64,000 nucleotides of DNA from Planctomycetaceae bacterium (GTDB taxonomy: Bacteria; Planctomycetota; Planctomycetia; Pirellulales; Pirellulaceae): assembly GCA_027487485.1 (NCBI GenBank), contig JAIYDN010000018.1, forward strand, positions 124,001 through 188,000, in the 5' to 3' direction. Below, in pieces: positions 1-64,000 of this stretch. Every line of letters begins with the position of its first letter. Position 1 is the stretch's first letter. The position numbers were made by a program, and so were the translations under genes. The notes below the pieces were generated by a model. The model worked only from the letters and a program-made list of their open reading frames with translations, was not told the DNA's origin and did not search any database.

Positions 1-1405
1 TCGCTAAGGAATCAAGCGTGTATTTCTTGTCGATACTGCCCAACGGAACAGAAATGCTACGAAGATCTACGTCGCTGTTGCGAGGAGCATGGCATCCGAC
101 ACATCCGATCGAATGATAAAGCTCTTCTCCTCTCTTGGCAGCCGCCCCGTCCCCAGGTCGATCGATGAGATTTCCGGTCGAGGCGAGAAAACTAGCGATC
201 GCCATGCCCCTGTCCTTCTTCTCGTCTTCATTGAGAGCATGAAAGACATTTGGCATAGCCGTACCCGGCTTCGTGTCATGCGCATCCATGGTTAACGCAA
301 GTAGATGGTCGAACCGAATGCGAGATCCCACAGAGTCTAAAATCGGCCCTCGATGTGTGGTCAGCGATTTGTCCTCGCTGAGATGACACGCAGTACAACC
401 TAACTGTGTCACTAGCAACCGACCTGCTAAGTTTTCGTCGGCATACAATCTTTCCAATCCGGGCAGCAGCGGTTTTCGAGCCTCTTGTTCTGCGTTTCGG
501 GGTACCAGCCAGATGTTTCTGTACCGAATCGCATTGCCATGATCTTGCAAGTGAATTGGACCCGGGGCGCTTGACTCGTGCACTGGCGCTGCCGTTGTGA
601 TCCCAGGAACAGCAACAGCGTTCTGCACCACCACGCCGTTAAGTCGCACGGTCATTTTCGCATCGCTCTTTTTCTTCCCAGAAGCGTCGAACCGAGCCGC
701 ATCAAACTCCACATCATAGGTTTGCCAAGTCAAAGGAGGAAAGCACATATTGAGGTCGGGATCGCGCACCGAGTAAATGCCTCCCGTCTCATTGTTTTTG
801 CCGGCCAATCCAAAGGAATCCAGAACCTGTGTCTCGTAGCGACCTTGATGGTATACACCGCTATTTCCTCTCCCCTGCCCTTCGCGTTTTGGCGCAAAGG
901 GAGTTCGAAACTCGATATGTAAGCTGTAATCAGCAAAGCGTTCCTTGGTCGTTGCTCCTTGCATTAACAATCCGTCGGCAGTGCGACTTGCCCCTTGCTC
1001 CCATCGTTGATCCAGCGATTGCTGAGATCCATCAAAAAGGACAACAGCACCTTCAGGTGGTGGAGCATTTAAGGTAGGACTCATTCGCTCCGTTCGCATG
1101 AAATTTCGGCTTGCTACAATACTCTCAACGGTGTCGGAGTCTCCTTCAATCCGCTGAGGCTCGTTTCTGTCCCATCCAGCACCGGGCAGTCCCCCGGAGT
1201 AAATAACGATTTCAAAATCCCCGCTCCCTTGAGCGATTACTTGCATCCCAGCAGCCGTCGCGACGTATTCACCTTGAATCAAAAAATCGGGGTCCGACCG
1301 AGCAGTATCGGGCGAATCATGCTCCACATCCTTTTGTGCCCAAAGAACGGCCGAAAGTCCAGCAACCAACACCAGTGGCTTCAAGAGCGATATCAGAAGA
1401 TTCAT
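1..1405 (-). CDS. Secreted DUF1080 (LamG-like) protein with two cytochrome c motifs, partial
   Basis: This frame stays open from an ATG at 1405 to the left edge, so the C-terminus is missing (at least 468 residues). Residues 1-23 form a signal peptide ending near VLWA|QKD. A domain of about residues 115-300 has the look of DUF1080 (3-keto-disaccharide hydrolase, a concanavalin-like fold): it contains LFDG near its start, NSGVYHQGRYETQVLDSFG, and a W-x-x-YDVEFDA strand. Two c-type haem motifs follow, CTACH near residue 337 and CVGCH near 434, the second with the RGEELYHSIGCVGCH context of planctomycete cytochromes. Haem attachment implies export to the periplasm. DUF1080-cytochrome fusions are known in planctomycetes and are generally linked to carbohydrate breakdown, but the substrate cannot be read from sequence. 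The fold call is from motif memory; the haem sites are seen directly. Confidence 0.82.
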   Translation of the reverse strand, partial: MNLLISLLKPLVLVAGLSAVLWAQKDVEHDSPDTARSDPDFLIQGEYVATAAGMQVIAQGSGDFEIVIYSGGLPGAGWDRNEPQRIEGDSDTVESIVASRNFMRTERMSPTLNAPPPEGAVVLFDGSQQSLDQRWEQGASRTADGLLMQGATTKERFADYSLHIEFRTPFAPKREGQGRGNSGVYHQGRYETQVLDSFGLAGKNNETGGIYSVRDPDLNMCFPPLTWQTYDVEFDAARFDASGKKKSDAKMTVRLNGVVVQNAVAVPGITTAAPVHESSAPGPIHLQDHGNAIRYRNIWLVPRNAEQEARKPLLPGLERLYADENLAGRLLVTQLGCTACHLSEDKSLTTHRGPILDSVGSRIRFDHLLALTMDAHDTKPGTAMPNVFHALNEDEKKDRGMAIASFLASTGNLIDRPGDGAAAKRGEELYHSIGCVGCHAPRNSDVDLRSISVPLGSIDKKYTLDSLA

Positions 1406-1523
1406 AGTTGTTCGGTACGAAACGAAATGCGGAAATCAAGCAGTGGGGTAATTATCCCCAAGAGTGTAGTTCATCGCTTGGCCCGAGTATAGAAAGACTC
1501 GCCAAAGCGATACACACTTTACC

Positions 1524-1571
1524 CTATCGTGGCAAGATTTCGTTGCTGCAGAAGCCGCTTTGGAATCCGTT
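1524..1571 (-). repeat. Orphan copy of the cvpA-like gene 3' end (direct repeat, left copy)
   Basis: Read on the minus strand, these 48 bases encode NGFQSGFCSNEILPR followed by TAG. They match 2645-2692, the last 48 bases of the CvpA-like gene (NGFQSGFGGNEILPR then TGA), at 43 of 48 positions. Similarity fades quickly beyond both ends, and no open frame leads into this copy. It is a displaced gene end lying between the vapBC pair and the DUF1080 gene. Confidence 0.9.
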
Positions 1572-1618
1572 GAGCTAGCATCAGCTTGAGAAACGCTAAG
1601 CTGGGCCTTGAGCCCTAG

Positions 1619-1752
1619 CGTCGCAATAGGTTTGGTGTGCTACCACCACCAAGCCCCAAGAAAGCCCCCGCGTTCAAGGGCCTTGTGCCCTACGAACGCA
1701 ACAGGTTTGGTCGGCTAAACGGGCTGTCTAGCACACCAAACCCGTTGCGACG
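1619..1752. repeat. Imperfect inverted repeat beside vapC
   Basis: Bases 1619-1642 and 1729-1752 are reverse complements at 22 of 24 positions. A third, related copy in direct orientation lies at about 1694-1717. The whole could fold into a long imperfect hairpin. It lies in the 429-base gene-free stretch between the DUF1080 start (1405) and the vapC stop (1835). No coding signal was seen in that stretch apart from the orphan cvpA end at 1524-1571. Confidence 0.75.
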
Positions 1753-1753
1753 T

Positions 1754-1770
1754 GTCGGGACGAGCCCGAC
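1754..1770. repeat. Short perfect hairpin (GTCGGG stem)
   Basis: GTCGGG at 1754-1759 pairs with CCCGAC at 1765-1770 across a five-base loop. It directly follows the inverted repeat ending at 1752 and is probably part of the same repeat block. There is no T-run, so it is not a typical intrinsic terminator. Confidence 0.6.
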
Positions 1771-1834
1771 CGTCGCGGTGGCGTGCATGCGGGGAACGTC
1801 GAGAAAGGTGCCAAGCACAAATGGCACGGTACCT

Positions 1835-2236
1835 CTACCACTTTTCAACGACTAAATCTGGAATTGAGAGAAGGTCACTATCCGTCGTGACGACCTTACA
1901 GTCGCCGAGATTTAATGCGATCGCACCGACCATCATGTCGACGACTTGCATCGGCCTTCCTGTTTTTCGAAGCTCCGCCGCGAGGATTCCATATCGGAAT
2001 GCTGCCTCTTGGTCGAACGGCCAGACGGCTAGAGACGACAGAGCGCTCAGGAATCGTTGCATGTTCTGTTCGCGGCTTTTGCTTCCCTCGATACCAAAGG
2101 CAATCTCGGCAACGACTGGAACACAAGTCCCGATGCGTACCCGCTGGGATGCTAACTCCTTGACTCGGTCGTAAACCGACCGTCGTCGGTTTATGAAGTC
2201 GCTTAAGATTCCGCTATCCAGGAGTAGCTTCTTCAC
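1835..2236 (-). CDS. vapC: VapC-type PIN-domain toxin (ribonuclease)
   Basis: A 133-residue PIN-domain protein of the usual VapC length. The acidic metal-binding residues expected for the family are present: D7 in LLLDSG, E44 in VVAEIAFG, D100 in VVDMMVGAIAL and D119 in VTTDSDL. The family cleaves RNA, often tRNA, until bound by its antitoxin; which RNA is cut here is unknown. Translation starts at GTG (2236-2234), and this start overlaps the antitoxin stop as GTGA, typical of translationally coupled toxin-antitoxin genes. The neighbour at 2233-2526 is the presumed antitoxin. All catalytic residues look intact, so the toxin is probably functional. The pair is flanked by direct repeats of the cvpA-like gene end. 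Confidence 0.9.
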   Translation of the reverse strand: MKKLLLDSGILSDFINRRRSVYDRVKELASQRVRIGTCVPVVAEIAFGIEGSKSREQNMQRFLSALSSLAVWPFDQEAAFRYGILAAELRKTGRPMQVVDMMVGAIALNLGDCKVVTTDSDLLSIPDLVVEKW

Positions 2237-2526
2237 TCAAACTGGCCCCCGAGCTTTTTAGCTCGTGAATCAAACTGGGATTTTTCCCAGCCAGCTGATT
2301 CTCTTGCAGCTTGGCTAAAATCTTCACCATTTTCATCTTCGGGAAAAGCCGACGCAAAGGATTCCATAGCAGTAAGGGTTCTTTGAAGCTCTGAATCATC
2401 CATCTGTTCGGCATCAGGCAAGTTCGATGCAAGCATCAATAATGCGACATGCGTACCGTCCGCCAGTTCGCTTGGTGCTGCAACCTCGATTTTCCCATTC
2501 CTAACGGTTCCAGTAAGCTGGATCAT
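2233..2526 (-). CDS. Probable VapB-type antitoxin
   Basis: A small protein of 97 residues directly upstream of vapC with a 4-base overlap. The N-terminus MIQLTGTVRNGKIEVAAPSE resembles the beta-hairpin DNA-binding start of AbrB/MazE-type or planctomycete VapB antitoxins (a strand, a G-K-I-x-V turn, then a proline). The middle and C-terminus are acidic and probably disordered, ending QFDSRAKKLGGQFE, as expected for the toxin-wrapping part. The frame is open upstream to 2583, but the ATG at 2526 is preferred because GAAGGA lies eight bases before it and the upstream residues look noncoding. Autoregulation of the pair is expected from the family; an operator was not identified. The antitoxin role is inferred mainly from position. 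Confidence 0.8.
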   Translation of the reverse strand: MIQLTGTVRNGKIEVAAPSELADGTHVALLMLASNLPDAEQMDDSELQRTLTAMESFASAFPEDENGEDFSQAARESAGWEKSQFDSRAKKLGGQFE

Positions 2527-2644
2527 CTTCAAATCCTTCGCACCAAGACGGTAATCGCATTGCCATGTGGCATTATACTCCATCTAGGTGTTGATTTACA
2601 CTACTTTTCAGACGTGTGTTATGATCATGCTGTGCCGATCGCAA

Positions 2645-2692
2645 TCATCTTGGCAAGATTTCGTTGCCGCCGAAGCCGCTTTGGAATCCGTT
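2645..2692 (-). repeat. 3' end of the cvpA-like gene (direct repeat, right copy)
   Basis: The last 48 bases of the CvpA-like gene, including its TGA, are matched at 43 of 48 positions by 1524-1571. The 1.07 kb between the copies carries vapBC and a palindromic repeat block. Confidence 0.9.
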
Positions 2693-3574
2693 GGGCCAAC
2701 CTGAACTGTTTTGCTGCGGAACCGAGTTATTGGGCCATGTTTGTTGGTTGGTGTTGCCCGCCCCACCCCATGGCACGTTGCTGGGGAAGCCATTGGAGCC
2801 CCCCTGCCCTGCCCCGTTTTGGCCTGCATTCGGTTGTGCCCCATTCGGTTGGACTGAATTTGATTGCCCACCGCCGAAGCCGAAGAAACCACCGACATTG
2901 TCTTGCTGCTGCCCCCCCTGCCCTGCCCCGGTGAAAAATCCGCCCGGCTGCTGAGGGTTGCTGAGCGCTTCGTTTCCGAACTGTGAGACTCGATCTTGCA
3001 ACATCTGGCCAAGTCCATCCAGTGGACCAGGTTGTGATGGCCCCGCTAGGCCGTTTTGATTCTGCTGCAATCGTTGCTCGACGTTGTCAATGTAAGGACC
3101 CACAATTTGCTTGAGCTCCGCTGGCAAAAGCCCGTCCGCGCTTGCCAAGATACGAGTGATGTAAAGTCCGCTGCGCGAGTTCGCTATGCGCTGCTGTTGC
3201 GACGAACCCAAAAGGGTCATCGCGAACATCGTGATGATCAAACACAACAGCATCCCTTTGAGCAGCCCAAAGCCCGCTCCCAAATGCCGATCGAATTCCT
3301 TGAGCCGAACTTTGTCGATCGAGGTGCTCACCAAACGAAAGGCCATCCAAATGATCAAACTGGAACCAAAGTAAAGCAACAACATGGCCAAAAAGACATT
3401 CCAAGGGGGCTGAGCGTTGATCATCTTGGCTACGTCATTGCGGAAAAAATTCGCAATGAAGTAACTGGCCACGATCGAAGCTAGCGAAGCCAATTGCCAA
3501 GCAAACCCCTTGATCGCACCAAAAATGGTGGTTGCGGCCAAGACTATCAACATGATCAAATCGTACGCCTGCAT
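2645..3574 (-). CDS. CvpA-family membrane protein with Q/N/G/P-rich tail
   Basis: The N-terminal 160 residues are hydrophobic and fit the CvpA family: about four membrane segments starting MQAYDLIMLIVLAATTIFGAIKG, with the family-typical GxxKG turn and a later GAGFGLLKGMLLCLII segment. CvpA proteins are inner-membrane proteins linked to colicin V production and envelope homeostasis; the molecular activity is unclear. The C-terminal half (from about residue 190) is low-complexity, rich in Gln, Asn, Gly, Pro, Trp and Phe, and absent from short CvpA proteins. The start at 3574 is chosen over an upstream ATG at 3598 because AAAGGA lies about ten bases before it. The final 15 codons are duplicated at 1524-1571 beyond the vapBC pair. 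Confidence 0.82.
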   Translation of the reverse strand: MQAYDLIMLIVLAATTIFGAIKGFAWQLASLASIVASYFIANFFRNDVAKMINAQPPWNVFLAMLLLYFGSSLIIWMAFRLVSTSIDKVRLKEFDRHLGAGFGLLKGMLLCLIITMFAMTLLGSSQQQRIANSRSGLYITRILASADGLLPAELKQIVGPYIDNVEQRLQQNQNGLAGPSQPGPLDGLGQMLQDRVSQFGNEALSNPQQPGGFFTGAGQGGQQQDNVGGFFGFGGGQSNSVQPNGAQPNAGQNGAGQGGSNGFPSNVPWGGAGNTNQQTWPNNSVPQQNSSGWPNGFQSGFGGNEILPR

Positions 3575-3767
3575 GGCTAGCAATTCCTTTGAGGACATCT
3601 GTTCTACAATTTAAACAGTTGGGGACAACTGTTCTACATCGGGTGTTTTCGCCCTTTACAGGAGAAAAACAACCTGGGCTCGCGGACTATAGCGAAAACC
3701 ACCCCGTCAAGCGAATGTCAAAATGAGGCTGGAAGTGCCTATTCTTACGCCCTACCCTGCACTACGA

Positions 3768-3773
3768 TTGACA
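3768..3773 (+). promoter_or_regulatory. Possible -35 element upstream of nadA
   Basis: A perfect TTGACA lies here, with only weak -10 candidates 15-17 bases downstream (for example TAATGA at 3789-3794). If used, transcription would begin near 3800. That is past the ATG at 3784 and favours the nadA start at 3859. Confidence 0.3.
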
Positions 3774-3858
3774 TTCTGGGATAGTGCGTAATGAAATGCC
3801 TGCATTCCGCCCCAAGACGTGTCAAATTCAACCACACTCATTTTCGATTCACGGTCCT

Positions 3859-4992
3859 ATGAGTATCGCTCTCGAACCACTCCCCTTCCCTCCTTATCGC
3901 GAGCTAGGGAATGATGAACTCAATGCGAGAATTTCGGCTGCCAAGCAAGAACTTGGAAGTCGTTTGTTGATTTTAGGGCACCATTATCAACAAGACGAAG
4001 TCATCGCACATGCGGATTTGAATGGGGATTCGTACCAGTTGAGTAAAATGGCGGCGGACAGCCAAGACTGTCGGTCGATTGTTTTTTGTGGCGTTCACTT
4101 TATGGCCGAGACGGCCGATATCTTGGTCAATCGTCCTGAAAAGCTGGAAGAACGCAACGGACATCGCGTTGGGGTGGTGCTGCCCGATATGGCAGCCGGT
4201 TGCTCGATGGCGGACATGGCAGCGATTCGCCAGGTTGAATCCGCTTGGAAGCAATTGGGCGAAGTGATCGACACCGAAGACCTGACCCCCGTTACGTACA
4301 TCAACAGCGCAGCTAGCCTGAAAGCATTCTGCGGCCGGCATGGCGGTATTGTTTGTACCAGCAGCAATGCCAAAGCGGTCTTGGAATGGTCCTTTGCTCA
4401 GCGCAAGCGAGTTTTCTTCTTTCCTGACCAGCATCTCGGACGAAACACTTCCCTAAAAATGGGAATCACCAACGACCAAATGCCGGTTTGGAATCCGCAC
4501 GAAGAAGAACATGGCGGGAATACAGAACAGGCGATACGAGATTCTCGCGTGATCTTATGGAAGGGGCATTGTTCGGTGCACCAAATGTTCCAGGCCGACC
4601 ACGTTCAGTCATTTCGCAAAAACCACCCCGGGATCAAAATCTTGGTCCACCCCGAATGCCCTCAGGAGGTGAACGACATTGCGGACATCTCCGGGTCCAC
4701 CAGCAAGATTATCGAAACGGTTCGAGCGGCACCGGCAGGTACCAAATGGGCGATCGGAACGGAATTGCACTTGGTGAATCGGCTGAAAAAAGAACATCCC
4801 GAACAAGAGATCCACTTTTTATCGCCGCTGGTTTGCATGTGCGCTACTATGTATCGGATCGACTTGGCTCACTTGTGCTGGAGCGTCGAGAATTTAGTCC
4901 AAGGCACCATCGTCAATCAGATTATCGTTCGTGAAGAAATTGCGAAGTGGTCACTGGTCGCGTTGGAGCGAATGCTAAAAGTCTCTAAATGA
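3859..4992 (+). CDS. nadA: Quinolinate synthase A
   Basis: NadA condenses iminoaspartate with dihydroxyacetone phosphate to quinolinate in de novo NAD synthesis, using a [4Fe-4S] cluster in the cytoplasm. Hallmarks are LGHHYQQDEV near the start, CGVHFMAETADIL, INSAASLKAFCGRHGG, the WKGHCSVH segment, LVHPECPQEV, and SPLVCMCATM near the end. By comparison with characterised NadA proteins, cluster ligands are probably the Cys of CGVHFM, the Cys of GHCSVH and one of the two in VCMC. The protein (377 residues) is of the longer NadA type. An ATG at 3784 would add 25 residues with no family likeness, so 3859 is preferred. No nadB or nadC lies nearby, so the gene seems to stand alone. Confidence 0.95.
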   Translation: MSIALEPLPFPPYRELGNDELNARISAAKQELGSRLLILGHHYQQDEVIAHADLNGDSYQLSKMAADSQDCRSIVFCGVHFMAETADILVNRPEKLEERNGHRVGVVLPDMAAGCSMADMAAIRQVESAWKQLGEVIDTEDLTPVTYINSAASLKAFCGRHGGIVCTSSNAKAVLEWSFAQRKRVFFFPDQHLGRNTSLKMGITNDQMPVWNPHEEEHGGNTEQAIRDSRVILWKGHCSVHQMFQADHVQSFRKNHPGIKILVHPECPQEVNDIADISGSTSKIIETVRAAPAGTKWAIGTELHLVNRLKKEHPEQEIHFLSPLVCMCATMYRIDLAHLCWSVENLVQGTIVNQIIVREEIAKWSLVALERMLKVSK

Positions 4993-5103
4993 TTCAAAGC
5001 AACTGTTTCCAATAGCCCCCCTACCCTGCCCTGCATCGGTCTCAGCAAAGCAGAAAAACAAGTAATACCATCCGACGCTGGGACATTTCCCCCTCATCCC
5101 CAA

Positions 5104-5134
5104 CCCTTCTCCCCGGAGTACCGAGGGAGAAGGG
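5104..5134. repeat. Perfect 10-bp stem hairpin between nadA and the permease gene
   Basis: CCCTTCTCCC (5104-5113) pairs with GGGAGAAGGG (5125-5134) over an 11-base loop. It resembles the CCTCTCCC...GGGAGAGG type of dispersed repeat found in many bacterial genomes. There is no T-run after it, so a terminator role for nadA is possible but not shown. Confidence 0.6.
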
Positions 5135-5158
5135 GGTAAAGTACTAGGGGAACAACTT

Positions 5159-5186
5159 AAACCTTACACCTCAAACCTTACACCTT
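5159..5186 (+). repeat. Two tandem copies of a 14-base unit
   Basis: The unit AAACCTTACACCTC occurs at 5159-5172 and again, with one change, at 5173-5186, just before the ATG at 5198. No function is evident. Confidence 0.6.
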
Positions 5187-5197
5187 ATTTCCATTCC

Positions 5198-6328
5198 ATG
5201 ATCAAGTTACCGCTGGTATTGCTCTTTACGGCCATGACCGCTCTGTTTTGGGGCGTTTATGGCATTCTGCTTCATGAAGGGACAAACCAGTTGGGGCATA
5301 GTTCCATCCGGGCCTTTATTGGTGTTGGTATCGCATACTTTTTGATTGCGGTCTTGGTACCGGTGGCTGTCTTAAGTAGCAAATCGGAAAAAGGGCATTG
5401 GTCTTTGAGCGGCACACTGCTGTCCCTTTTCGCGGGAAGCGTGGGAGCCTTGGGTGCGCTAGGGGTCATTTTAGCGGTTGCCTTTCAGGGGCTCCCGATT
5501 TACGTGATGCCGATTGTTTTTGGAAGCGCGCCAGTCATCAATACACTGGTAACATCTTGGTTAAACAAATCATTCTCCCAGATCAAACCGTTGTTTGTGG
5601 TGGGGCTCATTCTGGTTGCCGTCGGAGCTGTCGGGGTTCTTATCAATAAGCCAAAACCGGTCAAAGCAGTTGTTGCTGCAGTAGAAGGGGCCGAAGCCGA
5701 AGCGGCCCAGGCCAAGAAAGCAGAAGAACCAACACCGAACGCTCTGGCCATCGGCGCATCGATTTGTTTAGCCGTTGTTTGCTGGGGAGCGTATGGGCCG
5801 TTTTTGCACATGGGTCAGATGAAAATGGGCGGGTCTCGTCTTCGGCCATTTTGCTGTGTCGGGATCGCATACTTTATAATTGCTGTCGCATTGCCCGTCA
5901 TGATTCTGATGGCGGTGCCCGATAATGTTTCGCTCACTTGGAATCAAATCGGTAGTGGCATGTTATGGTCGATTGCTGCTGGATCGGCGGGTGCGATTGG
6001 GGCTCTTGGGATTATTCTGGCTTTCAACTACGGTGGCAAACCGATTTTCGTGATGCCCTTGGTTTTTGGATTTGCGCCCGTCATCAATACCCTTACTTCC
6101 ATGACCGTTGTCGGATCGCTCGAAAAGATCTCGCCAGCGTTTGTTATTTCCTTGTTGATTGGTATTGGCGGCGCGGTAACGGTGCTGATTTTCGCGCCCA
6201 AGTCCAAACCACATGGCGGCCCTGCGGGGCATGGAACGCCGTCTGATTCCAAGGGTGCATCCTCCGCAAAAGAAACAGACACAAGCGCGTCGACAGCGGC
6301 AGACTCAACGGCTGCGAAAAGTGATTGA
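5198..6328 (+). CDS. DMT-like membrane transporter with internal duplication
   Basis: A 376-residue polytopic protein of about ten membrane segments in two homologous halves. Residues 1-150 and 185-330 repeat the same landmarks: ALFWGVYGILLH / VVCWGAYGPFLH, FIGVGIAYFLIAV / FCCVGIAYFIIAV, GSVGALGALGVILA / GSAGAIGALGIILA, and YVMPIVFGSAPVINTL / FVMPLVFGFAPVINTL. This is the duplicated five-helix design of the drug/metabolite transporter superfamily. The two halves are joined by an Ala/Glu/Lys-rich linker, and the C-terminal 45 residues are Ser/Thr/Ala-rich and probably disordered. The substrate cannot be read from sequence. It starts at an ATG with no clear ribosome binding site. It stands alone, between nadA and a long gene-free region. 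Confidence 0.8.
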   Translation: MIKLPLVLLFTAMTALFWGVYGILLHEGTNQLGHSSIRAFIGVGIAYFLIAVLVPVAVLSSKSEKGHWSLSGTLLSLFAGSVGALGALGVILAVAFQGLPIYVMPIVFGSAPVINTLVTSWLNKSFSQIKPLFVVGLILVAVGAVGVLINKPKPVKAVVAAVEGAEAEAAQAKKAEEPTPNALAIGASICLAVVCWGAYGPFLHMGQMKMGGSRLRPFCCVGIAYFIIAVALPVMILMAVPDNVSLTWNQIGSGMLWSIAAGSAGAIGALGIILAFNYGGKPIFVMPLVFGFAPVINTLTSMTVVGSLEKISPAFVISLLIGIGGAVTVLIFAPKSKPHGGPAGHGTPSDSKGASSAKETDTSASTAADSTAAKSD

Positions 6329-6554
6329 TTGTTTGGATAATCCGCCTTTCCATCCGAGGGCGGTTTACCTATAGTTCAGGTGTACGGACTGGAAACTGTT
6401 CGTATCAATTGCCTCCGGTCGTCTTTCCGGCTGAGGGACCATCATTATGCGTTGGCCTAGATCGTTAAAAGGCGAGTGCAGTAGCACGCCTGATCTTCGC
6501 CAGTCTCGCAGCGGCTCCGTGTCGTGCCGCAGACGGTCGGGGGAAAAAACAAGC

Positions 6555-6583
6555 GCTGGCCAGCGGTTCTACCGCTGGCCAGC
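6555..6583. terminator. Strong bidirectional terminator-like hairpin
   Basis: A perfect 13-bp stem (GCTGGCCAGCGGT, three-base loop TCT, ACCGCTGGCCAGC). The flanks can lengthen it, with AAACAA to the left and TTGTTT to the right. On the minus strand the stem is followed by CTTGTTTTTT, a good U-tract; on the plus strand by CTTTGTTT. It could end transcription in either direction. There is no minus-strand gene within the next several hundred bases for it to serve except an unannotated transcript. Confidence 0.65.
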
Positions 6584-6763
6584 TTTGTTTCTGCACGAGC
6601 GCTTCTTCTAAGGCGAGCGGCAGTCCATGTTGTCCCAGCCCGACGCGTGTTCGAGGGGCAATTCCGCGGGTCCCTCACTCACGTTTCGGGTTAGGATTGG
6701 TGGTTTTTATCCGGCCGCTCGCCTAAAGACCTCTCGTTAACCATCCTCCGTTAACAAACCGTG

Positions 6764-6769
6764 TATAAT
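6764..6769 (+). promoter_or_regulatory. Consensus -10 box before recQ
   Basis: TATAAT matches the sigma-70 -10 consensus exactly and lies 63 bases before the recQ ATG. No good -35 was found at 16-18 bases spacing, so this is a partial promoter match. Confidence 0.4.
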
Positions 6770-6832
6770 TCAAGGCCCTGGCTTTCCTGCCCTGACAAGT
6801 AACACAGAGCCTTTCCATAGACGAGCACCATC

Positions 6833-9079
6833 ATGTCTAGCACTCAAGCGACTGCCCCCTCTGTTTCTGACGCTGCGATACCGGACCGATTTTATGAGAT
6901 CTTAAAAGGCGTCTGGGGCTTCTCCAGTTTGCGTCCTTCCCAAGAGGCCGCTATTGCATCCATCTTAGAGGGACGCGATACGCTTGTGATCATGCCGACC
7001 GGTGGTGGTAAATCGCTCTGTTATCAAGCCCCTGCGATCTATCGCGGCGGCATGACCATCGTGGTTTCGCCGCTGATAGCCCTGATGAAGGACCAAGTGG
7101 ATTCACTGAAGCAAGTTGGTGTGAATGCAGTACGAGTCGACAGCACCTTAACGTTACCCGAAAAGCGCGAGATCGCTCAAGAGCTTCGATCGGGCAACGT
7201 GCGATTGCTGTTTGTTTCGCCGGAACGTATCGCGAGTCCAGATTTTGTTCGCTTGCTCGAGGGGAACGAAGTACACACCATTGCGATCGATGAGGCGCAT
7301 TGCGTATCGCAGTGGGGACATGATTTTAGGCCCGAGTATCGACAACTGAGTTCGTTGCGGAATGTTTTTCCGAACGCGGCCATGCATGCCTTTACGGCAA
7401 CGGCGACGGTCAAGGTGCGAGCGGACATTATGGATCAACTGCAACTGAAACAACCGCGAATGTTGATCAGTTCTTTTGATCGACCGAACTTGACCTACCG
7501 CGTGTTGCCTCAAGTGGAGCTCGAGAATCAGATTCTCGAAGTTTGCGAGCGGCATCGTGGGTCAGGCGGCATTGTTTATTGCCTGCGACGCAACGACGTG
7601 GAGGTGATTACAGCCTTCCTTCAAAGCAAAGGAATTTCAGCGGTAGGTTATCACGCAGGGATGCCCCATGAAGAACGCAAACGGGCTCAAGAGGCGTTTC
7701 TGACCGAATCGATCGATGTGGCGGTTGCAACGGTGGCATTCGGAATGGGGATCGACAGGTCCAATGTTCGGTTTGTGTTGCATGCGTCGATCCCTAAGTC
7801 AATCGAACACTATCAGCAAGAGACAGGTCGTGCAGGTCGCGATGGTCTGCCTGCCGAATGCGTCCTGTTCCATAGTGTCGGGGATGTGATGACCTTGAAG
7901 AAGATCACCGAGAGCAGTTTACGGGAGGCGAACGCATCGGAAGAAATCGTGGCAGCATCGCGACTCCAGATTGAAGAGATGTCGCGGTATTGCCAAACCC
8001 CCGTTTGCCGGCATCGGGCGTTGGTTCAATACTTTGGTCAGTCTTACGATTTAGCATCCTGTGGGGCGTGCGATGTATGCTTGGGGGATACCGACGAAGT
8101 CCCCGATTCCAAAATCATTGCGCAAAAGATTTTGTCCTGTGTTTTTCGCGTGCAAGAACGATTCGGCGTGAATCATGTGGTGGATGTACTGCTTGGCGCG
8201 AGAACTCAGGCGGTCGTCCAACGGGGGCACGATCAAGTGAGTACGTATGGGATCTTGAAAGAGGTTCCCAAGGCGCAATTGAAGGATTGGGTCTATCAAT
8301 TGGCCGGCCAAGGGGCACTTACTCTCGACGGTACAGAATTTCCAGTGCTCAAATTGAACCCGAATTCCCGAGCGATTCTTTTCGGGGACGCTCAACCGCG
8401 TTTGATTCGCACCGCCACGAAAGCTAAAGAACGCAAGCAGGCCGCCGCAAGCGAAGCCTCGATCCATGCGGACAGCGGCTTGTTTGAGAAGCTGAGACTT
8501 TTGCGAAAGAAGCTTGCACAGGAACAGAACGTTCCACCTTTTGTGATCTTCGGCGATACCACGTTGATCGAAATGAGTGCAACCCGGCCATCGTCGCTTG
8601 AAGCGATGCTGATGATTTCGGGTGTCGGCAATACCAAGCTGAACGCTTATGGTCAGGATTTCTTGGACGAGATCACCAACTACTGCGCCCAGAATTCTCT
8701 GGAGATGGACGCCCAGTGGAAGTCGTCGGTGGCACAGAGCGGAAGCTCGCAACCTGCAATGCGTGTGGGGCGTACGGGAGCAACTGGAACCAAGAACATT
8801 ACCATTCCCATGTTAAGGGAAGGGAAGTCGTTCGACGAGATTGCATCCAAGGCAGGCATCACCCCTGGCACCGTTGCTTCTCATTTGTTGGAGATGATGG
8901 AAACCGAGGCGATCAGTTCGATTGATCCGTGGGTATCCGAAGCGACACAGCGACGCATTCTTGCAGCAGCGGAAAAAGTTGGGCGGGAACGCTTGAAGCC
9001 CATCTTCGAGCATCTCAACCAAGAAGTCCCGTATGAGCATCTTCGTTTGGTGCTGAACTTTGAAAAGCAGAATAGCTGA
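6833..9079 (+). CDS. recQ: ATP-dependent DNA helicase RecQ
   Basis: A 3'-5' DNA helicase acting in recombination and replication-fork repair. The superfamily 2 core is complete: RPSQ near residue 35 (motif 0), MPTGGGKS with K60 (Walker A), DEAHCVSQWGHDFRPEY (Walker B plus the RecQ aromatic loop), FTATAT (motif III) and QETGRAGRDG (motif VI). A zinc-binding region follows, with cysteines in CQTPVCRHRALVQYFG and SCGACDVC. Next come a winged-helix RQC part and an HRDC-like domain around residues 560-640 (LIEMSATRPSSLEAMLMISGVG). The last 100 residues look like a helicase-associated helix-turn-helix (LREGKSFDEIASKAGITPGTVASHL). At 748 residues it is longer than E. coli RecQ because of this tail. 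It ends nine bases from the convergent gene at 9089. Confidence 0.96.
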   Translation: MSSTQATAPSVSDAAIPDRFYEILKGVWGFSSLRPSQEAAIASILEGRDTLVIMPTGGGKSLCYQAPAIYRGGMTIVVSPLIALMKDQVDSLKQVGVNAVRVDSTLTLPEKREIAQELRSGNVRLLFVSPERIASPDFVRLLEGNEVHTIAIDEAHCVSQWGHDFRPEYRQLSSLRNVFPNAAMHAFTATATVKVRADIMDQLQLKQPRMLISSFDRPNLTYRVLPQVELENQILEVCERHRGSGGIVYCLRRNDVEVITAFLQSKGISAVGYHAGMPHEERKRAQEAFLTESIDVAVATVAFGMGIDRSNVRFVLHASIPKSIEHYQQETGRAGRDGLPAECVLFHSVGDVMTLKKITESSLREANASEEIVAASRLQIEEMSRYCQTPVCRHRALVQYFGQSYDLASCGACDVCLGDTDEVPDSKIIAQKILSCVFRVQERFGVNHVVDVLLGARTQAVVQRGHDQVSTYGILKEVPKAQLKDWVYQLAGQGALTLDGTEFPVLKLNPNSRAILFGDAQPRLIRTATKAKERKQAAASEASIHADSGLFEKLRLLRKKLAQEQNVPPFVIFGDTTLIEMSATRPSSLEAMLMISGVGNTKLNAYGQDFLDEITNYCAQNSLEMDAQWKSSVAQSGSSQPAMRVGRTGATGTKNITIPMLREGKSFDEIASKAGITPGTVASHLLEMMETEAISSIDPWVSEATQRRILAAAEKVGRERLKPIFEHLNQEVPYEHLRLVLNFEKQNS

Positions 9080-9088
9080 GTCGATTGG

Positions 9089-9796
9089 TTACCAGTAGGA
9101 GCGGACCATTTCAATCCATTGACTTGCCGTATGAGGTACCGAGTGCGAATCGTAACCAAAGCGATTCATTAGTCCTTCGTCTTGGTAAGCGATGAAGCAA
9201 AGCAAAAACAGCAACGAATAGCAAAACATATTTGCAATTCGATTTTGGCTCCAGAATTTAAGAGCCGTTCCAAAGCTGTGCTTGAACAGATATCGCCCTC
9301 GGCGGTATTCGATGGACCAAATCTCATCGAGAAGAATGTGTGACATAAAGCCTACGAAGACCGCCACGGTTTTGAAGAGGCGAAGATTCATGTCCACACA
9401 AGAACTGGCCACAAATGCAAAAAGGCAAGCAATGAAAGCCGCTGGGATACTGTGCCACATTCCACGGTGAACGGTATATCGCCGGAATGCTTCCGCGATG
9501 CCAAATCGGAGCATAAAGTAGATCCCCACGGTGATCAGCAACATCATTTCATGATTGCATCCAAGCCGCTGCAGACGATCCACCATCAGCATGGGGACAA
9601 ACGCAGAGGAGAATGCAACCGCTTCTCGAAGTGGGATTCCGGAATCGCTGTCCAGATCTGGAAGCATACCGCTAACGCTGCACAATGCGGTCCCCAGGAC
9701 ACAACTTTCCCAGGCGAGACCAGCTTGGTAGCCGCCCATACCGTAAAGAATTCCGGCTGCCGTACTAACAGAAATATGTGTTCTAAAGTCAGCCAT
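9089..9796 (-). CDS. DUF457 (YdjM/YbcI-like) membrane metal-dependent hydrolase
   Basis: A 235-residue membrane protein with the scattered His/Asp signature of the DUF457 family: an early His in FRTHISVSTA, LPDLDSDSG (DLD), HRGMWHS and HILLDEIWS. It has about five hydrophobic segments. Family members are inner-membrane proteins predicted to hydrolyse phosphorylated or lipid-linked substrates; none of this is shown here. The ATG at 9796 is preferred to a TTG six bases upstream because GGGAG lies nine bases before it. The gene converges on recQ with a nine-base gap. Confidence 0.8.
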   Translation of the reverse strand: MADFRTHISVSTAAGILYGMGGYQAGLAWESCVLGTALCSVSGMLPDLDSDSGIPLREAVAFSSAFVPMLMVDRLQRLGCNHEMMLLITVGIYFMLRFGIAEAFRRYTVHRGMWHSIPAAFIACLFAFVASSCVDMNLRLFKTVAVFVGFMSHILLDEIWSIEYRRGRYLFKHSFGTALKFWSQNRIANMFCYSLLFLLCFIAYQDEGLMNRFGYDSHSVPHTASQWIEMVRSYW

Positions 9797-10032
9797 CGCC
9801 AACCGCTCCCATCCCGCAGAGATCCAATAACTTCAAGTACGGAACCGTAGCAAAAAGCGGGGCCTCAGGTCCAGCGTATTTGTCAGGAGGCGTTTGCTAG
9901 CGTTTTTTCGTCGTTTGCAGTAGCTCAGGTCTCGACGAAACGTTCATGCCATGAAGCCAGCCGCAGTCGTACCGCTGCTTGATCCGCAGGCACTAGCCTC
10001 GCCACCCCCGCAACATGGGAATCAAAGCTTTT

Positions 10033-10092
10033 CGTACTCGACTCGCGTGGTTCGAGTACGAGTACCATTTCATTGAGTACGAGTACGAGTAC
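10033..10092. repeat. GAGTAC hexamer cluster with inverted arm
   Basis: CGTACTCGA (10033-10041) pairs perfectly with TCGAGTACG (10052-10060). GAGTAC occurs at 10054-10059, 10060-10065, 10075-10080, 10081-10086 and 10087-10092. The array is thus partly tandem and partly inverted. Confidence 0.85.
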
Positions 10093-10122
10093 GACGGAAA
10101 GCCAAACTGTGCAGCATCAACA

Positions 10123-10185
10123 GGCACTAGCCGCGGCCACATATCTAGCACAATGAAGCTCAACGCGGCTAGCGCCCGCGGCTCA
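10123..10185. repeat. Dispersed GCTAGCGCC palindromic element, copy 1
   Basis: GGCACTAGCCGCG (10123-10135) and CGCGGCTAGCGCC (10164-10176) are inverted with one mismatch. The longer right arm, 10164-10185, matches 48729-48750 at 21 of 22 bases and 13407-13428 at 18 of 22, which shows a dispersed family. Confidence 0.8.
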
Positions 10186-10236
10186 ATAAAGCAACAAGCT
10201 AACTGCCCATTAACTCAATGAACCTAGCGTATATGC

Positions 10237-13200
10237 TTAGAACGGGGCGTCACGGTCGAATTTCGGGCCGAATCCGCCGTGATCGTTTCCGCCGAATCCG
10301 TCTTCGAAATCGAGCTCATCTTCCTCGTCATCGTCCAGGTCGGGGAATCGAGCACCTTGAAAGGCGATCCCAGGACGGTCATGCAAAAGTTCTTCGTCGA
10401 CTTGAATATCCATCAGCTCAGGTTCCAAGGTATAGCACTTGCGTTGCCATTTCAAAGCAATAGCTTCTGCCTCATCTTCGTCCCGTGCCAGTACGCCCCA
10501 CTGGGCCATGTAGGCTTCCCATTCGGTCTGATTTGCTAGGCAACCTTCGTAGTCAAACCATGTTGATTCAAGCGGTTGCAGGACATAGCATTGGTACAAA
10601 TAGAGATCGCATGGTTTCTCGCCTGATCGAGCGTGTTCAAAAAAGCTTTCCGTTGCGATACCTGCTTTTAGCATACGGTCTTCGACTAACGCTTGTATAT
10701 CTTTTTCGTCGGGACATGTACGAGCCGCATTGATCAAACGTTCGTAAGCACCAGAGATACCGCTGATGGTGAGATTGTCTATTTCCACCAAGGGATGGGC
10801 GAGCGCCTTTTTGATTTGCTCGATTGCCTGATCCGACTGACCCATTTGCGCGTAGGCAGCGGCCCGAACGGAGTCGATGTGTAACCCATGAGAGTTGAAC
10901 AAACTAACTTCTTTTTCGATAGCAATGAGCGCTTCATCGGGACGTTTTAGTTCGAGCAATCCCGAGCTCAAATAGTAATAGGTCCAAGAGATCGGTTGAT
11001 GTCGCTGATGATATTTTTGAAGAAAGCTGACTTGCAGTTCGTATTGGCTTAATGCATGCGCCTTGAGAGCCGCTTCAAAAAGCAATTCGGGCGAATCCCC
11101 TCCTTCGCGAATGCAGAGATCTAAAACATAAAGCGAATCTTGAAGCCGATCGGATTCGGAATAGATTCTCGACAAAGCCAAAGCAGCATCTTCCCGCCTT
11201 CGGTCCAGTTTGAAAGCACGAGCGTAGCAGCGTTCAGCTTCGCCCTCCTTGCCAATGTACTCGTAGACCTCAGCTGCGCGAAAGTTGTTGTTCACACTAC
11301 TGGAATCGATCAGCAGCGATTTACGGATCAATTGATCGAGCCGCTCATTGCTGATCGAAGAATCACTCAGCTCCGAAAGGTCCCTGGCTTCCGCGGCAAG
11401 GTTTCCAAAAAAAGTGGCGAAACTGACTTCCTCCGATTCTTCCGGATCCTCAAACAGCTCGTCTTCTTCATCGCTTGAAACTAAATCTGCATTGAGAAAG
11501 GAGTCGTCTGGCAATTCAGGGGAATCGGTTAAGGCCCCGTTCTGGCTCGATTTTTCGACAGCCCCATCTCCGAGTTCTTCGTCTTCGGGCTCCCCGTCGT
11601 CGATTTCCTCATCGTCTTCCTCATCGTCAAGATCACTGACATCAAGATCTTCAAGATCATCGAGTTCTTCGGTGCCACTGAAATCGGGCATCATGGGATC
11701 ATCGTCAAAATCCTTGAAGGCGAGTTCGCGGGCCATTTCGGCGGAAAGTCGATCGATCATGCTAATGGTCATTCCAAGACGTCCCAGCAGTGAGATCAAA
11801 TAGCCCACATCCTGGTGAGTGGACACCAACTGGTTTGCCCACTTCCAAACTTCGACACGGTCGATGGCCGGCGTTATCAAGAAATTGACTAGGTACAGTG
11901 CCTTTCCAATATCGACGGGATGAGTGAATGCGCTTCGATCTTTGTCGAGCAGTTCTCGAAGAATTAGCAAAGGGTCGATCGCGACGTCGTCCCGCTCCCA
12001 TTTTGAATCGACACGATTTCGAGTTCGCACAGCTAATTCATCGAGCCAAGCTGACAGTGGCGAAGCAGAAATCGAAGTAATCTCGCTTTCGGGCGAGGAT
12101 TTGGGCAGAGATTGCGATAGTTCCGGCTTGACGGGATCCACCTTGGACGGTTCTAGCAACTCTTCCAGTGGTTTCGATGGAATGAATCGCGAATTCTTGA
12201 TGACCGTCCCTAGCGGGGTGATCGGCATCGAATCATCGAGCGTCTGATTCAATCGACGAATCGTCTGCCAATCGTTGGCTTTGGTCGCCGCATCTTCAAA
12301 TGGAACACAAAGCCTTTTTGCTTTGACAAAATCCCCTTGCAAGCGAAAGAGAGCGACCAGCCTTACGCCGTTCTCAAGCCACTTGGTGATCGATTTGTTT
12401 TGACGAAGCGACCGGTTCCATGGAACGAGCAGGCTTTCGGCCTGATCCCATTTCGATTCTTTCGCAAACTTCAAAGCCGCCAAGCTATCCATGGCTAGGT
12501 CATATTCCGGGCATTCACCTCGTGGTGGCAGCAACTGAATCGTGGCTTCGGTTCGGGCATCGTCTTGTCGATCTTCGAGCAGATCGAGCGTACGGCGTTC
12601 AAACATGACCGCGATTTCAGCCCCCATGGAATCCGTCACCGACTTGGCCTTAGCGAGCAAGGTCGCTTGCTCTAACTTGATTCGTGCCGATTCATGTTGC
12701 CCTTCTAGAATATCCATTCGGGCCAAACGTAGATTTGCAAGCCACCGTCGATCACCCCGTTCAGGAAAATCCGAATTCTGTTGCAGAACTTGATTGCTGT
12801 GATAGCGAGCCAATTCATAATCATCAGCGGCAATATGAATGTCGCTAGCGTATTCTCGGAAGCACTGAACACACGACAACTTTCCGATCCGGTGGCAGAC
12901 TTCGATCCCACCCGTCAAGCATTCTTGCATCCCTTCCGAATTGAACCCATCCAGCTCGCCCGTTGCTTCCGCTAGGACCTCGTACGCACAAGCTCCCATG
13001 GAGTAGATGATGCTACCGTATTGCTCAAGATCCATCGAAGGTTCGATCTTTCGAGCCTGTTCTTCATCTTCGAAAATTGCGATCAGTTCGACCGCTCTTT
13101 CTCGAACGGTTTCGAACTGCAGTAATTTTTGAGCCAGGTTCATTTGAAAGAATGTACCAAAAACATAATAAGCGAGGTGCCCTTCGGATTTAGCGCGCGA

Positions 13201-13329
13201 GCGCAATTCGCCATAGACACGAAAGGCGGATTGGCAATGCGCTGAATCCATTAGATTTCCGGCAGCATCATTCAGATCAGCCAGTTCTTTCTCAATCGAA
13301 TCTTGCTTACTCTGATTTTTCTTAGGCAC
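10237..13329 (-). CDS. Large TPR-repeat protein with acidic segments
   Basis: A 1030-residue soluble protein with no signal peptide, so probably cytoplasmic. Helical repeat pairs of TPR type are spread over residues 30-330 and again from about 650 to 880; for example EVYEYIGKEGEAERCYARAFKLDRR and YYLSSGLLELKRPDEALIAIEKEV. Between them lie about 100 residues dominated by Asp and Glu (near 545-610), and the C-terminus is another Asp/Glu/Gly/Phe-rich tail ending FGPKFDRDAPF. TPR proteins act as protein-protein scaffolds; no enzymatic motif was recognised and the partner is unknown. The start is GTG at 13329. Neighbours give no clue to function. The minus-strand gene upstream begins 82 bases away beyond a degenerate repeat. 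Confidence 0.78.
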   Translation of the reverse strand: MPKKNQSKQDSIEKELADLNDAAGNLMDSAHCQSAFRVYGELRSRAKSEGHLAYYVFGTFFQMNLAQKLLQFETVRERAVELIAIFEDEEQARKIEPSMDLEQYGSIIYSMGACAYEVLAEATGELDGFNSEGMQECLTGGIEVCHRIGKLSCVQCFREYASDIHIAADDYELARYHSNQVLQQNSDFPERGDRRWLANLRLARMDILEGQHESARIKLEQATLLAKAKSVTDSMGAEIAVMFERRTLDLLEDRQDDARTEATIQLLPPRGECPEYDLAMDSLAALKFAKESKWDQAESLLVPWNRSLRQNKSITKWLENGVRLVALFRLQGDFVKAKRLCVPFEDAATKANDWQTIRRLNQTLDDSMPITPLGTVIKNSRFIPSKPLEELLEPSKVDPVKPELSQSLPKSSPESEITSISASPLSAWLDELAVRTRNRVDSKWERDDVAIDPLLILRELLDKDRSAFTHPVDIGKALYLVNFLITPAIDRVEVWKWANQLVSTHQDVGYLISLLGRLGMTISMIDRLSAEMARELAFKDFDDDPMMPDFSGTEELDDLEDLDVSDLDDEEDDEEIDDGEPEDEELGDGAVEKSSQNGALTDSPELPDDSFLNADLVSSDEEDELFEDPEESEEVSFATFFGNLAAEARDLSELSDSSISNERLDQLIRKSLLIDSSSVNNNFRAAEVYEYIGKEGEAERCYARAFKLDRRREDAALALSRIYSESDRLQDSLYVLDLCIREGGDSPELLFEAALKAHALSQYELQVSFLQKYHQRHQPISWTYYYLSSGLLELKRPDEALIAIEKEVSLFNSHGLHIDSVRAAAYAQMGQSDQAIEQIKKALAHPLVEIDNLTISGISGAYERLINAARTCPDEKDIQALVEDRMLKAGIATESFFEHARSGEKPCDLYLYQCYVLQPLESTWFDYEGCLANQTEWEAYMAQWGVLARDEDEAEAIALKWQRKCYTLEPELMDIQVDEELLHDRPGIAFQGARFPDLDDDEEDELDFEDGFGGNDHGGFGPKFDRDAPF

Positions 13330-13406
13330 TATTAAACTCGATTTCCAAAGACGTTTTGAATCGCGGGCGACAGCCGCTTTATGGATTCGCTAAAAAGGCT
13401 CACGCT

Positions 13407-13428
13407 CGCAGCTAACGCTCGCGGCTCG
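13407..13428. repeat. Dispersed GCTAGCGCC element, degenerate copy overlapping a stop codon
   Basis: Matches 10164-10185 at 18 of 22 bases. The HTTM gene stop (TAG, 13412-13414 on the minus strand) and its last residues SRER lie inside it. Confidence 0.55.
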
Positions 13429-14377
13429 CTTTGGAGAAAGCCAAGCTCCAATCGAAAAGCAGTTTAGGAGAGACGAACGCAAGATTGGCGACCAACATCA
13501 TGAAGCCAAAGGTAATCATTCCCAAATAAATTGCGATCCCGCCATGCACCATCAAAGCAATTCCTAGCATGACAGGGCGCGTCCACTTGGGCCATATCAG
13601 AGCGCAATAGCTCAATTCCCAAAAGACCGTCATGTGCGTCAAAATCGAGGCAACCATGGGGCTATAGCCGATCCAAGTCAAATCCCACGATTGGTACTCG
13701 TAGGCAGCTGCCGAATACCACATGGCGCTTCCATCCCACCACATGTCCCCACGCATCTTACCGATCCCGCCAAACAGATAGATCACGCACAAGTGCAACT
13801 GAATCCATCGCGTTGCAAAGGTATTCGACCAAGATGCCTCGGGCTGTTCAATCTGACCCGACGACCTTCGTTGAAGCCAAGCATCCACGCTCCAGGAGTC
13901 ACCCGATCTACCAAGACATAGATACATCGACAACATGATTACGATCTGATCGAGCCCGAACAGCATGCCGGTCATACGGTGAACCGTCATCAAGGTAAGA
14001 AACCAAGCCAAGATGCTGACGATTCTGGTTTTCAAGCCAAATGCAAGCAGCAATCCGGCGACCATCGCCAGGATCTCGTGAGCCCAGATCAATGGCATGG
14101 ATTCAACAAGAGCGAGATAAGTCCATTTCGCATCCAACACTTGTTCCCGGTGCAATGCATGCCAAAATGCATTATCGACCAGTGCATGAGGCCCCATGAA
14201 TGCCTCCAGGTCCAGCATCCAAACCAAGTGGATGTAGGCGATCATCGAGCCGGTGAAGATTCTGATCAATGCCAACGTGTGCGAGTTGGAAGGTTGGAAG
14301 AAAAAATCCAACAATGGCTGCCAATGGTCCGCCCAGGAGCTACCTTGATCATCACTTAATTTATTGAGGCTTTGCAT
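13412..14377 (-). CDS. HTTM-domain membrane protein (vitamin K carboxylase-like)
   Basis: A 321-residue polytopic protein that fits the HTTM family, the membrane domain shared with vitamin K-dependent gamma-carboxylase. Landmarks are an early helix with LIRIFTGSMIAYIHLVWM, an aromatic region AFWHALHREQVLD, a helix with LLLAFGLKTR, and IQLHLCVIYLFGGIGKMRGDMWWDGSAMWY, which is a hallmark of the family. Bacterial HTTM proteins have no settled function and this one lacks the large lumenal domain of the animal carboxylase. It overlaps the upstream 241-residue gene by 17 bases, so the two are almost certainly cotranscribed and probably work together. The last residues come from a dispersed repeat that supplies the stop codon. 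Confidence 0.82.
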   Translation of the reverse strand: MQSLNKLSDDQGSSWADHWQPLLDFFFQPSNSHTLALIRIFTGSMIAYIHLVWMLDLEAFMGPHALVDNAFWHALHREQVLDAKWTYLALVESMPLIWAHEILAMVAGLLLAFGLKTRIVSILAWFLTLMTVHRMTGMLFGLDQIVIMLSMYLCLGRSGDSWSVDAWLQRRSSGQIEQPEASWSNTFATRWIQLHLCVIYLFGGIGKMRGDMWWDGSAMWYSAAAYEYQSWDLTWIGYSPMVASILTHMTVFWELSYCALIWPKWTRPVMLGIALMVHGGIAIYLGMITFGFMMLVANLAFVSPKLLFDWSLAFSKASRER

Positions 14378-15086
14378 CGGGCTCTTTTAGCTTTTCAGCG
14401 GGAAGTTCCTGAACAGTTGGGTCAGGGAAGGACTCTGGAAGGACGTCCAACAATCGCGGATCGTTCAGCGGAACTTTTTCATGGAGGACCATGTAGGGAG
14501 TGGGAAGGGATCGTTCGAGCCTACTGAGCGTTACTCTGCCCGTCCCCAATTTGTGTTTGAGGCTCTTCATCATGGACGCTTGCAATCGATCGTACATGAC
14601 CCAGTCCTGCGCCCACCGGGCCGCAAACTCGGTATCCTTCATGCTCTCCGCCGATATATGGCTCGGTGCAAAACGGCTGTTGTAAAACTCGGCGAGCATC
14701 AGATAGCGATGGTAAAGGAGCCTAGGTCGCTGGTTCAGTTTGTCAGGGAGCGTTGTTTCGGCAGGGGCCTCCGCTTGGATTTGCAAGCCTTGACTGCTTG
14801 AAAGATCTTCAGACTCAAGTTCCGGTTGAACGCTGCATCGAATCAATCTACCGGGACCAGGATTTGGGGCAAAGAAAAAGTACCCATGATCGAGATACAG
14901 CCATTGCGAATACGTTTGCATGGTCTCCGCGAGCAGCTCGAAATCAGGTGCGACAGCCACCTCGCTGCGGGAAAAAAAACGCAACGGTTCCGCCAGCACA
15001 CCCAGCATGTGCAATGAACCGATTGCCAGCAAAAACGCTTGCATTTTTTTCGGGCAATTTCGCATGGTGTTTCGGTCGGATTGCAA
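14361..15086 (-). CDS. Single-span protein, partner of the HTTM protein
   Basis: A 241-residue protein with one N-terminal hydrophobic stretch (about residues 15-33, MQAFLLAIGSLHMLGVLAEP) followed by a soluble, probably extracytoplasmic part. The segment YSQWLYLDHGYFFFAPNPGPGRLI is striking; a tyrosine/phenylalanine-rich piece of this kind often accompanies HTTM genes in planctomycetes, as I remember it. No enzyme motif was recognised. Met1, Met8 or Met15 could be the start. Because its stop overlaps the HTTM start by 17 bases, translational coupling is likely. Function unknown. Confidence 0.7.
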   Translation of the reverse strand: MQSDRNTMRNCPKKMQAFLLAIGSLHMLGVLAEPLRFFSRSEVAVAPDFELLAETMQTYSQWLYLDHGYFFFAPNPGPGRLIRCSVQPELESEDLSSSQGLQIQAEAPAETTLPDKLNQRPRLLYHRYLMLAEFYNSRFAPSHISAESMKDTEFAARWAQDWVMYDRLQASMMKSLKHKLGTGRVTLSRLERSLPTPYMVLHEKVPLNDPRLLDVLPESFPDPTVQELPAEKLKEPDAKPQ

Positions 15087-15257
15087 AATGGGAGGTTAGT
15101 CGTATCGATCGATCGGATTGTACCGCTGAAAAGCAATCTTCATGATAAGGAAGCGAAAAAATTCCTTCACGGCCGGCTCGGCAACGCTCGATACCAACGT
15201 AGATAAAGCTGGAGGGATTCCAGAAACCGTGCGAATGGTCGCCAAAAGGGTACGAAA

Positions 15258-15449
15258 ATGTCGAAATTCTTCTCGAAAAACCTGCGGAGATTTCTGCGGG
15301 ACGAAGACGGTCCTACAGCGGTTGAGTACGCCGTGATGGTATCTCTCATCGCAGCCGCCGTCATCGTAAGTGTTGGCCAAGTCGCCGTAGCGATGAAAAA
15401 CAGCTTCAATGCTTCGGGAGCTGTTCTTAATCCTGTGCTCGGTCAATAG
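15258..15449 (+). CDS. Flp/Fap-type pilin subunit
   Basis: A 63-residue protein with the complete Flp prepilin plan: a short basic leader (MSKFFSKNLRRFLRDEDG), a processing site before PTAVEY with the conserved Glu at +5, then a 20-residue hydrophobic helix (YAVMVSLIAAAVIVSVGQVA) and a short polar tail. Such subunits are cut by a TadV-type prepilin peptidase at the inner membrane and assembled into tight-adherence pili. AAGGG lies seven bases before the ATG, a good ribosome binding site. No tad or cpa assembly genes are in the window, so the gene is an orphan and must rely on machinery encoded elsewhere. It is divergent from the HTTM pair and convergent with the inositol-monophosphatase gene. 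Confidence 0.9.
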   Translation: MSKFFSKNLRRFLRDEDGPTAVEYAVMVSLIAAAVIVSVGQVAVAMKNSFNASGAVLNPVLGQ

Positions 15450-15652
15450 ACCTGGAGCTTGATATTCGGTTTGGCTTCGCATAGGTTCCGGGCAACGCCG
15501 CGAACCAAAATGATGGCAGTGACAATCCGCTGCCGAAACAGGACGGTTCAGTCTTGGACTCCACGTTCAGAAACAAACCAGATCAAGTTTGTGTTTACTG
15601 GTTGTAGAACATTAGTTTAGCTCTTTGCCCCAGCGCGGGTGCTTGGCATTCA

Positions 15653-15671
15653 AGAAGTTAAGTTAACTTCT
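15653..15671. terminator. Small hairpin at the end of the inositol-monophosphatase gene
   Basis: AGAAGTTA (15653-15660) pairs with TAACTTCT (15664-15671) over a three-base loop and overlaps the minus-strand stop codon. It could help end transcripts of the convergent genes; no strong T-run is present. Confidence 0.3.
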
Positions 15672-16479
15672 ATTGCATAGAGATGTCTTCGAGAGTGTGC
15701 TGAAGTTCCTGCCAAAGGGTTAGAGTCGACGTCGCCAAAACTTCTCCGCTCCATGGATCAAAAGGATTTCCTCCCAAGCCGGTCAGATTGGCAGATGCTT
15801 CTTGAGCGATGATTGCACCCGCGGCGACATCCCAGGGCTTCAAGGAATTAGCCCAATAAGCATCGAGCCGACCGTTAGCCACGTAGCAAAGATTTAACGC
15901 AGCAGACCCCAGTCTACGGACGCTTTGGCTTGCAAGTAGGACTTCGATGAACTGTTTGATTTCTATGGATTCGCGATGAACCTGAGGCGGAAAGCTAACG
16001 GCCACCATCGCGTCTTCGAGGCGGGTAACGGAACTTGTATGAATTGGCTTTCCATTCAATTGGGCTCCATTGCCTTGGATTGCCGTGAAGAGTTCGTTTG
16101 CCATGGGATCAAATACAACACCCAAAACGCACTGATTGTTGTACATCAGCGCGATCGACACTGCAAAATTTGGCAATCGATGAACGTAATTGACGGTTCC
16201 ATCTAGCGGATCAACTACCCAGCAGAATTCCTTCTTGGAAACCGCATCCCAGCTTTCTTGGGGTGTAGCGTTTTCCTCGCCCAAAAAGAAATGAGTTGGA
16301 AACTCGCTCAAGATTCGTTTTTCGATAGCAGCTTGGGCTGCGAGGTCAGCTTCGGTCACGAGGTCTTTGGGAGCTTTCGTCCACGAGGAAGCCGACTCAA
16401 GCATTTCGCGAAGGATTTGGCCTGCAAGTTTTGCTGCGTCGACAGCGATGCTCATGGCGTGATTCGTTGAAAAAATCAT
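15670..16479 (-). CDS. Inositol monophosphatase family phosphatase
   Basis: The three metal-binding motifs of the lithium-sensitive phosphatase fold are present: GEEN (residues 67-70 from this start), WVVDPLDGTVNYVH (Asp90, Asp93) and the C-terminal KPWDVAAG. The family dephosphorylates small phosphates such as inositol phosphate, histidinol phosphate or fructose-bisphosphate; the substrate cannot be told here. The length, about 270 residues, is typical. The frame is open to 16581, but the extra N-terminal residues have no family likeness and would run into the divergent gene, so 16479 (or an ATG at 16455) is preferred. No clear ribosome binding site supports either. Confidence 0.9.
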   Translation of the reverse strand: MIFSTNHAMSIAVDAAKLAGQILREMLESASSWTKAPKDLVTEADLAAQAAIEKRILSEFPTHFFLGEENATPQESWDAVSKKEFCWVVDPLDGTVNYVHRLPNFAVSIALMYNNQCVLGVVFDPMANELFTAIQGNGAQLNGKPIHTSSVTRLEDAMVAVSFPPQVHRESIEIKQFIEVLLASQSVRRLGSAALNLCYVANGRLDAYWANSLKPWDVAAGAIIAQEASANLTGLGGNPFDPWSGEVLATSTLTLWQELQHTLEDISMQ

Positions 16480-16605
16480 TTTCGATTGTCTGCGTAAAGG
16501 TTCGTGGAATTGGTTGTGACTCACGTCAGGTGCGGTTATGTTACGATTCGAAAAATCGCTTTTGGATGGCCGATTCACCAAATACCGTGTTTAGAGTGTA
16601 AGCAG

Positions 16606-17289
16606 ATGACTTGGAACCTTCGAGACGACAGCGCCATTTTGGAAACAAGCTCCACCAGGGTTGTTGCGCGCTTACGGGATTCCAGTCCTTCGATAAGTCT
16701 TATCGACACGACTGGCCCCGTCGAAGAAATGAAAGGATTCATCCAAATTCGTCCTGTCGACTCGTCATTATCTTTGCCGGAAATCGGGCTTTCGCTTGGC
16801 GAGGCGTATGTACGACAGGGGGACGTCATCGCCAGTTACCCTGAGAGCGATCCATGGACCTTTGGCTATCAGTTAGACATTCGATCCAGTCATGAAATTG
16901 GGCGACAATCTGGTAAAGAAAACAATTTGTTGACTTTGGAAGTGTGGCTGAGTGTTCAGACGTCGCTTTTGAATTCCCATCCAGAACTGAACGTGAGCCT
17001 AGAAGGTGACTCTTTTTCACATCTAGAAGATGGATTCTGGCTGGACTCAAAAAGCCGTGTTGCGTTGCTGATCTATCCCTTGGATTTGGCTGATTGCAAA
17101 ATAGCCAGCCAGGAAGGCTCTAGTCCAAATCGAGAGATCCAGATGAAGGTGTTTGGGCGGTTTATGGAAAAGGGAGTGATACGCCGCATGCGTTTCCGTA
17201 TGTTGGTTGCTGACGCACCAAGTTCCAGAGAATTCTGGCAAGATTGCTGGAACGAGTTTTCAGAAAGCCCGCTACCGCTTACAACTTAA
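16606..17289 (+). CDS. Conserved hypothetical protein (beta-rich)
   Basis: A protein of 227 residues from the ATG at 16606; the frame extends to 16504 but the extra residues overlap the divergent gene region and look noncoding. There is no signal peptide and no membrane segment. Alternating hydrophobic residues suggest a mainly beta structure. Tryptophans and acids recur (SYPESDPWTFGYQLDIR, EFWQDCWNEF). I do not recognise the family and no catalytic motif is evident. It lies 91 bases before the methyltransferase gene on the same strand, so the two may be cotranscribed. Confidence 0.6.
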   Translation: MTWNLRDDSAILETSSTRVVARLRDSSPSISLIDTTGPVEEMKGFIQIRPVDSSLSLPEIGLSLGEAYVRQGDVIASYPESDPWTFGYQLDIRSSHEIGRQSGKENNLLTLEVWLSVQTSLLNSHPELNVSLEGDSFSHLEDGFWLDSKSRVALLIYPLDLADCKIASQEGSSPNREIQMKVFGRFMEKGVIRRMRFRMLVADAPSSREFWQDCWNEFSESPLPLTT

Positions 17290-17380
17290 CGCGTCATGGC
17301 GTTTTGGTGATGCAAAACAGTGCATAGCCATCCATCCTTTTTGAAGCAACAACACGGACGAACCTACGAGGGCATTTCCT

Positions 17381-18397
17381 TTGGCCAAGAAAAAATCGAC
17401 CACGCAAGCTACCCAACTAAAGACACTTTCTTCCAAAGCAATGGCTTCCGCGAAAGCTGAATCCCTATCCAAGAAAAAGGCCGCCACAAAAGTGGCACCG
17501 ATCAAGGCCTCGAAAAAAGGTAGAACCGATACGACTACCCTGACAACAAAAAAGCCAGTTGTTGCTGAAACCAAGAAGACAGCAAGCAAGACATCCAAGG
17601 CAGCCAAGGTTAAGACGGAAACCGTCAAATCCTGGTACGACTACCCTCAGTTGTATGAGATGGGCTTTTTGAAAGAGACACCCAAAGAGTCCGAATTTCT
17701 GGGGGACGTCTTTAAGAAGTATGTCCCTTTCCCTGTGGAAACCGTGCTGGAACTGGGTTGTGGTTCTGGCCGCCTGATCTGCGACATGGCTCCTCGTGGT
17801 TACAAGATGACAGGATTGGATCTAAATTCGACCGCATTAGAGTACTGCAAGAAGAAGTTAAAAAAGCAGAAAGCAAGTGCGGAACTCGTGGTTGGAGACA
17901 TGACCAACTTCAGTTTCAGCGAGCCATTTGATGCGGCTGTCAATGCAATCAACACCTTCAGGCACCTTGAGTCGGAAGATGCAGCGCTTGCCCACTTAAA
18001 CTGCGTTGCCAAACATCTTAAACCAGGTGGCGTATTTGTTCTTTCCTTGCATCTTCTGCCACCAGATGGCGACCTTTGGGGAACAGAACGGTGGACTGCG
18101 AAAGAGGGTGATTTGTCGGTTTACTACGCGCTGACAGTAGTCGAAACCAGCATGAAGACCCGTCTAGAAAAGCTTCGTATTTCGATGCTAGTGAAAGACA
18201 AAAGCAAAGGCGAATCGTTCCGACTATCCGACCATATAACACTTCGAATTTATACCGCGAAGCAGCTCAAAAGCCTACTTGCCAAAGTACCCCTGTTGAA
18301 GCTGATTGGTGTGCATGATTTTTGGTGCGATATCGAATCGACGCAAAAGCTCAACGGCGAAGCCATTGATACGGTTCTTGTCCTGCAGAGAGTTTAG
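17381..18397 (+). CDS. SAM-dependent methyltransferase with histone-like basic tail
   Basis: The C-terminal 250 residues are a class I methyltransferase: VLELGCGSGRLICDMA (motif I), GLDLNSTALEYCKKKL (acidic residue for ribose binding), VVGDMTNFSF (motif III) and a FDAAVNAINTFRHL strand (motif IV). The N-terminal 80 residues are of a different nature: Lys, Ala, Thr and Ser dominate with almost no hydrophobic residues, like the tails of bacterial histone H1-like proteins, which suggests binding to nucleic acid or another polyanion. The methyl acceptor is unknown. The start is TTG at 17381 with GAGG nine bases upstream; no in-frame ATG precedes the basic tail. A terminator-like hairpin follows the gene. 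Confidence 0.82.
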   Translation: MAKKKSTTQATQLKTLSSKAMASAKAESLSKKKAATKVAPIKASKKGRTDTTTLTTKKPVVAETKKTASKTSKAAKVKTETVKSWYDYPQLYEMGFLKETPKESEFLGDVFKKYVPFPVETVLELGCGSGRLICDMAPRGYKMTGLDLNSTALEYCKKKLKKQKASAELVVGDMTNFSFSEPFDAAVNAINTFRHLESEDAALAHLNCVAKHLKPGGVFVLSLHLLPPDGDLWGTERWTAKEGDLSVYYALTVVETSMKTRLEKLRISMLVKDKSKGESFRLSDHITLRIYTAKQLKSLLAKVPLLKLIGVHDFWCDIESTQKLNGEAIDTVLVLQRV

Positions 18398-18483
18398 ACA
18401 CGCGACTTGTTGCATTAGAGCTCGAAATTGAGCCTCAAGCTTAAGCCGGGGACTGCGTTCCAGCCTGAATAATCCGGTAAGGG

Positions 18484-18514
18484 ACCATCCCATTTGGGAT
18501 GGGATGGTTTATTA
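18484..18514 (+). terminator. Probable terminator after the methyltransferase gene
   Basis: ACCATCCC (18484-18491) pairs with GGGATGGT (18501-18508), followed by TTATTATA. The repeated ATCCCA/TGGGAT units allow alternative pairings. Confidence 0.5.
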
Positions 18515-18569
18515 TAGGACGACTTGCTCGCGAGTTGTCCTTACCTCCCACTCCCGCCGGAACTGCTTC

Positions 18570-20093
18570 GTGTCTCAATTAACTGCTTCGCCTTGGTGGC
18601 CTTTTGTTGTTCTTGCCATCAGTGTTTGTTTCATCGTAACTGCCATCAGCTACTGGCGGATGCATGCTTTTGTTGCCTTGCTTTTGGCTTCGTTGGTGGC
18701 TGGCCTTTTGACGTTCAATCCGGAACCAAAGGCTCGTTTTTTAGATCAAAATGGTGAGTGGACATCTGGCCAATGGAAGGTGGTGGACAAGGAGGGAACT
18801 GGAAAGCCGATGTCACATGCGGTGGCAGTTATCGAGCTTATTGCTAAGGGGCTAGGGGATACGGCTCGCGATATTGCGATATCGATCGCTCTTGCGTCCA
18901 TCATTGGAATGTGCTTGATGGAAAGTGGTGCTGCCGACAAGGTCGTTCGACGGTTTCTCAAAATTTTCGGGGAGAAGAATGCTGGCTGGGCTTTGTTGTG
19001 GTCTACATACATTCTCAGCATCCCGATCTTCTTTGACACCATGTTTATGCTGATGGTGCCGTTAGCCAAGGCGCTTCGAATTCGAACGGGTAAAGATTAT
19101 TTGCTGTATGTTTTATGTGTGTGCTGTGGCGGCGTTATCACTCATTCGTTGACCATACCGCACCCAGGGCCATTGGCGATGGTGGACAGTTTAAAAATCG
19201 ATATTGGTGTTTCACTTGCGGCAGGGCTATTGGGGGGCCTCATCCCTGCGGTCATCGGGTTCTTCGTTTGCGTCTTTTTGAACTCACGCATCGTTGTTCC
19301 GCTACGCGACACACTGGATCCAGAGCAAGCAACGGATAAGCCCGAGTCGGAACTGCCGTCGCTTTTATGGTCCATCATGCCGGTGGTTCTTCCCATTGTA
19401 TTGATCGGTTTTTCGTCCCTGTTTCGAGTGATCGCGGATGGAAACAAGGGCCAGTCTGTTGCGTGGTGTGTGGCAGCCTATCAAGTCCTTGGTGGCGATG
19501 CTTACTTTACGTCTGTACGTGCAACCTTTGATTTTTTCGGGCACAAGAACATCGCCCTTTTGATCGGTGCTGCTATTGCCTTATGGGTTTTGGCTCGTGA
19601 GCGAGGGTTTGGAAAGGAAAAGCTGGAACAACTCATTGGCCCGCCGCTGGAGACAGCCGGCATGATCATCCTTATCACCAGTGCCGGTGGTGCCTTTGGC
19701 GGTATGTTGCGAGTTGCCGGTGTGGGCGATGCAGTCCAGCTTGCAGCCAAGGGGCAGCCAATCAGCCTGATCTTGCTCGCTTACGTGGTGGCTGCGGTCA
19801 TTCGTATCGCTCAAGGAAGCGCCACGGTAGGCATGCTGACTACCGCAGCGATGATTGCCCCCATGCTTGCTGATGGCTCGTTGGGTTTTCACCCGCTGTA
19901 TATCTATTTGGCAATTGGTTGGGGAGCGATGGGCTTTTCATGGATGAACGACAGCGGCTTCTGGGTTGTTAACCGATTGAGTGGGATGACTCAGCGTGAA
20001 ACGCTTCAGTCATGGTCTATTTTGACAACCAGCCTTTCGCTTGTTGGATTGGCGACAACCTATGTCGCTTCTCTCTTGCTACCATTGGTCTAA
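18570..20093 (+). CDS. GntP-family gluconate/organic acid:proton symporter
   Basis: A polytopic protein of about 508 residues with 12-14 membrane segments. The GntP signature regions are clear: DTARDIAISIALASIIGMCLMESGAADKVV, the segment ending SIPIFFDTMFMLMVPLAKAL, GGVITHSLTIPHPGP, and AAVIRIAQGSATVGMLTTAAM near the C-terminus. Characterised relatives take up gluconate and related sugar acids with protons across the inner membrane; the substrate here is not known. A GTG at 18570 fits the hydrophobic start better than the ATG-like codon at 18504, which lies inside terminator-like sequence. No gluconate kinase or regulator is next to it. The secreted hydrolase gene begins 30 bases after its stop. 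Confidence 0.88.
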   Translation: MSQLTASPWWPFVVLAISVCFIVTAISYWRMHAFVALLLASLVAGLLTFNPEPKARFLDQNGEWTSGQWKVVDKEGTGKPMSHAVAVIELIAKGLGDTARDIAISIALASIIGMCLMESGAADKVVRRFLKIFGEKNAGWALLWSTYILSIPIFFDTMFMLMVPLAKALRIRTGKDYLLYVLCVCCGGVITHSLTIPHPGPLAMVDSLKIDIGVSLAAGLLGGLIPAVIGFFVCVFLNSRIVVPLRDTLDPEQATDKPESELPSLLWSIMPVVLPIVLIGFSSLFRVIADGNKGQSVAWCVAAYQVLGGDAYFTSVRATFDFFGHKNIALLIGAAIALWVLARERGFGKEKLEQLIGPPLETAGMIILITSAGGAFGGMLRVAGVGDAVQLAAKGQPISLILLAYVVAAVIRIAQGSATVGMLTTAAMIAPMLADGSLGFHPLYIYLAIGWGAMGFSWMNDSGFWVVNRLSGMTQRETLQSWSILTTSLSLVGLATTYVASLLLPLV

Positions 20094-20123
20094 AACCAAG
20101 AACCCTTTCCGACAAAAGTTCCA

Positions 20124-22223
20124 ATGCGCAAAACACTTCTTTCCGCCTTTGCGAGTGTGCTTCTACTTGCTTCCTACCTGGTCGCTGACGGACCGGCCGA
20201 CAACCAAATGGAGACCGTAAGGTCGGTGCCGCCGCCTGGGATTGCGATTAGTGAGGAACAGCGAGGCAAGCTTACTGCAGAACTGCAATCCTTGAAGGCG
20301 AAAGTAGCCAAGATCCAGGCAATTGCTTCCGCCAAAGGGAAGCAACAAGAGATGGCTGAGCGTTTTTTGCCGGACGTGGAGATCTTCCCGCGCGCTGTCG
20401 AGATCGCTTTGAACGAAGACGGGTTCTTTGAACCCAAGGATTTCGATCGGGCATTGGATGTGCTTGTGGAAGGACATCGTCGAGCCGACGCTTTGGCCAA
20501 CAGTGCCCCGTATTGGGTTTATCCTCCGTTGGAAGGCTCGCCAACCGTTCGAGGCTACCGATCCCGATTGGATGGGTCGGTGCAGCCTTATGGAGTTGTT
20601 TCGAGCTCACGCGAGCCTATGATGACGGGAGCTGGAATGCGAACCGACGTATGGTGCCGTGGTCGAAGCGAAAAAGGGCTGGAGCTTCAATTCATCTCAG
20701 CGCGATTAACGAACTCAGATCCGCAACCGGCTCCTGGTGTTTTGATGATTCATCCGTTTGGGCGCTATTGCAATGCCAACAAGCTTGCGGGCGAAGTGGA
20801 CACGTTGGAAGCCCTTGAACACGCCGTTTCAGAATACCAGCTGGATCGGAACCGAATTGCAATACGGGGATTCTCCATGGGAGGGGCCGCTGCATGGCAT
20901 CTCGCAGTGCATTATCCCAGCAAATGGTTCGCAGCCAATCCTGGTGCAGGTTTTTCCGAAACCCCCAAGTTTCTCAAAGTCTTTCAATCCGAAGATTTGC
21001 AACCTACTTGGTACGAACAAAAGCTGTGGCAAATGTACGATTGCCCTGATTGGGTCACCAATCTTCGAGGATTGCCAACGGTGGCTTACAGTGGTGAATT
21101 GGATAAACAAAAGCAGGCAGCCGATGTCATGGCAGAAGCCTCCTGGAATTTACCTCAACAGGAACGCTTCGAATTGACGCACATTGTTGCTCCCAAAACA
21201 GCTCACAGCATTGCGCCTGCTGCGCGAAAAGAGATCGAAGCGAAACTCGAAGCCATAGATCAACATGGTCGGACTCGCATACCGAATCAAGTTGACTTCA
21301 CGACCATGACGCTCAAGTACAATCAATCGGATTGGATCACTATCGAAGCACTGAAAGAGCATTGGGTTCCGGCAAAAATCCAGGCTCAAATCGTTATGCC
21401 GCAACCAACCGATTTGGATTCCAAGCGGTATATCTCGATCCGATCGGAGAACGTAACGGCGTTCTCGCTGGACTTTCCTATTGATTTCAATCCAGACGCT
21501 CAATCGATGCTTGTTCTTCTTATCGACGCTGGACCATCGAACAGCGTTCAAAAGATATCGATATCAAGGGCTTCGGATTTTACTTGGCATGCTCGGTTGC
21601 ACAACGACGGTAATAGCTGGTCGATCAGTTCTCCTTTGCCAGATCCGGCGCAACCGCTTGTTAAGAAGCATGACTTGCAAGGGCCCATCGACGATGCTTT
21701 CATGGATTCTTTTCTTTTCGTAAGACCTTCCAAGGCTGGCCAGTATGCAGAAGTAGATAAATGGGTTAACAGCGAAATGGATCGAGCGGTTCGAGAATGG
21801 CATCGTCAGATGCGAGGTGACGCTCGCGTCAAATCCAGCGAAGATTTGCAACCATCCGATATCGAGAATCATCATTTGATTTTATGGGGAGATGCTGATA
21901 GCAATCCTACGATCGCAAAGATTGCAGAGCAGTTGCCGATCCGATGGAGCGACAACCAATTGATTGTCGGTTCTAAAACTTACCCACGGCAATCGTATAC
22001 TCCCATACTCATTTTCCCCAACCCGTTGAATCCGAAACGCTATGTCGTGCTCAATAGCGGCTTCACCTACCGCGAATACGATTATTTGAACAACGCCCGG
22101 CAAGTTCCAAAGTTGCCTGATTGGGCGATCGTGGACCTGAGCACCCCTCCCAACTCCCGCTGGCCAGGCAAGATCGAAGCAGCTGGTTTTTTTGGCGAGC
22201 GTTGGGAACTGAAACCGTTCTGA
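20124..22223 (+). CDS. Secreted alpha/beta hydrolase (peptidase S9-like)
   Basis: Residues 1-21 form a signal peptide (MRKTLLSAFASVLLLASYLVADG). After a helical N-terminal part comes an alpha/beta hydrolase domain with PAPGVLMIHPFGRY (oxyanion-side strand) and RIAIRGFSMGGAAAWHLA. Ser251 in GFSMGG is the likely nucleophile. Probable acid and base residues lie in YSGELDKQKQAA and APKTAHSIAP. The C-terminal 300 residues form a beta-rich domain without a recognised name. The arrangement resembles planctomycete prolyl-oligopeptidase-like proteins, which are usually annotated as hydrolases or peptidases of unknown substrate. The gene starts 30 bases after the GntP gene and may share its transcript. 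Confidence 0.8.
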   Translation: MRKTLLSAFASVLLLASYLVADGPADNQMETVRSVPPPGIAISEEQRGKLTAELQSLKAKVAKIQAIASAKGKQQEMAERFLPDVEIFPRAVEIALNEDGFFEPKDFDRALDVLVEGHRRADALANSAPYWVYPPLEGSPTVRGYRSRLDGSVQPYGVVSSSREPMMTGAGMRTDVWCRGRSEKGLELQFISARLTNSDPQPAPGVLMIHPFGRYCNANKLAGEVDTLEALEHAVSEYQLDRNRIAIRGFSMGGAAAWHLAVHYPSKWFAANPGAGFSETPKFLKVFQSEDLQPTWYEQKLWQMYDCPDWVTNLRGLPTVAYSGELDKQKQAADVMAEASWNLPQQERFELTHIVAPKTAHSIAPAARKEIEAKLEAIDQHGRTRIPNQVDFTTMTLKYNQSDWITIEALKEHWVPAKIQAQIVMPQPTDLDSKRYISIRSENVTAFSLDFPIDFNPDAQSMLVLLIDAGPSNSVQKISISRASDFTWHARLHNDGNSWSISSPLPDPAQPLVKKHDLQGPIDDAFMDSFLFVRPSKAGQYAEVDKWVNSEMDRAVREWHRQMRGDARVKSSEDLQPSDIENHHLILWGDADSNPTIAKIAEQLPIRWSDNQLIVGSKTYPRQSYTPILIFPNPLNPKRYVVLNSGFTYREYDYLNNARQVPKLPDWAIVDLSTPPNSRWPGKIEAAGFFGERWELKPF

Positions 22224-22314
22224 GCTCGTTGGAGCGATGGAAGTTTCTTGCTTTTGAGGTGGGAACATGCCAAAATATTAAGGGAAATGATTCGAAGTAA
22301 GGAGCTACTTTTCA

Positions 22315-23016
22315 ATGAGCATTGCATCTATCACGGAATCCATTGAATATCCAGAATCGGACGGCGAACCTATGGGCGAAACGGATTTGCATCGTGATTG
22401 GATGGTACGAATTCTTGAGATTCTAAGGTGGCGATATCGCGGTCAACGCGTCTACATCGCGAGCGACTTGCTTGTTTACTACGAGGAGGGGTCAGCCTCC
22501 AAATTCGTCGTGCCCGATGACTTTATTTGCCTCGATTGCGATCCAGGACGCAGACGGACCTTCAAAACGTGGGTTGAAAAACGCGTTCCGGATGTGGTGT
22601 TTGAGGTGACTTCGAATAGCTCGAGTCGAGTGGACACCGTAAAGAAACCAGTCATCTATGAGCAGATTGGGGTCAAAGAATACTTTATCTATGACCCAAC
22701 GTGCGACTATCTGGAACCGGCGTTGCAAGGGTATCGGATGGTCGATGGATATCTGAAACAGATCAAGCCAATCAACGGAATGCTGGAATGCGAGACATTG
22801 CAATTGGGGCTGCGATTGATCGATCAGGAGCTGGAGTTCTTTGACCTTGGTACAGGCGAAATTGCTTTGGACGCTGCCCAGGCAGAGCGCGAAGCCAGGG
22901 AAGCGGAACGCGAAGCGAAGGAGGCAGAGCGCGAAGCCAAAGAAATAGCCTTGGCCAAGAATCAAGAACTGCAGCAAGAGATCGAACGACTCAAAAAAAT
23001 GCTTGGTGAGTCTTAA
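22315..23016 (+). CDS. Uma2-family (DUF820) PD-(D/E)XK protein with charged coiled coil
   Basis: Residues 30-150 carry the Uma2 plan: a KFVVPDDFICLD strand, RVPDVVFEVTSNSSSRVDTVKK (Asp, Glu and Lys of a restriction-endonuclease-like active site) and YEQIGVKEYFIYDP. Uma2 proteins are common in cyanobacteria and planctomycetes and are predicted nucleases; no target is established. The C-terminal 50 residues are a highly charged helix with tandem (E)REAKEAE repeats, probably a coiled coil for oligomerisation. AAGGAG upstream of the ATG is a good ribosome binding site. Its TAA overlaps the ATG of the DUF1592 gene by one base (TAATG), so the two are probably translated together, which is unusual for a Uma2 gene. 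Confidence 0.85.
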   Translation: MSIASITESIEYPESDGEPMGETDLHRDWMVRILEILRWRYRGQRVYIASDLLVYYEEGSASKFVVPDDFICLDCDPGRRRTFKTWVEKRVPDVVFEVTSNSSSRVDTVKKPVIYEQIGVKEYFIYDPTCDYLEPALQGYRMVDGYLKQIKPINGMLECETLQLGLRLIDQELEFFDLGTGEIALDAAQAEREAREAEREAKEAEREAKEIALAKNQELQQEIERLKKMLGES

Positions 23017-24965
23017 TGTCCAAATCAATCTCGACCGCGGTGCGCTCCGTTGTACTACGCTCAATGCTTCTCTTAGCCGTTTTTATCCTAAGGCAGGAAA
23101 TGGCAAGGGGGGATGAACTTGCCGAGAAGATGGAGAAGTGGAAGAAGACCTACGTTGAAAAAATTCTTCCTATCATGGAAGCTCGATGTGTTGGATGCCA
23201 TCGAGGTGACAAAATCGAAGGGGAGTTTGATCTGGCGAAGTATGCAGATCCTCAAACCGCAGTGGAAGCGGGTGATGCATGGGAGCGCGTCGCGAAACGA
23301 ATTCGATTGAATGAAATGCCCCCTCAGGGGAGTCCAGGTCTAAATGATGAACAGAAAGGGCACTTTCACCGCTGGGTAGATTCAAGGCCCAACCGAGATC
23401 TTTGCAACCAACTTGCATCCGAAGAGACTCAGAGCTGGTACCAAGGGACTGTCATGAGTCGACGGTTGACTCAGACGGAGTATCGGAATGCCATCTTGGA
23501 CTTAACAGGGCGACGCTTAGATCCTAACGAGGAGCCTCCTTCGGATGGTGCTGGTGGTGAAGGATTTGACACCGTGGGTGACGCTTTATTTACCTCGACG
23601 ATTCATTTGGAGTCCTACCTGACCTCCGCAGATCGAGTGGTAGAGGCCGCCTGTTCAACTTTCCCCAACCCCCTGATTTCGACAGAAGTAGTCGAAGACA
23701 TCGCGTCAGCAAGGTCGATCGTCTCTCAGTTTGCTCGCCGAGCCTGGCGTCGCCCAGTCACACTGGAAGAGCTCGACAGGTTAATGTCCCTTTGCGAAAA
23801 ATCGATGGAACAAGGGGTGGAACTGAGTCGGGCGATTCGGCAGTCTCTCAAGGGTGTTTTGGTTTCACCTCATTTTCTTTTTGTCGTCGAAGTGGAGCCC
23901 GAAGCATCGGGGGTTCAGCGACTTTCCCCCCATCAGCTGGCAACTCGATTGGCCCTATTGATCTGGTCATCGGTGCCTGACGAAGAGCTATTGCAACTTG
24001 CGGACTCGAGCAGCATTTACGATGAAGTCGTGCTACGAGCCCAAGTGCGTCGCATGATTGCTGATCCTCGGAGTCGGGCGATTGGCGAAAATTTTGGTTT
24101 GCAATGGCTTGGGCTTCGCGGATTTGCCCAAGTGAAACCTGACGAGTCGATTTTTCCAGAGTACCAGCCGGAACTTGCAGCCGACCTTCGCGAGGAAGCG
24201 ATTCTTTATGTTTCGGAAATATTCCGCAAGGATCGACCGCTAACGGAATTGATCTCTTCCAACAGTGTCTATATCAATGGGCGCTTGGCTTCGTTTTACG
24301 GACTGGATTTACCGCAAGATGCACCTTGGCAATCGGTTGCCGTCTCTGATGGCAAGCGGGGGGGCGTCATCACCATGGCAAGCGTGTTGACATCATCTTC
24401 CTACCCAAGGCGGACAAGCCCTGTCCTAAGAGGCCGCTGGATTCTGGACGAATTGTTAGGTTCGCCTGTTCCCCCACCCCCTCCGAACGTACCTGCTTTA
24501 GAAGAATCTTCGCACAACGATGCAAACCAAACGATGCGTCAACGTTTGGAGATTCATCGCCAAAAAGCAGAGTGCGCTTCGTGCCATGATCGCATGGACC
24601 CTTTGGGGTTTGGACTTGAGAATTATGACGGCATTGGGCGTTGGCGAGATTCGGAAAATGGTCTGGCAATCGATTCCGCCGGGAAGCTTCCGTCGGGTGA
24701 TCAGTTTTCGGGCCCGACAGAATTGAAATCCGTCCTTATGAATCGCCGAGCAGAATTCCAACAGCATTTCATCCGAAAGCTTCTTGGATTCGCTTTGGGA
24801 CGCTCGCTCAATAAGTTTGACGCTTGCATCGTTGAGACATGCATGAAAAAACTGAACGAGAACGAAATGCGAAGTCAGATCTTGTTGGAAGAAATTGCGT
24901 TATCCTATCCATTCCAACATCGCTACCGCCAGCCAATCGGCTCGAAGAACGAAACCTCGGAGTGA
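23016..24965 (+). CDS. Secreted cytochrome c protein with DUF1587/1592/1588/1585 domains
   Basis: A 649-residue exported protein typical of planctomycetes. A hydrophobic N-terminus is followed by a haem motif CVGCH (C58, C61, H62) with [14 protein letters not shown], the planctomycete cytochrome context. Domains then follow in the usual order: DUF1587 ([16 protein letters not shown]), DUF1592/1595 ([30 protein letters not shown]), DUF1588 ([17 protein letters not shown]) and DUF1585 at the end. A second Cxx[21 protein letters not shown], lies in the DUF1588/1585 part, as is normal for the family. Such proteins are encoded beside DUF1552 proteins, as here, and are thought to work in periplasmic redox or degradation processes; no reaction is proven. 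The start overlaps the Uma2 stop. Confidence 0.9.
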
Positions 24966-24969
24966 CCCC

Positions 24970-26346
24970 ATGATTGATCCAATGAACATGCCACAACGTC
25001 CATCTCGACGACAAGTATTGCGAGGTTGCGGCGTTGCGCTGGCCCTGCCGTGGATGCCTTCGGCGATTTCAACAAGCCTGCGTGCCGACGACCAAGCGAC
25101 AAAATCGAGCGATGGCAGCAGCGTTGGTAAACCACCGGTGCGTTCCGCGTTCATCTATTTCCCCAACGGCGTCTGGGGAAAGTCATGGACCCCCGATAGT
25201 TCAGGAACCGACTACACCTTAAGCCCTTCGCTCCAACCCATTGCGGATGTTAAAAACGACGTGCTCGTTTTGACGGGGCTCGATAAAAAAAATAGCCATG
25301 GAGGAGATGGCCACTATGCGAAAACAGCGAACTTCTTGACGGGCATGCCAGTCACCAAAACCACCGGTAAAAACATCAGCAGCGGTGGCATTTCGGTCGA
25401 CCAGTTAATGGCACAACATACGAGCCAGTATACGCCGCTGCCATCGCTGGAATTGGGGACAGAACCGGTTATTAGCGGGATCGACAGCAACGTTGGATAT
25501 ACCCGGCTGTATGGTTCGCACATCTCTTGGCAGTCGCCAACACGACCGGTCGCTAAAGAGATCAACCCACGACTGGTTTACGAACGCTTATTCGGTGGGC
25601 GTTTTTCAGGGAAATCACAAAAAAGCGAAGGCTACCAGAACTTGCTTGACTTTGTTCTGGACGATGCACATCGGCTGCGTGGTCGGCTTGGACGCGATGA
25701 TCAATTCAAGATGGATGAATATCTTGATTCGGTACGAGCAGTCGAAAAGAGAATTGAATTTGCATCTCAGCCAAAACCTCGCGATTGGCAACCGAATGCC
25801 CAAGCCGCAGAAATCCAACCACAGCGATTGGGTATGCCGGCTGATTTCCGCGAACACATCACCATCATGATGGACTTGATGGTTTTGGCGTTTCAAACCG
25901 ATTCGACTCGCGTTGCATCCATGATGTTTGCCAACGATGTTTCAGGAAGAAATTTTTCTTTCCTCGAGGGGGTGACCGCCAGCCATCATGAACTTTCCCA
26001 TCATGAGGGGAAGGACACCAAGATCGAGCAATATCAGAAAATCAATCGATGGCACGTTGAGCAATTTGCAAATATGCTCAAGAAGTTAAAGTCCATTCCT
26101 GAGGGGGACGGAAATCTGCTGGACAACTGCATGATTTTATTTGGTTCGAGTATTTCCGATGGAAATGGCCACGACCCAGACAACCTACCAATCCTTCTTG
26201 GTGGGCGGGGAGGCAAGACCATTGAGTCGGGCAAGCATATCGCATCTGAAGGAAACGTACCGCTGTGCAATCTTTATGTCTCCATGCTAGATCGCATGGG
26301 AGTTTCGGTAGAACAGTTTGGAGATAGCGAACGGCGTCTATTCTAA
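24970..26346 (+). CDS. DUF1552 protein with Tat signal
   Basis: A 458-residue protein with a twin-arginine leader (SRRQVLRGCGVALALPWMPSA), so exported folded. The body matches the DUF1552 family, which shares the alkaline-phosphatase/sulfatase-like fold of DUF1501: SAFIYFPNGVWGKSWTP, VLTGLDKKNSHGGDGHYAKTANFLTG, ISVDQLMAQH and the later SSISDGNGHDPDNLPILLGG. It is the standard partner of DUF1592 cytochrome proteins and lies immediately downstream of one. The ATG at 24970 is chosen because GGAG lies seven bases before it and the Tat motif follows; an earlier ATG at 24895 is inside the upstream gene. No substrate is known for the family. Confidence 0.9.
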   Translation: MIDPMNMPQRPSRRQVLRGCGVALALPWMPSAISTSLRADDQATKSSDGSSVGKPPVRSAFIYFPNGVWGKSWTPDSSGTDYTLSPSLQPIADVKNDVLVLTGLDKKNSHGGDGHYAKTANFLTGMPVTKTTGKNISSGGISVDQLMAQHTSQYTPLPSLELGTEPVISGIDSNVGYTRLYGSHISWQSPTRPVAKEINPRLVYERLFGGRFSGKSQKSEGYQNLLDFVLDDAHRLRGRLGRDDQFKMDEYLDSVRAVEKRIEFASQPKPRDWQPNAQAAEIQPQRLGMPADFREHITIMMDLMVLAFQTDSTRVASMMFANDVSGRNFSFLEGVTASHHELSHHEGKDTKIEQYQKINRWHVEQFANMLKKLKSIPEGDGNLLDNCMILFGSSISDGNGHDPDNLPILLGGRGGKTIESGKHIASEGNVPLCNLYVSMLDRMGVSVEQFGDSERRLF

Positions 26347-26392
26347 TTAGGGTAAGCATCAGACGATTCCTTATGGTCGGATTCCATTTTTC

Positions 26393-27481
26393 ATGATTTT
26401 CATTCGAAGTAACTACTTGAGCTGGCTCGGTTGGCCGCTGACGCTAGCTCTATTTGCTGCCACTTGCGGGGCGCAGTCTTCGGCTCCGCCGCAGCCCGAA
26501 ATTGATCGGGCTATCAGTAAAGGTGCGGCCTTCTTGGCAACGCAGCAACAAAAGAATGGGTCGATCGTTGATCGCGGGCATGAGAATGCTATGACGGCAC
26601 TCGCGATTATGGCTCTCGCCTCGGTTGGTCATCAACCTACAGACCCCTCGCCAGAAGGAGCCATGATGTCGAAGGGGCTCAAATATATCCTAGGCCCTGA
26701 TCGTCAGGACAAAACCGGATACTTCGGCGCATCCGATGGTTCACGCATGTATGGACATGGAATTGTGTCGCTGATGCTAACGGAGATGCTTGGAATGGGG
26801 GGTGACGAGGACCTCAATCACCAGATTCATGACTCATGCCAAAAAGCGATCGACTTAATCGTCCGAAGCCAACGCGTCCGAAAACCGCCTCACGCCAAAG
26901 GAGGCTGGCGTTACACCCCCGATGCCGCCGATAGTGATTTGTCGGTCAGCGTTTGGCAGTTGATGGCCCTTCGCAGTGCCAAGAACGACGGGCTGGAAGT
27001 CCCCAGTTCAACCATCGATGATGCGGTCACCTACTTGGTAAGATCCTTTACTTCGCCAGTGGATGCGACGGGAGTTCCAAGCAAGCAACTGAGTGGCTTT
27101 TCCTATGAAGCGAACAACGACAACCCGACCTTTACCATGACAGCCGCCGGACTGTTGGCCATGCAAGTATGTGGCCAATACGATTCACCACTCGTGGAAG
27201 GAGCTACCTCTTGGCTCAACCAGCATCCGCCGAAGTGGGAAGAACGGTTCGTCTTGTATGGCATCTATTATTATGCTCAGGGGATGCATCAACGACGGGG
27301 CGAAGTCGCCGAAAACGCGTCGACCGAAGTTGCGAAACTGTTACTTGATAAGCAGCAAGCGGACGGCTCCTGGAACTCGTCCGGCAACGAAGAACAGAAT
27401 GCTGGAAAAGTGTATTGCACCGCCATGGCGATGCTTAGCCTATCGGTCAAACATCACTATCTGCCGATTTATCAACGCTAG
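26393..27481 (+). CDS. Secreted prenyltransferase/squalene-cyclase-repeat protein
   Basis: A 362-residue protein with a signal peptide (cleavage near TCGAQ) and repeated alpha-alpha toroid units of the prenyltransferase/squalene oxidase repeat type: [29 protein letters not shown]...[14 protein letters not shown]...GGWRYTP and [17 protein letters not shown]. The Gln-x-x-x-Gly-Ser-Trp ends of repeats are clear. It lacks the DXDD or zinc ligands of true cyclases and transferases as far as can be seen, and export argues against terpene cyclisation; many planctomycetes encode such exported toroids of unknown role. The radical SAM gene begins about a dozen bases downstream, so a shared transcript is likely. 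Confidence 0.82.
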
Positions 27482-27492
27482 ATTCGTTGCCT

Positions 27493-28485
27493 ATGCCCCT
27501 TCGAGAAATTGATGAAGCGGTCCTTGCGGGACTAAGTAGGTCGGCGATTGAATCGCGACGGGGTTCGCGTGAAGTGCTCGACACCGCGAAGCCCTTTGCT
27601 TTGGTTCGCGAACAAGAGCCGGCAGGGAAGTGTTCGTTGACCGATGTTGCAACGGTGTTTCTTACTGGAGCAGAATGCCCCTACCGCTGCTCCATGTGTG
27701 ATCTATGGCGATACACATTGGACCGAGCGACTGCGCCCGGCGAAATCACCGGCCAACTGAGCTGGGTTTTGGATCAACTGGATTCGCATGTAGAAGCGAG
27801 ACCAGAATGGATCAAGCTGTATAACGCAAGCAATTTTTTCGATTCGCGTGCGGTTCCCGAAGACGATCATTCTGCGATCGCCAAGCAGTGCGAATCCTTT
27901 CAACGTGTGATCGTGGAGAATCATCCCAAGCTCGTTCGCCCGACCGTAAAGCAGTTTGCGAGCATGCTTCATGGAAAGCTTGAAATTGCGATGGGGCTGG
28001 AGACCGTGCATCCAGGCAGCATGCTTCTCTTGAACAAGGGCTTTGATTTGGACGACTTTGCCCGTGCGTCGGAGCAACTCGATGCAATGCAAATCGACCG
28101 GCGTGCGTTTGTCATGTTGCAGCCTCCTGGAACGGAACCTTCCGAATCGATGGATTGGGCCATGAAAACTCTTGCCTTTGCCGATGCGCATGGTGTGCGG
28201 CACTGCAGCATTATTCCAACACGTATGGGAAACGGGACCATGGAATGGCTCCAGGAACAATCTCTGTTTATCCCCCCAACATTCCGACAGCTCGAGCAAA
28301 CGCTGGAGCTTGCTTTAAGTCAGTTCTCAGAAATGATCGTCACGGTCGACACATGGAACCTAGAGCTGCTGTCAGGGAACTGCGATCAATGCATCTTTGA
28401 AAGAAAAGAAAGACTCGAACGCATGAACTTGCAGCAATGCTGTTTTCCAGAAGTGAAGCGATCGTGTGATTGTGCACAAGACTGA
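27493..28485 (+). CDS. Radical SAM enzyme (Elp3/YhcC-like)
   Basis: A cytoplasmic protein of 330 residues with the radical SAM cluster motif CPYRCSMC (C62, C66, C69) preceded by VATVFLTGAE, then IKLYNASNFFD and EIAMGLETVHPG, strands typical of Elp3/TIGR01210-type radical SAM enzymes. Extra cysteines near the C-terminus (CDQCIF, QQCC, SCDCAQD) could bind a second metal cluster; that is inference. The reaction is unknown. ATG 27493 is preferred over a TTG two codons upstream. The gene is followed after seven bases by a flavin oxidoreductase gene and preceded closely by the toroid gene. Confidence 0.87.
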   Translation: MPLREIDEAVLAGLSRSAIESRRGSREVLDTAKPFALVREQEPAGKCSLTDVATVFLTGAECPYRCSMCDLWRYTLDRATAPGEITGQLSWVLDQLDSHVEARPEWIKLYNASNFFDSRAVPEDDHSAIAKQCESFQRVIVENHPKLVRPTVKQFASMLHGKLEIAMGLETVHPGSMLLLNKGFDLDDFARASEQLDAMQIDRRAFVMLQPPGTEPSESMDWAMKTLAFADAHGVRHCSIIPTRMGNGTMEWLQEQSLFIPPTFRQLEQTLELALSQFSEMIVTVDTWNLELLSGNCDQCIFERKERLERMNLQQCCFPEVKRSCDCAQD

Positions 28486-28492
28486 GAATCGC

Positions 28493-29992
28493 ATGCCAAA
28501 AAAAACAGAGTGCTTTGCGATGATTGTAGGCTCCGGTTTTTCGGGTTCGCTTTTGGCTTGGATACTTCAAAAGAATGGCCTTAACTGTGTCCTGGTGGAT
28601 CAGGCGAAGCATCCTCGATTTGCCATTGGAGAATCATCGACCCCAACGGCAGACTTTTTGGTGCGACATTTAGCAGATCGCTGGGGGCTTCGCGAGCTAG
28701 AACCGCTAGCGAAATACGGTACCTGGAGGCAAACCTACCCCTCGTTGGTTTGCGGAAAAAAGCGTGGCTTCACCTATTACCACCATCGCCAGGGGCATCC
28801 ATTCCAGGACGATGCATTGCATTCGAATTCTATGATGGTTGCGGCATCTCGCGATGACTTTCAAAGCGATACGCATTGGTTGCGCAGCGATGTGGACCAA
28901 TGGCTTTTTCAGCAAGCAGTAAAGGCCGGCACTGTGGGATTGGAGCAAACCAAAATTCGATCCTCGTATTTCGAATCGGTAGGCCATCGCTGGCAGACCG
29001 ATTTGGTAGGCCCGGACAATCAGCCTTTGGAAGTGCGTTCACAATGGTTGATCGATGCGACTGGTGGTTCGCAGGGAATACGCCCCTGGACTGGCGTCCA
29101 ACCGGATTCGGATTGGATGCGCACTCGAACGTCCGCACTGTTTGGCCATTTTCGCGATGTCGCTCCTTTTGGATGCACGACACCATCGCACCAGACGGAC
29201 CTGCAAACGTTGTTTGATGGCGATGATTCCGCACAGCATCATGTCGTGCAGGATGGATGGCTTTGGGCACTTCGATTCGGGAATGGAGTGACAAGCCTCG
29301 GGATTGTTCAACCGGAGGGCGTTTGCCAACATGAGCTTAGCCAAGTTGACCTAGAACGTACTTGGCATGAGTGGTTGGAACGTTATCCAAGTGTTCATCA
29401 GATGATCGCGAAGTCGACCAGAGTCGGACCAGAAAGTGGCTTGGGTTGGATGGCTCGTCTGAGCCGATGCAACGACCGCGCATCGGGTCCGGGCTGGGTA
29501 AGCTTGCCGACAGCTTATGGATTTGTGGACCCGTTACACAGCAGTGGAATTGCGCATGCATTAAGCGGAGTTGCAAGGCTATCGGAAGCGTTCTTGGGGG
29601 ACGAAGGGGCCGTTGAACAGCAGATTCGCAAGTATGCCTTGGAGGTGAAGAACGAACTTCGGTGGATCGATACGTTTGTAGGGCTTTGTTATCGAGCTCT
29701 GCCAGATTTTGAGATGTTCTTAGGAATGTGCGCCTACTATTTTGTATCTGCCATTGGATTTGAGCGAGATGTAGCCAAAGACCCTATGCATTGGCCTCGA
29801 GGGTACATGCTTAGCGATGATCGTGCCTTGAGAGAGGCAGGGGAGACGACGTGGCAAGCAGCCAGTTCGGGAAAAACAATAACGCTTGATCAAATACGCC
29901 GGTCGATAGCTCCGTGGAACGATGTCGGTTTACTATCGGCTGGCGGTGGTAATCGACTGGCGCATACAGCAGCAAGGAAAGAATTGTTATAG
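28493..29992 (+). CDS. FAD-dependent oxidoreductase, tryptophan-halogenase-like
   Basis: A flavoprotein of about 499 residues. The N-terminal Rossmann motif is AMIVGSGFSGSLLAWIL, followed by a GESSTPTADFL segment that matches the GEST/S-x-P loop of FAD halogenases and related monooxygenases. YGFVDPLHSSGIAHALSG, near residue 350, matches the DP-x-x-S-x-G flavin-binding segment of that group. The WxWxIP motif of true tryptophan halogenases is replaced by WLWALRF, so halogenation is doubtful; a monooxygenase or dehydrogenase is equally possible. ATG 28493 is eight bases after the radical SAM stop; a GTG at 28466 would overlap that gene. It is the last gene of the three-gene set and converges on the gene at 30052. 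Confidence 0.82.
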   Translation: MPKKTECFAMIVGSGFSGSLLAWILQKNGLNCVLVDQAKHPRFAIGESSTPTADFLVRHLADRWGLRELEPLAKYGTWRQTYPSLVCGKKRGFTYYHHRQGHPFQDDALHSNSMMVAASRDDFQSDTHWLRSDVDQWLFQQAVKAGTVGLEQTKIRSSYFESVGHRWQTDLVGPDNQPLEVRSQWLIDATGGSQGIRPWTGVQPDSDWMRTRTSALFGHFRDVAPFGCTTPSHQTDLQTLFDGDDSAQHHVVQDGWLWALRFGNGVTSLGIVQPEGVCQHELSQVDLERTWHEWLERYPSVHQMIAKSTRVGPESGLGWMARLSRCNDRASGPGWVSLPTAYGFVDPLHSSGIAHALSGVARLSEAFLGDEGAVEQQIRKYALEVKNELRWIDTFVGLCYRALPDFEMFLGMCAYYFVSAIGFERDVAKDPMHWPRGYMLSDDRALREAGETTWQAASSGKTITLDQIRRSIAPWNDVGLLSAGGGNRLAHTAARKELL

Positions 29993-30051
29993 TTCCCAGT
30001 GCTGCGTTTTCATTCGATCAAGTCGGCGGATCTGCCAACCCATTCGAACCA

Positions 30052-32823
30052 CTATCTAGCGATTGCTTCCTGCTGAGCCTTTACCAGGGCGACGTGTGGT
30101 GATTGCGATTCGCTGACCGCGATTCCCAACCAACCATCTCGCATCTCCAGTTGTGAAACAGCCAGACCTGTGGCACGAGGATCGCTTAGAAGCTCTTCCG
30201 AAACCATTGGTATTATGGAGCGGCTCGAGAAGACACGCGAGAAAATGGCTCGCAAGGGTACTTTGTCTCGGATCGCAAGACGCTGCCCGTCCACACTAAT
30301 GACACCATCCCGAGTCAGTTCTGCCTTCAGGCCATCCACGGTCGGTAAATAGGATGTTCGGATGGTAAAGTTCTTAAGATGGATGCGACCAGGTTGTTCC
30401 AGCGATGCGACTCGAAGGGTCAACCACATACGATTATCCTCAAACTCAACCGTCATCGGACGGGCTTCATTGAAGCGGATGGTTACGTCTTGCGCAGCTT
30501 CCTCGTCGATCGTTTGTCGAGGCTGCTGCAACAAGTCAGCGATTTTGTCGGATAGATCTTGCATGGTCCATGGTCGATCACCAGCAACCACTTGACCGGC
30601 CATGTTGTTGAACGTCGACTGATGGATTTGCAGCGACAGCTGACTATCCGAGGGAGCTACGGGCCGAGGTGTGTAGGCTGAAAGCTGGTCGTTGCTAGCA
30701 ACGCGATAACGAACCACCAGGCGAGTGTCCGTGGTTTGCATGTCGACCACCATTGGATGCAGATCCAGTGACTGCAATGGTCCAATGAGTCGCTTTTCGA
30801 ATTGAGTTTTAGCGGAGCTGATCTTGCTTTGAAGTTGTGAATCGAATTCAGAGTCCGTTTGTTTGGCAATCGTCTTTTGCATGATTCGTTTCGCGACCGG
30901 CCGAGCCTTCACGAACTCATCATGAACAAACTGTCGAACCATGTCACCCAATATAGGAAGCTTGTCCCAATCGGTCGAAAATCGTTTCAACGAATCATTC
31001 GATTCTACAGTGGCAGGCTTTCCATTGATTTCGAGCCCGCTGGTTGAAATTCGGATGGACCGAACCGCGTTAACGTTTGCGATCGACGCATTGTAGAATG
31101 CGGCTCCGTGGCGACTGGATTTCGTGTTGCTCGTGATATCACCGTTCAGATTAAGAGCAATGTTCCAAGCAGCATCATCGGCCACAAAGTCGGCTTTCAA
31201 GCGAGTCGCAACTTGACTTGTACCCCGAGTGTCCGCCCCCAGGATATTCTGCCGAACAGGTTTCTCGGTAAGTGAAGGAACCGGCATCATTCGATTGATA
31301 AATTCTTCGGAAACGGCGAGCCTCAAGTTGGCGTTTCGGTAATGCATGCCGATTGCTTGTGAAATCGCAGCTTGTTCAGGGTGCTCCGAGAAACGGAGCG
31401 ATTGCATCGCATCTGCTAACGACGAACTACAACGATGAACAGGATCGGATTCAAGTGTTTCAATATCTTCAAGTATTTTTTGATAGTTTACGGGTCCGAT
31501 CGAAAGCGGATGCAATTGATCTGCTAACTTGTGAACTTCGGTAGAGATCAAGATCCGGCGTTGTGACTCGGCCACTCGCGTATCGGTCACTCTTCCCAAG
31601 AACAGTCGAACCAAGTCCACTTGCGCTTGCTGACTTTTGATTTCGCCAGCAGCGAGCCCCTTCAACGCACTGAGCATCAAGTAGCTTTCCCAGCTCTTGA
31701 AATCTCCGGTAGCCTGAAGTGACTTCTCGACGTTTCGAATGCATTCATTCAATTTTGCCGAATCAAATTCATGCTTGCGAACAGATACAAACTGTGCGCG
31801 ATCGCGGCTGACGCAACGGGCAACGGAAGACCAAACCGACACTCTGCGTTCGATGGAATAAGCCAGTCTCGCAACTTCACGCGAGAGAGTTGCGTCTTGG
31901 TTTGCGATATCGGTTCCGAGTGCAACGCCTTGGTCAGCCAACCCACGAAGTTCTTCTAATGCCACAATGGACGGATCGTCGTTCAAGTTCAATGACTGCA
32001 AATGCTCGTAACCATCGGTCACCTTATCGAGCCACGACTGAACATCCTGATTTCTTCCGGAAGTGATTCGAAGCAATTCGATTTCTCGGACAAGAGATGC
32101 GGATGCGGGCCAAGCATTCCCCTTCCGAACCGTCGACGTTTCATAACGAGGACTCAGTGACGGAATGGCCCCCTCTGAAATTTCCCGGAAGGTAGCAAGC
32201 GGGCTGCTCGTATCACTGGGCACAGAATCCACAGTTCGAGTCACCGAAACACTGGTCGCAATGGTTGGATTCGATTGTGCGGCACGCTCTGCAAGAGCCG
32301 ATGGGCTTCGCTGTTGTTGGATCGCTTCCAAGAAGGGATCCAAGTTGTTGGGAACGGCAATAGGCGCCGACAACCTTGCCCCCGAGGGTGGGTCAAGCAT
32401 TGCGATCGATGGTGCACTTGCGCTGCGGTAGTTCAGCCATGCCGTGTTTTCAGATGTTTCCCGCAACGGTTCAATATCGAGCGGAATTAACTCGGTTGCT
32501 ATCTTAGGGATCCACTTTGGCGTCGTTGAAACGCTGATCGTGGAGGTCCTTGGGTCGTGATAGTATCCCGGGCGTTTTGCTTTCGAAAACTGTTCGCTGG
32601 CGGATAAGATGATAAGCAAGCAGATTGCGAATGCTGCTGCATATACCCAGCCACGGAGCCCGCGTGCCGACTCGTTTGCCATCCTTAGCACCCTATTCAG
32701 AACGCACGAAGGCGTCGAAAATGATTTTGAAAAGTCTGCGATGAGGTCCAGAAACCAGCTAGCTACCCTCACGCTCTTTATTCTTCGGTCGTTGACCTGC
32801 CCGTCATCGACCTCTCTCGGCAT
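30052..32823 (-). CDS. Large single-span exported protein of unknown function
   Basis: A 923-residue protein with one membrane helix near residues 58-78 (GWVYAAAFAICLLIILS) after a basic cytoplasmic stretch; the remaining 840 residues should be outside the inner membrane. The body mixes helical segments (residues 240-450) with beta-rich parts toward the C-terminus. No catalytic motif or named domain was recognised. The ATG at 32823 is preferred to a TTG one codon earlier. It is divergent from the S9 peptidase gene across about 177 bases and convergent with the flavoprotein gene. It resembles other very large planctomycete-specific proteins, but no function can be given. Confidence 0.7.
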   Translation of the reverse strand: MPREVDDGQVNDRRIKSVRVASWFLDLIADFSKSFSTPSCVLNRVLRMANESARGLRGWVYAAAFAICLLIILSASEQFSKAKRPGYYHDPRTSTISVSTTPKWIPKIATELIPLDIEPLRETSENTAWLNYRSASAPSIAMLDPPSGARLSAPIAVPNNLDPFLEAIQQQRSPSALAERAAQSNPTIATSVSVTRTVDSVPSDTSSPLATFREISEGAIPSLSPRYETSTVRKGNAWPASASLVREIELLRITSGRNQDVQSWLDKVTDGYEHLQSLNLNDDPSIVALEELRGLADQGVALGTDIANQDATLSREVARLAYSIERRVSVWSSVARCVSRDRAQFVSVRKHEFDSAKLNECIRNVEKSLQATGDFKSWESYLMLSALKGLAAGEIKSQQAQVDLVRLFLGRVTDTRVAESQRRILISTEVHKLADQLHPLSIGPVNYQKILEDIETLESDPVHRCSSSLADAMQSLRFSEHPEQAAISQAIGMHYRNANLRLAVSEEFINRMMPVPSLTEKPVRQNILGADTRGTSQVATRLKADFVADDAAWNIALNLNGDITSNTKSSRHGAAFYNASIANVNAVRSIRISTSGLEINGKPATVESNDSLKRFSTDWDKLPILGDMVRQFVHDEFVKARPVAKRIMQKTIAKQTDSEFDSQLQSKISSAKTQFEKRLIGPLQSLDLHPMVVDMQTTDTRLVVRYRVASNDQLSAYTPRPVAPSDSQLSLQIHQSTFNNMAGQVVAGDRPWTMQDLSDKIADLLQQPRQTIDEEAAQDVTIRFNEARPMTVEFEDNRMWLTLRVASLEQPGRIHLKNFTIRTSYLPTVDGLKAELTRDGVISVDGQRLAIRDKVPLRAIFSRVFSSRSIIPMVSEELLSDPRATGLAVSQLEMRDGWLGIAVSESQSPHVALVKAQQEAIAR

Positions 32824-33000
32824 CAATTCACGAGATCTCTAGGGTGGAATTGCTGAGTCGTTCGTTCTAGGTAATTTGTAGCGTGCGGCCCCCTCTTTTT
32901 GGTCCCGTGGCATGGCGGTATGACAGAGAGTATGATTGTCGGTATTCTTTGCCTATTCCTCCTCTTTGCCGCACGTTAACTCTATTGCTGGAACGATACA

Positions 33001-35136
33001 ATGCTTCGTCTTGGTTTTCATCTTTGCGCATCTTTACTCTTTATGGGATTGGTTGAACCGTTGTCTACGCGACTGTCGGGGGCGGAAAAACGTCCTATGC
33101 AATTGGAGGACCTTTACAAGTTCCAGCGAATCGCTGACCCACAATTAAGCCCCGATGGAAAATTTGCCGTCTATCAGGTCACCGAGATTTTAGACCCTGC
33201 CAAAAATCAAAAGCAGACTCAGCTCTGGCTGGTTGATCTGAGCAAGCAAACCAGCCGGCAATTGACGCGTTCCGGCAAGTCAGACACCCACCCCCGATGG
33301 TCGCCAGACGGGACAAAGATCTTGTTCGAGTCCAATCGGTCAGGGGCATCGCAACTTTATGTTTTGGACCTTTCCAGCGGTGGCGAGCCTACCAAGCTGA
33401 CCAATATTGCGACTGGTGCCAGTGGTGGCATTTGGTCGCCTGATGGAACGAAAGTTGCATTCTATTCGGCCGTGAATCCAAAACACAGTCAGCTGCCATT
33501 TGCAGAATCGAATGCCAAAAACCAAGAGGACGAAGAACGCGTAGCTAACAACCCTGTCAAAGCGAAGACTTTCACGAAACTCTTTTACCGACACTGGGAT
33601 TCCTATGTAGAGGACAAGCGGAACCACTTGTTCGTAATCCATTCCGATGGAACAAATTGTCGGGATGTTACTCCCGGCGATCGCGATGCCTATCCCACGA
33701 GCACAACCTTCAGCGTCGGAGACGACTTCAGCTTCTCGCCAGATGGACAATATCTGTTGTTGACTGCCGTCCCAACGACAGGTGAATCGTGGTCGACCAA
33801 TCACGATATCTGCCGAGTCAGTATCTCCAACCAAAAAACGGATTGGCCATCGCTCACCGCCAGCAACCCAGCGGCGGATAGCTATCCCAAATTCAGCCCG
33901 GACGGAAAGCAAGTCGCTTATCGAACTCAAAGCAAACCCGGTTACGAAGCGGACAAGTGGAACTTGGTCGTCCGACCTTGCAAGCCGGATGGTACTTGGA
34001 CAAGCGACTCCAAATTGTTAACCGCCGACCTGGATCGATCGGTCAGCGATTTCAACTGGGTATCGAACGAAAGCTTGCTCTTTTCGACTGAAGAACAAGG
34101 CTCCAGCGCCATGTATCGCGTATCCATGGATGGCAAGCCGAAGCCGATGGCATTTGGATTTCCAGAGAAACGGACCGGGCAGATTACGGGGGTCTCGTGG
34201 GTAGGCGGAAAGTTGTTGCTTGCACGCGCCAACATGAACGAGCCAGCGGAATTGTATTTGAGCTCGCTTGATCAGCCCTCGACCGTTCAGCCTTTGACTC
34301 AACACAACGCGAGCCTTCTTACGCTGTTGGATCGGCAAGCTCCGGAAAGTGTCCAAGTCCCTGTAGAAGGTGGACTGAATATGCAAATGTGGCTTCTCAA
34401 GCCACCAGGATTTGACCCTAAAAAGAAGTGGCCTGTCGTTTATTTGATTCACGGTGGACCTCAGGGAGCCTGGGAAGATGGTTGGAGCTTCCGTTGGAAT
34501 GCACAGATATGGGCAGCGCAGGGCTATGTCATCGCATTGCCGAACCCGCGTGGATCCACTGGATTCGGACAATCCTTCTGCGACGAAATCAGCGGCGACT
34601 GGGGCGGGAAATGCTATCGAGATCTCGTTGCAGGTCTACGAAAGGTACAAGAGCTTGACTATGTCGACAAAGACCGGATCGCTTCCGCAGGAGCAAGCTT
34701 CGGAGGCTATATGCAAGACTGGTTTGCAGTGAATGAAATCGCCAAGGAATTCAAATGCTTGATCTCGCATTGCAGCGTCTACAATTTCGAAAGCATGTGG
34801 GGAACTACCGATGAGCTTTGGTTTGATGAATACGAGCATGGTGGCTTGCCTTGGGAAATTCCAGGCAAGTACCGTGAATTTAGTCCTCACACCCTCGCTG
34901 GAAATCTTGGCAAGTACAAAGTCCCAATGCTGGTGATTCACAACGACCTCGATTTCCGATGCCCGATCGGACAAGGACACGAGCTTTTTCAAGCCTTGCA
35001 ACGACAAGGGGTGAAGAGCCGGTTTGTGAACTTCCCAGATGAGGGACATTGGGTTAATAAGCCAGCGAATAGCATTCATTGGCATCAAGAAATTTTTGCT
35101 TGGCTCCAAGAACATTGCAAACCCGGCGCAAAGTAA
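33001..35136 (+). CDS. Secreted S9-family serine peptidase (prolyl oligopeptidase type)
   Basis: A 711-residue enzyme with an N-terminal signal peptide, a beta-propeller of TolB/WD40-like blades (repeated LSPDGKFAVYQV, WSPDGTKILFES, WSPDGTKVAFYS, FSPDGKQVAYRT) and a C-terminal alpha/beta hydrolase domain. The catalytic triad can be placed: Ser566 in GASFGGYM, Asp651 in HNDLDFRCP and His683 in DEGHWV. The oxyanion region is YLIHGGPQGAW. Relatives are dipeptidyl- or acylaminoacyl-peptidases that trim oligopeptides; here the signal peptide points to the periplasm. It converges on the DUF1501 gene with a 42-base gap. Confidence 0.93.
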   Translation: MLRLGFHLCASLLFMGLVEPLSTRLSGAEKRPMQLEDLYKFQRIADPQLSPDGKFAVYQVTEILDPAKNQKQTQLWLVDLSKQTSRQLTRSGKSDTHPRWSPDGTKILFESNRSGASQLYVLDLSSGGEPTKLTNIATGASGGIWSPDGTKVAFYSAVNPKHSQLPFAESNAKNQEDEERVANNPVKAKTFTKLFYRHWDSYVEDKRNHLFVIHSDGTNCRDVTPGDRDAYPTSTTFSVGDDFSFSPDGQYLLLTAVPTTGESWSTNHDICRVSISNQKTDWPSLTASNPAADSYPKFSPDGKQVAYRTQSKPGYEADKWNLVVRPCKPDGTWTSDSKLLTADLDRSVSDFNWVSNESLLFSTEEQGSSAMYRVSMDGKPKPMAFGFPEKRTGQITGVSWVGGKLLLARANMNEPAELYLSSLDQPSTVQPLTQHNASLLTLLDRQAPESVQVPVEGGLNMQMWLLKPPGFDPKKKWPVVYLIHGGPQGAWEDGWSFRWNAQIWAAQGYVIALPNPRGSTGFGQSFCDEISGDWGGKCYRDLVAGLRKVQELDYVDKDRIASAGASFGGYMQDWFAVNEIAKEFKCLISHCSVYNFESMWGTTDELWFDEYEHGGLPWEIPGKYREFSPHTLAGNLGKYKVPMLVIHNDLDFRCPIGQGHELFQALQRQGVKSRFVNFPDEGHWVNKPANSIHWHQEIFAWLQEHCKPGAK

Positions 35137-35178
35137 GCTATCAGCTCCAACAAGTTGTTTCGATCTCTTCCGTCCTGT

Positions 35179-36618
35179 TTACGACAAGAGATCGGATACA
35201 ACGCTTCCATGAACATCGGTCAATCGAAAGTCACGGCCAGCGTGACGGTAGGTCAGGCGTTCATGATCGAATCCCAAGCAATGCATGATCGTTGCTTGCA
35301 GATCGTGCGTGTGAACTGGGTTCTCGACAACGTGGAAGCCAAGATCGTCGGTTTTGCCATATTGAAAGCCAGCCTTGGTCCCGCCACCGGCCATCCACAT
35401 GGTGTAGGCTTGAGGATGGTGATCTCGGCCGTTCGCTCGACCTAGCGACGCGTTCGATTCAATCATGGGCGTTCGACCAAACTCGCCGCCCCAAATGACC
35501 AACGTGGAGTCGAGCATTCCCAGACGCTTTAAGTCTTGTACCAATGCAACCGTCGCTTGTTCCGTTGCTTTCAGGTTTCCTTTGTGGTTGCCAACGACAT
35601 CCGAATGAGCGTCCCAACCTTCATGGTAGATATTGATGAACCGCACTCCGCGTTGGACCATGCGTCGTGCGAGCAAACAGGCTCGTGCAAAAGAAGGTTT
35701 GTCGGGATCACACCCATACATGGCAATGGTATCAGGAGTCTCTTCTTTCAGGTTCATCAGATTGGGCGCGGAAGATTGCAGGCGAAAGGCCATTTCGTAG
35801 TTCGCAATTCGCGTTGAAATCTCGGGATCGCCAATCATTTCTAGGCGTTGCTTATTCAGGCGGTTTACCAAGTCGAGCGACGCCAACTGTGCATCGTTAT
35901 CGATTCCATCAGGGCTAGCAACATTCAGGATAGGATCACCCTGGTTTCGCAATCGAACGCCTGTATATACGGTTGGTAGAAAGCCACTGGACCAATTCGC
36001 GGCCCCACCGCTGACACCAGCACCTGTGGACATGACAACGAACGCGGGTAAGTCCTGCGTCTCGGCTCCCAGTCCATAAAGAACCCAGCTTCCAAGGCTA
36101 GGTCGGCCAGGCTGGGAGAAGCCCGTGTTAAAGAATATCTGAGCGGGCGCATGATTGAACTGGTCCGTCTTGACCGACCGAACGACACAAATGTCATCCG
36201 CGATTTTAGGTAAATGCTCAAACGCATTTGCGATCTCCAAGCCAGACTGGCCGTGTTTCGAAAACTCGAACCGAGGTCCCATGACTGCGGCATCTGGCCG
36301 AATGAATGCGTAACGTTGGCCCATGATGACGGACTCGGGTAACGGCTTTCCTTCCAATTTCGCCAGTTCGGGCTTGTAATCAAACAGATCAAGGTGGCTC
36401 GGTGCACCCGCCATAAACAAATGGATCACCGCTTTGGCTTTGCCAGGAAAATGAGGCTGCTTGGACGCAAGCGGGTTGGCAGGAATCGAATCAGCATGGC
36501 TCGATTTCGCAAGACCACCAACAAGCAAACTACCTAATGCGGCTTTTCCAAGCCCAATACCGCAGTCATTCAAAAAGTGTCTTCTCGCCACTTGGACTGC
36601 TGATCGATCGATGTTCAT
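35179..36618 (-). CDS. DUF1501 protein with Tat signal
   Basis: A 479-residue protein with a twin-arginine-like leader (ARRHFLNDCGIGLGKAALGSLLVGGLA). The body is a typical DUF1501 protein, a family with the alkaline-phosphatase/sulfatase-like fold: AKAVIHLFMAGAPSHLDLFDYKP near the start, DDICVVRSVKTDQFNHAPAQIFFNTG, and VIWGGEFGRTPMIE...GRDHHPQAYTMWMAGGG with the conserved His and Gly residues. DUF1501 genes almost always accompany DUF1549/DUF1553 cytochrome genes; here that gene lies 61 bases upstream on the same strand, so an operon is likely. No reaction has been proven for the family. Confidence 0.93.
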   Translation of the reverse strand: MNIDRSAVQVARRHFLNDCGIGLGKAALGSLLVGGLAKSSHADSIPANPLASKQPHFPGKAKAVIHLFMAGAPSHLDLFDYKPELAKLEGKPLPESVIMGQRYAFIRPDAAVMGPRFEFSKHGQSGLEIANAFEHLPKIADDICVVRSVKTDQFNHAPAQIFFNTGFSQPGRPSLGSWVLYGLGAETQDLPAFVVMSTGAGVSGGAANWSSGFLPTVYTGVRLRNQGDPILNVASPDGIDNDAQLASLDLVNRLNKQRLEMIGDPEISTRIANYEMAFRLQSSAPNLMNLKEETPDTIAMYGCDPDKPSFARACLLARRMVQRGVRFINIYHEGWDAHSDVVGNHKGNLKATEQATVALVQDLKRLGMLDSTLVIWGGEFGRTPMIESNASLGRANGRDHHPQAYTMWMAGGGTKAGFQYGKTDDLGFHVVENPVHTHDLQATIMHCLGFDHERLTYRHAGRDFRLTDVHGSVVSDLLS

Positions 36619-36679
36619 GAAGTTATCCTAGGGAATCGTTCTTCGATTGGCTTAGAAAGAAATTAGTCGTCAGGGGGAA

Positions 36680-39600
36680 TTACTTAGTAACAGATTCATC
36701 GAGATTCATCATGATGCGAGCCACCATCGTCCACGAGGCTCGTTGAATCGCTTCTTCATCACTTAGCTTCTCAGTTGCGGATTCCGTAGCAATTTTCACA
36801 GCGGGCAACTGGCCAGCCCTCAGTCGACTAGATTGTTGCTCCAAGTACTCCTGCAAGGCAGATAGTTCGTCAGGTGTCGCTGGCCGAACGAGCATTCTAC
36901 GGAAGAGATTGGTAAGCTTTTCTCGATCGTTACCTTGTGCGCTCGACGTCAACTTTCCAAGCTCTCGAGCTGCTTGCATAAACGTGACGTCATTGAGCAT
37001 CGACAGCGCCTGCATCGGGGTATTAGTGATTTCTCGACGTGCTATACACGCTTCGCCACTAGGGGCATCGAAGGTCGCTGTAAGAGCAAACGGAGAAGTT
37101 CGTTTTGAAAAAGTGTAGATGCTTCGCCGAAACTGATCATCGCCCGAACTCACCGTCCAAGCGAGCGCCCCGTAGGTTCCTTCGGTTGTAACATTGGCGG
37201 GTTGTGGCGGGAAGACACTGGGGCCACCTCGTTTCTTCGACAAAAGTCCAGAAACAGCCAGAGCCTGATCGCGAACAACTTCCGCTTCTAGCCGCACGCG
37301 AGGACCTCGGGATAGCCATCGATTGTCCGGATCTTTCGCCAGCGATTCGGGGCGAACTTCGCTGGACTGACGATAAACTTGACTCATCACAATTTGCTTG
37401 TGCAACTTCTTCATGGACCACCCCTGCGACATGAAATCCAACGCGAGATGATCCAGCAATTCTGGGTGAGTTGGCAAGTCTCCTTGGTAACCAAAATCTT
37501 GAGAGGTTCGAACCAAACCACGTCCAAAAAACGCTTCCCAAGCACGGTTGACCGTGACACGAGCGGTAAGCGGATTCGAAGGGGAAACGAGCCATTTCGC
37601 AAATTCAAGCCGGTTCGTAGGACGGGTATTTTTGTCGCTGAGCACCAACGGCGTATGAGGTTGGACTTCATCTCGAGGCTGTAGAAACTCACCCCGGTGA
37701 TAACGATGGGTTGGCCGTTGATGATTGCTGGGCCGTTCTCGCATTACCAACGTGCTCAACGAGGGGATCAACGAATTGCGAAGGGCGTCGATTTCCTTGC
37801 GAGCATCAGCAAGTTCTGGGGCCCGATCCAAAAATGCGTTCATCAAGAGCTTGCGGTCGTTGGCTGTCCAACGATCCGCTGGGGTTGTAATCAAGTTTGC
37901 GACATCCGACGGCAGATCGTTGGCCGATCCCACAGGTTCGGTGGTGAAGGACCAACGGAAGCGACCGAGTCCGGCAGCATACCAGCGTTCACACAACATC
38001 GAAATCGTCATAGGGCCTGCTTTTTCGGTTGGTTTTGCCAACTTGAAAACAGCCACGTGCCGTCGACGTTGCCCCCCATCGATCGACCAACCCGATTGCT
38101 TATCGCCGTCAATGCACTTGGCGGCCGTGTTTACGCCACTTGCAAATGATTGGCTAGCCTCACTGATTCCTTGAACCTGCCCCTCTTGAGAAACCGTCAC
38201 TTCGCTCAAAAAGAAATCCCCGAGTGGACCTTCGTAATAGACAGCTCCAGGGCCACCTTTTGGCAATCGTTCATCCGGAATCGCTTCGATCTGCAAACCC
38301 GTTACGCCTGCTGGCACAGAATCGAAATCCACAACATAGGTATCGGCCTTTTGGAAATCGCCCGTCGCCAGAATGGACTTATCCTCCAAGATCGTCAGCA
38401 AGGGGTTCGAGGCTTTCGCATGCGTCGGATTGGCAACCTGCCATGAATTGACTTGGGCCGCTTGCTGCTTGGTCCATTGTTCGAAGCGACCAGCTAACAA
38501 TTCAGTGCGCCGAAGATCCACGGGCACGTTCTTGTCCACGATGGTACCGAGCGATATTCGGAATTTCCCAAGAACATGGTTTCCACCGTAGCTGTGTTCC
38601 AGCTTGATGGTTAATGATTGCTCGATAGCAAGGACGAATGGCTTCTCAAAATCCACTTGAAGTTTTCGGTCAACGTTCCATTCCCCTGGTCCGTGAATCG
38701 CCCAACCGGTGTTCGGCGCACCATCGATCGCATGGCTGGCAGGGAACCCCGACTGCGCGAAGTCTGCACTCGCGTTGGTCAACTTAACTGGAGAATCACC
38801 TGACTGAACGGACAGTTCGGTCACAACGAAATTTCCGTGGTCTGTCAGTCCAGGTCCTTTGCTGGGCAAGGAAGGATCCGTGAGGGCTTCTAGTCGCAAG
38901 GAATCGTATTCCCCAGGTGGAACCCGAAGGGTTAACGAGAAAGTGTCAGTAACCTTGGCAGGAGCCTGAGCCCGAACAATACTGCTGGCTTCAATCGCCA
39001 CGGATGTCCCCGCGGTAGACTGCACGTTGGTCGCCTCCGGGGTGACCCAAGTGATATCCATGGGAACGGGGAAGCGATCGGCCAATTGGGAAGTGAGCTC
39101 TTCAATCTTGCGTTCGGTTTCAACTCGATTGGCTTCGATATCGGGGGCGGGGATTGGAAGCTCGGGTTCGTCTGCATTGTTCAGAAGAGCGAACATGCCA
39201 TAGTATTCGTGGTGCGAAATGGGATCGTACTTGTGGGTATGGCATTGAGCACAACCGATGGTCAGGCCAAGCCAGACCGTTCCCGTGGTTGCAGTGCGGT
39301 CGGTCATCGCATGAAAACGGAACTCAAGCGGGTCGATACCGCCCTCTTCATTGAGCATGGTATTTCGATGAAAGCCCGTTGCGATTTTCTGATCGAGCGT
39401 GGCGTTAGGCAGCATGTCGCCCGCAAGTTGTTCCAGCGTAAACTGATCGAAAGGCATATCCTTCTGGATGGCTTCGATAACCCAGTCACGATAGGGCCAT
39501 ATCGTTCGCACTTTGTCTTTCTCGTAACCATTCGTATCGGCGTAACGAGCTAAGTCCAGCCACTTCCGAGCCCAGCGTTCGCCGTAGTCAGGAGACTGCA

Positions 39601-40267
39601 GAAGGGCATCCACCAACTGTTCGTATGCTGCTTCACTGGGATCAGCCGCAAACCGATCAGCCACTTCCACACTGGGTGGCAGACCGATCAAGTCCAAGTA
39701 AACCCGACGAATCTGTTCGTAGGGAGTTCCTGGTTTCTGAGGGTTTAGCCCAAGCTCGGCCAGTTTTGCCAAGGCGAACCGGTCGATAGGGCTTTGATTC
39801 CACAATGGGTTCGAAACAGCAAGATTCGAAACCGAAGGGGGATCTGTTTTCTTGGGCAGCTCGAAGGCCCAATGCTTTTCGTAAGATGCTCCCTGAGCAA
39901 TCCATTTCTTCAAGACCTCTTTTTGTGCATCCGTGAGGGACATTTTCGAAGAAGGAGGAGGCATCACTTCGCTCTCTTCCGTCGAAGCAATACGCCGAAT
40001 CAGCTCGCTTTGCTCCACGGATCCAGCCACAATGGCCGTAGCCCCAGAATCGCTTGGTGACGTTGCAGATTCGAAGTGATCAAGCCGCAAACCACCATGC
40101 CGCGTAAGTTCATCAGGACCGTGACACTTAAAGCAAAATTGGGAAAGCAACGGGCGCACATCTCGCGAGTAGCTGACGGCATCGTCCGCCAGCGCAGCCC
40201 CAAAACTCAATGCCGTTATTGCCCAAGTAGACAGGACAATCCCAAAAAGAACTCGGTAGTTTTGCAT
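36680..40267 (-). CDS. Planctomycete cytochrome c protein with DUF1549 and DUF1553 domains
   Basis: An exported protein of 1195 residues. After the signal peptide (cut near ALADDA) comes a PSCyt1-type haem motif CFKCHG (C45, C48, H49) with [15 protein letters not shown]1549 follows at about residues 150-370 ([65 protein letters not shown], which has a second CxxCH). Between the two DUFs lie about 400 residues of beta-rich, carbohydrate-binding-like sequence with repeated '[14 protein letters not shown]'/'[13 protein letters not shown]' blocks. DUF1553 is at the C-terminus ([39 protein letters not shown]). The gene is the upstream partner of the DUF1501 gene. The family is periplasmic; a role in breaking down complex substrates is suggested only from context. 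Confidence 0.93.
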
Positions 40268-40714
40268 AGGTGAAGTGGATGGGTTCGCAGCAACAGGGGA
40301 AACAAAGGCTTTCCGAAAGGCTGCAAGGGGTGGGGGGAACCGGTCAGGCAGGAGAACTGAACGCCGAGGTGCTCAGTCCCAAACCATTGTAGTTTAGTTT
40401 TGAGTCGAGAGAAATTACATTCCTATCGACCAAACCAAGGTTTGGCCATGCAAATGCCAGCAAATCGAAGAACTTCCCCTCTTGATTTTTCGATTTTTCA
40501 TCTTGGGCACTTGCCCAAAAACCACACCACGCTACCCTATTGAGACTTAATCTCATTAGCCGCGAGCCGTTTATGGTTGGTTAGCGGGGATTGAGTTCGA
40601 ATGCCAGCCAGCCAGCAAAAAACGCTCTGCTTCTCGCAGACCTTTCGTTTAAGCCAGCAAGCCAAGCAACAGCGATGCATGTCGTTTGTTTCCCTTTCTT
40701 AACGCTGGAGAGTC
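40268..40714. other. 447-base divergent intergenic region
   Basis: This separates the DUF1549/1553 gene from the DUF1559 gene and should hold promoters for both. I see a 16-base palindrome CCAAACC-AA-GGTTTGG at 40430-40445 and short CCAG-rich runs near 40602. No coding frame is convincing, and no consensus promoter was found. Confidence 0.45.
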
Positions 40715-41605
40715 ATGATGAGACGTATGGTACTGCGTGGTTTCACGTTGGTTGAGCTTTTGGTTGTCATCGCGATTATTGGAATTCTGGTAGGGCTGTT
40801 GCTGCCTGCCGTCCAATCGGCCCGCGAAGCCTCGAGACGCATGAGTTGCTCGAACAACTTGAAGCAGATAGGGCTTGGTTTACATAACTACGAGTCGGCT
40901 ACAAGACGAATGCCGGCGGGCGGCATTCAGAGCAATTTTATTAGTGGCTTTGCATCCATTTTGCCTCATATGGAGCAAAGCAATCTTTATCAGCAGTACG
41001 ATTTCAATCTGTACTACACCCATCCGTTGAATGTTGCGGTATCAAGACAAAAGGTTTCGATATTCCTATGCCCGTCGATGAACATCCCTCGCGAGGTTCC
41101 TGCGAACGCATTCTCGGAGAATGGCATGGCTGTGGAGGTCGGTTCTGCATCGACGTACTTGCTCAACGAAGGAACGAACCAGTTAATGGCGGAATCCGAT
41201 GGTGCCTTTCCCGCGATTTACGATACGCTGCGAAATCGGCACTTAAAACTTGCAGATTTCATGGATGGAACTTCCAACACCTTAGCTGTTGGTGAAACCA
41301 CTTATGATTTCCCGGAGTATCGATGGAGTGCTGCGATGCCCGCATCTTTAGCGGGAACTGTGCGTTGGGGAACGGCTCGCTGGGTGGTTGGCTATCCTCG
41401 CGTTGGTATGGGAACCACCTTGTTCCCTTTGAACGCGAGGCGAGTCAACATCACGGGTGGATATACAAGCCAACATTCCGGAGGTCTTAATTTTTTATGG
41501 ATGGATGGCAGCGTTCGATTCATACCAAACCATACAGAGGCTAGCGTATTAAACGCCGTTTCCACAAGAGCGAGGGGGGAGGTAGTGCATGACCATGCGA
41601 ATTAG
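40715..41605 (+). CDS. DUF1559 type II pseudopilin-like protein
   Basis: A 296-residue protein with a prepilin leader [35 protein letters not shown], the standard N-methylated helix. A DUF1559 body follows: [29 protein letters not shown] and the C-terminal H-x(9)-DG motif ([16 protein letters not shown]). Such proteins are present in very large numbers in planctomycetes and are thought to sit in pilus- or secretion-like structures, or on the cell surface; their individual roles are unknown. GGAGAG lies just before the first ATG. The following lipoprotein gene overlaps its 3' end, a pairing often seen in this phylum. Confidence 0.93.
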
Positions 41606-42011
41606 TTGGTGCACCCTTGTGGTTGCCTGCATGCTTGCGACAGGTTGTCATAGTGAGCAAAGCCGGATTGCTGTTTCGGGCAACGTTTCGCTGGACGGCA
41701 AACCCATTCATGATTGCGTTGCCGTTTTTCAGCCCATCGATTCGCGTGGTTCGCAGTGGGGCGCAACCGCGGTTATCTCCCAAGGGCAATTTGAACTACC
41801 GTCTCGCAATGGCCTTGTCCCAGGTAAATACGGAGTGATTTTTACAGAGAATCAGCCCGATCTTGAGGACTACGAAGCCTTGCGACTATCGGGTTCCAAA
41901 AACCCGTTGAACAAAAAGTTCATTCCAACACGTTACACTGTTCCTAATGATCTTCGGATATCAATCGAGAATGGGATGGCACCCATTTCACTATCACTGA
42001 AAAGCAAATAG
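41589..42011 (+). CDS. Small lipoprotein with carboxypeptidase-regulatory-like fold
   Basis: A 140-residue lipoprotein with lipobox LATGC after a 19-residue leader. The mature part, [25 protein letters not shown], follows the beta-sandwich pattern of carboxypeptidase-regulatory-like or transthyretin-like domains. Planctomycetes often encode such a lipoprotein after a DUF1559 gene, as here, where the start overlaps the DUF1559 stop by 17 bases. No function is established beyond this association. Confidence 0.8.
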
Positions 42012-42058
42012 TAAATAGTTACGACACCCAACTAACCTCTATAAAAAGAACTCTAACC

Positions 42059-43717
42059 ATGAGATTAAAAATGATGAAGTTGAACCCAACCCTTTTGGTG
42101 CTTGCCCTTGCAGCTTGCTTGTCGGTCGGAAACGAACGGCTTCAAGCTCATTTTTTGTGGCTCGTCCCGATGGATGAGAGTGGCGAACGAGTCACGCTCT
42201 ATTTCAGTGAAGGGCCCGAACCGGATAACCCGTCATTGCTTGAGCGCGTTGTATCTGCAAGCGTGGTTCCCTACCGAACCGTGAAGCCAGAAAAGACAAT
42301 GAGTTTTACCATGGAAGAAAACAATTCCAAGCTGGTAGCCAAACATAACGGCGCGTCCGCTTGGACGATGACTCACACCTTTGGAACTCACGGCCGAGAC
42401 GAAAAGAACCTTCTTATCTACACAGCGTCCTCGGTTGCTTGCAGACGTTTGGACATGTCGGAAAAAGATGCCATCTCCTTGCCGAAGAAAGGATACACGG
42501 CCGAACCCAATTACGATGGCCAGACATTGACCATCCAAGTATGGGACGACATGAAGCCAGCTTCCGATCTCGAAGTCGAATTGCAATCTGCCAACGATCA
42601 ACGATCGCTCAAAACCGATAACCAAGGCAAGCTGGTTGCGGCAGACATCCACCCTGGTGTTTACGCGATTCGATTGTTGAAATCAGATGCTTCTCCTGGC
42701 GAGCACCAAGGTGTCGCATTCAAGGCATCCAAGCACTATACAACCATCAGTTTCATTGTTCCCGACCTTAAAAACATTTTGAAATCCGACACCAACGACT
42801 TGGGCTTGTTGCCAGAAGCCATTACCAGCTTCGGGGCTTCATCGATTGGCGACACAATCTATGCCTACGGAGGGCACACCGGTGGTGCTCATTCGTATTC
42901 GTTGGACGAACAGTTTAACCAATTGATTCGCCTCGATTTGAAATCGAGCAAAGCATGGGAACCGATCGCTGAAGGCCCTAAAGTGCAAGGAAATGCCTTG
43001 GTTGCGGCCGGCACCAGTGTGATTTTGGTGGGAGGCTTTAGCGCTCAGAACGCGAAAGGGGAAAAGAGCCGATTGGTCTCGCAGTCGCTCGTTCAAAAAT
43101 ATGACCTTCAAGAAGCGAAATGGATCGAGATGCCAAGCTTGCCCGAACCGCGTTCGTCCATGGATGCGACCGTCCATGACGGTTCGATTTATGCCATCGG
43201 TGGATGGAACATGAACGGCAATCTAGATGAAACCCAATGGCACACCACTGCCTGGCGTCTGCCACTTGGAAAGGATGAAAAACAGTGGCAACCGATCGCG
43301 GAACCACCATTCCAAAGACGGGCAGTAGCCGTGGTTTCGCATTTAGATCGAGTGTTCGTGATCGGCGGCATGGATTCCGACGGTGGCCCCACCACGGAAA
43401 CGATTGCCTACCGACCAGCAAGCAACACTTGGGAAACGGTGGGGTCGATCGTCGGTGTGCCCATGAATGGCTTCGGGGCGGCAGCCGCAGTCTGGAATGG
43501 AAAGCTCATGGTGAGCACAGTCGATGGTGCCCTTCAGGAGCTAAACGATACCACCGGGACGTGGTCCGTGGTCGGCCACGCCACCACCGGACGATTCTTC
43601 CATCGAATGCTTCCTGTTTCCCCGGAATCGATCGCAATTTTTGGTGGTGCTAACATGAACGTAGGCAAGTTCCGCGAAACGGACTTCTTCGTCGCCAAGC
43701 CTCATGGAACGAAATAG
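42059..43717 (+). CDS. Exported Kelch-repeat protein with DUF4198-like N-terminus
   Basis: A 552-residue protein. A signal peptide (ALAACLSVGNERLQA) precedes HFLWLVP, a start resembling the DUF4198 family of periplasmic metal-handling proteins, followed by a beta-sandwich region DGQTLTIQVWDDMKPASDLEVEL. From about residue 255 there are five or six Kelch blades (IYAYGGHTGGAHSYS, VILVGGFSAQNAKGEKS, IYAIGGWNMNGNLDE, VFVIGGMDSDGGPT, IAIFGGANMNVGKF), each with the double Gly, which would form a beta-propeller. It is the third gene of the DUF1559 set, 47 bases after the lipoprotein. The propeller probably binds protein or ligand; the target is unknown. Confidence 0.82.
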   Translation: MRLKMMKLNPTLLVLALAACLSVGNERLQAHFLWLVPMDESGERVTLYFSEGPEPDNPSLLERVVSASVVPYRTVKPEKTMSFTMEENNSKLVAKHNGASAWTMTHTFGTHGRDEKNLLIYTASSVACRRLDMSEKDAISLPKKGYTAEPNYDGQTLTIQVWDDMKPASDLEVELQSANDQRSLKTDNQGKLVAADIHPGVYAIRLLKSDASPGEHQGVAFKASKHYTTISFIVPDLKNILKSDTNDLGLLPEAITSFGASSIGDTIYAYGGHTGGAHSYSLDEQFNQLIRLDLKSSKAWEPIAEGPKVQGNALVAAGTSVILVGGFSAQNAKGEKSRLVSQSLVQKYDLQEAKWIEMPSLPEPRSSMDATVHDGSIYAIGGWNMNGNLDETQWHTTAWRLPLGKDEKQWQPIAEPPFQRRAVAVVSHLDRVFVIGGMDSDGGPTTETIAYRPASNTWETVGSIVGVPMNGFGAAAAVWNGKLMVSTVDGALQELNDTTGTWSVVGHATTGRFFHRMLPVSPESIAIFGGANMNVGKFRETDFFVAKPHGTK

Positions 43718-43761
43718 GTCCGTCAGCGGCTCACCGGGAAATTCCAGAAGGAAATGAAAGG

Positions 43762-45924
43762 CTACTCGCGATTCCAACCAAAGCTAAGCACCAAGTCGGA
43801 ATCGTCAATCTGATCGGCTCGTGGGCTACAAATTCTTGCGTAGAACATGTTCTCCAACCCAGGAATCGGCAGCACACGGAATCGCGAGCGATCGTCTGGC
43901 CCCAAGGGAGCAAGAAGCTTAAGCGATTGCTTGAGATCCTCTAGCTTGAAATCCTTGGGCATGCTGATGGGGACCACGTGAATCCGCTTTCGGCGCGTTT
44001 CACCCGTCGTTACCCACACGGTATCACTTGCCACCGGAACGATCTCAATCGAATAGTTATTGGCGAATCGGTTCGCGACTTGTGGCAATGTTCTGCCACG
44101 CAACACAGTCACAGCAAGTTCGTTCGGTACCAAGCCATGCTGCCAAACATGCTCCCAGTCGAAAACCAGGTTCATATCTACCGCTGTCGCAGCGGTCGCT
44201 AATATCTCCGGAATCGGACGGCGTTCTGCAACGATGGTCGACATAGGTATCTTCTTGTTCAGTCGCTCAGAACTTCTTTGCCATTCTGAAGAAGAGAACA
44301 ACAAGCCCGAGTGTTTCGAAGGGTGCCAAGGAGAGTCTTGACTCGATTTGCGAATCGAACTCAGTTCGCAAAGTGAAGCCAAAAGATTTGCCTTGTCCAT
44401 CGGTGTCGCAAGATCATTCCATTCAAGTTGTCCTTCGTTCCATACACAACGATCACTAAACCCCCACAACTTGATCAGTAAATCTGCCGCTAGCTGCGCA
44501 TCACCTGGTTTCGAGTCAGGACCCGTCAGAAGCTCCGCAATATTCCAGCTAGCAGGTAGTTTCGCCTCCATGGCAGAGCGACTCGCGGTTAACTTCGGTA
44601 AACCAAGATTGTCAAACGACAGTTCTAACTGGTTGCTTGCGGCTAGCAATGCCAACAATTCAGCAATCGTTTTGTCATTCTCTTCCATGTCCAATTTCTT
44701 CGTCAGGTCAATTCCTGCGATTCGACACGACTGCCAATCGACAGTTATCCCGACGCCGGTCATCTTGCTAAACAAATCGATACACCGAAGAACAGAAATA
44801 TCTTTGATCTTGAAGGAAGACAATGACTGTGCCGCTTTGGCTTCCCAGCTGGGAACCGCTTTCGGGGGCGGATGATAGACTTGGTCGATATCGATATCGG
44901 CATTTTGGACATCGAGTTCGGTTTCAGTTTGGTTCTTGCCAAAGCCAGCGTCGGACATGGCGCTGTTGGGCCGGATCACTTCCAGCAATGGCCTCAAGAA
45001 TTCGGGCAGCTCGTCGTCATTGGTTTCCGGTCCATCTAGCCCTGCCAGCACCTGACTGCTCTCCTTGGAAACATCAGGCGGACTCTTCGGGTCAGAGGTC
45101 AATTCCGTTGCCGCGTCTGGGCTGTCGGGGCTTTCAGGGACGGGCGGATTCGGAGCGTCCCGTGGCTCTTCCGACGATGAGGTTTCCGATCCATCAGGAA
45201 GCATTGCGTTGCTTTCAGGATCGCCAGTTTCTGGAATCATCGGTTCCACGTTAGCGGGTTCGGCAGCTATCGTGTCGGCACCGGTTGGGTCTGTATCTGG
45301 CTGTAGCTGAGGCGGTACCTTTTCCAACGCGGCATCTTGCGAGCCGGGTAAGGCAGGTTCCAACGTAGGTTTTTTGAGAGGATTTTGAGCAACGTCCGTT
45401 TTGCCGGACGAGCCAACGACTCGAACAAAGATCATAAATCCGACCAAAGCCAACAGCGAACTCGAAATGGCAATCGTCGTTATCACCATCAACTGCCGCC
45501 GTTTGGCAACATTTCCGCTCTGCCAATTCTGTTGATGCAAGGGCAATGCCGGAGACGGATCAAAGGGAGCGAGAGGTGTTGGAGGGGTGAATGTCGTCGC
45601 TAAAGGCACTGCGTCTTCCATCGGCCGAAACCTTGAGAACGTATCGGTTTCGGATTCCGCTGGAGTCAAAAACGATTCGTTCGCCAACATCTCGTCCCAG
45701 GCTGGATCCCCCTCCTTGGTTAAGGCGGCAGAATTAATGACTTGTGGGGCGGGGCGGACCGGGGCAGCCGGGGGGACAGAGGGCACATGGATGATCCCCT
45801 GACACTTGGGACAGGGTAGACTTTGCCCAAGCATATGTTCGTGACGAACAATCACTTTGCTTGAACAATGAGTGCACGCAAGTCGAAAGGGATCCAATAC
45901 AATACCCAACGCAGTGATAACCAA
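43762..45924 (-). CDS. Zinc-ribbon membrane protein with secretin/TonB N-terminal-like domain
   Basis: A 720-residue protein. The N-terminus has a zinc ribbon, CTHCSSKVIVRHEHMLGQSLPCPKC (two CxxC pairs), typical of planctomycete membrane proteins. One membrane helix follows near residue 150 (LMVITTIAISSSLLALVGFMIFV), then about 130 residues rich in Pro, Glu, Asp and Ser. From residue 360 there is a domain like the short STN/DUF4974 fold (VLRCIDLFSKMTGVGITVDW, KTIAELLALLAASNQLELSFDN), repeated again around residues 590-660. The start codon is uncertain: only TTG codons lie in frame before the zinc ribbon. It converges on the Kelch gene. Role unknown; the repeated STN-like folds suggest protein binding at the envelope. 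Confidence 0.7.
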   Translation of the reverse strand: MVITALGIVLDPFRLACTHCSSKVIVRHEHMLGQSLPCPKCQGIIHVPSVPPAAPVRPAPQVINSAALTKEGDPAWDEMLANESFLTPAESETDTFSRFRPMEDAVPLATTFTPPTPLAPFDPSPALPLHQQNWQSGNVAKRRQLMVITTIAISSSLLALVGFMIFVRVVGSSGKTDVAQNPLKKPTLEPALPGSQDAALEKVPPQLQPDTDPTGADTIAAEPANVEPMIPETGDPESNAMLPDGSETSSSEEPRDAPNPPVPESPDSPDAATELTSDPKSPPDVSKESSQVLAGLDGPETNDDELPEFLRPLLEVIRPNSAMSDAGFGKNQTETELDVQNADIDIDQVYHPPPKAVPSWEAKAAQSLSSFKIKDISVLRCIDLFSKMTGVGITVDWQSCRIAGIDLTKKLDMEENDKTIAELLALLAASNQLELSFDNLGLPKLTASRSAMEAKLPASWNIAELLTGPDSKPGDAQLAADLLIKLWGFSDRCVWNEGQLEWNDLATPMDKANLLASLCELSSIRKSSQDSPWHPSKHSGLLFSSSEWQRSSERLNKKIPMSTIVAERRPIPEILATAATAVDMNLVFDWEHVWQHGLVPNELAVTVLRGRTLPQVANRFANNYSIEIVPVASDTVWVTTGETRRKRIHVVPISMPKDFKLEDLKQSLKLLAPLGPDDRSRFRVLPIPGLENMFYARICSPRADQIDDSDLVLSFGWNRE

Positions 45925-46099
45925 AACATAAGAAACTCGACGACTTCTTGTTATAGTATCCAGTTCCTAGCCAGGAAGGCAAAGATCGACTTTCAAATGC
46001 CTAGGATTTCCGTATCTTTTCGTAGCAACTTGGTTCCGTTTATGCATGTCGTCCTAGTTTTGTTGCAGGGTTTGGCGAATTAGACAGTTTGATTTAGTT

Positions 46100-47179
46100 G
46101 TGATTGGCGGTGGACTCGCGGGCTGCGCTGTGGCCTGGCAGGCACATTTTCGTGGTCTGAAGGTGTTGCTGATCGACCGGCAAGATCCTGACAGTTCCTC
46201 CAGAGTGGCTGCAGGGCTGGTGACTTCCATCACCGGGGCCAGGGCTGCGGCGAGTTGGAAGTGGGAGGAATTCTATCCAGTTGCCGATAGACTTTACCGC
46301 CAAGTGGAACACACAACGGGCTCGATGTTTTGGAAAGTACAACCCGCCCTGAAGGTCTACGAAAGCATTACAGAAGCCGAACTGTATCAATCTCGTTGGG
46401 GTGACACAGATTCAACCACCTTTGGGACTTCACCGCGTATCTCTCCCGTTGATCAGACAAGTGACCGAATTGGTCTGCACGCACCTTTCGGAGCATGCAT
46501 GATACACCCCTCGGCAAGACTGGAGACGCAGAAATACATCCAGTCAACTCATGATTTCTTCCTACGACACAACGCAATGCAAGTCGTGAATCTCGATCTA
46601 GAATCAGAATTCGATGGTCGCTCCGACGGTATCGTACTTCGATCTTTGGGATGTAAGTCATCCTGTGTTATCTTGTGCCAAGGTGTAGCCGCCCGCGAGA
46701 ACATCTTTTTCAATCGCCTTCCCTTGCATCCTGCTCGCGGTGACATTCTACAGATTGAATCCAAGTCGTTTCGTATCGAGCACGTGGTCCATGGCCAAGG
46801 GTGGCTGGTTCCCACCGATGCCGGCCGCTTTCTTATGGGAGCCACCTACGATCGCACCGAATTAACCGCCGATTGTTCGCAACAAAATCCAAATGCGATG
46901 AAAGCAAGGGAAGATCTGATGAAACGCTGGGAAGCTCTGGTACAAGGTTCGTTTGCCGCCAAGGATCATCTGGTTCTTGGACAACGTGCAGCAGTTAGAC
47001 CTGCAAGTTACGACCGACATCCTCTGATCGGTCAACACGAAACAATCGATCGGATGTACTGCATGAACGGCCTAGGGTCCAAAGGCTCGCTGATGGCGCC
47101 AGGGTTAGCCAATACCATCCTGGACGCAATCGATGGCGCACAAATTCCAAAACACCTTGATTGGAAACGCAGAAAGTAG
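46100..47179 (+). CDS. FAD-dependent oxidoreductase, MnmC(o)-like
   Basis: A DAO-type flavoprotein of about 360 residues. The dinucleotide-binding motif VVIGGGLAGCAVAWQA is at the very start. The C-terminal half carries GWLVPTDAGRFLMGATYDR, GQRAAVRPASYDRHPLIG and NGLGSKGSLMAPGLA, which line up with the FAD domain of E. coli MnmC (GASYHRG, CGVRCATRDHLPMVG, AALGSRGLCSAPL, from memory). That domain removes the carboxymethyl group from cmnm5(s2)U34 of tRNA. The next gene, 14 bases downstream, is an MnmM-like methyltransferase, which strengthens the call. The GTG start at 46100 would cut into the first beta strand; an in-frame ATT at 46079 preceded by AGGG would restore RQFDLVVIGGG. Confidence 0.82.
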   Translation: MIGGGLAGCAVAWQAHFRGLKVLLIDRQDPDSSSRVAAGLVTSITGARAAASWKWEEFYPVADRLYRQVEHTTGSMFWKVQPALKVYESITEAELYQSRWGDTDSTTFGTSPRISPVDQTSDRIGLHAPFGACMIHPSARLETQKYIQSTHDFFLRHNAMQVVNLDLESEFDGRSDGIVLRSLGCKSSCVILCQGVAARENIFFNRLPLHPARGDILQIESKSFRIEHVVHGQGWLVPTDAGRFLMGATYDRTELTADCSQQNPNAMKAREDLMKRWEALVQGSFAAKDHLVLGQRAAVRPASYDRHPLIGQHETIDRMYCMNGLGSKGSLMAPGLANTILDAIDGAQIPKHLDWKRRK

Positions 47180-47192
47180 AAGCAAACATACA

Positions 47193-47765
47193 ATGCATTT
47201 TACGGTTGAAGCCCAAAGCATGGCGAAAGAATATTTGACAGACGGGGCGATTGCGATCGATGCCACGGTTGGCAACGGATTCGATACCCTTTTTCTCGCG
47301 CAGCATGTGGGTGAGGCTGGTTTAGTTTACGGGGTCGATATTCAGTCGGTGGCGATTGAATCCGCCAAACAAAAACTGCAGCAGGCCAACTTGCTTCATC
47401 GCACTCAGCTCGCAGTCATGTCGCACGCAGACTTGCCCGCCCTTATTCTCCCGAAAGATCACGGCCAAGTTTCGGTGGCTATGTTCAACCTGGGCTATCT
47501 ACCCTTCGGCGACAAATCGATTGTCACCATCGCAGCGGCAACACGGCAAGCATTGGATCATACTTTCAGGCTGCTAAAGCTGGGCGGATTGTTGAGCGTG
47601 CTTGCGTACCCTGGACATGCTGGCGGAGCCGAAGAGACCGCCATGATCACTCAGTGGCTCGACCATCACCAGTCCTACTTCGAAGTGAAGCGCTTTCAAG
47701 ATTCGCAAAATACGAATAGCCCAATCCTGTGGTCTATGTCAAAATGCCGTCCTCATTTGCAATGA
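47193..47765 (+). CDS. mnmM: Class I methyltransferase, MnmM/YtqB-like
   Basis: A protein of 190 residues of the rRNA-methylase-like (YtqB) family. AIDATVGNGFDTLFLAQ is the SAM-binding motif I, VYGVDIQSVAIESAK the acidic strand, FNLGYLPFGDKS the catalytic NxxxLP-type segment, and YPGHAGGAEETA the family-specific C-terminal motif. B. subtilis YtqB (MnmM) methylates nm5(s2)U34 to mnm5(s2)U34 in tRNA, replacing the methyltransferase domain of MnmC. ATG 47193 is preferred because a start at 47133 would overlap the flavoprotein gene by almost 50 bases. The upstream MnmC(o)-like oxidase would supply its substrate. The symbol rests on motif likeness, not on a database search. Confidence 0.82.
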   Translation: MHFTVEAQSMAKEYLTDGAIAIDATVGNGFDTLFLAQHVGEAGLVYGVDIQSVAIESAKQKLQQANLLHRTQLAVMSHADLPALILPKDHGQVSVAMFNLGYLPFGDKSIVTIAAATRQALDHTFRLLKLGGLLSVLAYPGHAGGAEETAMITQWLDHHQSYFEVKRFQDSQNTNSPILWSMSKCRPHLQ

Positions 47766-47837
47766 CTTGAAGTTCAGATCAACCTTCTTCACGCCGCCGC
47801 TTCAACCTGGAACTACCCCTGCTCGCAGCCCGACCAC

Positions 47838-48680
47838 ATGAACTTCTTACCGATCATTCAGAGCGTTCAAAACGAATGGGTAAAGTCACTTCGCAAACTT
47901 CACGATCGCGCTGATCGCGTTGAGCGACGGTGTTTTCTCATCGAAGGGACTCATGCGGTCGAAGAGGCGATCGCTACTCAGTGGCCTTTGGTTTCTATTC
48001 TATTCGACACCAAGTGGGCTCAATTGCATTCAGGGATACTTGCTCAGTTGGCATCCCGAGCCAATGCTCCCAAAACCACCTTACAGCCTGTATCGGACGA
48101 TGTTCTACGGAAGCTATCTACCACGAACTCTCCTTGCTCCGTGATCGCGGTCGCATCCATCACCGACCACTCGTTCCAGGAGAGTGAAAAGCAACTTCGT
48201 CCAGAAAATTCATCCTTCGTGCTTGCCGCAGAGTCGCTTCAAGATCCGGGTAATCTTGGAAACTTGATCCGAGTGTCGGCTGCTTCCGGGTTCGGTCGAA
48301 TCGTATTGAGCAGCGACAGCGTCGACCCAACCAATCCAAAAGTGCTTCGGTCAACGGCAGGACAATGGTTCCGTAGCCCACCGATCGTGACCGATACCCT
48401 ACGCGCTTGGATTCGAAAACGCAAATCAGACGGATATCAAGTTTTAGCGGCGTCTGCAGAAGGGCAATCCATGTGGGACTGCGACCTATCTGGCAACACG
48501 ATTGTTCTACTTGGTAACGAAGGTTCTGGCTTAAGCCAAGACCTTCGCTTGGAAGCAACGGGTACGATCGCCATTCCGATGGCGGATGGAGTCGAATCGT
48601 TGAATGTTGCCGTGAGCGGTGCGCTAATTGCTTACGAAGCGGTGCGGCAAAGAAGAGGCAAAGTCGCTGCACCAAACTGA
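47838..48680 (+). CDS. SpoU/TrmH-family RNA 2'-O-methyltransferase
   Basis: A 280-residue SPOUT methyltransferase. The three SpoU motifs are intact: ESLQDPGNLGNLIRVSAASGF (residues 132-152, with the Asn and Arg of motif 1), VLLGNEGSGLS (motif 2, 223-233) and IPMADGVESLNVAVSGALIAYE (motif 3). The N-terminal 100 residues form a substrate-binding domain with RRCFLIEGTHAVEEA, as in RlmB/TrmH-like enzymes. It methylates ribose in rRNA or tRNA; the site is not known. It follows the MnmM gene on the same strand, 72 bases on, so the three genes form an RNA-modification set. Its TGA is the first base triplet of a palindromic repeat. Confidence 0.92.
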   Translation: MNFLPIIQSVQNEWVKSLRKLHDRADRVERRCFLIEGTHAVEEAIATQWPLVSILFDTKWAQLHSGILAQLASRANAPKTTLQPVSDDVLRKLSTTNSPCSVIAVASITDHSFQESEKQLRPENSSFVLAAESLQDPGNLGNLIRVSAASGFGRIVLSSDSVDPTNPKVLRSTAGQWFRSPPIVTDTLRAWIRKRKSDGYQVLAASAEGQSMWDCDLSGNTIVLLGNEGSGLSQDLRLEATGTIAIPMADGVESLNVAVSGALIAYEAVRQRRGKVAAPN

Positions 48681-48750
48681 GCCGCAGGCGCTAGCCGCGA
48701 TTTACACTTTGTTACAAGCAAAACGTAACGCGGCTAGCGCCCACGGCTCA
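48678..48750. repeat. Dispersed GCTAGCGCC palindromic element, copy 2
   Basis: 48678-48699 and 48729-48750 are reverse complements at 20 of 22 positions. The right arm matches 10164-10185 at 21 of 22 bases. The element begins at the stop codon of the SpoU gene and lies between convergent genes, so it may also serve as a transcription terminator. Confidence 0.88.
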
Positions 48751-48762
48751 ACCGAAATTTGG

Positions 48763-50403
48763 CTAGAACCGGTATTGAAGACCGTAGCTGAGCGAATGCA
48801 GAGAGAAGTTGCTTTCTCGCAATTCAAAGCTCGGCCTAGCATCGCCCACCAGTGGTACGCTGGTATTGGCGGACAAGTCTGAATCCAATTGATCTGCGAC
48901 TCGAGCGACCTTCGGAAGCCCAAGATAGGTGTATCCAAATGTTGCATCCAATCGCCGAGTGATTCGGTAGCCCAGCGACACATTGACTTCTGGAGAGATA
49001 ACAAACGTATCGTTCGTGTAGGAACCTCGATTGGTCGCTCGAGCCAAGAGTCCATTGTTAGACTCGGCCACATCAACAACAGTAGTCCTTTGAAAGCCAT
49101 CGATCCCGACGAAAGTTTCCATGTTGCCCAAGCCTAGCTTGACCATTCCAGATAAATTCCAACGGCGATCCTGAATTGCTCCGCTCAATCCCAAAGCCAT
49201 ACCGTTAAACCGACTGGTTGTTTGGAAATGATCCTCCAGTTCAAACGTAGTCGTTCCATTAACCGATCTGGACGCAATTCGAAGATCCTCGGCCAATCGA
49301 GTTGTTTGGTATCCGGCTAGAAATTCTAGGCGTCCCAAACCGTCCCGCCCCACAATGTGGCGGAATAGGATATCGCCCCCATAAAGCTCACTGGAGATAG
49401 TCGCATCGAGACTGCCTTGAATACTGTTTGGGAAAGTGGGCGGACTTAAAGGTGCATTGACAACGATAGTGCTGGGTAAATCGCCCGGTTGCAGGGTAAA
49501 AGGACGCACTACCAATGGTTCCGTTCCCGGTACGCTATTGTACGACAAAGCGTTGTTACCGACATCAAAGAAACGAAGCAGAATACCGCTGTCCGAATTA
49601 GGACCGAAGAACGTACCAAATTCACCACGTATGCCTTGCACACCGTCCTGCAGCACATTCTCACCGCCAAAGAGGACGGTTCTAGTTGGATCATCTTCCG
49701 CACCAGGATCTACGGTCGTTGAAAAAGGACGATTGCGATTGGTGGTTACCAGAGCGGGCAAGTTTTGACCTTCAGGCCAGAACGTAGCCGCTTCAATTTT
49801 GAAGTGAGATCGTCGGAGCAATTGACCAAGAAATCCTAGAGGATAGGCAACCCCATCCGAACCGCAGGGATCACCGCAAGGATCACACGCGGCCGACGTT
49901 TTATGTCGCGTGCGACGCATGCGTTGAGGTTCCGCGAAGTCCATATCGAACTCGCCGACATCCTCCACGCTTTCGTAAACCAGATTCGTTTCGTCACTTT
50001 CGGCAACAGGGATTGCTTGATGCGAATGTGGCACCCCAGCTTGACAGTTCTTGCAACCAGCTTGCTCCACTCGGGAATGCTTCGATGAAGCGACGTTCTT
50101 TGCAGAGACGCTCGAGGCTTGGACAACGGCTTGATCCGCCTGGAGCTTGCCTTCTGCAGTGCTTTTGCGTGCCTTGGTCTTCTCGCGACTTGGGGCTTGG
50201 GAGGAAGCCGAAACGGCGGTTGCTTCGGGTTGATAGAATTCACGATCGGTTTCACGACCCGTTCGAAGCTGGGCTGAGACGGACGAGCTCATCAATAAGC
50301 CAACCGCAGCGACGCACCCGAATCGAAGCCCACTTCGCATGGTACTTTCCATGGCACTTCGTAGAGCACGACGAAGAATGTAATTCTTGGTAACAAAACG
50401 CAT
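48763..50403 (-). CDS. BBP7-type outer-membrane beta-barrel protein
   Basis: A protein of 546 residues. A signal peptide ends near SSSVSAQ. A Lys/Ser/Ala-rich stretch with His/Cys segments (CKNCQAGVPHSHQ, CDPCGDPCGSDG) follows. From about residue 200 there is a beta-barrel region that matches the planctomycete BBP7 family: FKIEAATFWPEGQNLPALVTTN, TVLFGGENVLQDGVQGIRGEFGTFFG, and the C-terminal SFELRESNFSLHSLSYGLQYRF, where a final aromatic residue is typical of outer-membrane proteins. ATG 50403 is used because GGGGG lies six bases before it; the codon at 50424 is TTG. No transport substrate is known for the family. Confidence 0.85.
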   Translation of the reverse strand: MRFVTKNYILRRALRSAMESTMRSGLRFGCVAAVGLLMSSSVSAQLRTGRETDREFYQPEATAVSASSQAPSREKTKARKSTAEGKLQADQAVVQASSVSAKNVASSKHSRVEQAGCKNCQAGVPHSHQAIPVAESDETNLVYESVEDVGEFDMDFAEPQRMRRTRHKTSAACDPCGDPCGSDGVAYPLGFLGQLLRRSHFKIEAATFWPEGQNLPALVTTNRNRPFSTTVDPGAEDDPTRTVLFGGENVLQDGVQGIRGEFGTFFGPNSDSGILLRFFDVGNNALSYNSVPGTEPLVVRPFTLQPGDLPSTIVVNAPLSPPTFPNSIQGSLDATISSELYGGDILFRHIVGRDGLGRLEFLAGYQTTRLAEDLRIASRSVNGTTTFELEDHFQTTSRFNGMALGLSGAIQDRRWNLSGMVKLGLGNMETFVGIDGFQRTTVVDVAESNNGLLARATNRGSYTNDTFVISPEVNVSLGYRITRRLDATFGYTYLGLPKVARVADQLDSDLSANTSVPLVGDARPSFELRESNFSLHSLSYGLQYRF

Positions 50404-50585
50404 TCGACACCCCCGGCATTTCAAGATCTAACGATTGCGACAGCTTTTCGACCTGCGCAAACACTAGGAATGTCATCGGCGATTCCGATTGCGGAAATTA
50501 AGTAAACATGGCAAGTTTTAACGGCCAAACCGGGATGCTAGCAATTGATTCACGACCAACCGCATAGATGGCTGCGTCCCCTGGA

Positions 50586-53435
50586 TCACAACTTGTCTTG
50601 GACAACTCGAATCAGGATCGATGTTGTGGTTGGGTTCCCATCGACATTGGCTCGAAGATGGAACGGGCGAACTTGCTCTGGAACCCATGGTGCTGCCGTA
50701 ATGAACACTTCGCGCGTGGATTGCCCGGCAGGAATCAAAAGACCACTGAGGCCGACATTGTCGACGTAACAACCATGAGGTAGATTCCTTCCACTGTCAT
50801 CGCCGCCAAACGATACATCCCCGAGGTTGTCTCCGCGTTCGATGACCAGCTTCGCTGAAATAGTCTGGCCAGGACGAATGACCAATTCCCCAAGCGCCGG
50901 TGCGGCTGCGTCTTGTTCTAAGCCAACCAGCTTTAGCGGCATGGCGGGTTTCTCGTTGACTTTGACCTTGAGTGACTGAGCCGGCCCGCCAGGGATGGCT
51001 TCCGAGCCGATGCTTCCTTCACAGGTCACTGAAATCGAGAACTCTTTTGGAATCGCAGAAGCGTCACTTGAGCAATGCAGCATTCCAATTGCTTTGTGCT
51101 GTCCCGCTTGAATCACCAAGGGGGACGCCCACGCGACTCCGTCTGGCAGACCCTCTAAGCGTACCTGAATTTCCGAGTCGAAGTCATCGAATCGATCGAC
51201 TGCGATACTAAACTCCGTTCCAGAACCGGGTCTAAGCGTAACCTCTTTTGTTTCCAACCGAAACAGGAATCGAGGGTTCGGACGGCGAATGGAGAGCTTG
51301 TATTTATAGGTATCCCCAGATTGCCCGCGCGCATCGCGAACGCGAACCAAGTATTCACCGTCTTGACTGGGGTGAAAAGTCAACTTGCTGTTCACCCCAT
51401 CGATTCGATTACTATCGTCGTCGTTCGAGTAGTAAACAGGGAATACAGGAAGTCCATTCGGAATTGGCGATTCCTGCGCTGCCAGCTCACGAACAATCCA
51501 TGCAGGTTCATTGAGAGCGTGAGTTGTTGCGGTGGTATCGAAGTAGGTGAAGCGCTTTCCAAAACCAGGATAGACTTTAAAGCCAGAATCGGGGCCTCTG
51601 GGATACAGCCAAAGCTTTACCACTTCCCCGCCGGCATAAAGCAATTCGTTCAGCTCCATGTCTTCCCATCGATGCAGACGGAAATCATCAGCGTTGGTCG
51701 AATCCTTACCTCGAAAGGTAAAGTACGATTCGCGAACAGCTTGAAGACGTGTTCTTAGAATCGGCTGCCCATCTGGTTGCAAGATATCGATCAAGCTATC
51801 CATGGGGCTTCCAGTCGCATCGACCTTCACAACCCATGCTTCGTTCTTCTTGGCAGGAAAGAGATACCAGTCCCCAGAAAGATCTCCTGAAGATTCTGGA
51901 CGTTTCATGTCTTGATCCGCAAGCAATCCTTGCACCTCGACGTCTGTTGGAATGCGAAGCGGCGATTCAGGAGAACGCGGCCCCAACGGTTCTACCACAG
52001 GAGTCATGGCAGGCGAGTTCTCTTTGGTTGCTGTCATCGGGATCGAGGCTGGAACGGCGGACGATTCTTTTTCATCTCTCAGAGCGGGGCCAATCCAACG
52101 CCGTACATCCAGGTTCGTGAGCTTCCCGCTGAGAGTACTTACGGTAATGAATTGCTGGCTGCTATCCCAAACAAGTCCTGACGCAGCGTCCTCGATTTCA
52201 CCAACCACCCCCAAGGGCAAAAGTTCATCGGAGGACCACAATTTAACTTGCTTGTCCTCTCCCACCGTCGCAAGAAAAGCACCGTCCTCGGACAAGCACA
52301 TGGTTGAGACAGGCGCTTCATGTGCGAATGTAGAGAACAACATGGGGCTCACCGATGGCTTATCGATCGATAGCAACTTCCAGATACGAACGCGTTTGTC
52401 CGCTCCTGAAGCGAGAACGCGACTACGAACGGAATCAAAACGAACTGTGTATTGCTCTGCTTCACACTGTCCGAAGGTATCTAATCTTTCGCCATCATGA
52501 ACCCGCCATATCTTGACCGTTTCGTCGGCGCTGGCGCTCGCAAGAACTTGTCCATCGGCACTAAAATCGAGATCATAAATCGCGCCATTGTGACCTTCTA
52601 ATTTGCGAAGCAAGGATCCATCCGCAACGTCCCAAAGCATGATCACTCGATCGTACCCAGCGGTCGCCAATAACTTACCGTCTGCGCTGAGGACGGCCGT
52701 GTAAAGGGTGTCATTGTGTGCTTCGATCACTCGGACAACCTGCACGGATGAAATCGTATTCGAAGGTTTCTCACCGTTCCGTAAAATCGTTGCTTGGCCT
52801 CCGACGCCGGGAATCCCTGAAGCGATTACCGTGAAGCGTCCATCAAGAGTCGTGCGAATCTGCGTTACTTTACCAACGATGTCGATCGGAAGTGGCTGGC
52901 TCCATTGCGACGCTTTTTCGTAAACAGCGTTGTAGCGCCCCACCAACAAGTTACTGTTACCCCCGCGACCGATCGAAGTAATCGGAGACGAACCTCCAAC
53001 ATTGGACGCAATCGGTTTGATACTCAATCTGGCTTTGAGCGGCTGAACTTGATCCGTCCCTTGCGCCCCTTGTTCGATCCACTTACGAACGACATCGATT
53101 TCCTCGCGGCTAGGTTGGACCGAATCTTCCGGAGGCATCTTTGGTTCTTGAGTTCCTTCGACCAATTGAATCAGCAAAGAATCGTCCGCGTTCTTGGACT
53201 GCAGGATCGGGCCTTTGGGTCCACCCTTCGCGATGCTTGCCAGATTGTGGAGTTGGACATCTCCTTGATGATCCGTTTCACTATGACAGCCGACACAATA
53301 CTTAGTCAAAATTGGTTTGACGTCTCGTTGATAGCTCAAGTCGGCTGCAACGAGTTGTACCTGGGGTAACCCCAACGCGAATAATACCGCGAGGTAGGTA
53401 AAAAACAGGCCACCCGTGTTTTTGTGTTGCTTCAT
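50586..53435 (-). CDS. Exported cytochrome c protein with WD40 propeller
   Basis: A 949-residue protein. A signal peptide (LAVLFALGLPQVQLVAA) is followed by a planctomycete cytochrome motif CVGCH (C47, C50, H51) with SETDHQGDVQLHNL. Residues 240-450 hold WD40 blades (LYTAVLSADGKLLATAGYDRVIMLWD, IYDLDFSADGQVLASASADETVKIW, STMCLSEDGAFLATVGEDKQVKLW), forming a propeller. The C-terminal half has pre-peptidase-like beta domains (DGEYLVRVRDARGQSGDTYKYKLSI) and Ig-like sandwiches. Such haem-propeller proteins are a planctomycete speciality; a binding or redox role at the cell surface is probable but unproven. The gene lies on its own between BBP7 and the small Cys protein. Confidence 0.88.
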   Translation of the reverse strand: MKQHKNTGGLFFTYLAVLFALGLPQVQLVAADLSYQRDVKPILTKYCVGCHSETDHQGDVQLHNLASIAKGGPKGPILQSKNADDSLLIQLVEGTQEPKMPPEDSVQPSREEIDVVRKWIEQGAQGTDQVQPLKARLSIKPIASNVGGSSPITSIGRGGNSNLLVGRYNAVYEKASQWSQPLPIDIVGKVTQIRTTLDGRFTVIASGIPGVGGQATILRNGEKPSNTISSVQVVRVIEAHNDTLYTAVLSADGKLLATAGYDRVIMLWDVADGSLLRKLEGHNGAIYDLDFSADGQVLASASADETVKIWRVHDGERLDTFGQCEAEQYTVRFDSVRSRVLASGADKRVRIWKLLSIDKPSVSPMLFSTFAHEAPVSTMCLSEDGAFLATVGEDKQVKLWSSDELLPLGVVGEIEDAASGLVWDSSQQFITVSTLSGKLTNLDVRRWIGPALRDEKESSAVPASIPMTATKENSPAMTPVVEPLGPRSPESPLRIPTDVEVQGLLADQDMKRPESSGDLSGDWYLFPAKKNEAWVVKVDATGSPMDSLIDILQPDGQPILRTRLQAVRESYFTFRGKDSTNADDFRLHRWEDMELNELLYAGGEVVKLWLYPRGPDSGFKVYPGFGKRFTYFDTTATTHALNEPAWIVRELAAQESPIPNGLPVFPVYYSNDDDSNRIDGVNSKLTFHPSQDGEYLVRVRDARGQSGDTYKYKLSIRRPNPRFLFRLETKEVTLRPGSGTEFSIAVDRFDDFDSEIQVRLEGLPDGVAWASPLVIQAGQHKAIGMLHCSSDASAIPKEFSISVTCEGSIGSEAIPGGPAQSLKVKVNEKPAMPLKLVGLEQDAAAPALGELVIRPGQTISAKLVIERGDNLGDVSFGGDDSGRNLPHGCYVDNVGLSGLLIPAGQSTREVFITAAPWVPEQVRPFHLRANVDGNPTTTSILIRVVQDKL

Positions 53436-53616
53436 GATTGTGCTCGGAAACCTAAATGCTGGCCACTCAGTCGTGGCCTTGGTCCAATCAGTTTAACCGC
53501 ATTTTTGTCCGCCAGGTAAGGCGGTTTACGAGCTTGGTGTTTTCCCAACGTGACAACGTCCATGGAACTGACGTTATCACGTTGTTTCAAAATCTTCGAA
53601 ACCGTGCGTTCAAGAC

Positions 53617-53919
53617 CTAGCGATAAAGCACGGTGGCATACCAACCGCCGTTACCGCGGACGACACCGATACCAGTGGGGGTCCGCTGGCCCCAGTAACA
53701 GCACTTGCGCATCGCATCGTCGGCTGACACGGTCGAAAAACCAACGCCTTCGTAACGAGCAGTTCCCATGGAACCACCCACATGCCGCATACGCCCTTCG
53801 GACGCTTGTTGCGTAGCTTTCTGCTTGGCTACACAATGGTCACACGCGACAGCTGATTGTGACAAAACGAGAAACAAACTAGAGACGGCTAACAACGCCA
53901 GAAATGCAAACCTTTGCAT
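53617..53919 (-). CDS. Small secreted cysteine-containing protein
   Basis: About 100 residues from the ATG at 53919 (the longer frame to 54039 has no sensible N-terminus). Residues 1-25 are a signal peptide (RFAFLALLAVSSLFLVLSQSAVA). The mature part begins CDHCVAKQK and ends with STVSADDAMRKCCYWGQRTPTGIGVVRGNGGWYATVLYR. The CDHC and KCCYWGQ segments, with the GGWYATV tail, look like a small planctomycete family, but I cannot name it. The cysteines could form disulfides outside the cytoplasm. Divergent from the secretin-like gene. Confidence 0.65.
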   Translation of the reverse strand: MQRFAFLALLAVSSLFLVLSQSAVACDHCVAKQKATQQASEGRMRHVGGSMGTARYEGVGFSTVSADDAMRKCCYWGQRTPTGIGVVRGNGGWYATVLYR

Positions 53920-54164
53920 CAACTCACTCCGTTCGAGACAACAATCCAAACAGGCTTCCTGCCTGATCATTAAGCGACCTTCATGATCACGAACAGCAAC
54001 ACGTTCACCTTGGAACGGTTTATTGTCAACCGCCAGCATGCTTCAATAATACCACTTGACATCCGTAACTCGTTTGGTGACGAAGATCTACGAACAAAAG
54101 CTTTTTGCATTTTCTTGAACTTTCTACATAAGCGACCATCCTTGGTTTCCTTCAATTACTCTTG

Positions 54165-54193
54165 TTGGTGGTTTCTATCCAGCTTGTTATAAT
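54165..54193 (+). promoter_or_regulatory. Probable promoter of the secretin-like gene
   Basis: TTGGTG (54165-54170), 17 bases, then a perfect TATAAT (54188-54193). It would start transcripts near 54200, leaving a leader of about 100 bases before the ATG at 54302. Confidence 0.5.
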
Positions 54194-54301
54194 GATGGTC
54201 GCTCTCAACTGGTTTCAACATCGAATGCCAGATGATTGCAGATCAATCCCACCTGCCTTGACCGTTCCCACCCACCCGACGCATTCTGCGTCCCACCAAA
54301 A

Positions 54302-56797
54302 ATGATAAATCAACGAGCCTTCGCGCTGCTTTGCAGTTCCGTTTTGCTTATCGCGATCGCAAGCCAAAAGGGACGCTCCCAATCGCAAGATCCTTCAGCC
54401 TTGCCTGAAACATCGCAACCGAAAGTTGCTGTTGCGAAGAACGTTCAACTTGCCTTCCGAGATCAAGAATGGCTTCCAGCACTTCAATGGTTGGCGACTG
54501 AACAAGAATTAAATCTAGATTGGCAAACTTTGCCTGAAGGCACTTTTAACCTACACAGTACCCAAGATTACAGCCTGGAAGAGGCAGAAGATTTAATCAA
54601 TCTTCAATTGCTGGGGCGGGGTTTCACCCTTTTACGACGCGGTGAAGTGCTGCGTGTTGTTCCGCTGAAAGACATCGACGTCACCCTTGTTCCGCACGTC
54701 GAAGCAGACCTATTGGAGTCCAGTCAACCACACCAATTTGTTCGCGTATCCTTCCCGCTCGAATGGATGATTGCGGACGAGGCCGCGAAAGAGTTTCTGC
54801 CGTTAATGAGTCCGTTTGGAAAACTGTTTCCGATGGCAAGTTCGAACCGACTGGAAGCCATGGATGCGGTGGTCAATTTGCGAGAAGTTCATCGATTACT
54901 ATCACGAGCGGAGAAGGATGAAGGCCGGCGCGAGCGAATCGCGGAATTTCATCTGAAACACCGTAAAGCGGAAGAGGTAGCTAGCAAAGTGCGTCAACTG
55001 GTTGGCCTATCGCCCGATTCAACGTCAGCAAGCTCAGGCGTGCAAACTCAATTGGACATCGAACAAGCTCGATTCAAAGTCGAGGCCGTGAAGCAAATGG
55101 GCCCGAGCGCCAAGGAGCTTTTGACCGACAAAAAGCCGTCGATTTTCATTACGGTCAATGACAAAGAAAACAGCATCCTTGTCAACGCCCCACCCAATAA
55201 AATTGAAATTGTGCGGCAAGCGATCGATGCCATGGATAAGCCTCTTCCTCCTGCTGCATCCACGTGGGAAACAATTGGCAAAGTCAAGGTACATGAGGTA
55301 GCTGGATTCGATCCTGATACCGTTGCCAAGCTCCTAACTTCTCTTCAAGAACGCGGCAACCTTGCCAAAGAGACAAGAATTCAACACGAGGCTGCGTACA
55401 ATCGACTGATCGTATTCGCATCACCGGAGGATCACCTGACGATCTCGCAAGTCGTCGACAGCTTCCGTGCCGAAAAGCGGTCCGCATCGGTGTTACAATT
55501 GGTTTCGCTCGATCCCGTTTACGCGGCAAAATCAATTCAGCTCGTACTCAAGTCGCCCGAGCGTCCCTCGTCGGCTCCTGGTGTTGCAAGCGACGGAAAG
55601 TTTCAGATCGAAGCGGACCCCGATCATCGCCGCCTTCTTTTGTGGGCTACTCCCGATGAGGTTACCGAAGTGCGCGAGTTCTTAATTCGACTGGGGGAAT
55701 CCTTTTCCCAAAGTCTCGCGACTTCGCAAATGCATATCCTGCAACTGAACGGCGGCTCCATCGACGACGTCTCTGAACGCATGAAGGCGCTTTGGAGCGA
55801 CATGAGCGATTCGCCACTGATCATTGAAGAGAAAAACCCACAAGAGGACTTGGATTCAAAGCCCATTCAAACGACGCAACCAGCCCCACTCTCGCCTGCC
55901 GTTGTGCCAGCAGTTTCGATTGCCGCCCCCACAGATGGCACCAAGCTGATCTCCAAACTGGAGGTTGCGTCTGCGACCAAGAGCATCCCTTCCGCCTCTG
56001 GTGGAACGCTTTCGGGTTCCGATGAACCTGCCCTGCGATCCGGCAAAGCCCCCGTTCGTATCGTTGAGGGGGAAAACGGAGAAGTGATTATTCTTTCGCG
56101 CGATCCGGTCGCCGCGGAGTCAGCCAAACGTCTACTGCAACAATTGACCCCTTCGAGCAACAATCTTCGAGTCATCAGTCTCAAGCACGCTCAGGCAATG
56201 TCGGTCAAGGTACAGCTGGAAGCGATGCTGTTGCATACCATGACGCCATCGACATCGAAGCTTTCGACTTCGCTGCCTTTGAAAATTGATGTGGATTCCC
56301 GAACCAATCGATTGCTCATTCAGAACGCCAATTCGCGGCAGATTGAATTAGTAGAGCAGTTGGTTCCAGTGATCGACCAACCCAACTCGGATAGCGATCG
56401 ACTAACCCGAGTTCATCGCGTGTATCGCTTTCAAAATCGACGCGCTAACGATGTTGTAGAAGCGGTGAAGGAAGTCTACCGTGACCTGCTCAGTGTGAAC
56501 GATCGCGTCCTGTCCGCTTCAGCAACCGGCCGAAGCACCAGCTACAATGAAAACTTGGCCGCGTCGGCAAACAACCCCGAGTATCAAGGGCTGATGGCCT
56601 TGGGAGTTGACCGCGAAGCGAACGCGATGATCATCTCGGCCCCCACCTACTTGGTGGATGATGTCATTGCACTCATGGAATTGATGGATACACCGATCGA
56701 TTCGGGAGCGATGGCAGTGGTTCCCTTCACGATGAAAGCAACCGACACCAAAACTCAAGAAGCAATTTCTAGATTACTGTTGCGTCAGAAAAAGTAA
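54302..56797 (+). CDS. Secretin N-domain-like repeat protein lacking the barrel
   Basis: A protein of 831 residues. It opens with a signal peptide (LLCSSVLLIAIASQKG). An STN-like domain (WLPALQWLATEQELNLDWQTL, VLRVVPLKDIDVT) is followed by at least three N1/N3-type ring domains of type II/III secretin proteins: FPLEWMIADEAAKEFLPLMSPFGKLF, FHLKHRKAEEVASKVRQLV..ENSILVNAPPNKIEIVRQAIDAMD, and VYRFQNRRANDVVEAVKEVYRDLL..NAMIISAPTYLVDDVIALMELMD. The conserved C-terminal secretin barrel is absent; the chain ends soon after the last ring domain. ATG 54302 is used, as it precedes the signal peptide. It may be a periplasmic ring protein working with a separate barrel, or a diverged paralogue. It converges on the sugar-transferase gene. 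Confidence 0.75.
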   Translation: MINQRAFALLCSSVLLIAIASQKGRSQSQDPSALPETSQPKVAVAKNVQLAFRDQEWLPALQWLATEQELNLDWQTLPEGTFNLHSTQDYSLEEAEDLINLQLLGRGFTLLRRGEVLRVVPLKDIDVTLVPHVEADLLESSQPHQFVRVSFPLEWMIADEAAKEFLPLMSPFGKLFPMASSNRLEAMDAVVNLREVHRLLSRAEKDEGRRERIAEFHLKHRKAEEVASKVRQLVGLSPDSTSASSGVQTQLDIEQARFKVEAVKQMGPSAKELLTDKKPSIFITVNDKENSILVNAPPNKIEIVRQAIDAMDKPLPPAASTWETIGKVKVHEVAGFDPDTVAKLLTSLQERGNLAKETRIQHEAAYNRLIVFASPEDHLTISQVVDSFRAEKRSASVLQLVSLDPVYAAKSIQLVLKSPERPSSAPGVASDGKFQIEADPDHRRLLLWATPDEVTEVREFLIRLGESFSQSLATSQMHILQLNGGSIDDVSERMKALWSDMSDSPLIIEEKNPQEDLDSKPIQTTQPAPLSPAVVPAVSIAAPTDGTKLISKLEVASATKSIPSASGGTLSGSDEPALRSGKAPVRIVEGENGEVIILSRDPVAAESAKRLLQQLTPSSNNLRVISLKHAQAMSVKVQLEAMLLHTMTPSTSKLSTSLPLKIDVDSRTNRLLIQNANSRQIELVEQLVPVIDQPNSDSDRLTRVHRVYRFQNRRANDVVEAVKEVYRDLLSVNDRVLSASATGRSTSYNENLAASANNPEYQGLMALGVDREANAMIISAPTYLVDDVIALMELMDTPIDSGAMAVVPFTMKATDTKTQEAISRLLLRQKK

Positions 56798-56820
56798 AAT
56801 TGACCAATATCCCAAGGGGG

Positions 56821-58047
56821 CTAATGTCCAACACGGCCCAAAAACACAGCCATCACCGTTTTAAAGACCAACGACACATCGGACCGAACTGAACGCTTGC
56901 GCGAGTACTGCAGATCCATACGCATCCAATCTTCAAACGAGATGTCTCGACTCTTGGAGATTTGCCAAACACAGGTAAGCCCAGGTTTGGTGTCTAGTCG
57001 GCGTCTTTGCCAAGTCTTGCATTGGGCATCTTCGTGACAAGGCAACGGACGCGGTCCCACAATCGCCATATTCCCAATCAGAATATTCCACAACTGTGGT
57101 AATTCATCGATACCCGTGCTGCGAAGAAACTTCCCAACCAACGTGACTCGTGGATCGTTCTTGATCTTGAATGCGGGGCCATCGCGTTCGTTCAATGCAT
57201 GTAACTTTGCTTTCAGTTCTTCTGCATCAACTACCATCGTTCGAAGCTTGTACATGACAAAGGGATTGCCAAATTGGCCCGTACGCATCTGACGGAAAAA
57301 AACGGGCCCCTTGGAGGTTGCCTTGATGGCAATTGCCGCAGTCAAAATGACCGGTCCAGCTAAGAGCAACCCAAAAAGCGAACCAACTACATCCGTGGCA
57401 CGCTTCCACTTCGGGTACTGCGGACAGAAATGAGTTGTCGAAACCGTGCTGTGATGATTCAGCTCCGCAGAACCAACAGAACGGAGTTGCGAATCACCAT
57501 CAGCCCGAATCGCCCTGGCATGGGGTGTCATGATCACGTGACTCGCAGCATGGATACTCGCTTGAGTCCGACATTCTAAACCGAAATCGGAATCGGAATC
57601 GGAATCGGAATCGTGCAAGTCCCGGTTGTCGTTCTTAGCGGCTCGTTCTAATGCTTCGCTACTTCCATAGGTGAAGATACTGGCGTCTACTTGGATACCG
57701 ATCAGCTCGCATGCATCCATGATGGTCTGCTGAACTTTTCTTGCCCCAAAAACATTGGTCATGGGAAGCATTACCCCTAGACCGCCTTTGAGAAGCAGGC
57801 CTTTTTCATCCGTCATACGCAACTTATGGTGCAGCGTCTTCGCAACCAGCCGCATCTGCTTTGCCTGACTCATGCCGGTTATTGGCGAAAGCTGAATCAC
57901 AATCAACGCAAAAAATTGTGAATGTCGATCACAACGCATTCGCTCCTTCAAGATAACCGCTTCCATATCCCGCGGAGAAAGCAGCAATGGGCTTGGAGAT
58001 GTATTTCTCTTGACCCTTTTGATTCGCGGGTTAGTGGATTCAGACAT
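56821..58047 (-). CDS. Sugar transferase with degenerate GGDEF-like N-terminus
   Basis: A protein of 408 residues. The C-terminal 195 residues are a bacterial sugar transferase that moves a sugar phosphate to undecaprenyl phosphate, the first step of exopolysaccharide assembly at the inner membrane: KRATDVVGSLFGLLLAGPVIL (membrane segment), GPVFFRQMRTGQFGNPFVMYKLRTM, STGIDELPQLWNILIGNMAIVGPRP and a KPGLTCVWQ end. The N-terminal 130 residues read like a worn GGDEF domain, with KGGLGVMLPMTNVFGARKV where GGDEF would be. Between them lies an Asp-Ser run from a tandem hexanucleotide repeat. The ATG at 58047 is preferred. No other polysaccharide gene is in the window. Confidence 0.85.
   Translation of the reverse strand: MSESTNPRIKRVKRNTSPSPLLLSPRDMEAVILKERMRCDRHSQFFALIVIQLSPITGMSQAKQMRLVAKTLHHKLRMTDEKGLLLKGGLGVMLPMTNVFGARKVQQTIMDACELIGIQVDASIFTYGSSEALERAAKNDNRDLHDSDSDSDSDFGLECRTQASIHAASHVIMTPHARAIRADGDSQLRSVGSAELNHHSTVSTTHFCPQYPKWKRATDVVGSLFGLLLAGPVILTAAIAIKATSKGPVFFRQMRTGQFGNPFVMYKLRTMVVDAEELKAKLHALNERDGPAFKIKNDPRVTLVGKFLRSTGIDELPQLWNILIGNMAIVGPRPLPCHEDAQCKTWQRRRLDTKPGLTCVWQISKSRDISFEDWMRMDLQYSRKRSVRSDVSLVFKTVMAVFLGRVGH
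57585..57613. repeat. Tandem AATCGG hexanucleotide repeat inside a gene
   Basis: Nearly five in-frame copies of AATCGG (57585-57613) encode the Ser-Asp run in the linker of the sugar transferase. Being a multiple of three, length changes would not break the frame. Confidence 0.9.
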
Positions 58048-58345
58048 GAGGATTCTTTGGTGCAATTCAAGGGGAAATGGGCGCTCAGGAAACCCAAGTC
58101 GACTCAACTTTCGAAAAGAGAGGAGAGCTGCCTGGCGCTTAATTGCAAGGCATTTGGTCACTGAAGCTAGGGTTCTATCATCTCTACCGAATGTGAAATT
58201 GCGAGTTTAAGATATTGAATTTCTTGCAAAATGTGGACACTACGGCCCTACAATTTGACGTTGAAGATCTCCACAAAACTCGCTTTTTTATTGATTTTGG
58301 GTTGCAACTGCTCGCAAAATTGCACGAACCGGGGTGGATACTCTA

Positions 58346-60688
58346 CTATCGATCCGCATCCAATGTCGCTTCGTTCGCAGACCCAGTCATCTCCGTATTG
58401 CCTGTTTTTCGCGACCGTGCCGCTGCCGCGAAGCTATCGGGCAATCGCATCACCCAAAGAACAACAATCCAAAGCATGCCGATTACGGCAATCAATGTCA
58501 GCAAGGCGATAAACCCAACCCACAAGAGTTTTGCCCCCATGGCCTCCACGGGTAACGTGATCGAATTGGCTCGCTCCTGAACCAGAACCCAAAGGTTGGT
58601 AGATTGTTTTCGTTCAAACGAGTCCGAAACACGCTTTGAGATATCAATTCGCACCATCGCCGCAATCCATTCGCCCGAATACGCGGCGCCACGGGGGTCC
58701 TTGGATACAGGATCTACGTAGCGAAAGGTACCTTCATCCTTCAACTTTTTGAGCATGTCCTCATCAATTTGGTACCGGAATCCAGATTCATTGGATGCCG
58801 TCTCGAGGGTAACGTTGCTAAAGGCTGGATGCTGTAGGATGGTTCCCTCTCGAACTCCAGTACCTTTGGAGGTTCCCTCGTGACCGTCGACCAAAATCGC
58901 AAACCTGTCCTCGCGAAGCTCCTGCCCCCCATCGACCGATTCTTCCTCTTCCACCGTTTCCTTGGGTGAGTCTTTCGCTAATAGCTCAAAGTCACCTAAA
59001 TTAATTGTCAGAACCATTAATCCCTCAACTTGACTCGAATCTTTTTCGACGGGCGCGTCAGTAAAGTCCTCGCGGTCAATCAAGATAGGGGTGGATATTG
59101 CTATTTTCCATTTGTTGGTCGTAGTGGATCGGAAAGGAACGCTAACATGAGAAAATGTGGTTCGAGAAATACTGCGCCGTCGGGTACTTTCTTCTAAATC
59201 CTGAGACTGACCTGAGTAGTAACTTCGATAGGCAAAGTTCACTCCAATTTGCTTTTGAGTTTGCTCTTTGGATAACGCCGTGGCCAGCATGGTCCCAAAT
59301 TGATCCGTCACAAACATGGAATCGAACTGAGCTGGTTTTCTTGTGCCGCTTGATTGCGATCGAATCTCGGCCAATCGTTCCATAAGATACTTCTCTAGGT
59401 TCAATCGGGTGGGTAGAGAGGTCAAAGCTTCTTGACTGGCAGGAGGCGTGCGTTCCGTGGCCAGTTTCCGCAACAATTCGTCTCCAGCCTCATCGACGCA
59501 TTCGATGAAGGCCTTGCCAAATGCTTCCCGTTTTGTTTCTTCTTCCAACAGCCGAAAGAGCGTTGCGATTTCAGACTCCAGAGTCCCCGCAGCAAGCTTG
59601 GCCGCAAACAAATTGCTCTTGTATACTTTTTTTCTCAACTGATCGGACAATTCTTGCTCGGCCAAGGAGATACCGCGTTCACCAAACAGGCCCATCACCG
59701 TCATCAGAAGAATTGGCCCTACGATCCCCAGCAACATCAAGGGCCGGCGCAAGCGCGCCATGTTACGGCGTTCGATCGCAGCCAAGACTTGCTGCACGTT
59801 GGCAAACCGGTCCTCAGGTTTCTTTGCTAGGCACCGATCGATGATTCCAATCAGCCACCGATCCATCCCTCGAACACGATGATGAGCACGGGGAAAGTGA
59901 GTCTTATAGATTGTGTCCCGATAGCGTTTCAGTCGCTCTGGCAAACTTGCCGCCGTATCCAACGTGGTAACTGTATCTGGAGTCTTATACGGTGGATTCC
60001 CAACGATCATGCAATACATGATTGCTCCCAATGCATAGACATCCCAACGCGCGTCCGGGATAGCATTCAGATCAGCCTGCTCCGGAGCCATATAAAACAG
60101 AGTTCCCAGTGAAGGCGTTTGCTCTGTGGATAGCCGGCTTTGCCCGAAGTCTGCAAGCCTTGGTAACAAATCTTGATCCAGCAAAACATTGGCGGGCTTG
60201 AGATCGCAATGCAACACCCCTTTGCCATGAGAATGATTGAGCCCTGATGCAATATCCGAAAACACTTCGACCGCCTTGGAGAGCGGCAAGGTACCTCGAT
60301 TCCGAATCAAATCGTCCAGCGATCCATTCTCTAGGTACTCCATCACATAATAGGGAGGTTCCGCATCCCAGCCCACCTCAAGGACCTGCACAATGAACCG
60401 ATTGCCAGCCATGCTGACTAAGTTCTTGACCTCGCGTGTCAGCAGGGACCAATTGACACCCGATCGATGCAAATAAAACTTGATGGCTACCGTTCGCCCC
60501 GTGTTCAGGTTGTTGCCAACCCACACTTGGCCAAACGCTCCCTGGCCAAGCAGTCGATCCAAACGATATCCAGGTACTTGCGCAGGAGGAACGGTAGCCC
60601 GTAGGCTTAGCTCTTCGGCTCGCATTTGCTCCCCAACAGTCTGGTTGAGCGTGTTGTCGAACGGATCTGGATCAGAAACTAAGGTCAA
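58346..60688 (-). CDS. Transmembrane serine/threonine kinase with periplasmic sensor
   Basis: A 780-residue kinase. The catalytic domain (about residues 40-300) has GQGAFGQVWVG (ATP loop), VAIKF (K70), HCDLKPANVLL (H160, D162; Cys replaces the usual Arg, so non-RD), DFG (D180) and the TLFYMAPEQ segment. A membrane helix lies at 316-336. An extracytoplasmic domain of about 390 residues then follows, with MFVTDQFGTMLAT and STPILIDREDF, like Cache-type ligand sensors. A second membrane helix near 720-745 and a short cytoplasmic tail end the protein. It probably phosphorylates cytoplasmic proteins in answer to an outside ligand. The start is TTG; an in-frame TAA lies just before it. The DUF885 gene ends 12 bases upstream. 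Confidence 0.9.
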   Translation of the reverse strand: MTLVSDPDPFDNTLNQTVGEQMRAEELSLRATVPPAQVPGYRLDRLLGQGAFGQVWVGNNLNTGRTVAIKFYLHRSGVNWSLLTREVKNLVSMAGNRFIVQVLEVGWDAEPPYYVMEYLENGSLDDLIRNRGTLPLSKAVEVFSDIASGLNHSHGKGVLHCDLKPANVLLDQDLLPRLADFGQSRLSTEQTPSLGTLFYMAPEQADLNAIPDARWDVYALGAIMYCMIVGNPPYKTPDTVTTLDTAASLPERLKRYRDTIYKTHFPRAHHRVRGMDRWLIGIIDRCLAKKPEDRFANVQQVLAAIERRNMARLRRPLMLLGIVGPILLMTVMGLFGERGISLAEQELSDQLRKKVYKSNLFAAKLAAGTLESEIATLFRLLEEETKREAFGKAFIECVDEAGDELLRKLATERTPPASQEALTSLPTRLNLEKYLMERLAEIRSQSSGTRKPAQFDSMFVTDQFGTMLATALSKEQTQKQIGVNFAYRSYYSGQSQDLEESTRRRSISRTTFSHVSVPFRSTTTNKWKIAISTPILIDREDFTDAPVEKDSSQVEGLMVLTINLGDFELLAKDSPKETVEEEESVDGGQELREDRFAILVDGHEGTSKGTGVREGTILQHPAFSNVTLETASNESGFRYQIDEDMLKKLKDEGTFRYVDPVSKDPRGAAYSGEWIAAMVRIDISKRVSDSFERKQSTNLWVLVQERANSITLPVEAMGAKLLWVGFIALLTLIAVIGMLWIVVLWVMRLPDSFAAAARSRKTGNTEMTGSANEATLDADR

Positions 60689-60700
60689 GGAAACCTGCGG

Positions 60701-62566
60701 TTATTTTTGAGTATGAAACTTCCAAACGGGCAACTGCTCGGTGGACAGTGGCTTCGCGAGCATCTTCAACCTGAGCAATTCGAATGGAATATAGTTTTCT
60801 TTCAAGATGGCATCATGAAAGTCGCGATTATTCATTTTTCCTGCCTGCACTATTTCAGCGTGAAGTGCTCGTAATTGCAAACCTCCTAGCATGTAACCCG
60901 CTTGGTACAAAGGCCCGTATCCGCCCATAATGGAACGGCGGACTTCGGCGGCAGCGGCACTCGGCTCATGCCCGACTCGGTCAATGAGATACTGGACACA
61001 TTCCTCGGCACTCCATTTCCCTAGCTGATAATTGAGCGAGAAAATAATTCGAGCCGCTCGATGGCGTCGCCAGAAAAGCATCCCAACTCGATCTTCAGGC
61101 GAGCCCGCGAAACCCATATCCCACAATTGCATCTCCCAATACAGAGCCCAACCCTCCATCCAAAAGGGAGAACTGAATAGTTGCCGGTAGGGGCGGTACC
61201 GCTCCAAAACGTAGTACTGAAGATGGTGCCCAGGAACCAATTCATGGTGAACGGTTGCGCGGCAAAAGTGAATATTGTTACTCTTCAGGCTCATCAGTTT
61301 CTCGGCATGCGTCATCGTGTTGGTAGGAAAGGAAACGATGATATTGTCCCCTCCTAAGAAGTAGGGATTCACCCGCTGAGCCTCTGGGCTCATCATTTCA
61401 ACTCGCCAGCCTTGCTTGGCCATTTCAGGGATCGAAATCAAATCATTCCCCTCAAGAAAACGAATCGCTTCCCAAGCCAATTCGCGAATCAACTTAGGCT
61501 GATCGCCGGGCTCCACATGCAACGCCTTCACATGCTCCAATGCCTTTCGCCAGTCGCCGTTCAGATTGAGCTCGGTCGCAGCTTCCTTAAACCGTTCATC
61601 GCACCAAGCCAATTCATATTCACCTATGGCAACCAGCTCCGCAGCCGAATAGGTAATCCACGCGTGCCGAAGCTCTTTTTCTAATGCGTCGGCTCCAATA
61701 GGAACCCCCACAATTTTGTCTTTGTCATTTTCATCCAATCCCGCCAAGACTTCGCGCACCGCCTTGCGATGGGCAGACATCGCTGTCTTGGCTGCCTCAA
61801 AAGGCTTCCCTGCCCACCAAGTGTATTCAGGATCGTAGCTGTCGTGATAACGATGAGTGTCTTGAACCTGTCGAGCCAATTGATCCAACAAAGAAACGCC
61901 GTGAACAGCAACGGTGGCCGCCATAGAATCTTCGCTCTTAGGAGCTTTCAAAATCGCTTGCGCTGAAGCATTGGCCTGGGTAGCTATTTCGTCTAACAGC
62001 GACGCTGAATCTTCGGCATCAAAAACACTACCATATTCCTTGGTTGCGCAATAACGAAGCAACAAATCCGAATACGAAATCAATTTCTTCGCGTTATCAT
62101 CGCGAGCAACTTGATTCGCATGGAGCTCCGAATCATGCCGCACTTCTGAACGCAACATCAACCAGTCGATTTGATCGTCATACGGAAGTTTTGCAAAATC
62201 GATCCCGTCTAGTTTCTGCCCCCAAGCCTCTAACATCTTGGTCTTGTATTCCATCCCAATAGGATCGATCGACAAGCGAAAACGATGCCCTAAAGTTTTT
62301 TGGTCGGCCTGGTATTGCAATATGAGAGACGAAATTGCAACATCTTTATCGGATCCAGACCAAGTCGCTATCGAGGCATTCGAGCCATCAGCCACATTCC
62401 CATTCGTGGGTCTCGATAAATTCGATGCATCGGCCTTCTTGACAGTTGGCTTAGTACCCTGAGCCTGACCTTCTGCCGGCAAGCTCATTGCGTAAAGTAG
62501 TACCAGTACCTGCAAAGCCTTGAACGTGTATGTGCCTAAAATGGAAAGTGGATATGCTGGAATCAT
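60701..62566 (-). CDS. DUF885 carboxypeptidase-like metal-dependent protein
   Basis: A protein of 621 residues of the DUF885 family (thermolysin-like metallopeptidase fold). The core motif is VHHELVPGHHLQYYV near residue 440, and other family blocks are WITYSAAELVAIGEYELAWCDERF, EGWALYWEMQLWDMGF and RRSIMGGYGPLYQAGYMLGGLQL. The ATG at 62566 is preferred: it opens a signal peptide (LGTYTFKALQVLVLLYAMSLPAEGQAQG), whereas the longer frame to 62908 overlaps the divergent phosphatase gene. Export to the periplasm follows. Relatives are annotated as carboxypeptidases or peptidases, and substrate specificity is not known. It precedes the kinase gene on the same strand. Confidence 0.88.
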   Translation of the reverse strand: MIPAYPLSILGTYTFKALQVLVLLYAMSLPAEGQAQGTKPTVKKADASNLSRPTNGNVADGSNASIATWSGSDKDVAISSLILQYQADQKTLGHRFRLSIDPIGMEYKTKMLEAWGQKLDGIDFAKLPYDDQIDWLMLRSEVRHDSELHANQVARDDNAKKLISYSDLLLRYCATKEYGSVFDAEDSASLLDEIATQANASAQAILKAPKSEDSMAATVAVHGVSLLDQLARQVQDTHRYHDSYDPEYTWWAGKPFEAAKTAMSAHRKAVREVLAGLDENDKDKIVGVPIGADALEKELRHAWITYSAAELVAIGEYELAWCDERFKEAATELNLNGDWRKALEHVKALHVEPGDQPKLIRELAWEAIRFLEGNDLISIPEMAKQGWRVEMMSPEAQRVNPYFLGGDNIIVSFPTNTMTHAEKLMSLKSNNIHFCRATVHHELVPGHHLQYYVLERYRPYRQLFSSPFWMEGWALYWEMQLWDMGFAGSPEDRVGMLFWRRHRAARIIFSLNYQLGKWSAEECVQYLIDRVGHEPSAAAAEVRRSIMGGYGPLYQAGYMLGGLQLRALHAEIVQAGKMNNRDFHDAILKENYIPFELLRLKMLAKPLSTEQLPVWKFHTQK

Positions 62567-62827
62567 ATCTTCATGCAACCCGTCTAGCGTGAAAACCTCT
62601 TGCTCGAATCTTGCACCCCAGTATACCAAGACGCCGTTTTGAGTGGCGGTGAACGTCATCTTTCCTAAAGCGACGCGTATTCTCGCTACAACCGAATTTT
62701 CGAAATTGGCGTCTGCTCCCTCGGTTTTGCTCGCGTTTTTATCTACCTTGGCAAGAAGCTTGTTTACAATAGCGGATTCCAGGCTCAACGAACCCACTTT
62801 CTCCCCTTCCCCACAACGATCCGAACT

Positions 62828-63658
62828 ATGCCTTTCCGTTTTGCAATCTTGGTGTTGGCAATTGCGAATAGTTTTTTTGCTGGTGCAACTCCCCTTCTTC
62901 TTGCCCAAGAAAAATCATCGTCGGATCCCGCGAAGCCTACCGGGACTCTGCGGCGTGAATCGCCACCATTTCGCGGGTTGGATGGGACTCTGTTCATGCA
63001 ACAGTCCGCCGAATATCGAGCGTGTTGTATTCAGGCCTTTCGCTTAGCGACCCATCTTGCCATGGCCAAAAATCGGGAACGAAAAAAACCTGAACTTCCA
63101 GCTGCTGTCGTACTCGATCTGGATGAAACCGTTTTGGACAATGGTTGGTTCCAGTCGCAGCAAATTCGGGAGCAACTGGCGTTCGATGCCAACCGCTGGT
63201 CTCAATGGGAGCAGGAAGGAGCCGATCAAGTGCGTCTAATCCCTGGAGCGAAAAAATTTATCGAAGCTCTTCGGGCTGCGAACATCCAACCAGTCTATAT
63301 CACTAATCGGAACAACGATGCCCGGCAACAAACACTGAAGGCCTTAGACAGACTAGGAGTCGCCGTACCTGACGAGCAGCTTCTTTGCGCCGACATGTCA
63401 ACAGGCTCCAATAAAACTAGCCGCCGCGAGACGATTGAAGCCAAGTTCGATGTCTTGCTCTACGTAGGAGACAATCTTCGCGATTTTGACGAACGCTTCC
63501 GTTTTGGCGAATCAGGCACCACAGGAAGATTCAACACACTGGACGAGCTGGAAGACAAATTTGGGGTGGAGTGGGTTATACTTCCTAACCCTGCCTATGG
63601 CGAATGGACCAAAGCATTCCGCAATTCGCCCGCCGATGCAGACTTGTTATACAAGTAA
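62828..63658 (+). CDS. Secreted HAD acid phosphatase (class B/C, e(P4)-like)
   Basis: A 276-residue exported phosphatase with a signal peptide (LVLAIANSFFAGATPLLLAQ). The family start FMQQSAEYRACCIQAFRLA precedes the HAD motif VLDLDETVLDNGWFQ (Asp97 nucleophile, Asp99). YITNRNNDARQQTLKAL is motif II, and YVGDNLRDFDERF is the acidic motif III. The e(P4)-type enzymes remove phosphate from nucleotides such as NMN outside the cell; here the mature protein seems to lack a lipobox, so it would be a soluble periplasmic form. The gene is divergent from DUF885 and is followed by the oxidoreductase gene after 84 bases. Confidence 0.92.
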   Translation: MPFRFAILVLAIANSFFAGATPLLLAQEKSSSDPAKPTGTLRRESPPFRGLDGTLFMQQSAEYRACCIQAFRLATHLAMAKNRERKKPELPAAVVLDLDETVLDNGWFQSQQIREQLAFDANRWSQWEQEGADQVRLIPGAKKFIEALRAANIQPVYITNRNNDARQQTLKALDRLGVAVPDEQLLCADMSTGSNKTSRRETIEAKFDVLLYVGDNLRDFDERFRFGESGTTGRFNTLDELEDKFGVEWVILPNPAYGEWTKAFRNSPADADLLYK

Positions 63659-63742
63659 ATCATCGACCAAGACCAACCTCGGCCCGTCACATTAAAACAC
63701 TTTCTTCATTCCCTTTTACCGATCGAGCGAAGTTGCAATTTT

Positions 63743-64000
63743 ATGACTCAACGAACCCATACCAATCGACGTGATTTTCTAAAACAATCTGCTCTTGCTG
63801 GTTGCATGGCACCTTTGGTCGCACCCCTCGCCACCACGCAAGCTCGTAGCTTTCGAGCCAACGACAAACTGCGACTGGCCAGTATCGGTGTTGGAGGAAT
63901 GGGTGCGTCCGACTTGGCTTCGTTGAGCTCCCACGCTAAGGTCGAGGTGGTTGCGCTCTGCGACGTGGACAGCAACAACTTAGCAGCAGCCGCAGAAAGG
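63743..64000 (+). CDS. Gfo/Idh/MocA-family oxidoreductase with Tat signal, partial
   Basis: The first 86 residues of a gene that runs off the right edge. A Tat leader TNRRDFLKQSALAGCMAPLVAPLA is followed by KLRLASIGVGGMGASDLASLSS and VEVVALCDVDSNNLAAAAE, the NAD(P)-binding Rossmann start of the Gfo/Idh/MocA family. Planctomycetes export many such dehydrogenases; the sugar or inositol substrate cannot be judged from this part. Confidence 0.88.
   Translation, partial: MTQRTHTNRRDFLKQSALAGCMAPLVAPLATTQARSFRANDKLRLASIGVGGMGASDLASLSSHAKVEVVALCDVDSNNLAAAAER

Follow-up and report, generated by a model that had tools for sequence, protein, structure and literature searches.

Organization of the locus

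The DNA analysed here, which we call the window, is a 64-kb stretch of a 317-kb contig (C109) from the genome of a Pirellula-like planctomycete (G000). The features of interest lie on its minus strand, in the order CvpA-like gene, vapB, vapC, a palindromic block, an additional left copy of the CvpA gene end, and a DUF1080 gene. The CvpA/Colicin_V-type gene (2645–3598, minus strand; 317 aa in the ORF list) matches PF02674 with an E value of 3.6e-24 and has a low-complexity C-terminal tail that ends in NGFQSGFGGNEILPR. It is followed by the gene for a VapB-like antitoxin (2233–2526, minus strand), 97 aa long from its likely start at 2526 in an ORF that opens at 2583, and by the gene for a VapC-like PIN toxin of 133 aa (1835–2236, minus strand; PF01850, E 5.1e-12). 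Next come a block of GTAG-headed, REP/BIME-like palindromes (about 1577–1798, minus strand) and, beyond the left copy, the start of the DUF1080 / 3-keto-disaccharide hydrolase gene (4–1405, minus strand; PF06439, E 7.7e-33), which runs off the left end of the window. On the other side, nadA (quinolinate synthase; 3784–4992, plus strand; TIGR00550 over cut-off) is the divergent neighbour of the CvpA-like gene. The approximately 1.06 kb between the two copies of the gene end is filled by vapB, vapC and the palindromes. The ORF list and Pfam reveal no integrase or transposase in this unit, where the Pfam run covered the vapB and vapC ORFs alone.

The end of the CvpA-like gene is duplicated

A preliminary description of this DNA had reported two matching gene ends, at 1524–1571 and 2645–2692, and our comparison bears this out. 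The two segments are identical at 43 of 48 bases, whereas the best 48-mer match was 27 in 60 dinucleotide-keeping shuffles of window positions 1–2600, counting either strand. Reading both copies on the minus strand confirmed that each carries the last 15 codons and a stop: in the right copy the 317-aa ORF terminates with NGFQSGFGGNEILPR before its stop, the left copy gives NGFQSGFCSNEILPR before its own, and 13 of the 15 residues are the same. The left copy was also correctly described as having nothing open upstream, as stops shut the reading frame immediately before it. The duplication is thus real, but its extent had to be revised from 48 to 61 nt, since the ungapped repeat reaches from 1526 to 1586 on the left and from 2647 to 2707 on the right, with 52 of 61 bases identical. 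The right copy lies within the intact CvpA-like gene, and the left copy is decayed. A one-strand self-comparison of the window found only two direct repeats of at least 50 bits within 5 kb, the other being an internal repeat of a transporter gene (5495/6041).

The homology ends within the stop codon. With the edge marked by a slash, the left copy reads CGA T/AG GGT and the right copy AGA T/GA TTG, and both sides still encode a stop, TAG on the left and TGA on the right. Such an edge would suit a native TAG end, with the first bases of an insert giving the GA on the CvpA side. If an element had brought in a whole gene end, one would not expect the homology to break off at this point. We detected no other remnant of CvpA in the DNA that separates the two copies.

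The left copy is present in a sister genome

Another genome of the genus (G002), whose DUF1080 protein is 94% identical, has the left copy at the corresponding position (L086). There it is flanked by palindromes of the same kind on one side and by the DUF1080 gene on the other, and it has lost its stop codon. Since the left copy occupies the same position in both genomes, it is not an assembly artefact and predates the split of the two species. The G002 contig stops in the REP block, short of the place where vapBC and CvpA would lie, and no other contig spans the region; a VapC match is absent from the G002 genome, which is 77% complete. With the left copy and REPs visible in G002 and no VapC match in the genome, vapBC may have come later. 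This speaks for a two-step history, in which a short piece of the CvpA end was copied first, in tandem or from a template in the course of repair, and separate later events added the REPs and vapBC. That the REPs lie immediately next to the left copy in G000 as well as in G002 is a further point for this history. On the other hand, this history needs two or three events where one would do, and no other CvpA remnant lies between the copies. We consider it a plausible history, though we lean against it.

The left copies of G000 and G002 are identical at 50 of 61 sites, and compared with the right copy the values are 52 of 61 for the G000 left copy and 49 of 61 for that of G002. The shared age of the left copies follows from their position; the sequences by themselves do not prove it. 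At the 11 sites that differ between the left copies, the right copy agrees with G000 at seven and with G002 at four, and it differs at five of the 50 sites that the left copies have in common. As none of the 61 sites shows three different bases, all three copies go back to a single sequence of 61 nt. The two species differ at 11 sites within the 61 nt of the left copy and at 11 within the adjoining 120 nt before DUF1080, which indicates that the copy is less constrained than its neighbour. Judged from these sequences, the duplication does not look functional, whether it arose in two steps or by insertion. The extra gene end appears to be real, old and decayed, and it may be the scar of an insertion.

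CvpA and DUF1080 loci in relatives

A CvpA match was present in 57 of the 60 genomes searched, our own included. None of the 23 other CvpA loci of the genus yielded another copy of our gene end (matches of at most 22 nt); three of them have less than 1.1 kb after the gene, so that a copy as distant as the one described here could be missed in them. The genus genomes G002, G006 and G010 offered no usable CvpA locus. No second gene end was found in the 12 contigs tested among 14 named contigs (matches of at most 25 nt), which represent largely the same genomes with longer flanks. The C-terminus is similar in near relatives, and the GFGGN of the right copy also occurs in L011 and is changed in the left copy.

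The neighbours of CvpA are not conserved. We did not find nadA, vapBC or DUF1080 beside CvpA in the loci of 29 relatives (up to 1.5 kb on each side) or in the 14 named contigs (up to 10 kb), nor CvpA near DUF1080 in 18 DUF1080 loci of relatives. The ORFs upstream of DUF1080 in six loci differ from that of the window and mostly from each other, with one shared by L091 and L092. A SerB-like gene directly follows CvpA in L051 and L053; in G000, a SerB-like gene (L068, 6621–7856) lies about 14.8 kb from CvpA on the same strand, with the DUF1080 gene between them. No empty site, with a single gene end leading straight into DUF1080, was found among the 29 CvpA loci, 14 contigs and 18 DUF1080 loci, since none of them has CvpA next to DUF1080. 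Likewise, we saw no relative with two gene ends and without vapBC, the visible part of G002 consisting of the left copy and REPs.

The vapBC pair is intact and patchily distributed

Between the two copies, both vapB and vapC are open, in agreement with the preliminary description, and the toxin carries a PIN domain (PF01850). Solved relatives of VapC are 3zvk_A (E 4.6e-10) and 6ifc_A (E 1e-6), and they include VapC of the tRNA(fMet) type; the match to NF047863 remains below the cut-off. VapB has no Pfam or NCBIfam family match. The vapB ORF (2233–2583) overlaps vapC, with the antitoxin gene upstream. By its PIN-domain toxin and the adjacent small upstream antitoxin gene, the pair is a predicted type II vapBC system. 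It is like tRNA(fMet)-type vapBC in its 133-aa PIN toxin overlapping an upstream antitoxin gene and in its solved VapC relatives; it differs from known vapBC in an antitoxin outside the Pfam and NCBIfam families.

The distribution of vapBC in the genus is patchy. Of the 27 genus genomes, our own included, 11 have a VapC match, and in four (G000, G013, G014 and G016) it is full length without a stop. VapB homologues adjoin VapC in L070–L073 and L084. In G016, a near relative of vapB (L084, 81% identical) lies beside a broken vapC, and a C-terminal fragment of vapC is located on another contig (L080). DNA homology with the L084 vapB relative begins at window position 2613, 31 nt from the right copy, which indicates that an edge of the unit is nearby. 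The GC content is 52.7% for vapC and 47.6% for vapB, compared with 51.4% for the window. Plasmids, phages and viral contigs contain distant VapC relatives (below 60% identity) or none, the best identities among the matches listed being 34% and 28%, and no phage, plasmid or viral vehicle for vapBC was found among them.

The palindromic block is a dispersed repeat

The palindromic block between the copies had been described as part of the island. It is present there, but it is not island-specific: we counted at least 47 matches elsewhere in the genome, part of which overlap one another and all of which fall within 1577–1798, with 40 of the 71 candidates scored. The block shows GTAG heads and hairpins (z −2.98 for 1584–1700). 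It is a dispersed REP-like repeat that need not belong to the vapBC unit, and most repeats near the locus are ordinary dispersed palindromes. GTAG-tagged REPs occur in the PVC superphylum, as reported in PMC3733652. Our block is like the GTAG-tagged REP/RAYT palindromes described there in its GTAG head, its hairpins, its dispersal and the presence of Y1_Tnp genes in the genome; it differs in that only two of the 11 Y1_Tnp loci found here carry a block match in their available flanks.

These repeats also bear on the idea that vapBC belongs to a chromosomal integron as one of its cassettes, with the palindromic block as its attC site. Three integron-integrase-like genes exceed the TIGR02249 cut-off in G000, and block-like repeats lie at most 0.7 kb from two of them. 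However, the repeats show GTAG heads and hairpins, those in the two clusters examined are mostly separated by kilobases and form no cassette-like array, and repeats also lie beside two Y1_Tnp genes; moreover, the insertion of a cassette would not duplicate a gene end. We dropped the idea because of the GTAG heads, the cluster spacing and the Y1_Tnp neighbours, and regard it as scarcely credible. As a separate observation, the integron-integrase-like genes in L039 (G000:C85:1-2915) and L040 (G000:C110:21743-24656), both over the TIGR02249 cut-off, lie near contig ends and share a near-identical upstream stretch of roughly 75 nt, estimated by eye, with GTAG-headed palindromes following.

Site-specific integration as an improbable alternative

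The duplication had been likened to that left by att-type integration. In this case, a satellite island would have integrated site-specifically at the gene 3′ end with the help of a tyrosine recombinase acting in trans, and the two copies would be attL and attR. The site does lie at a gene 3′ end and the gene is kept whole. The repeat length of 48–61 nt also agrees with that of att repeats in protein genes, for which it is the usual range. Other points speak against this reading. The TIGR02249 integrase model, which is not narrow and has weaker matches in all 14 control genomes, finds 13 matches in the genome, and none of them is on contig C109; the edge of the duplication lies inside the stop codon; and none of the 23 genus loci shows a second gene end. 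A genomic island at a gene 3′ end with an att duplication is e14 in icd. The locus is like such islands in that the gene end is duplicated and the gene kept whole; unlike them, it has no integrase that we could find, is very small, has its edge inside the stop codon and shows nothing else at the site. Site-specific integration is thus an improbable origin of the two copies.

Direct repeats at other VapC loci

We surveyed 63 of 95 PF01850 matches. Most of these are frames no longer than about 190 aa, and a few score below the family cut-off. Six long YacL-type frames were used as controls, together with 23 CvpA and 17 DUF1080 loci (46 in total). We left out the remaining 26 matches, which comprise long frames as well as some that are weak, short or at a contig edge. 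A flanking direct repeat pair of at least 45 bits was detected at 12 of the 63 VapC loci, the window among them, versus 1 of 46 controls, in counts that are not independent because they include orthologous and overlapping loci. We inspected eight of the remaining 11 VapC loci by sequence, and none is a clean, unique duplication of a host gene. The repeats of L143 and L178 look REP-like, that of L155 resembles a dispersed repeat with transposase-like pieces, and L159 and L204 look repetitive. The dispersed status of the repeats was judged by eye except for the PT-HINT case below, and L175 (the same locus as L072), L190 and L200 were taken from table rows. This excess points to repeat-rich DNA as a frequent setting of VapC genes, in keeping with the two-step history, and does not establish target-duplicating insertion. 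The sole control with flanking repeats, the CvpA locus L013 of G014, has them on either side of CvpA (1231–1357 and 2350–2475; about 127 nt, 81% identical).

Further candidates were examined and rejected. In G014 (L070/L125), a vapC homologue (62%) lies between direct repeats of about 575 nt that resembled a longer target duplication, and the repeat turned out to be a many-copy dispersed PDDEXK_2 element. At L125 2587–5530 (G014:C153), vapBC and a 285-aa ORF lie between two copies of this element. In G003, G009 and G019 (L156, L170 and L182), another vapBC lies by duplicated pieces of a PT-HINT-like gene, which has as many as 19 matches in a genome, often as fragments; the PT-HINT-like assignment itself is a Pfam match below the cut-off. 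The repeats span 179 nt within L156 (272 nt for its first copy versus L170) and 38 nt in L170; L182 is the same insertion as L170, and its strongest flanking pair is a different repeat of 187 nt. Since cassette shuffling in a polymorphic-toxin region explains this arrangement as well, we did not count it as support.

A last candidate comes from G000 itself. In L064 (G000:C6:60001-66000), a 58-nt internal piece of a squalene-hopene-cyclase-like gene (2218–2275) recurs at 4635–4692 with 91% identity, and within 1648–4692 the second fragment copy is on the far side of a REP block and the gene of a ParE-like toxin (PF05016). We rejected it as an insertion footprint, because the host gene continues past the copy. 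A stray gene fragment that accompanies REPs and a toxin gene and does not fit a simple footprint favours the two-step history for the window as well.

Discussion

An old vapBC insertion with target duplication is our best reading of the locus, held with slightly less than even confidence and closely followed by the two-step history. An insert of about 1.06 kb carrying vapBC (about 1587–2646) would have joined the CvpA-like gene at its stop codon and duplicated 61 nt of the target, so that vapBC and the second gene end would go back to one event. The upstream DNA would still join the right copy, keeping the CvpA-like gene whole, and the native downstream DNA, i.e. the stretch before DUF1080, would still follow the left copy, which would since have decayed. 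The last stop-codon bases of the right copy would have been supplied by the edge of the insert, T/GA in place of the native T/AG. The mechanism may have been illegitimate insertion with a long target duplication, as for restriction-modification units, rather than site-specific integration, and the REP block would have entered or expanded separately, beside the insert.

The insertion is favoured by the arrangement itself, as the copies flank vapBC once, with continuity of the gene on the right and of the DUF1080 side on the left. It is also favoured by the orthologous place of the G002 left copy, the 23 genus loci without a second end, the patchy occurrence of vapBC, the unit edge near 2613 and the lack of another CvpA remnant between the copies. 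Long, variable target duplications described for restriction-modification units in PMC3874152 lend it further support. It is weakened by the fact that no empty site was found and that the G002 contig ends before vapBC. In addition, the left copies are no closer to each other than to the right copy, and the eight other inspected VapC loci and L064 yielded no clean footprint. The preliminary description had proposed that a small island entered the 3′ end of the gene. Of this proposal, the left copy stands as a decayed CvpA end, shared with G002 and not seen at 23 other genus loci, together with a patchy vapBC. The att-type duplication is not supported, and the palindromes are a separate dispersed element.

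According to PMC3874152 and PMC3031569 (also PMC2654758 and PMC4978471), restriction-modification units are reported to insert with long, variable target duplications, for which the first two cite Nobusato et al. (2000) and Furuta et al. (2010). The locus is like these in that a small addiction-type unit lies between direct copies of host sequence, which in restriction-modification units are variable and long (of the order of 100 bp), with no transposase or integrase in the unit. It differs in that the unit is a vapBC pair, the target is a gene 3′ end, no empty site was found and the case consists of a single locus. Among the papers on this topic that our searches of the open-licence PMC literature listed, we saw none that describes vapBC inserting with a long target duplication. 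By analogy, planctomycete vapBC pairs might generally move as self-contained units with long target duplications and no integrase or transposase of their own, a generalization that we regard as rather doubtful.

If the insertion reading is true, a mode of movement described for restriction-modification units would extend to a toxin-antitoxin pair, on the evidence of one footprint whose left half is common to two species. If it is false, the locus would be a modest example of the way in which gene fragments, REPs and toxin-antitoxin genes accumulate between planctomycete genes.
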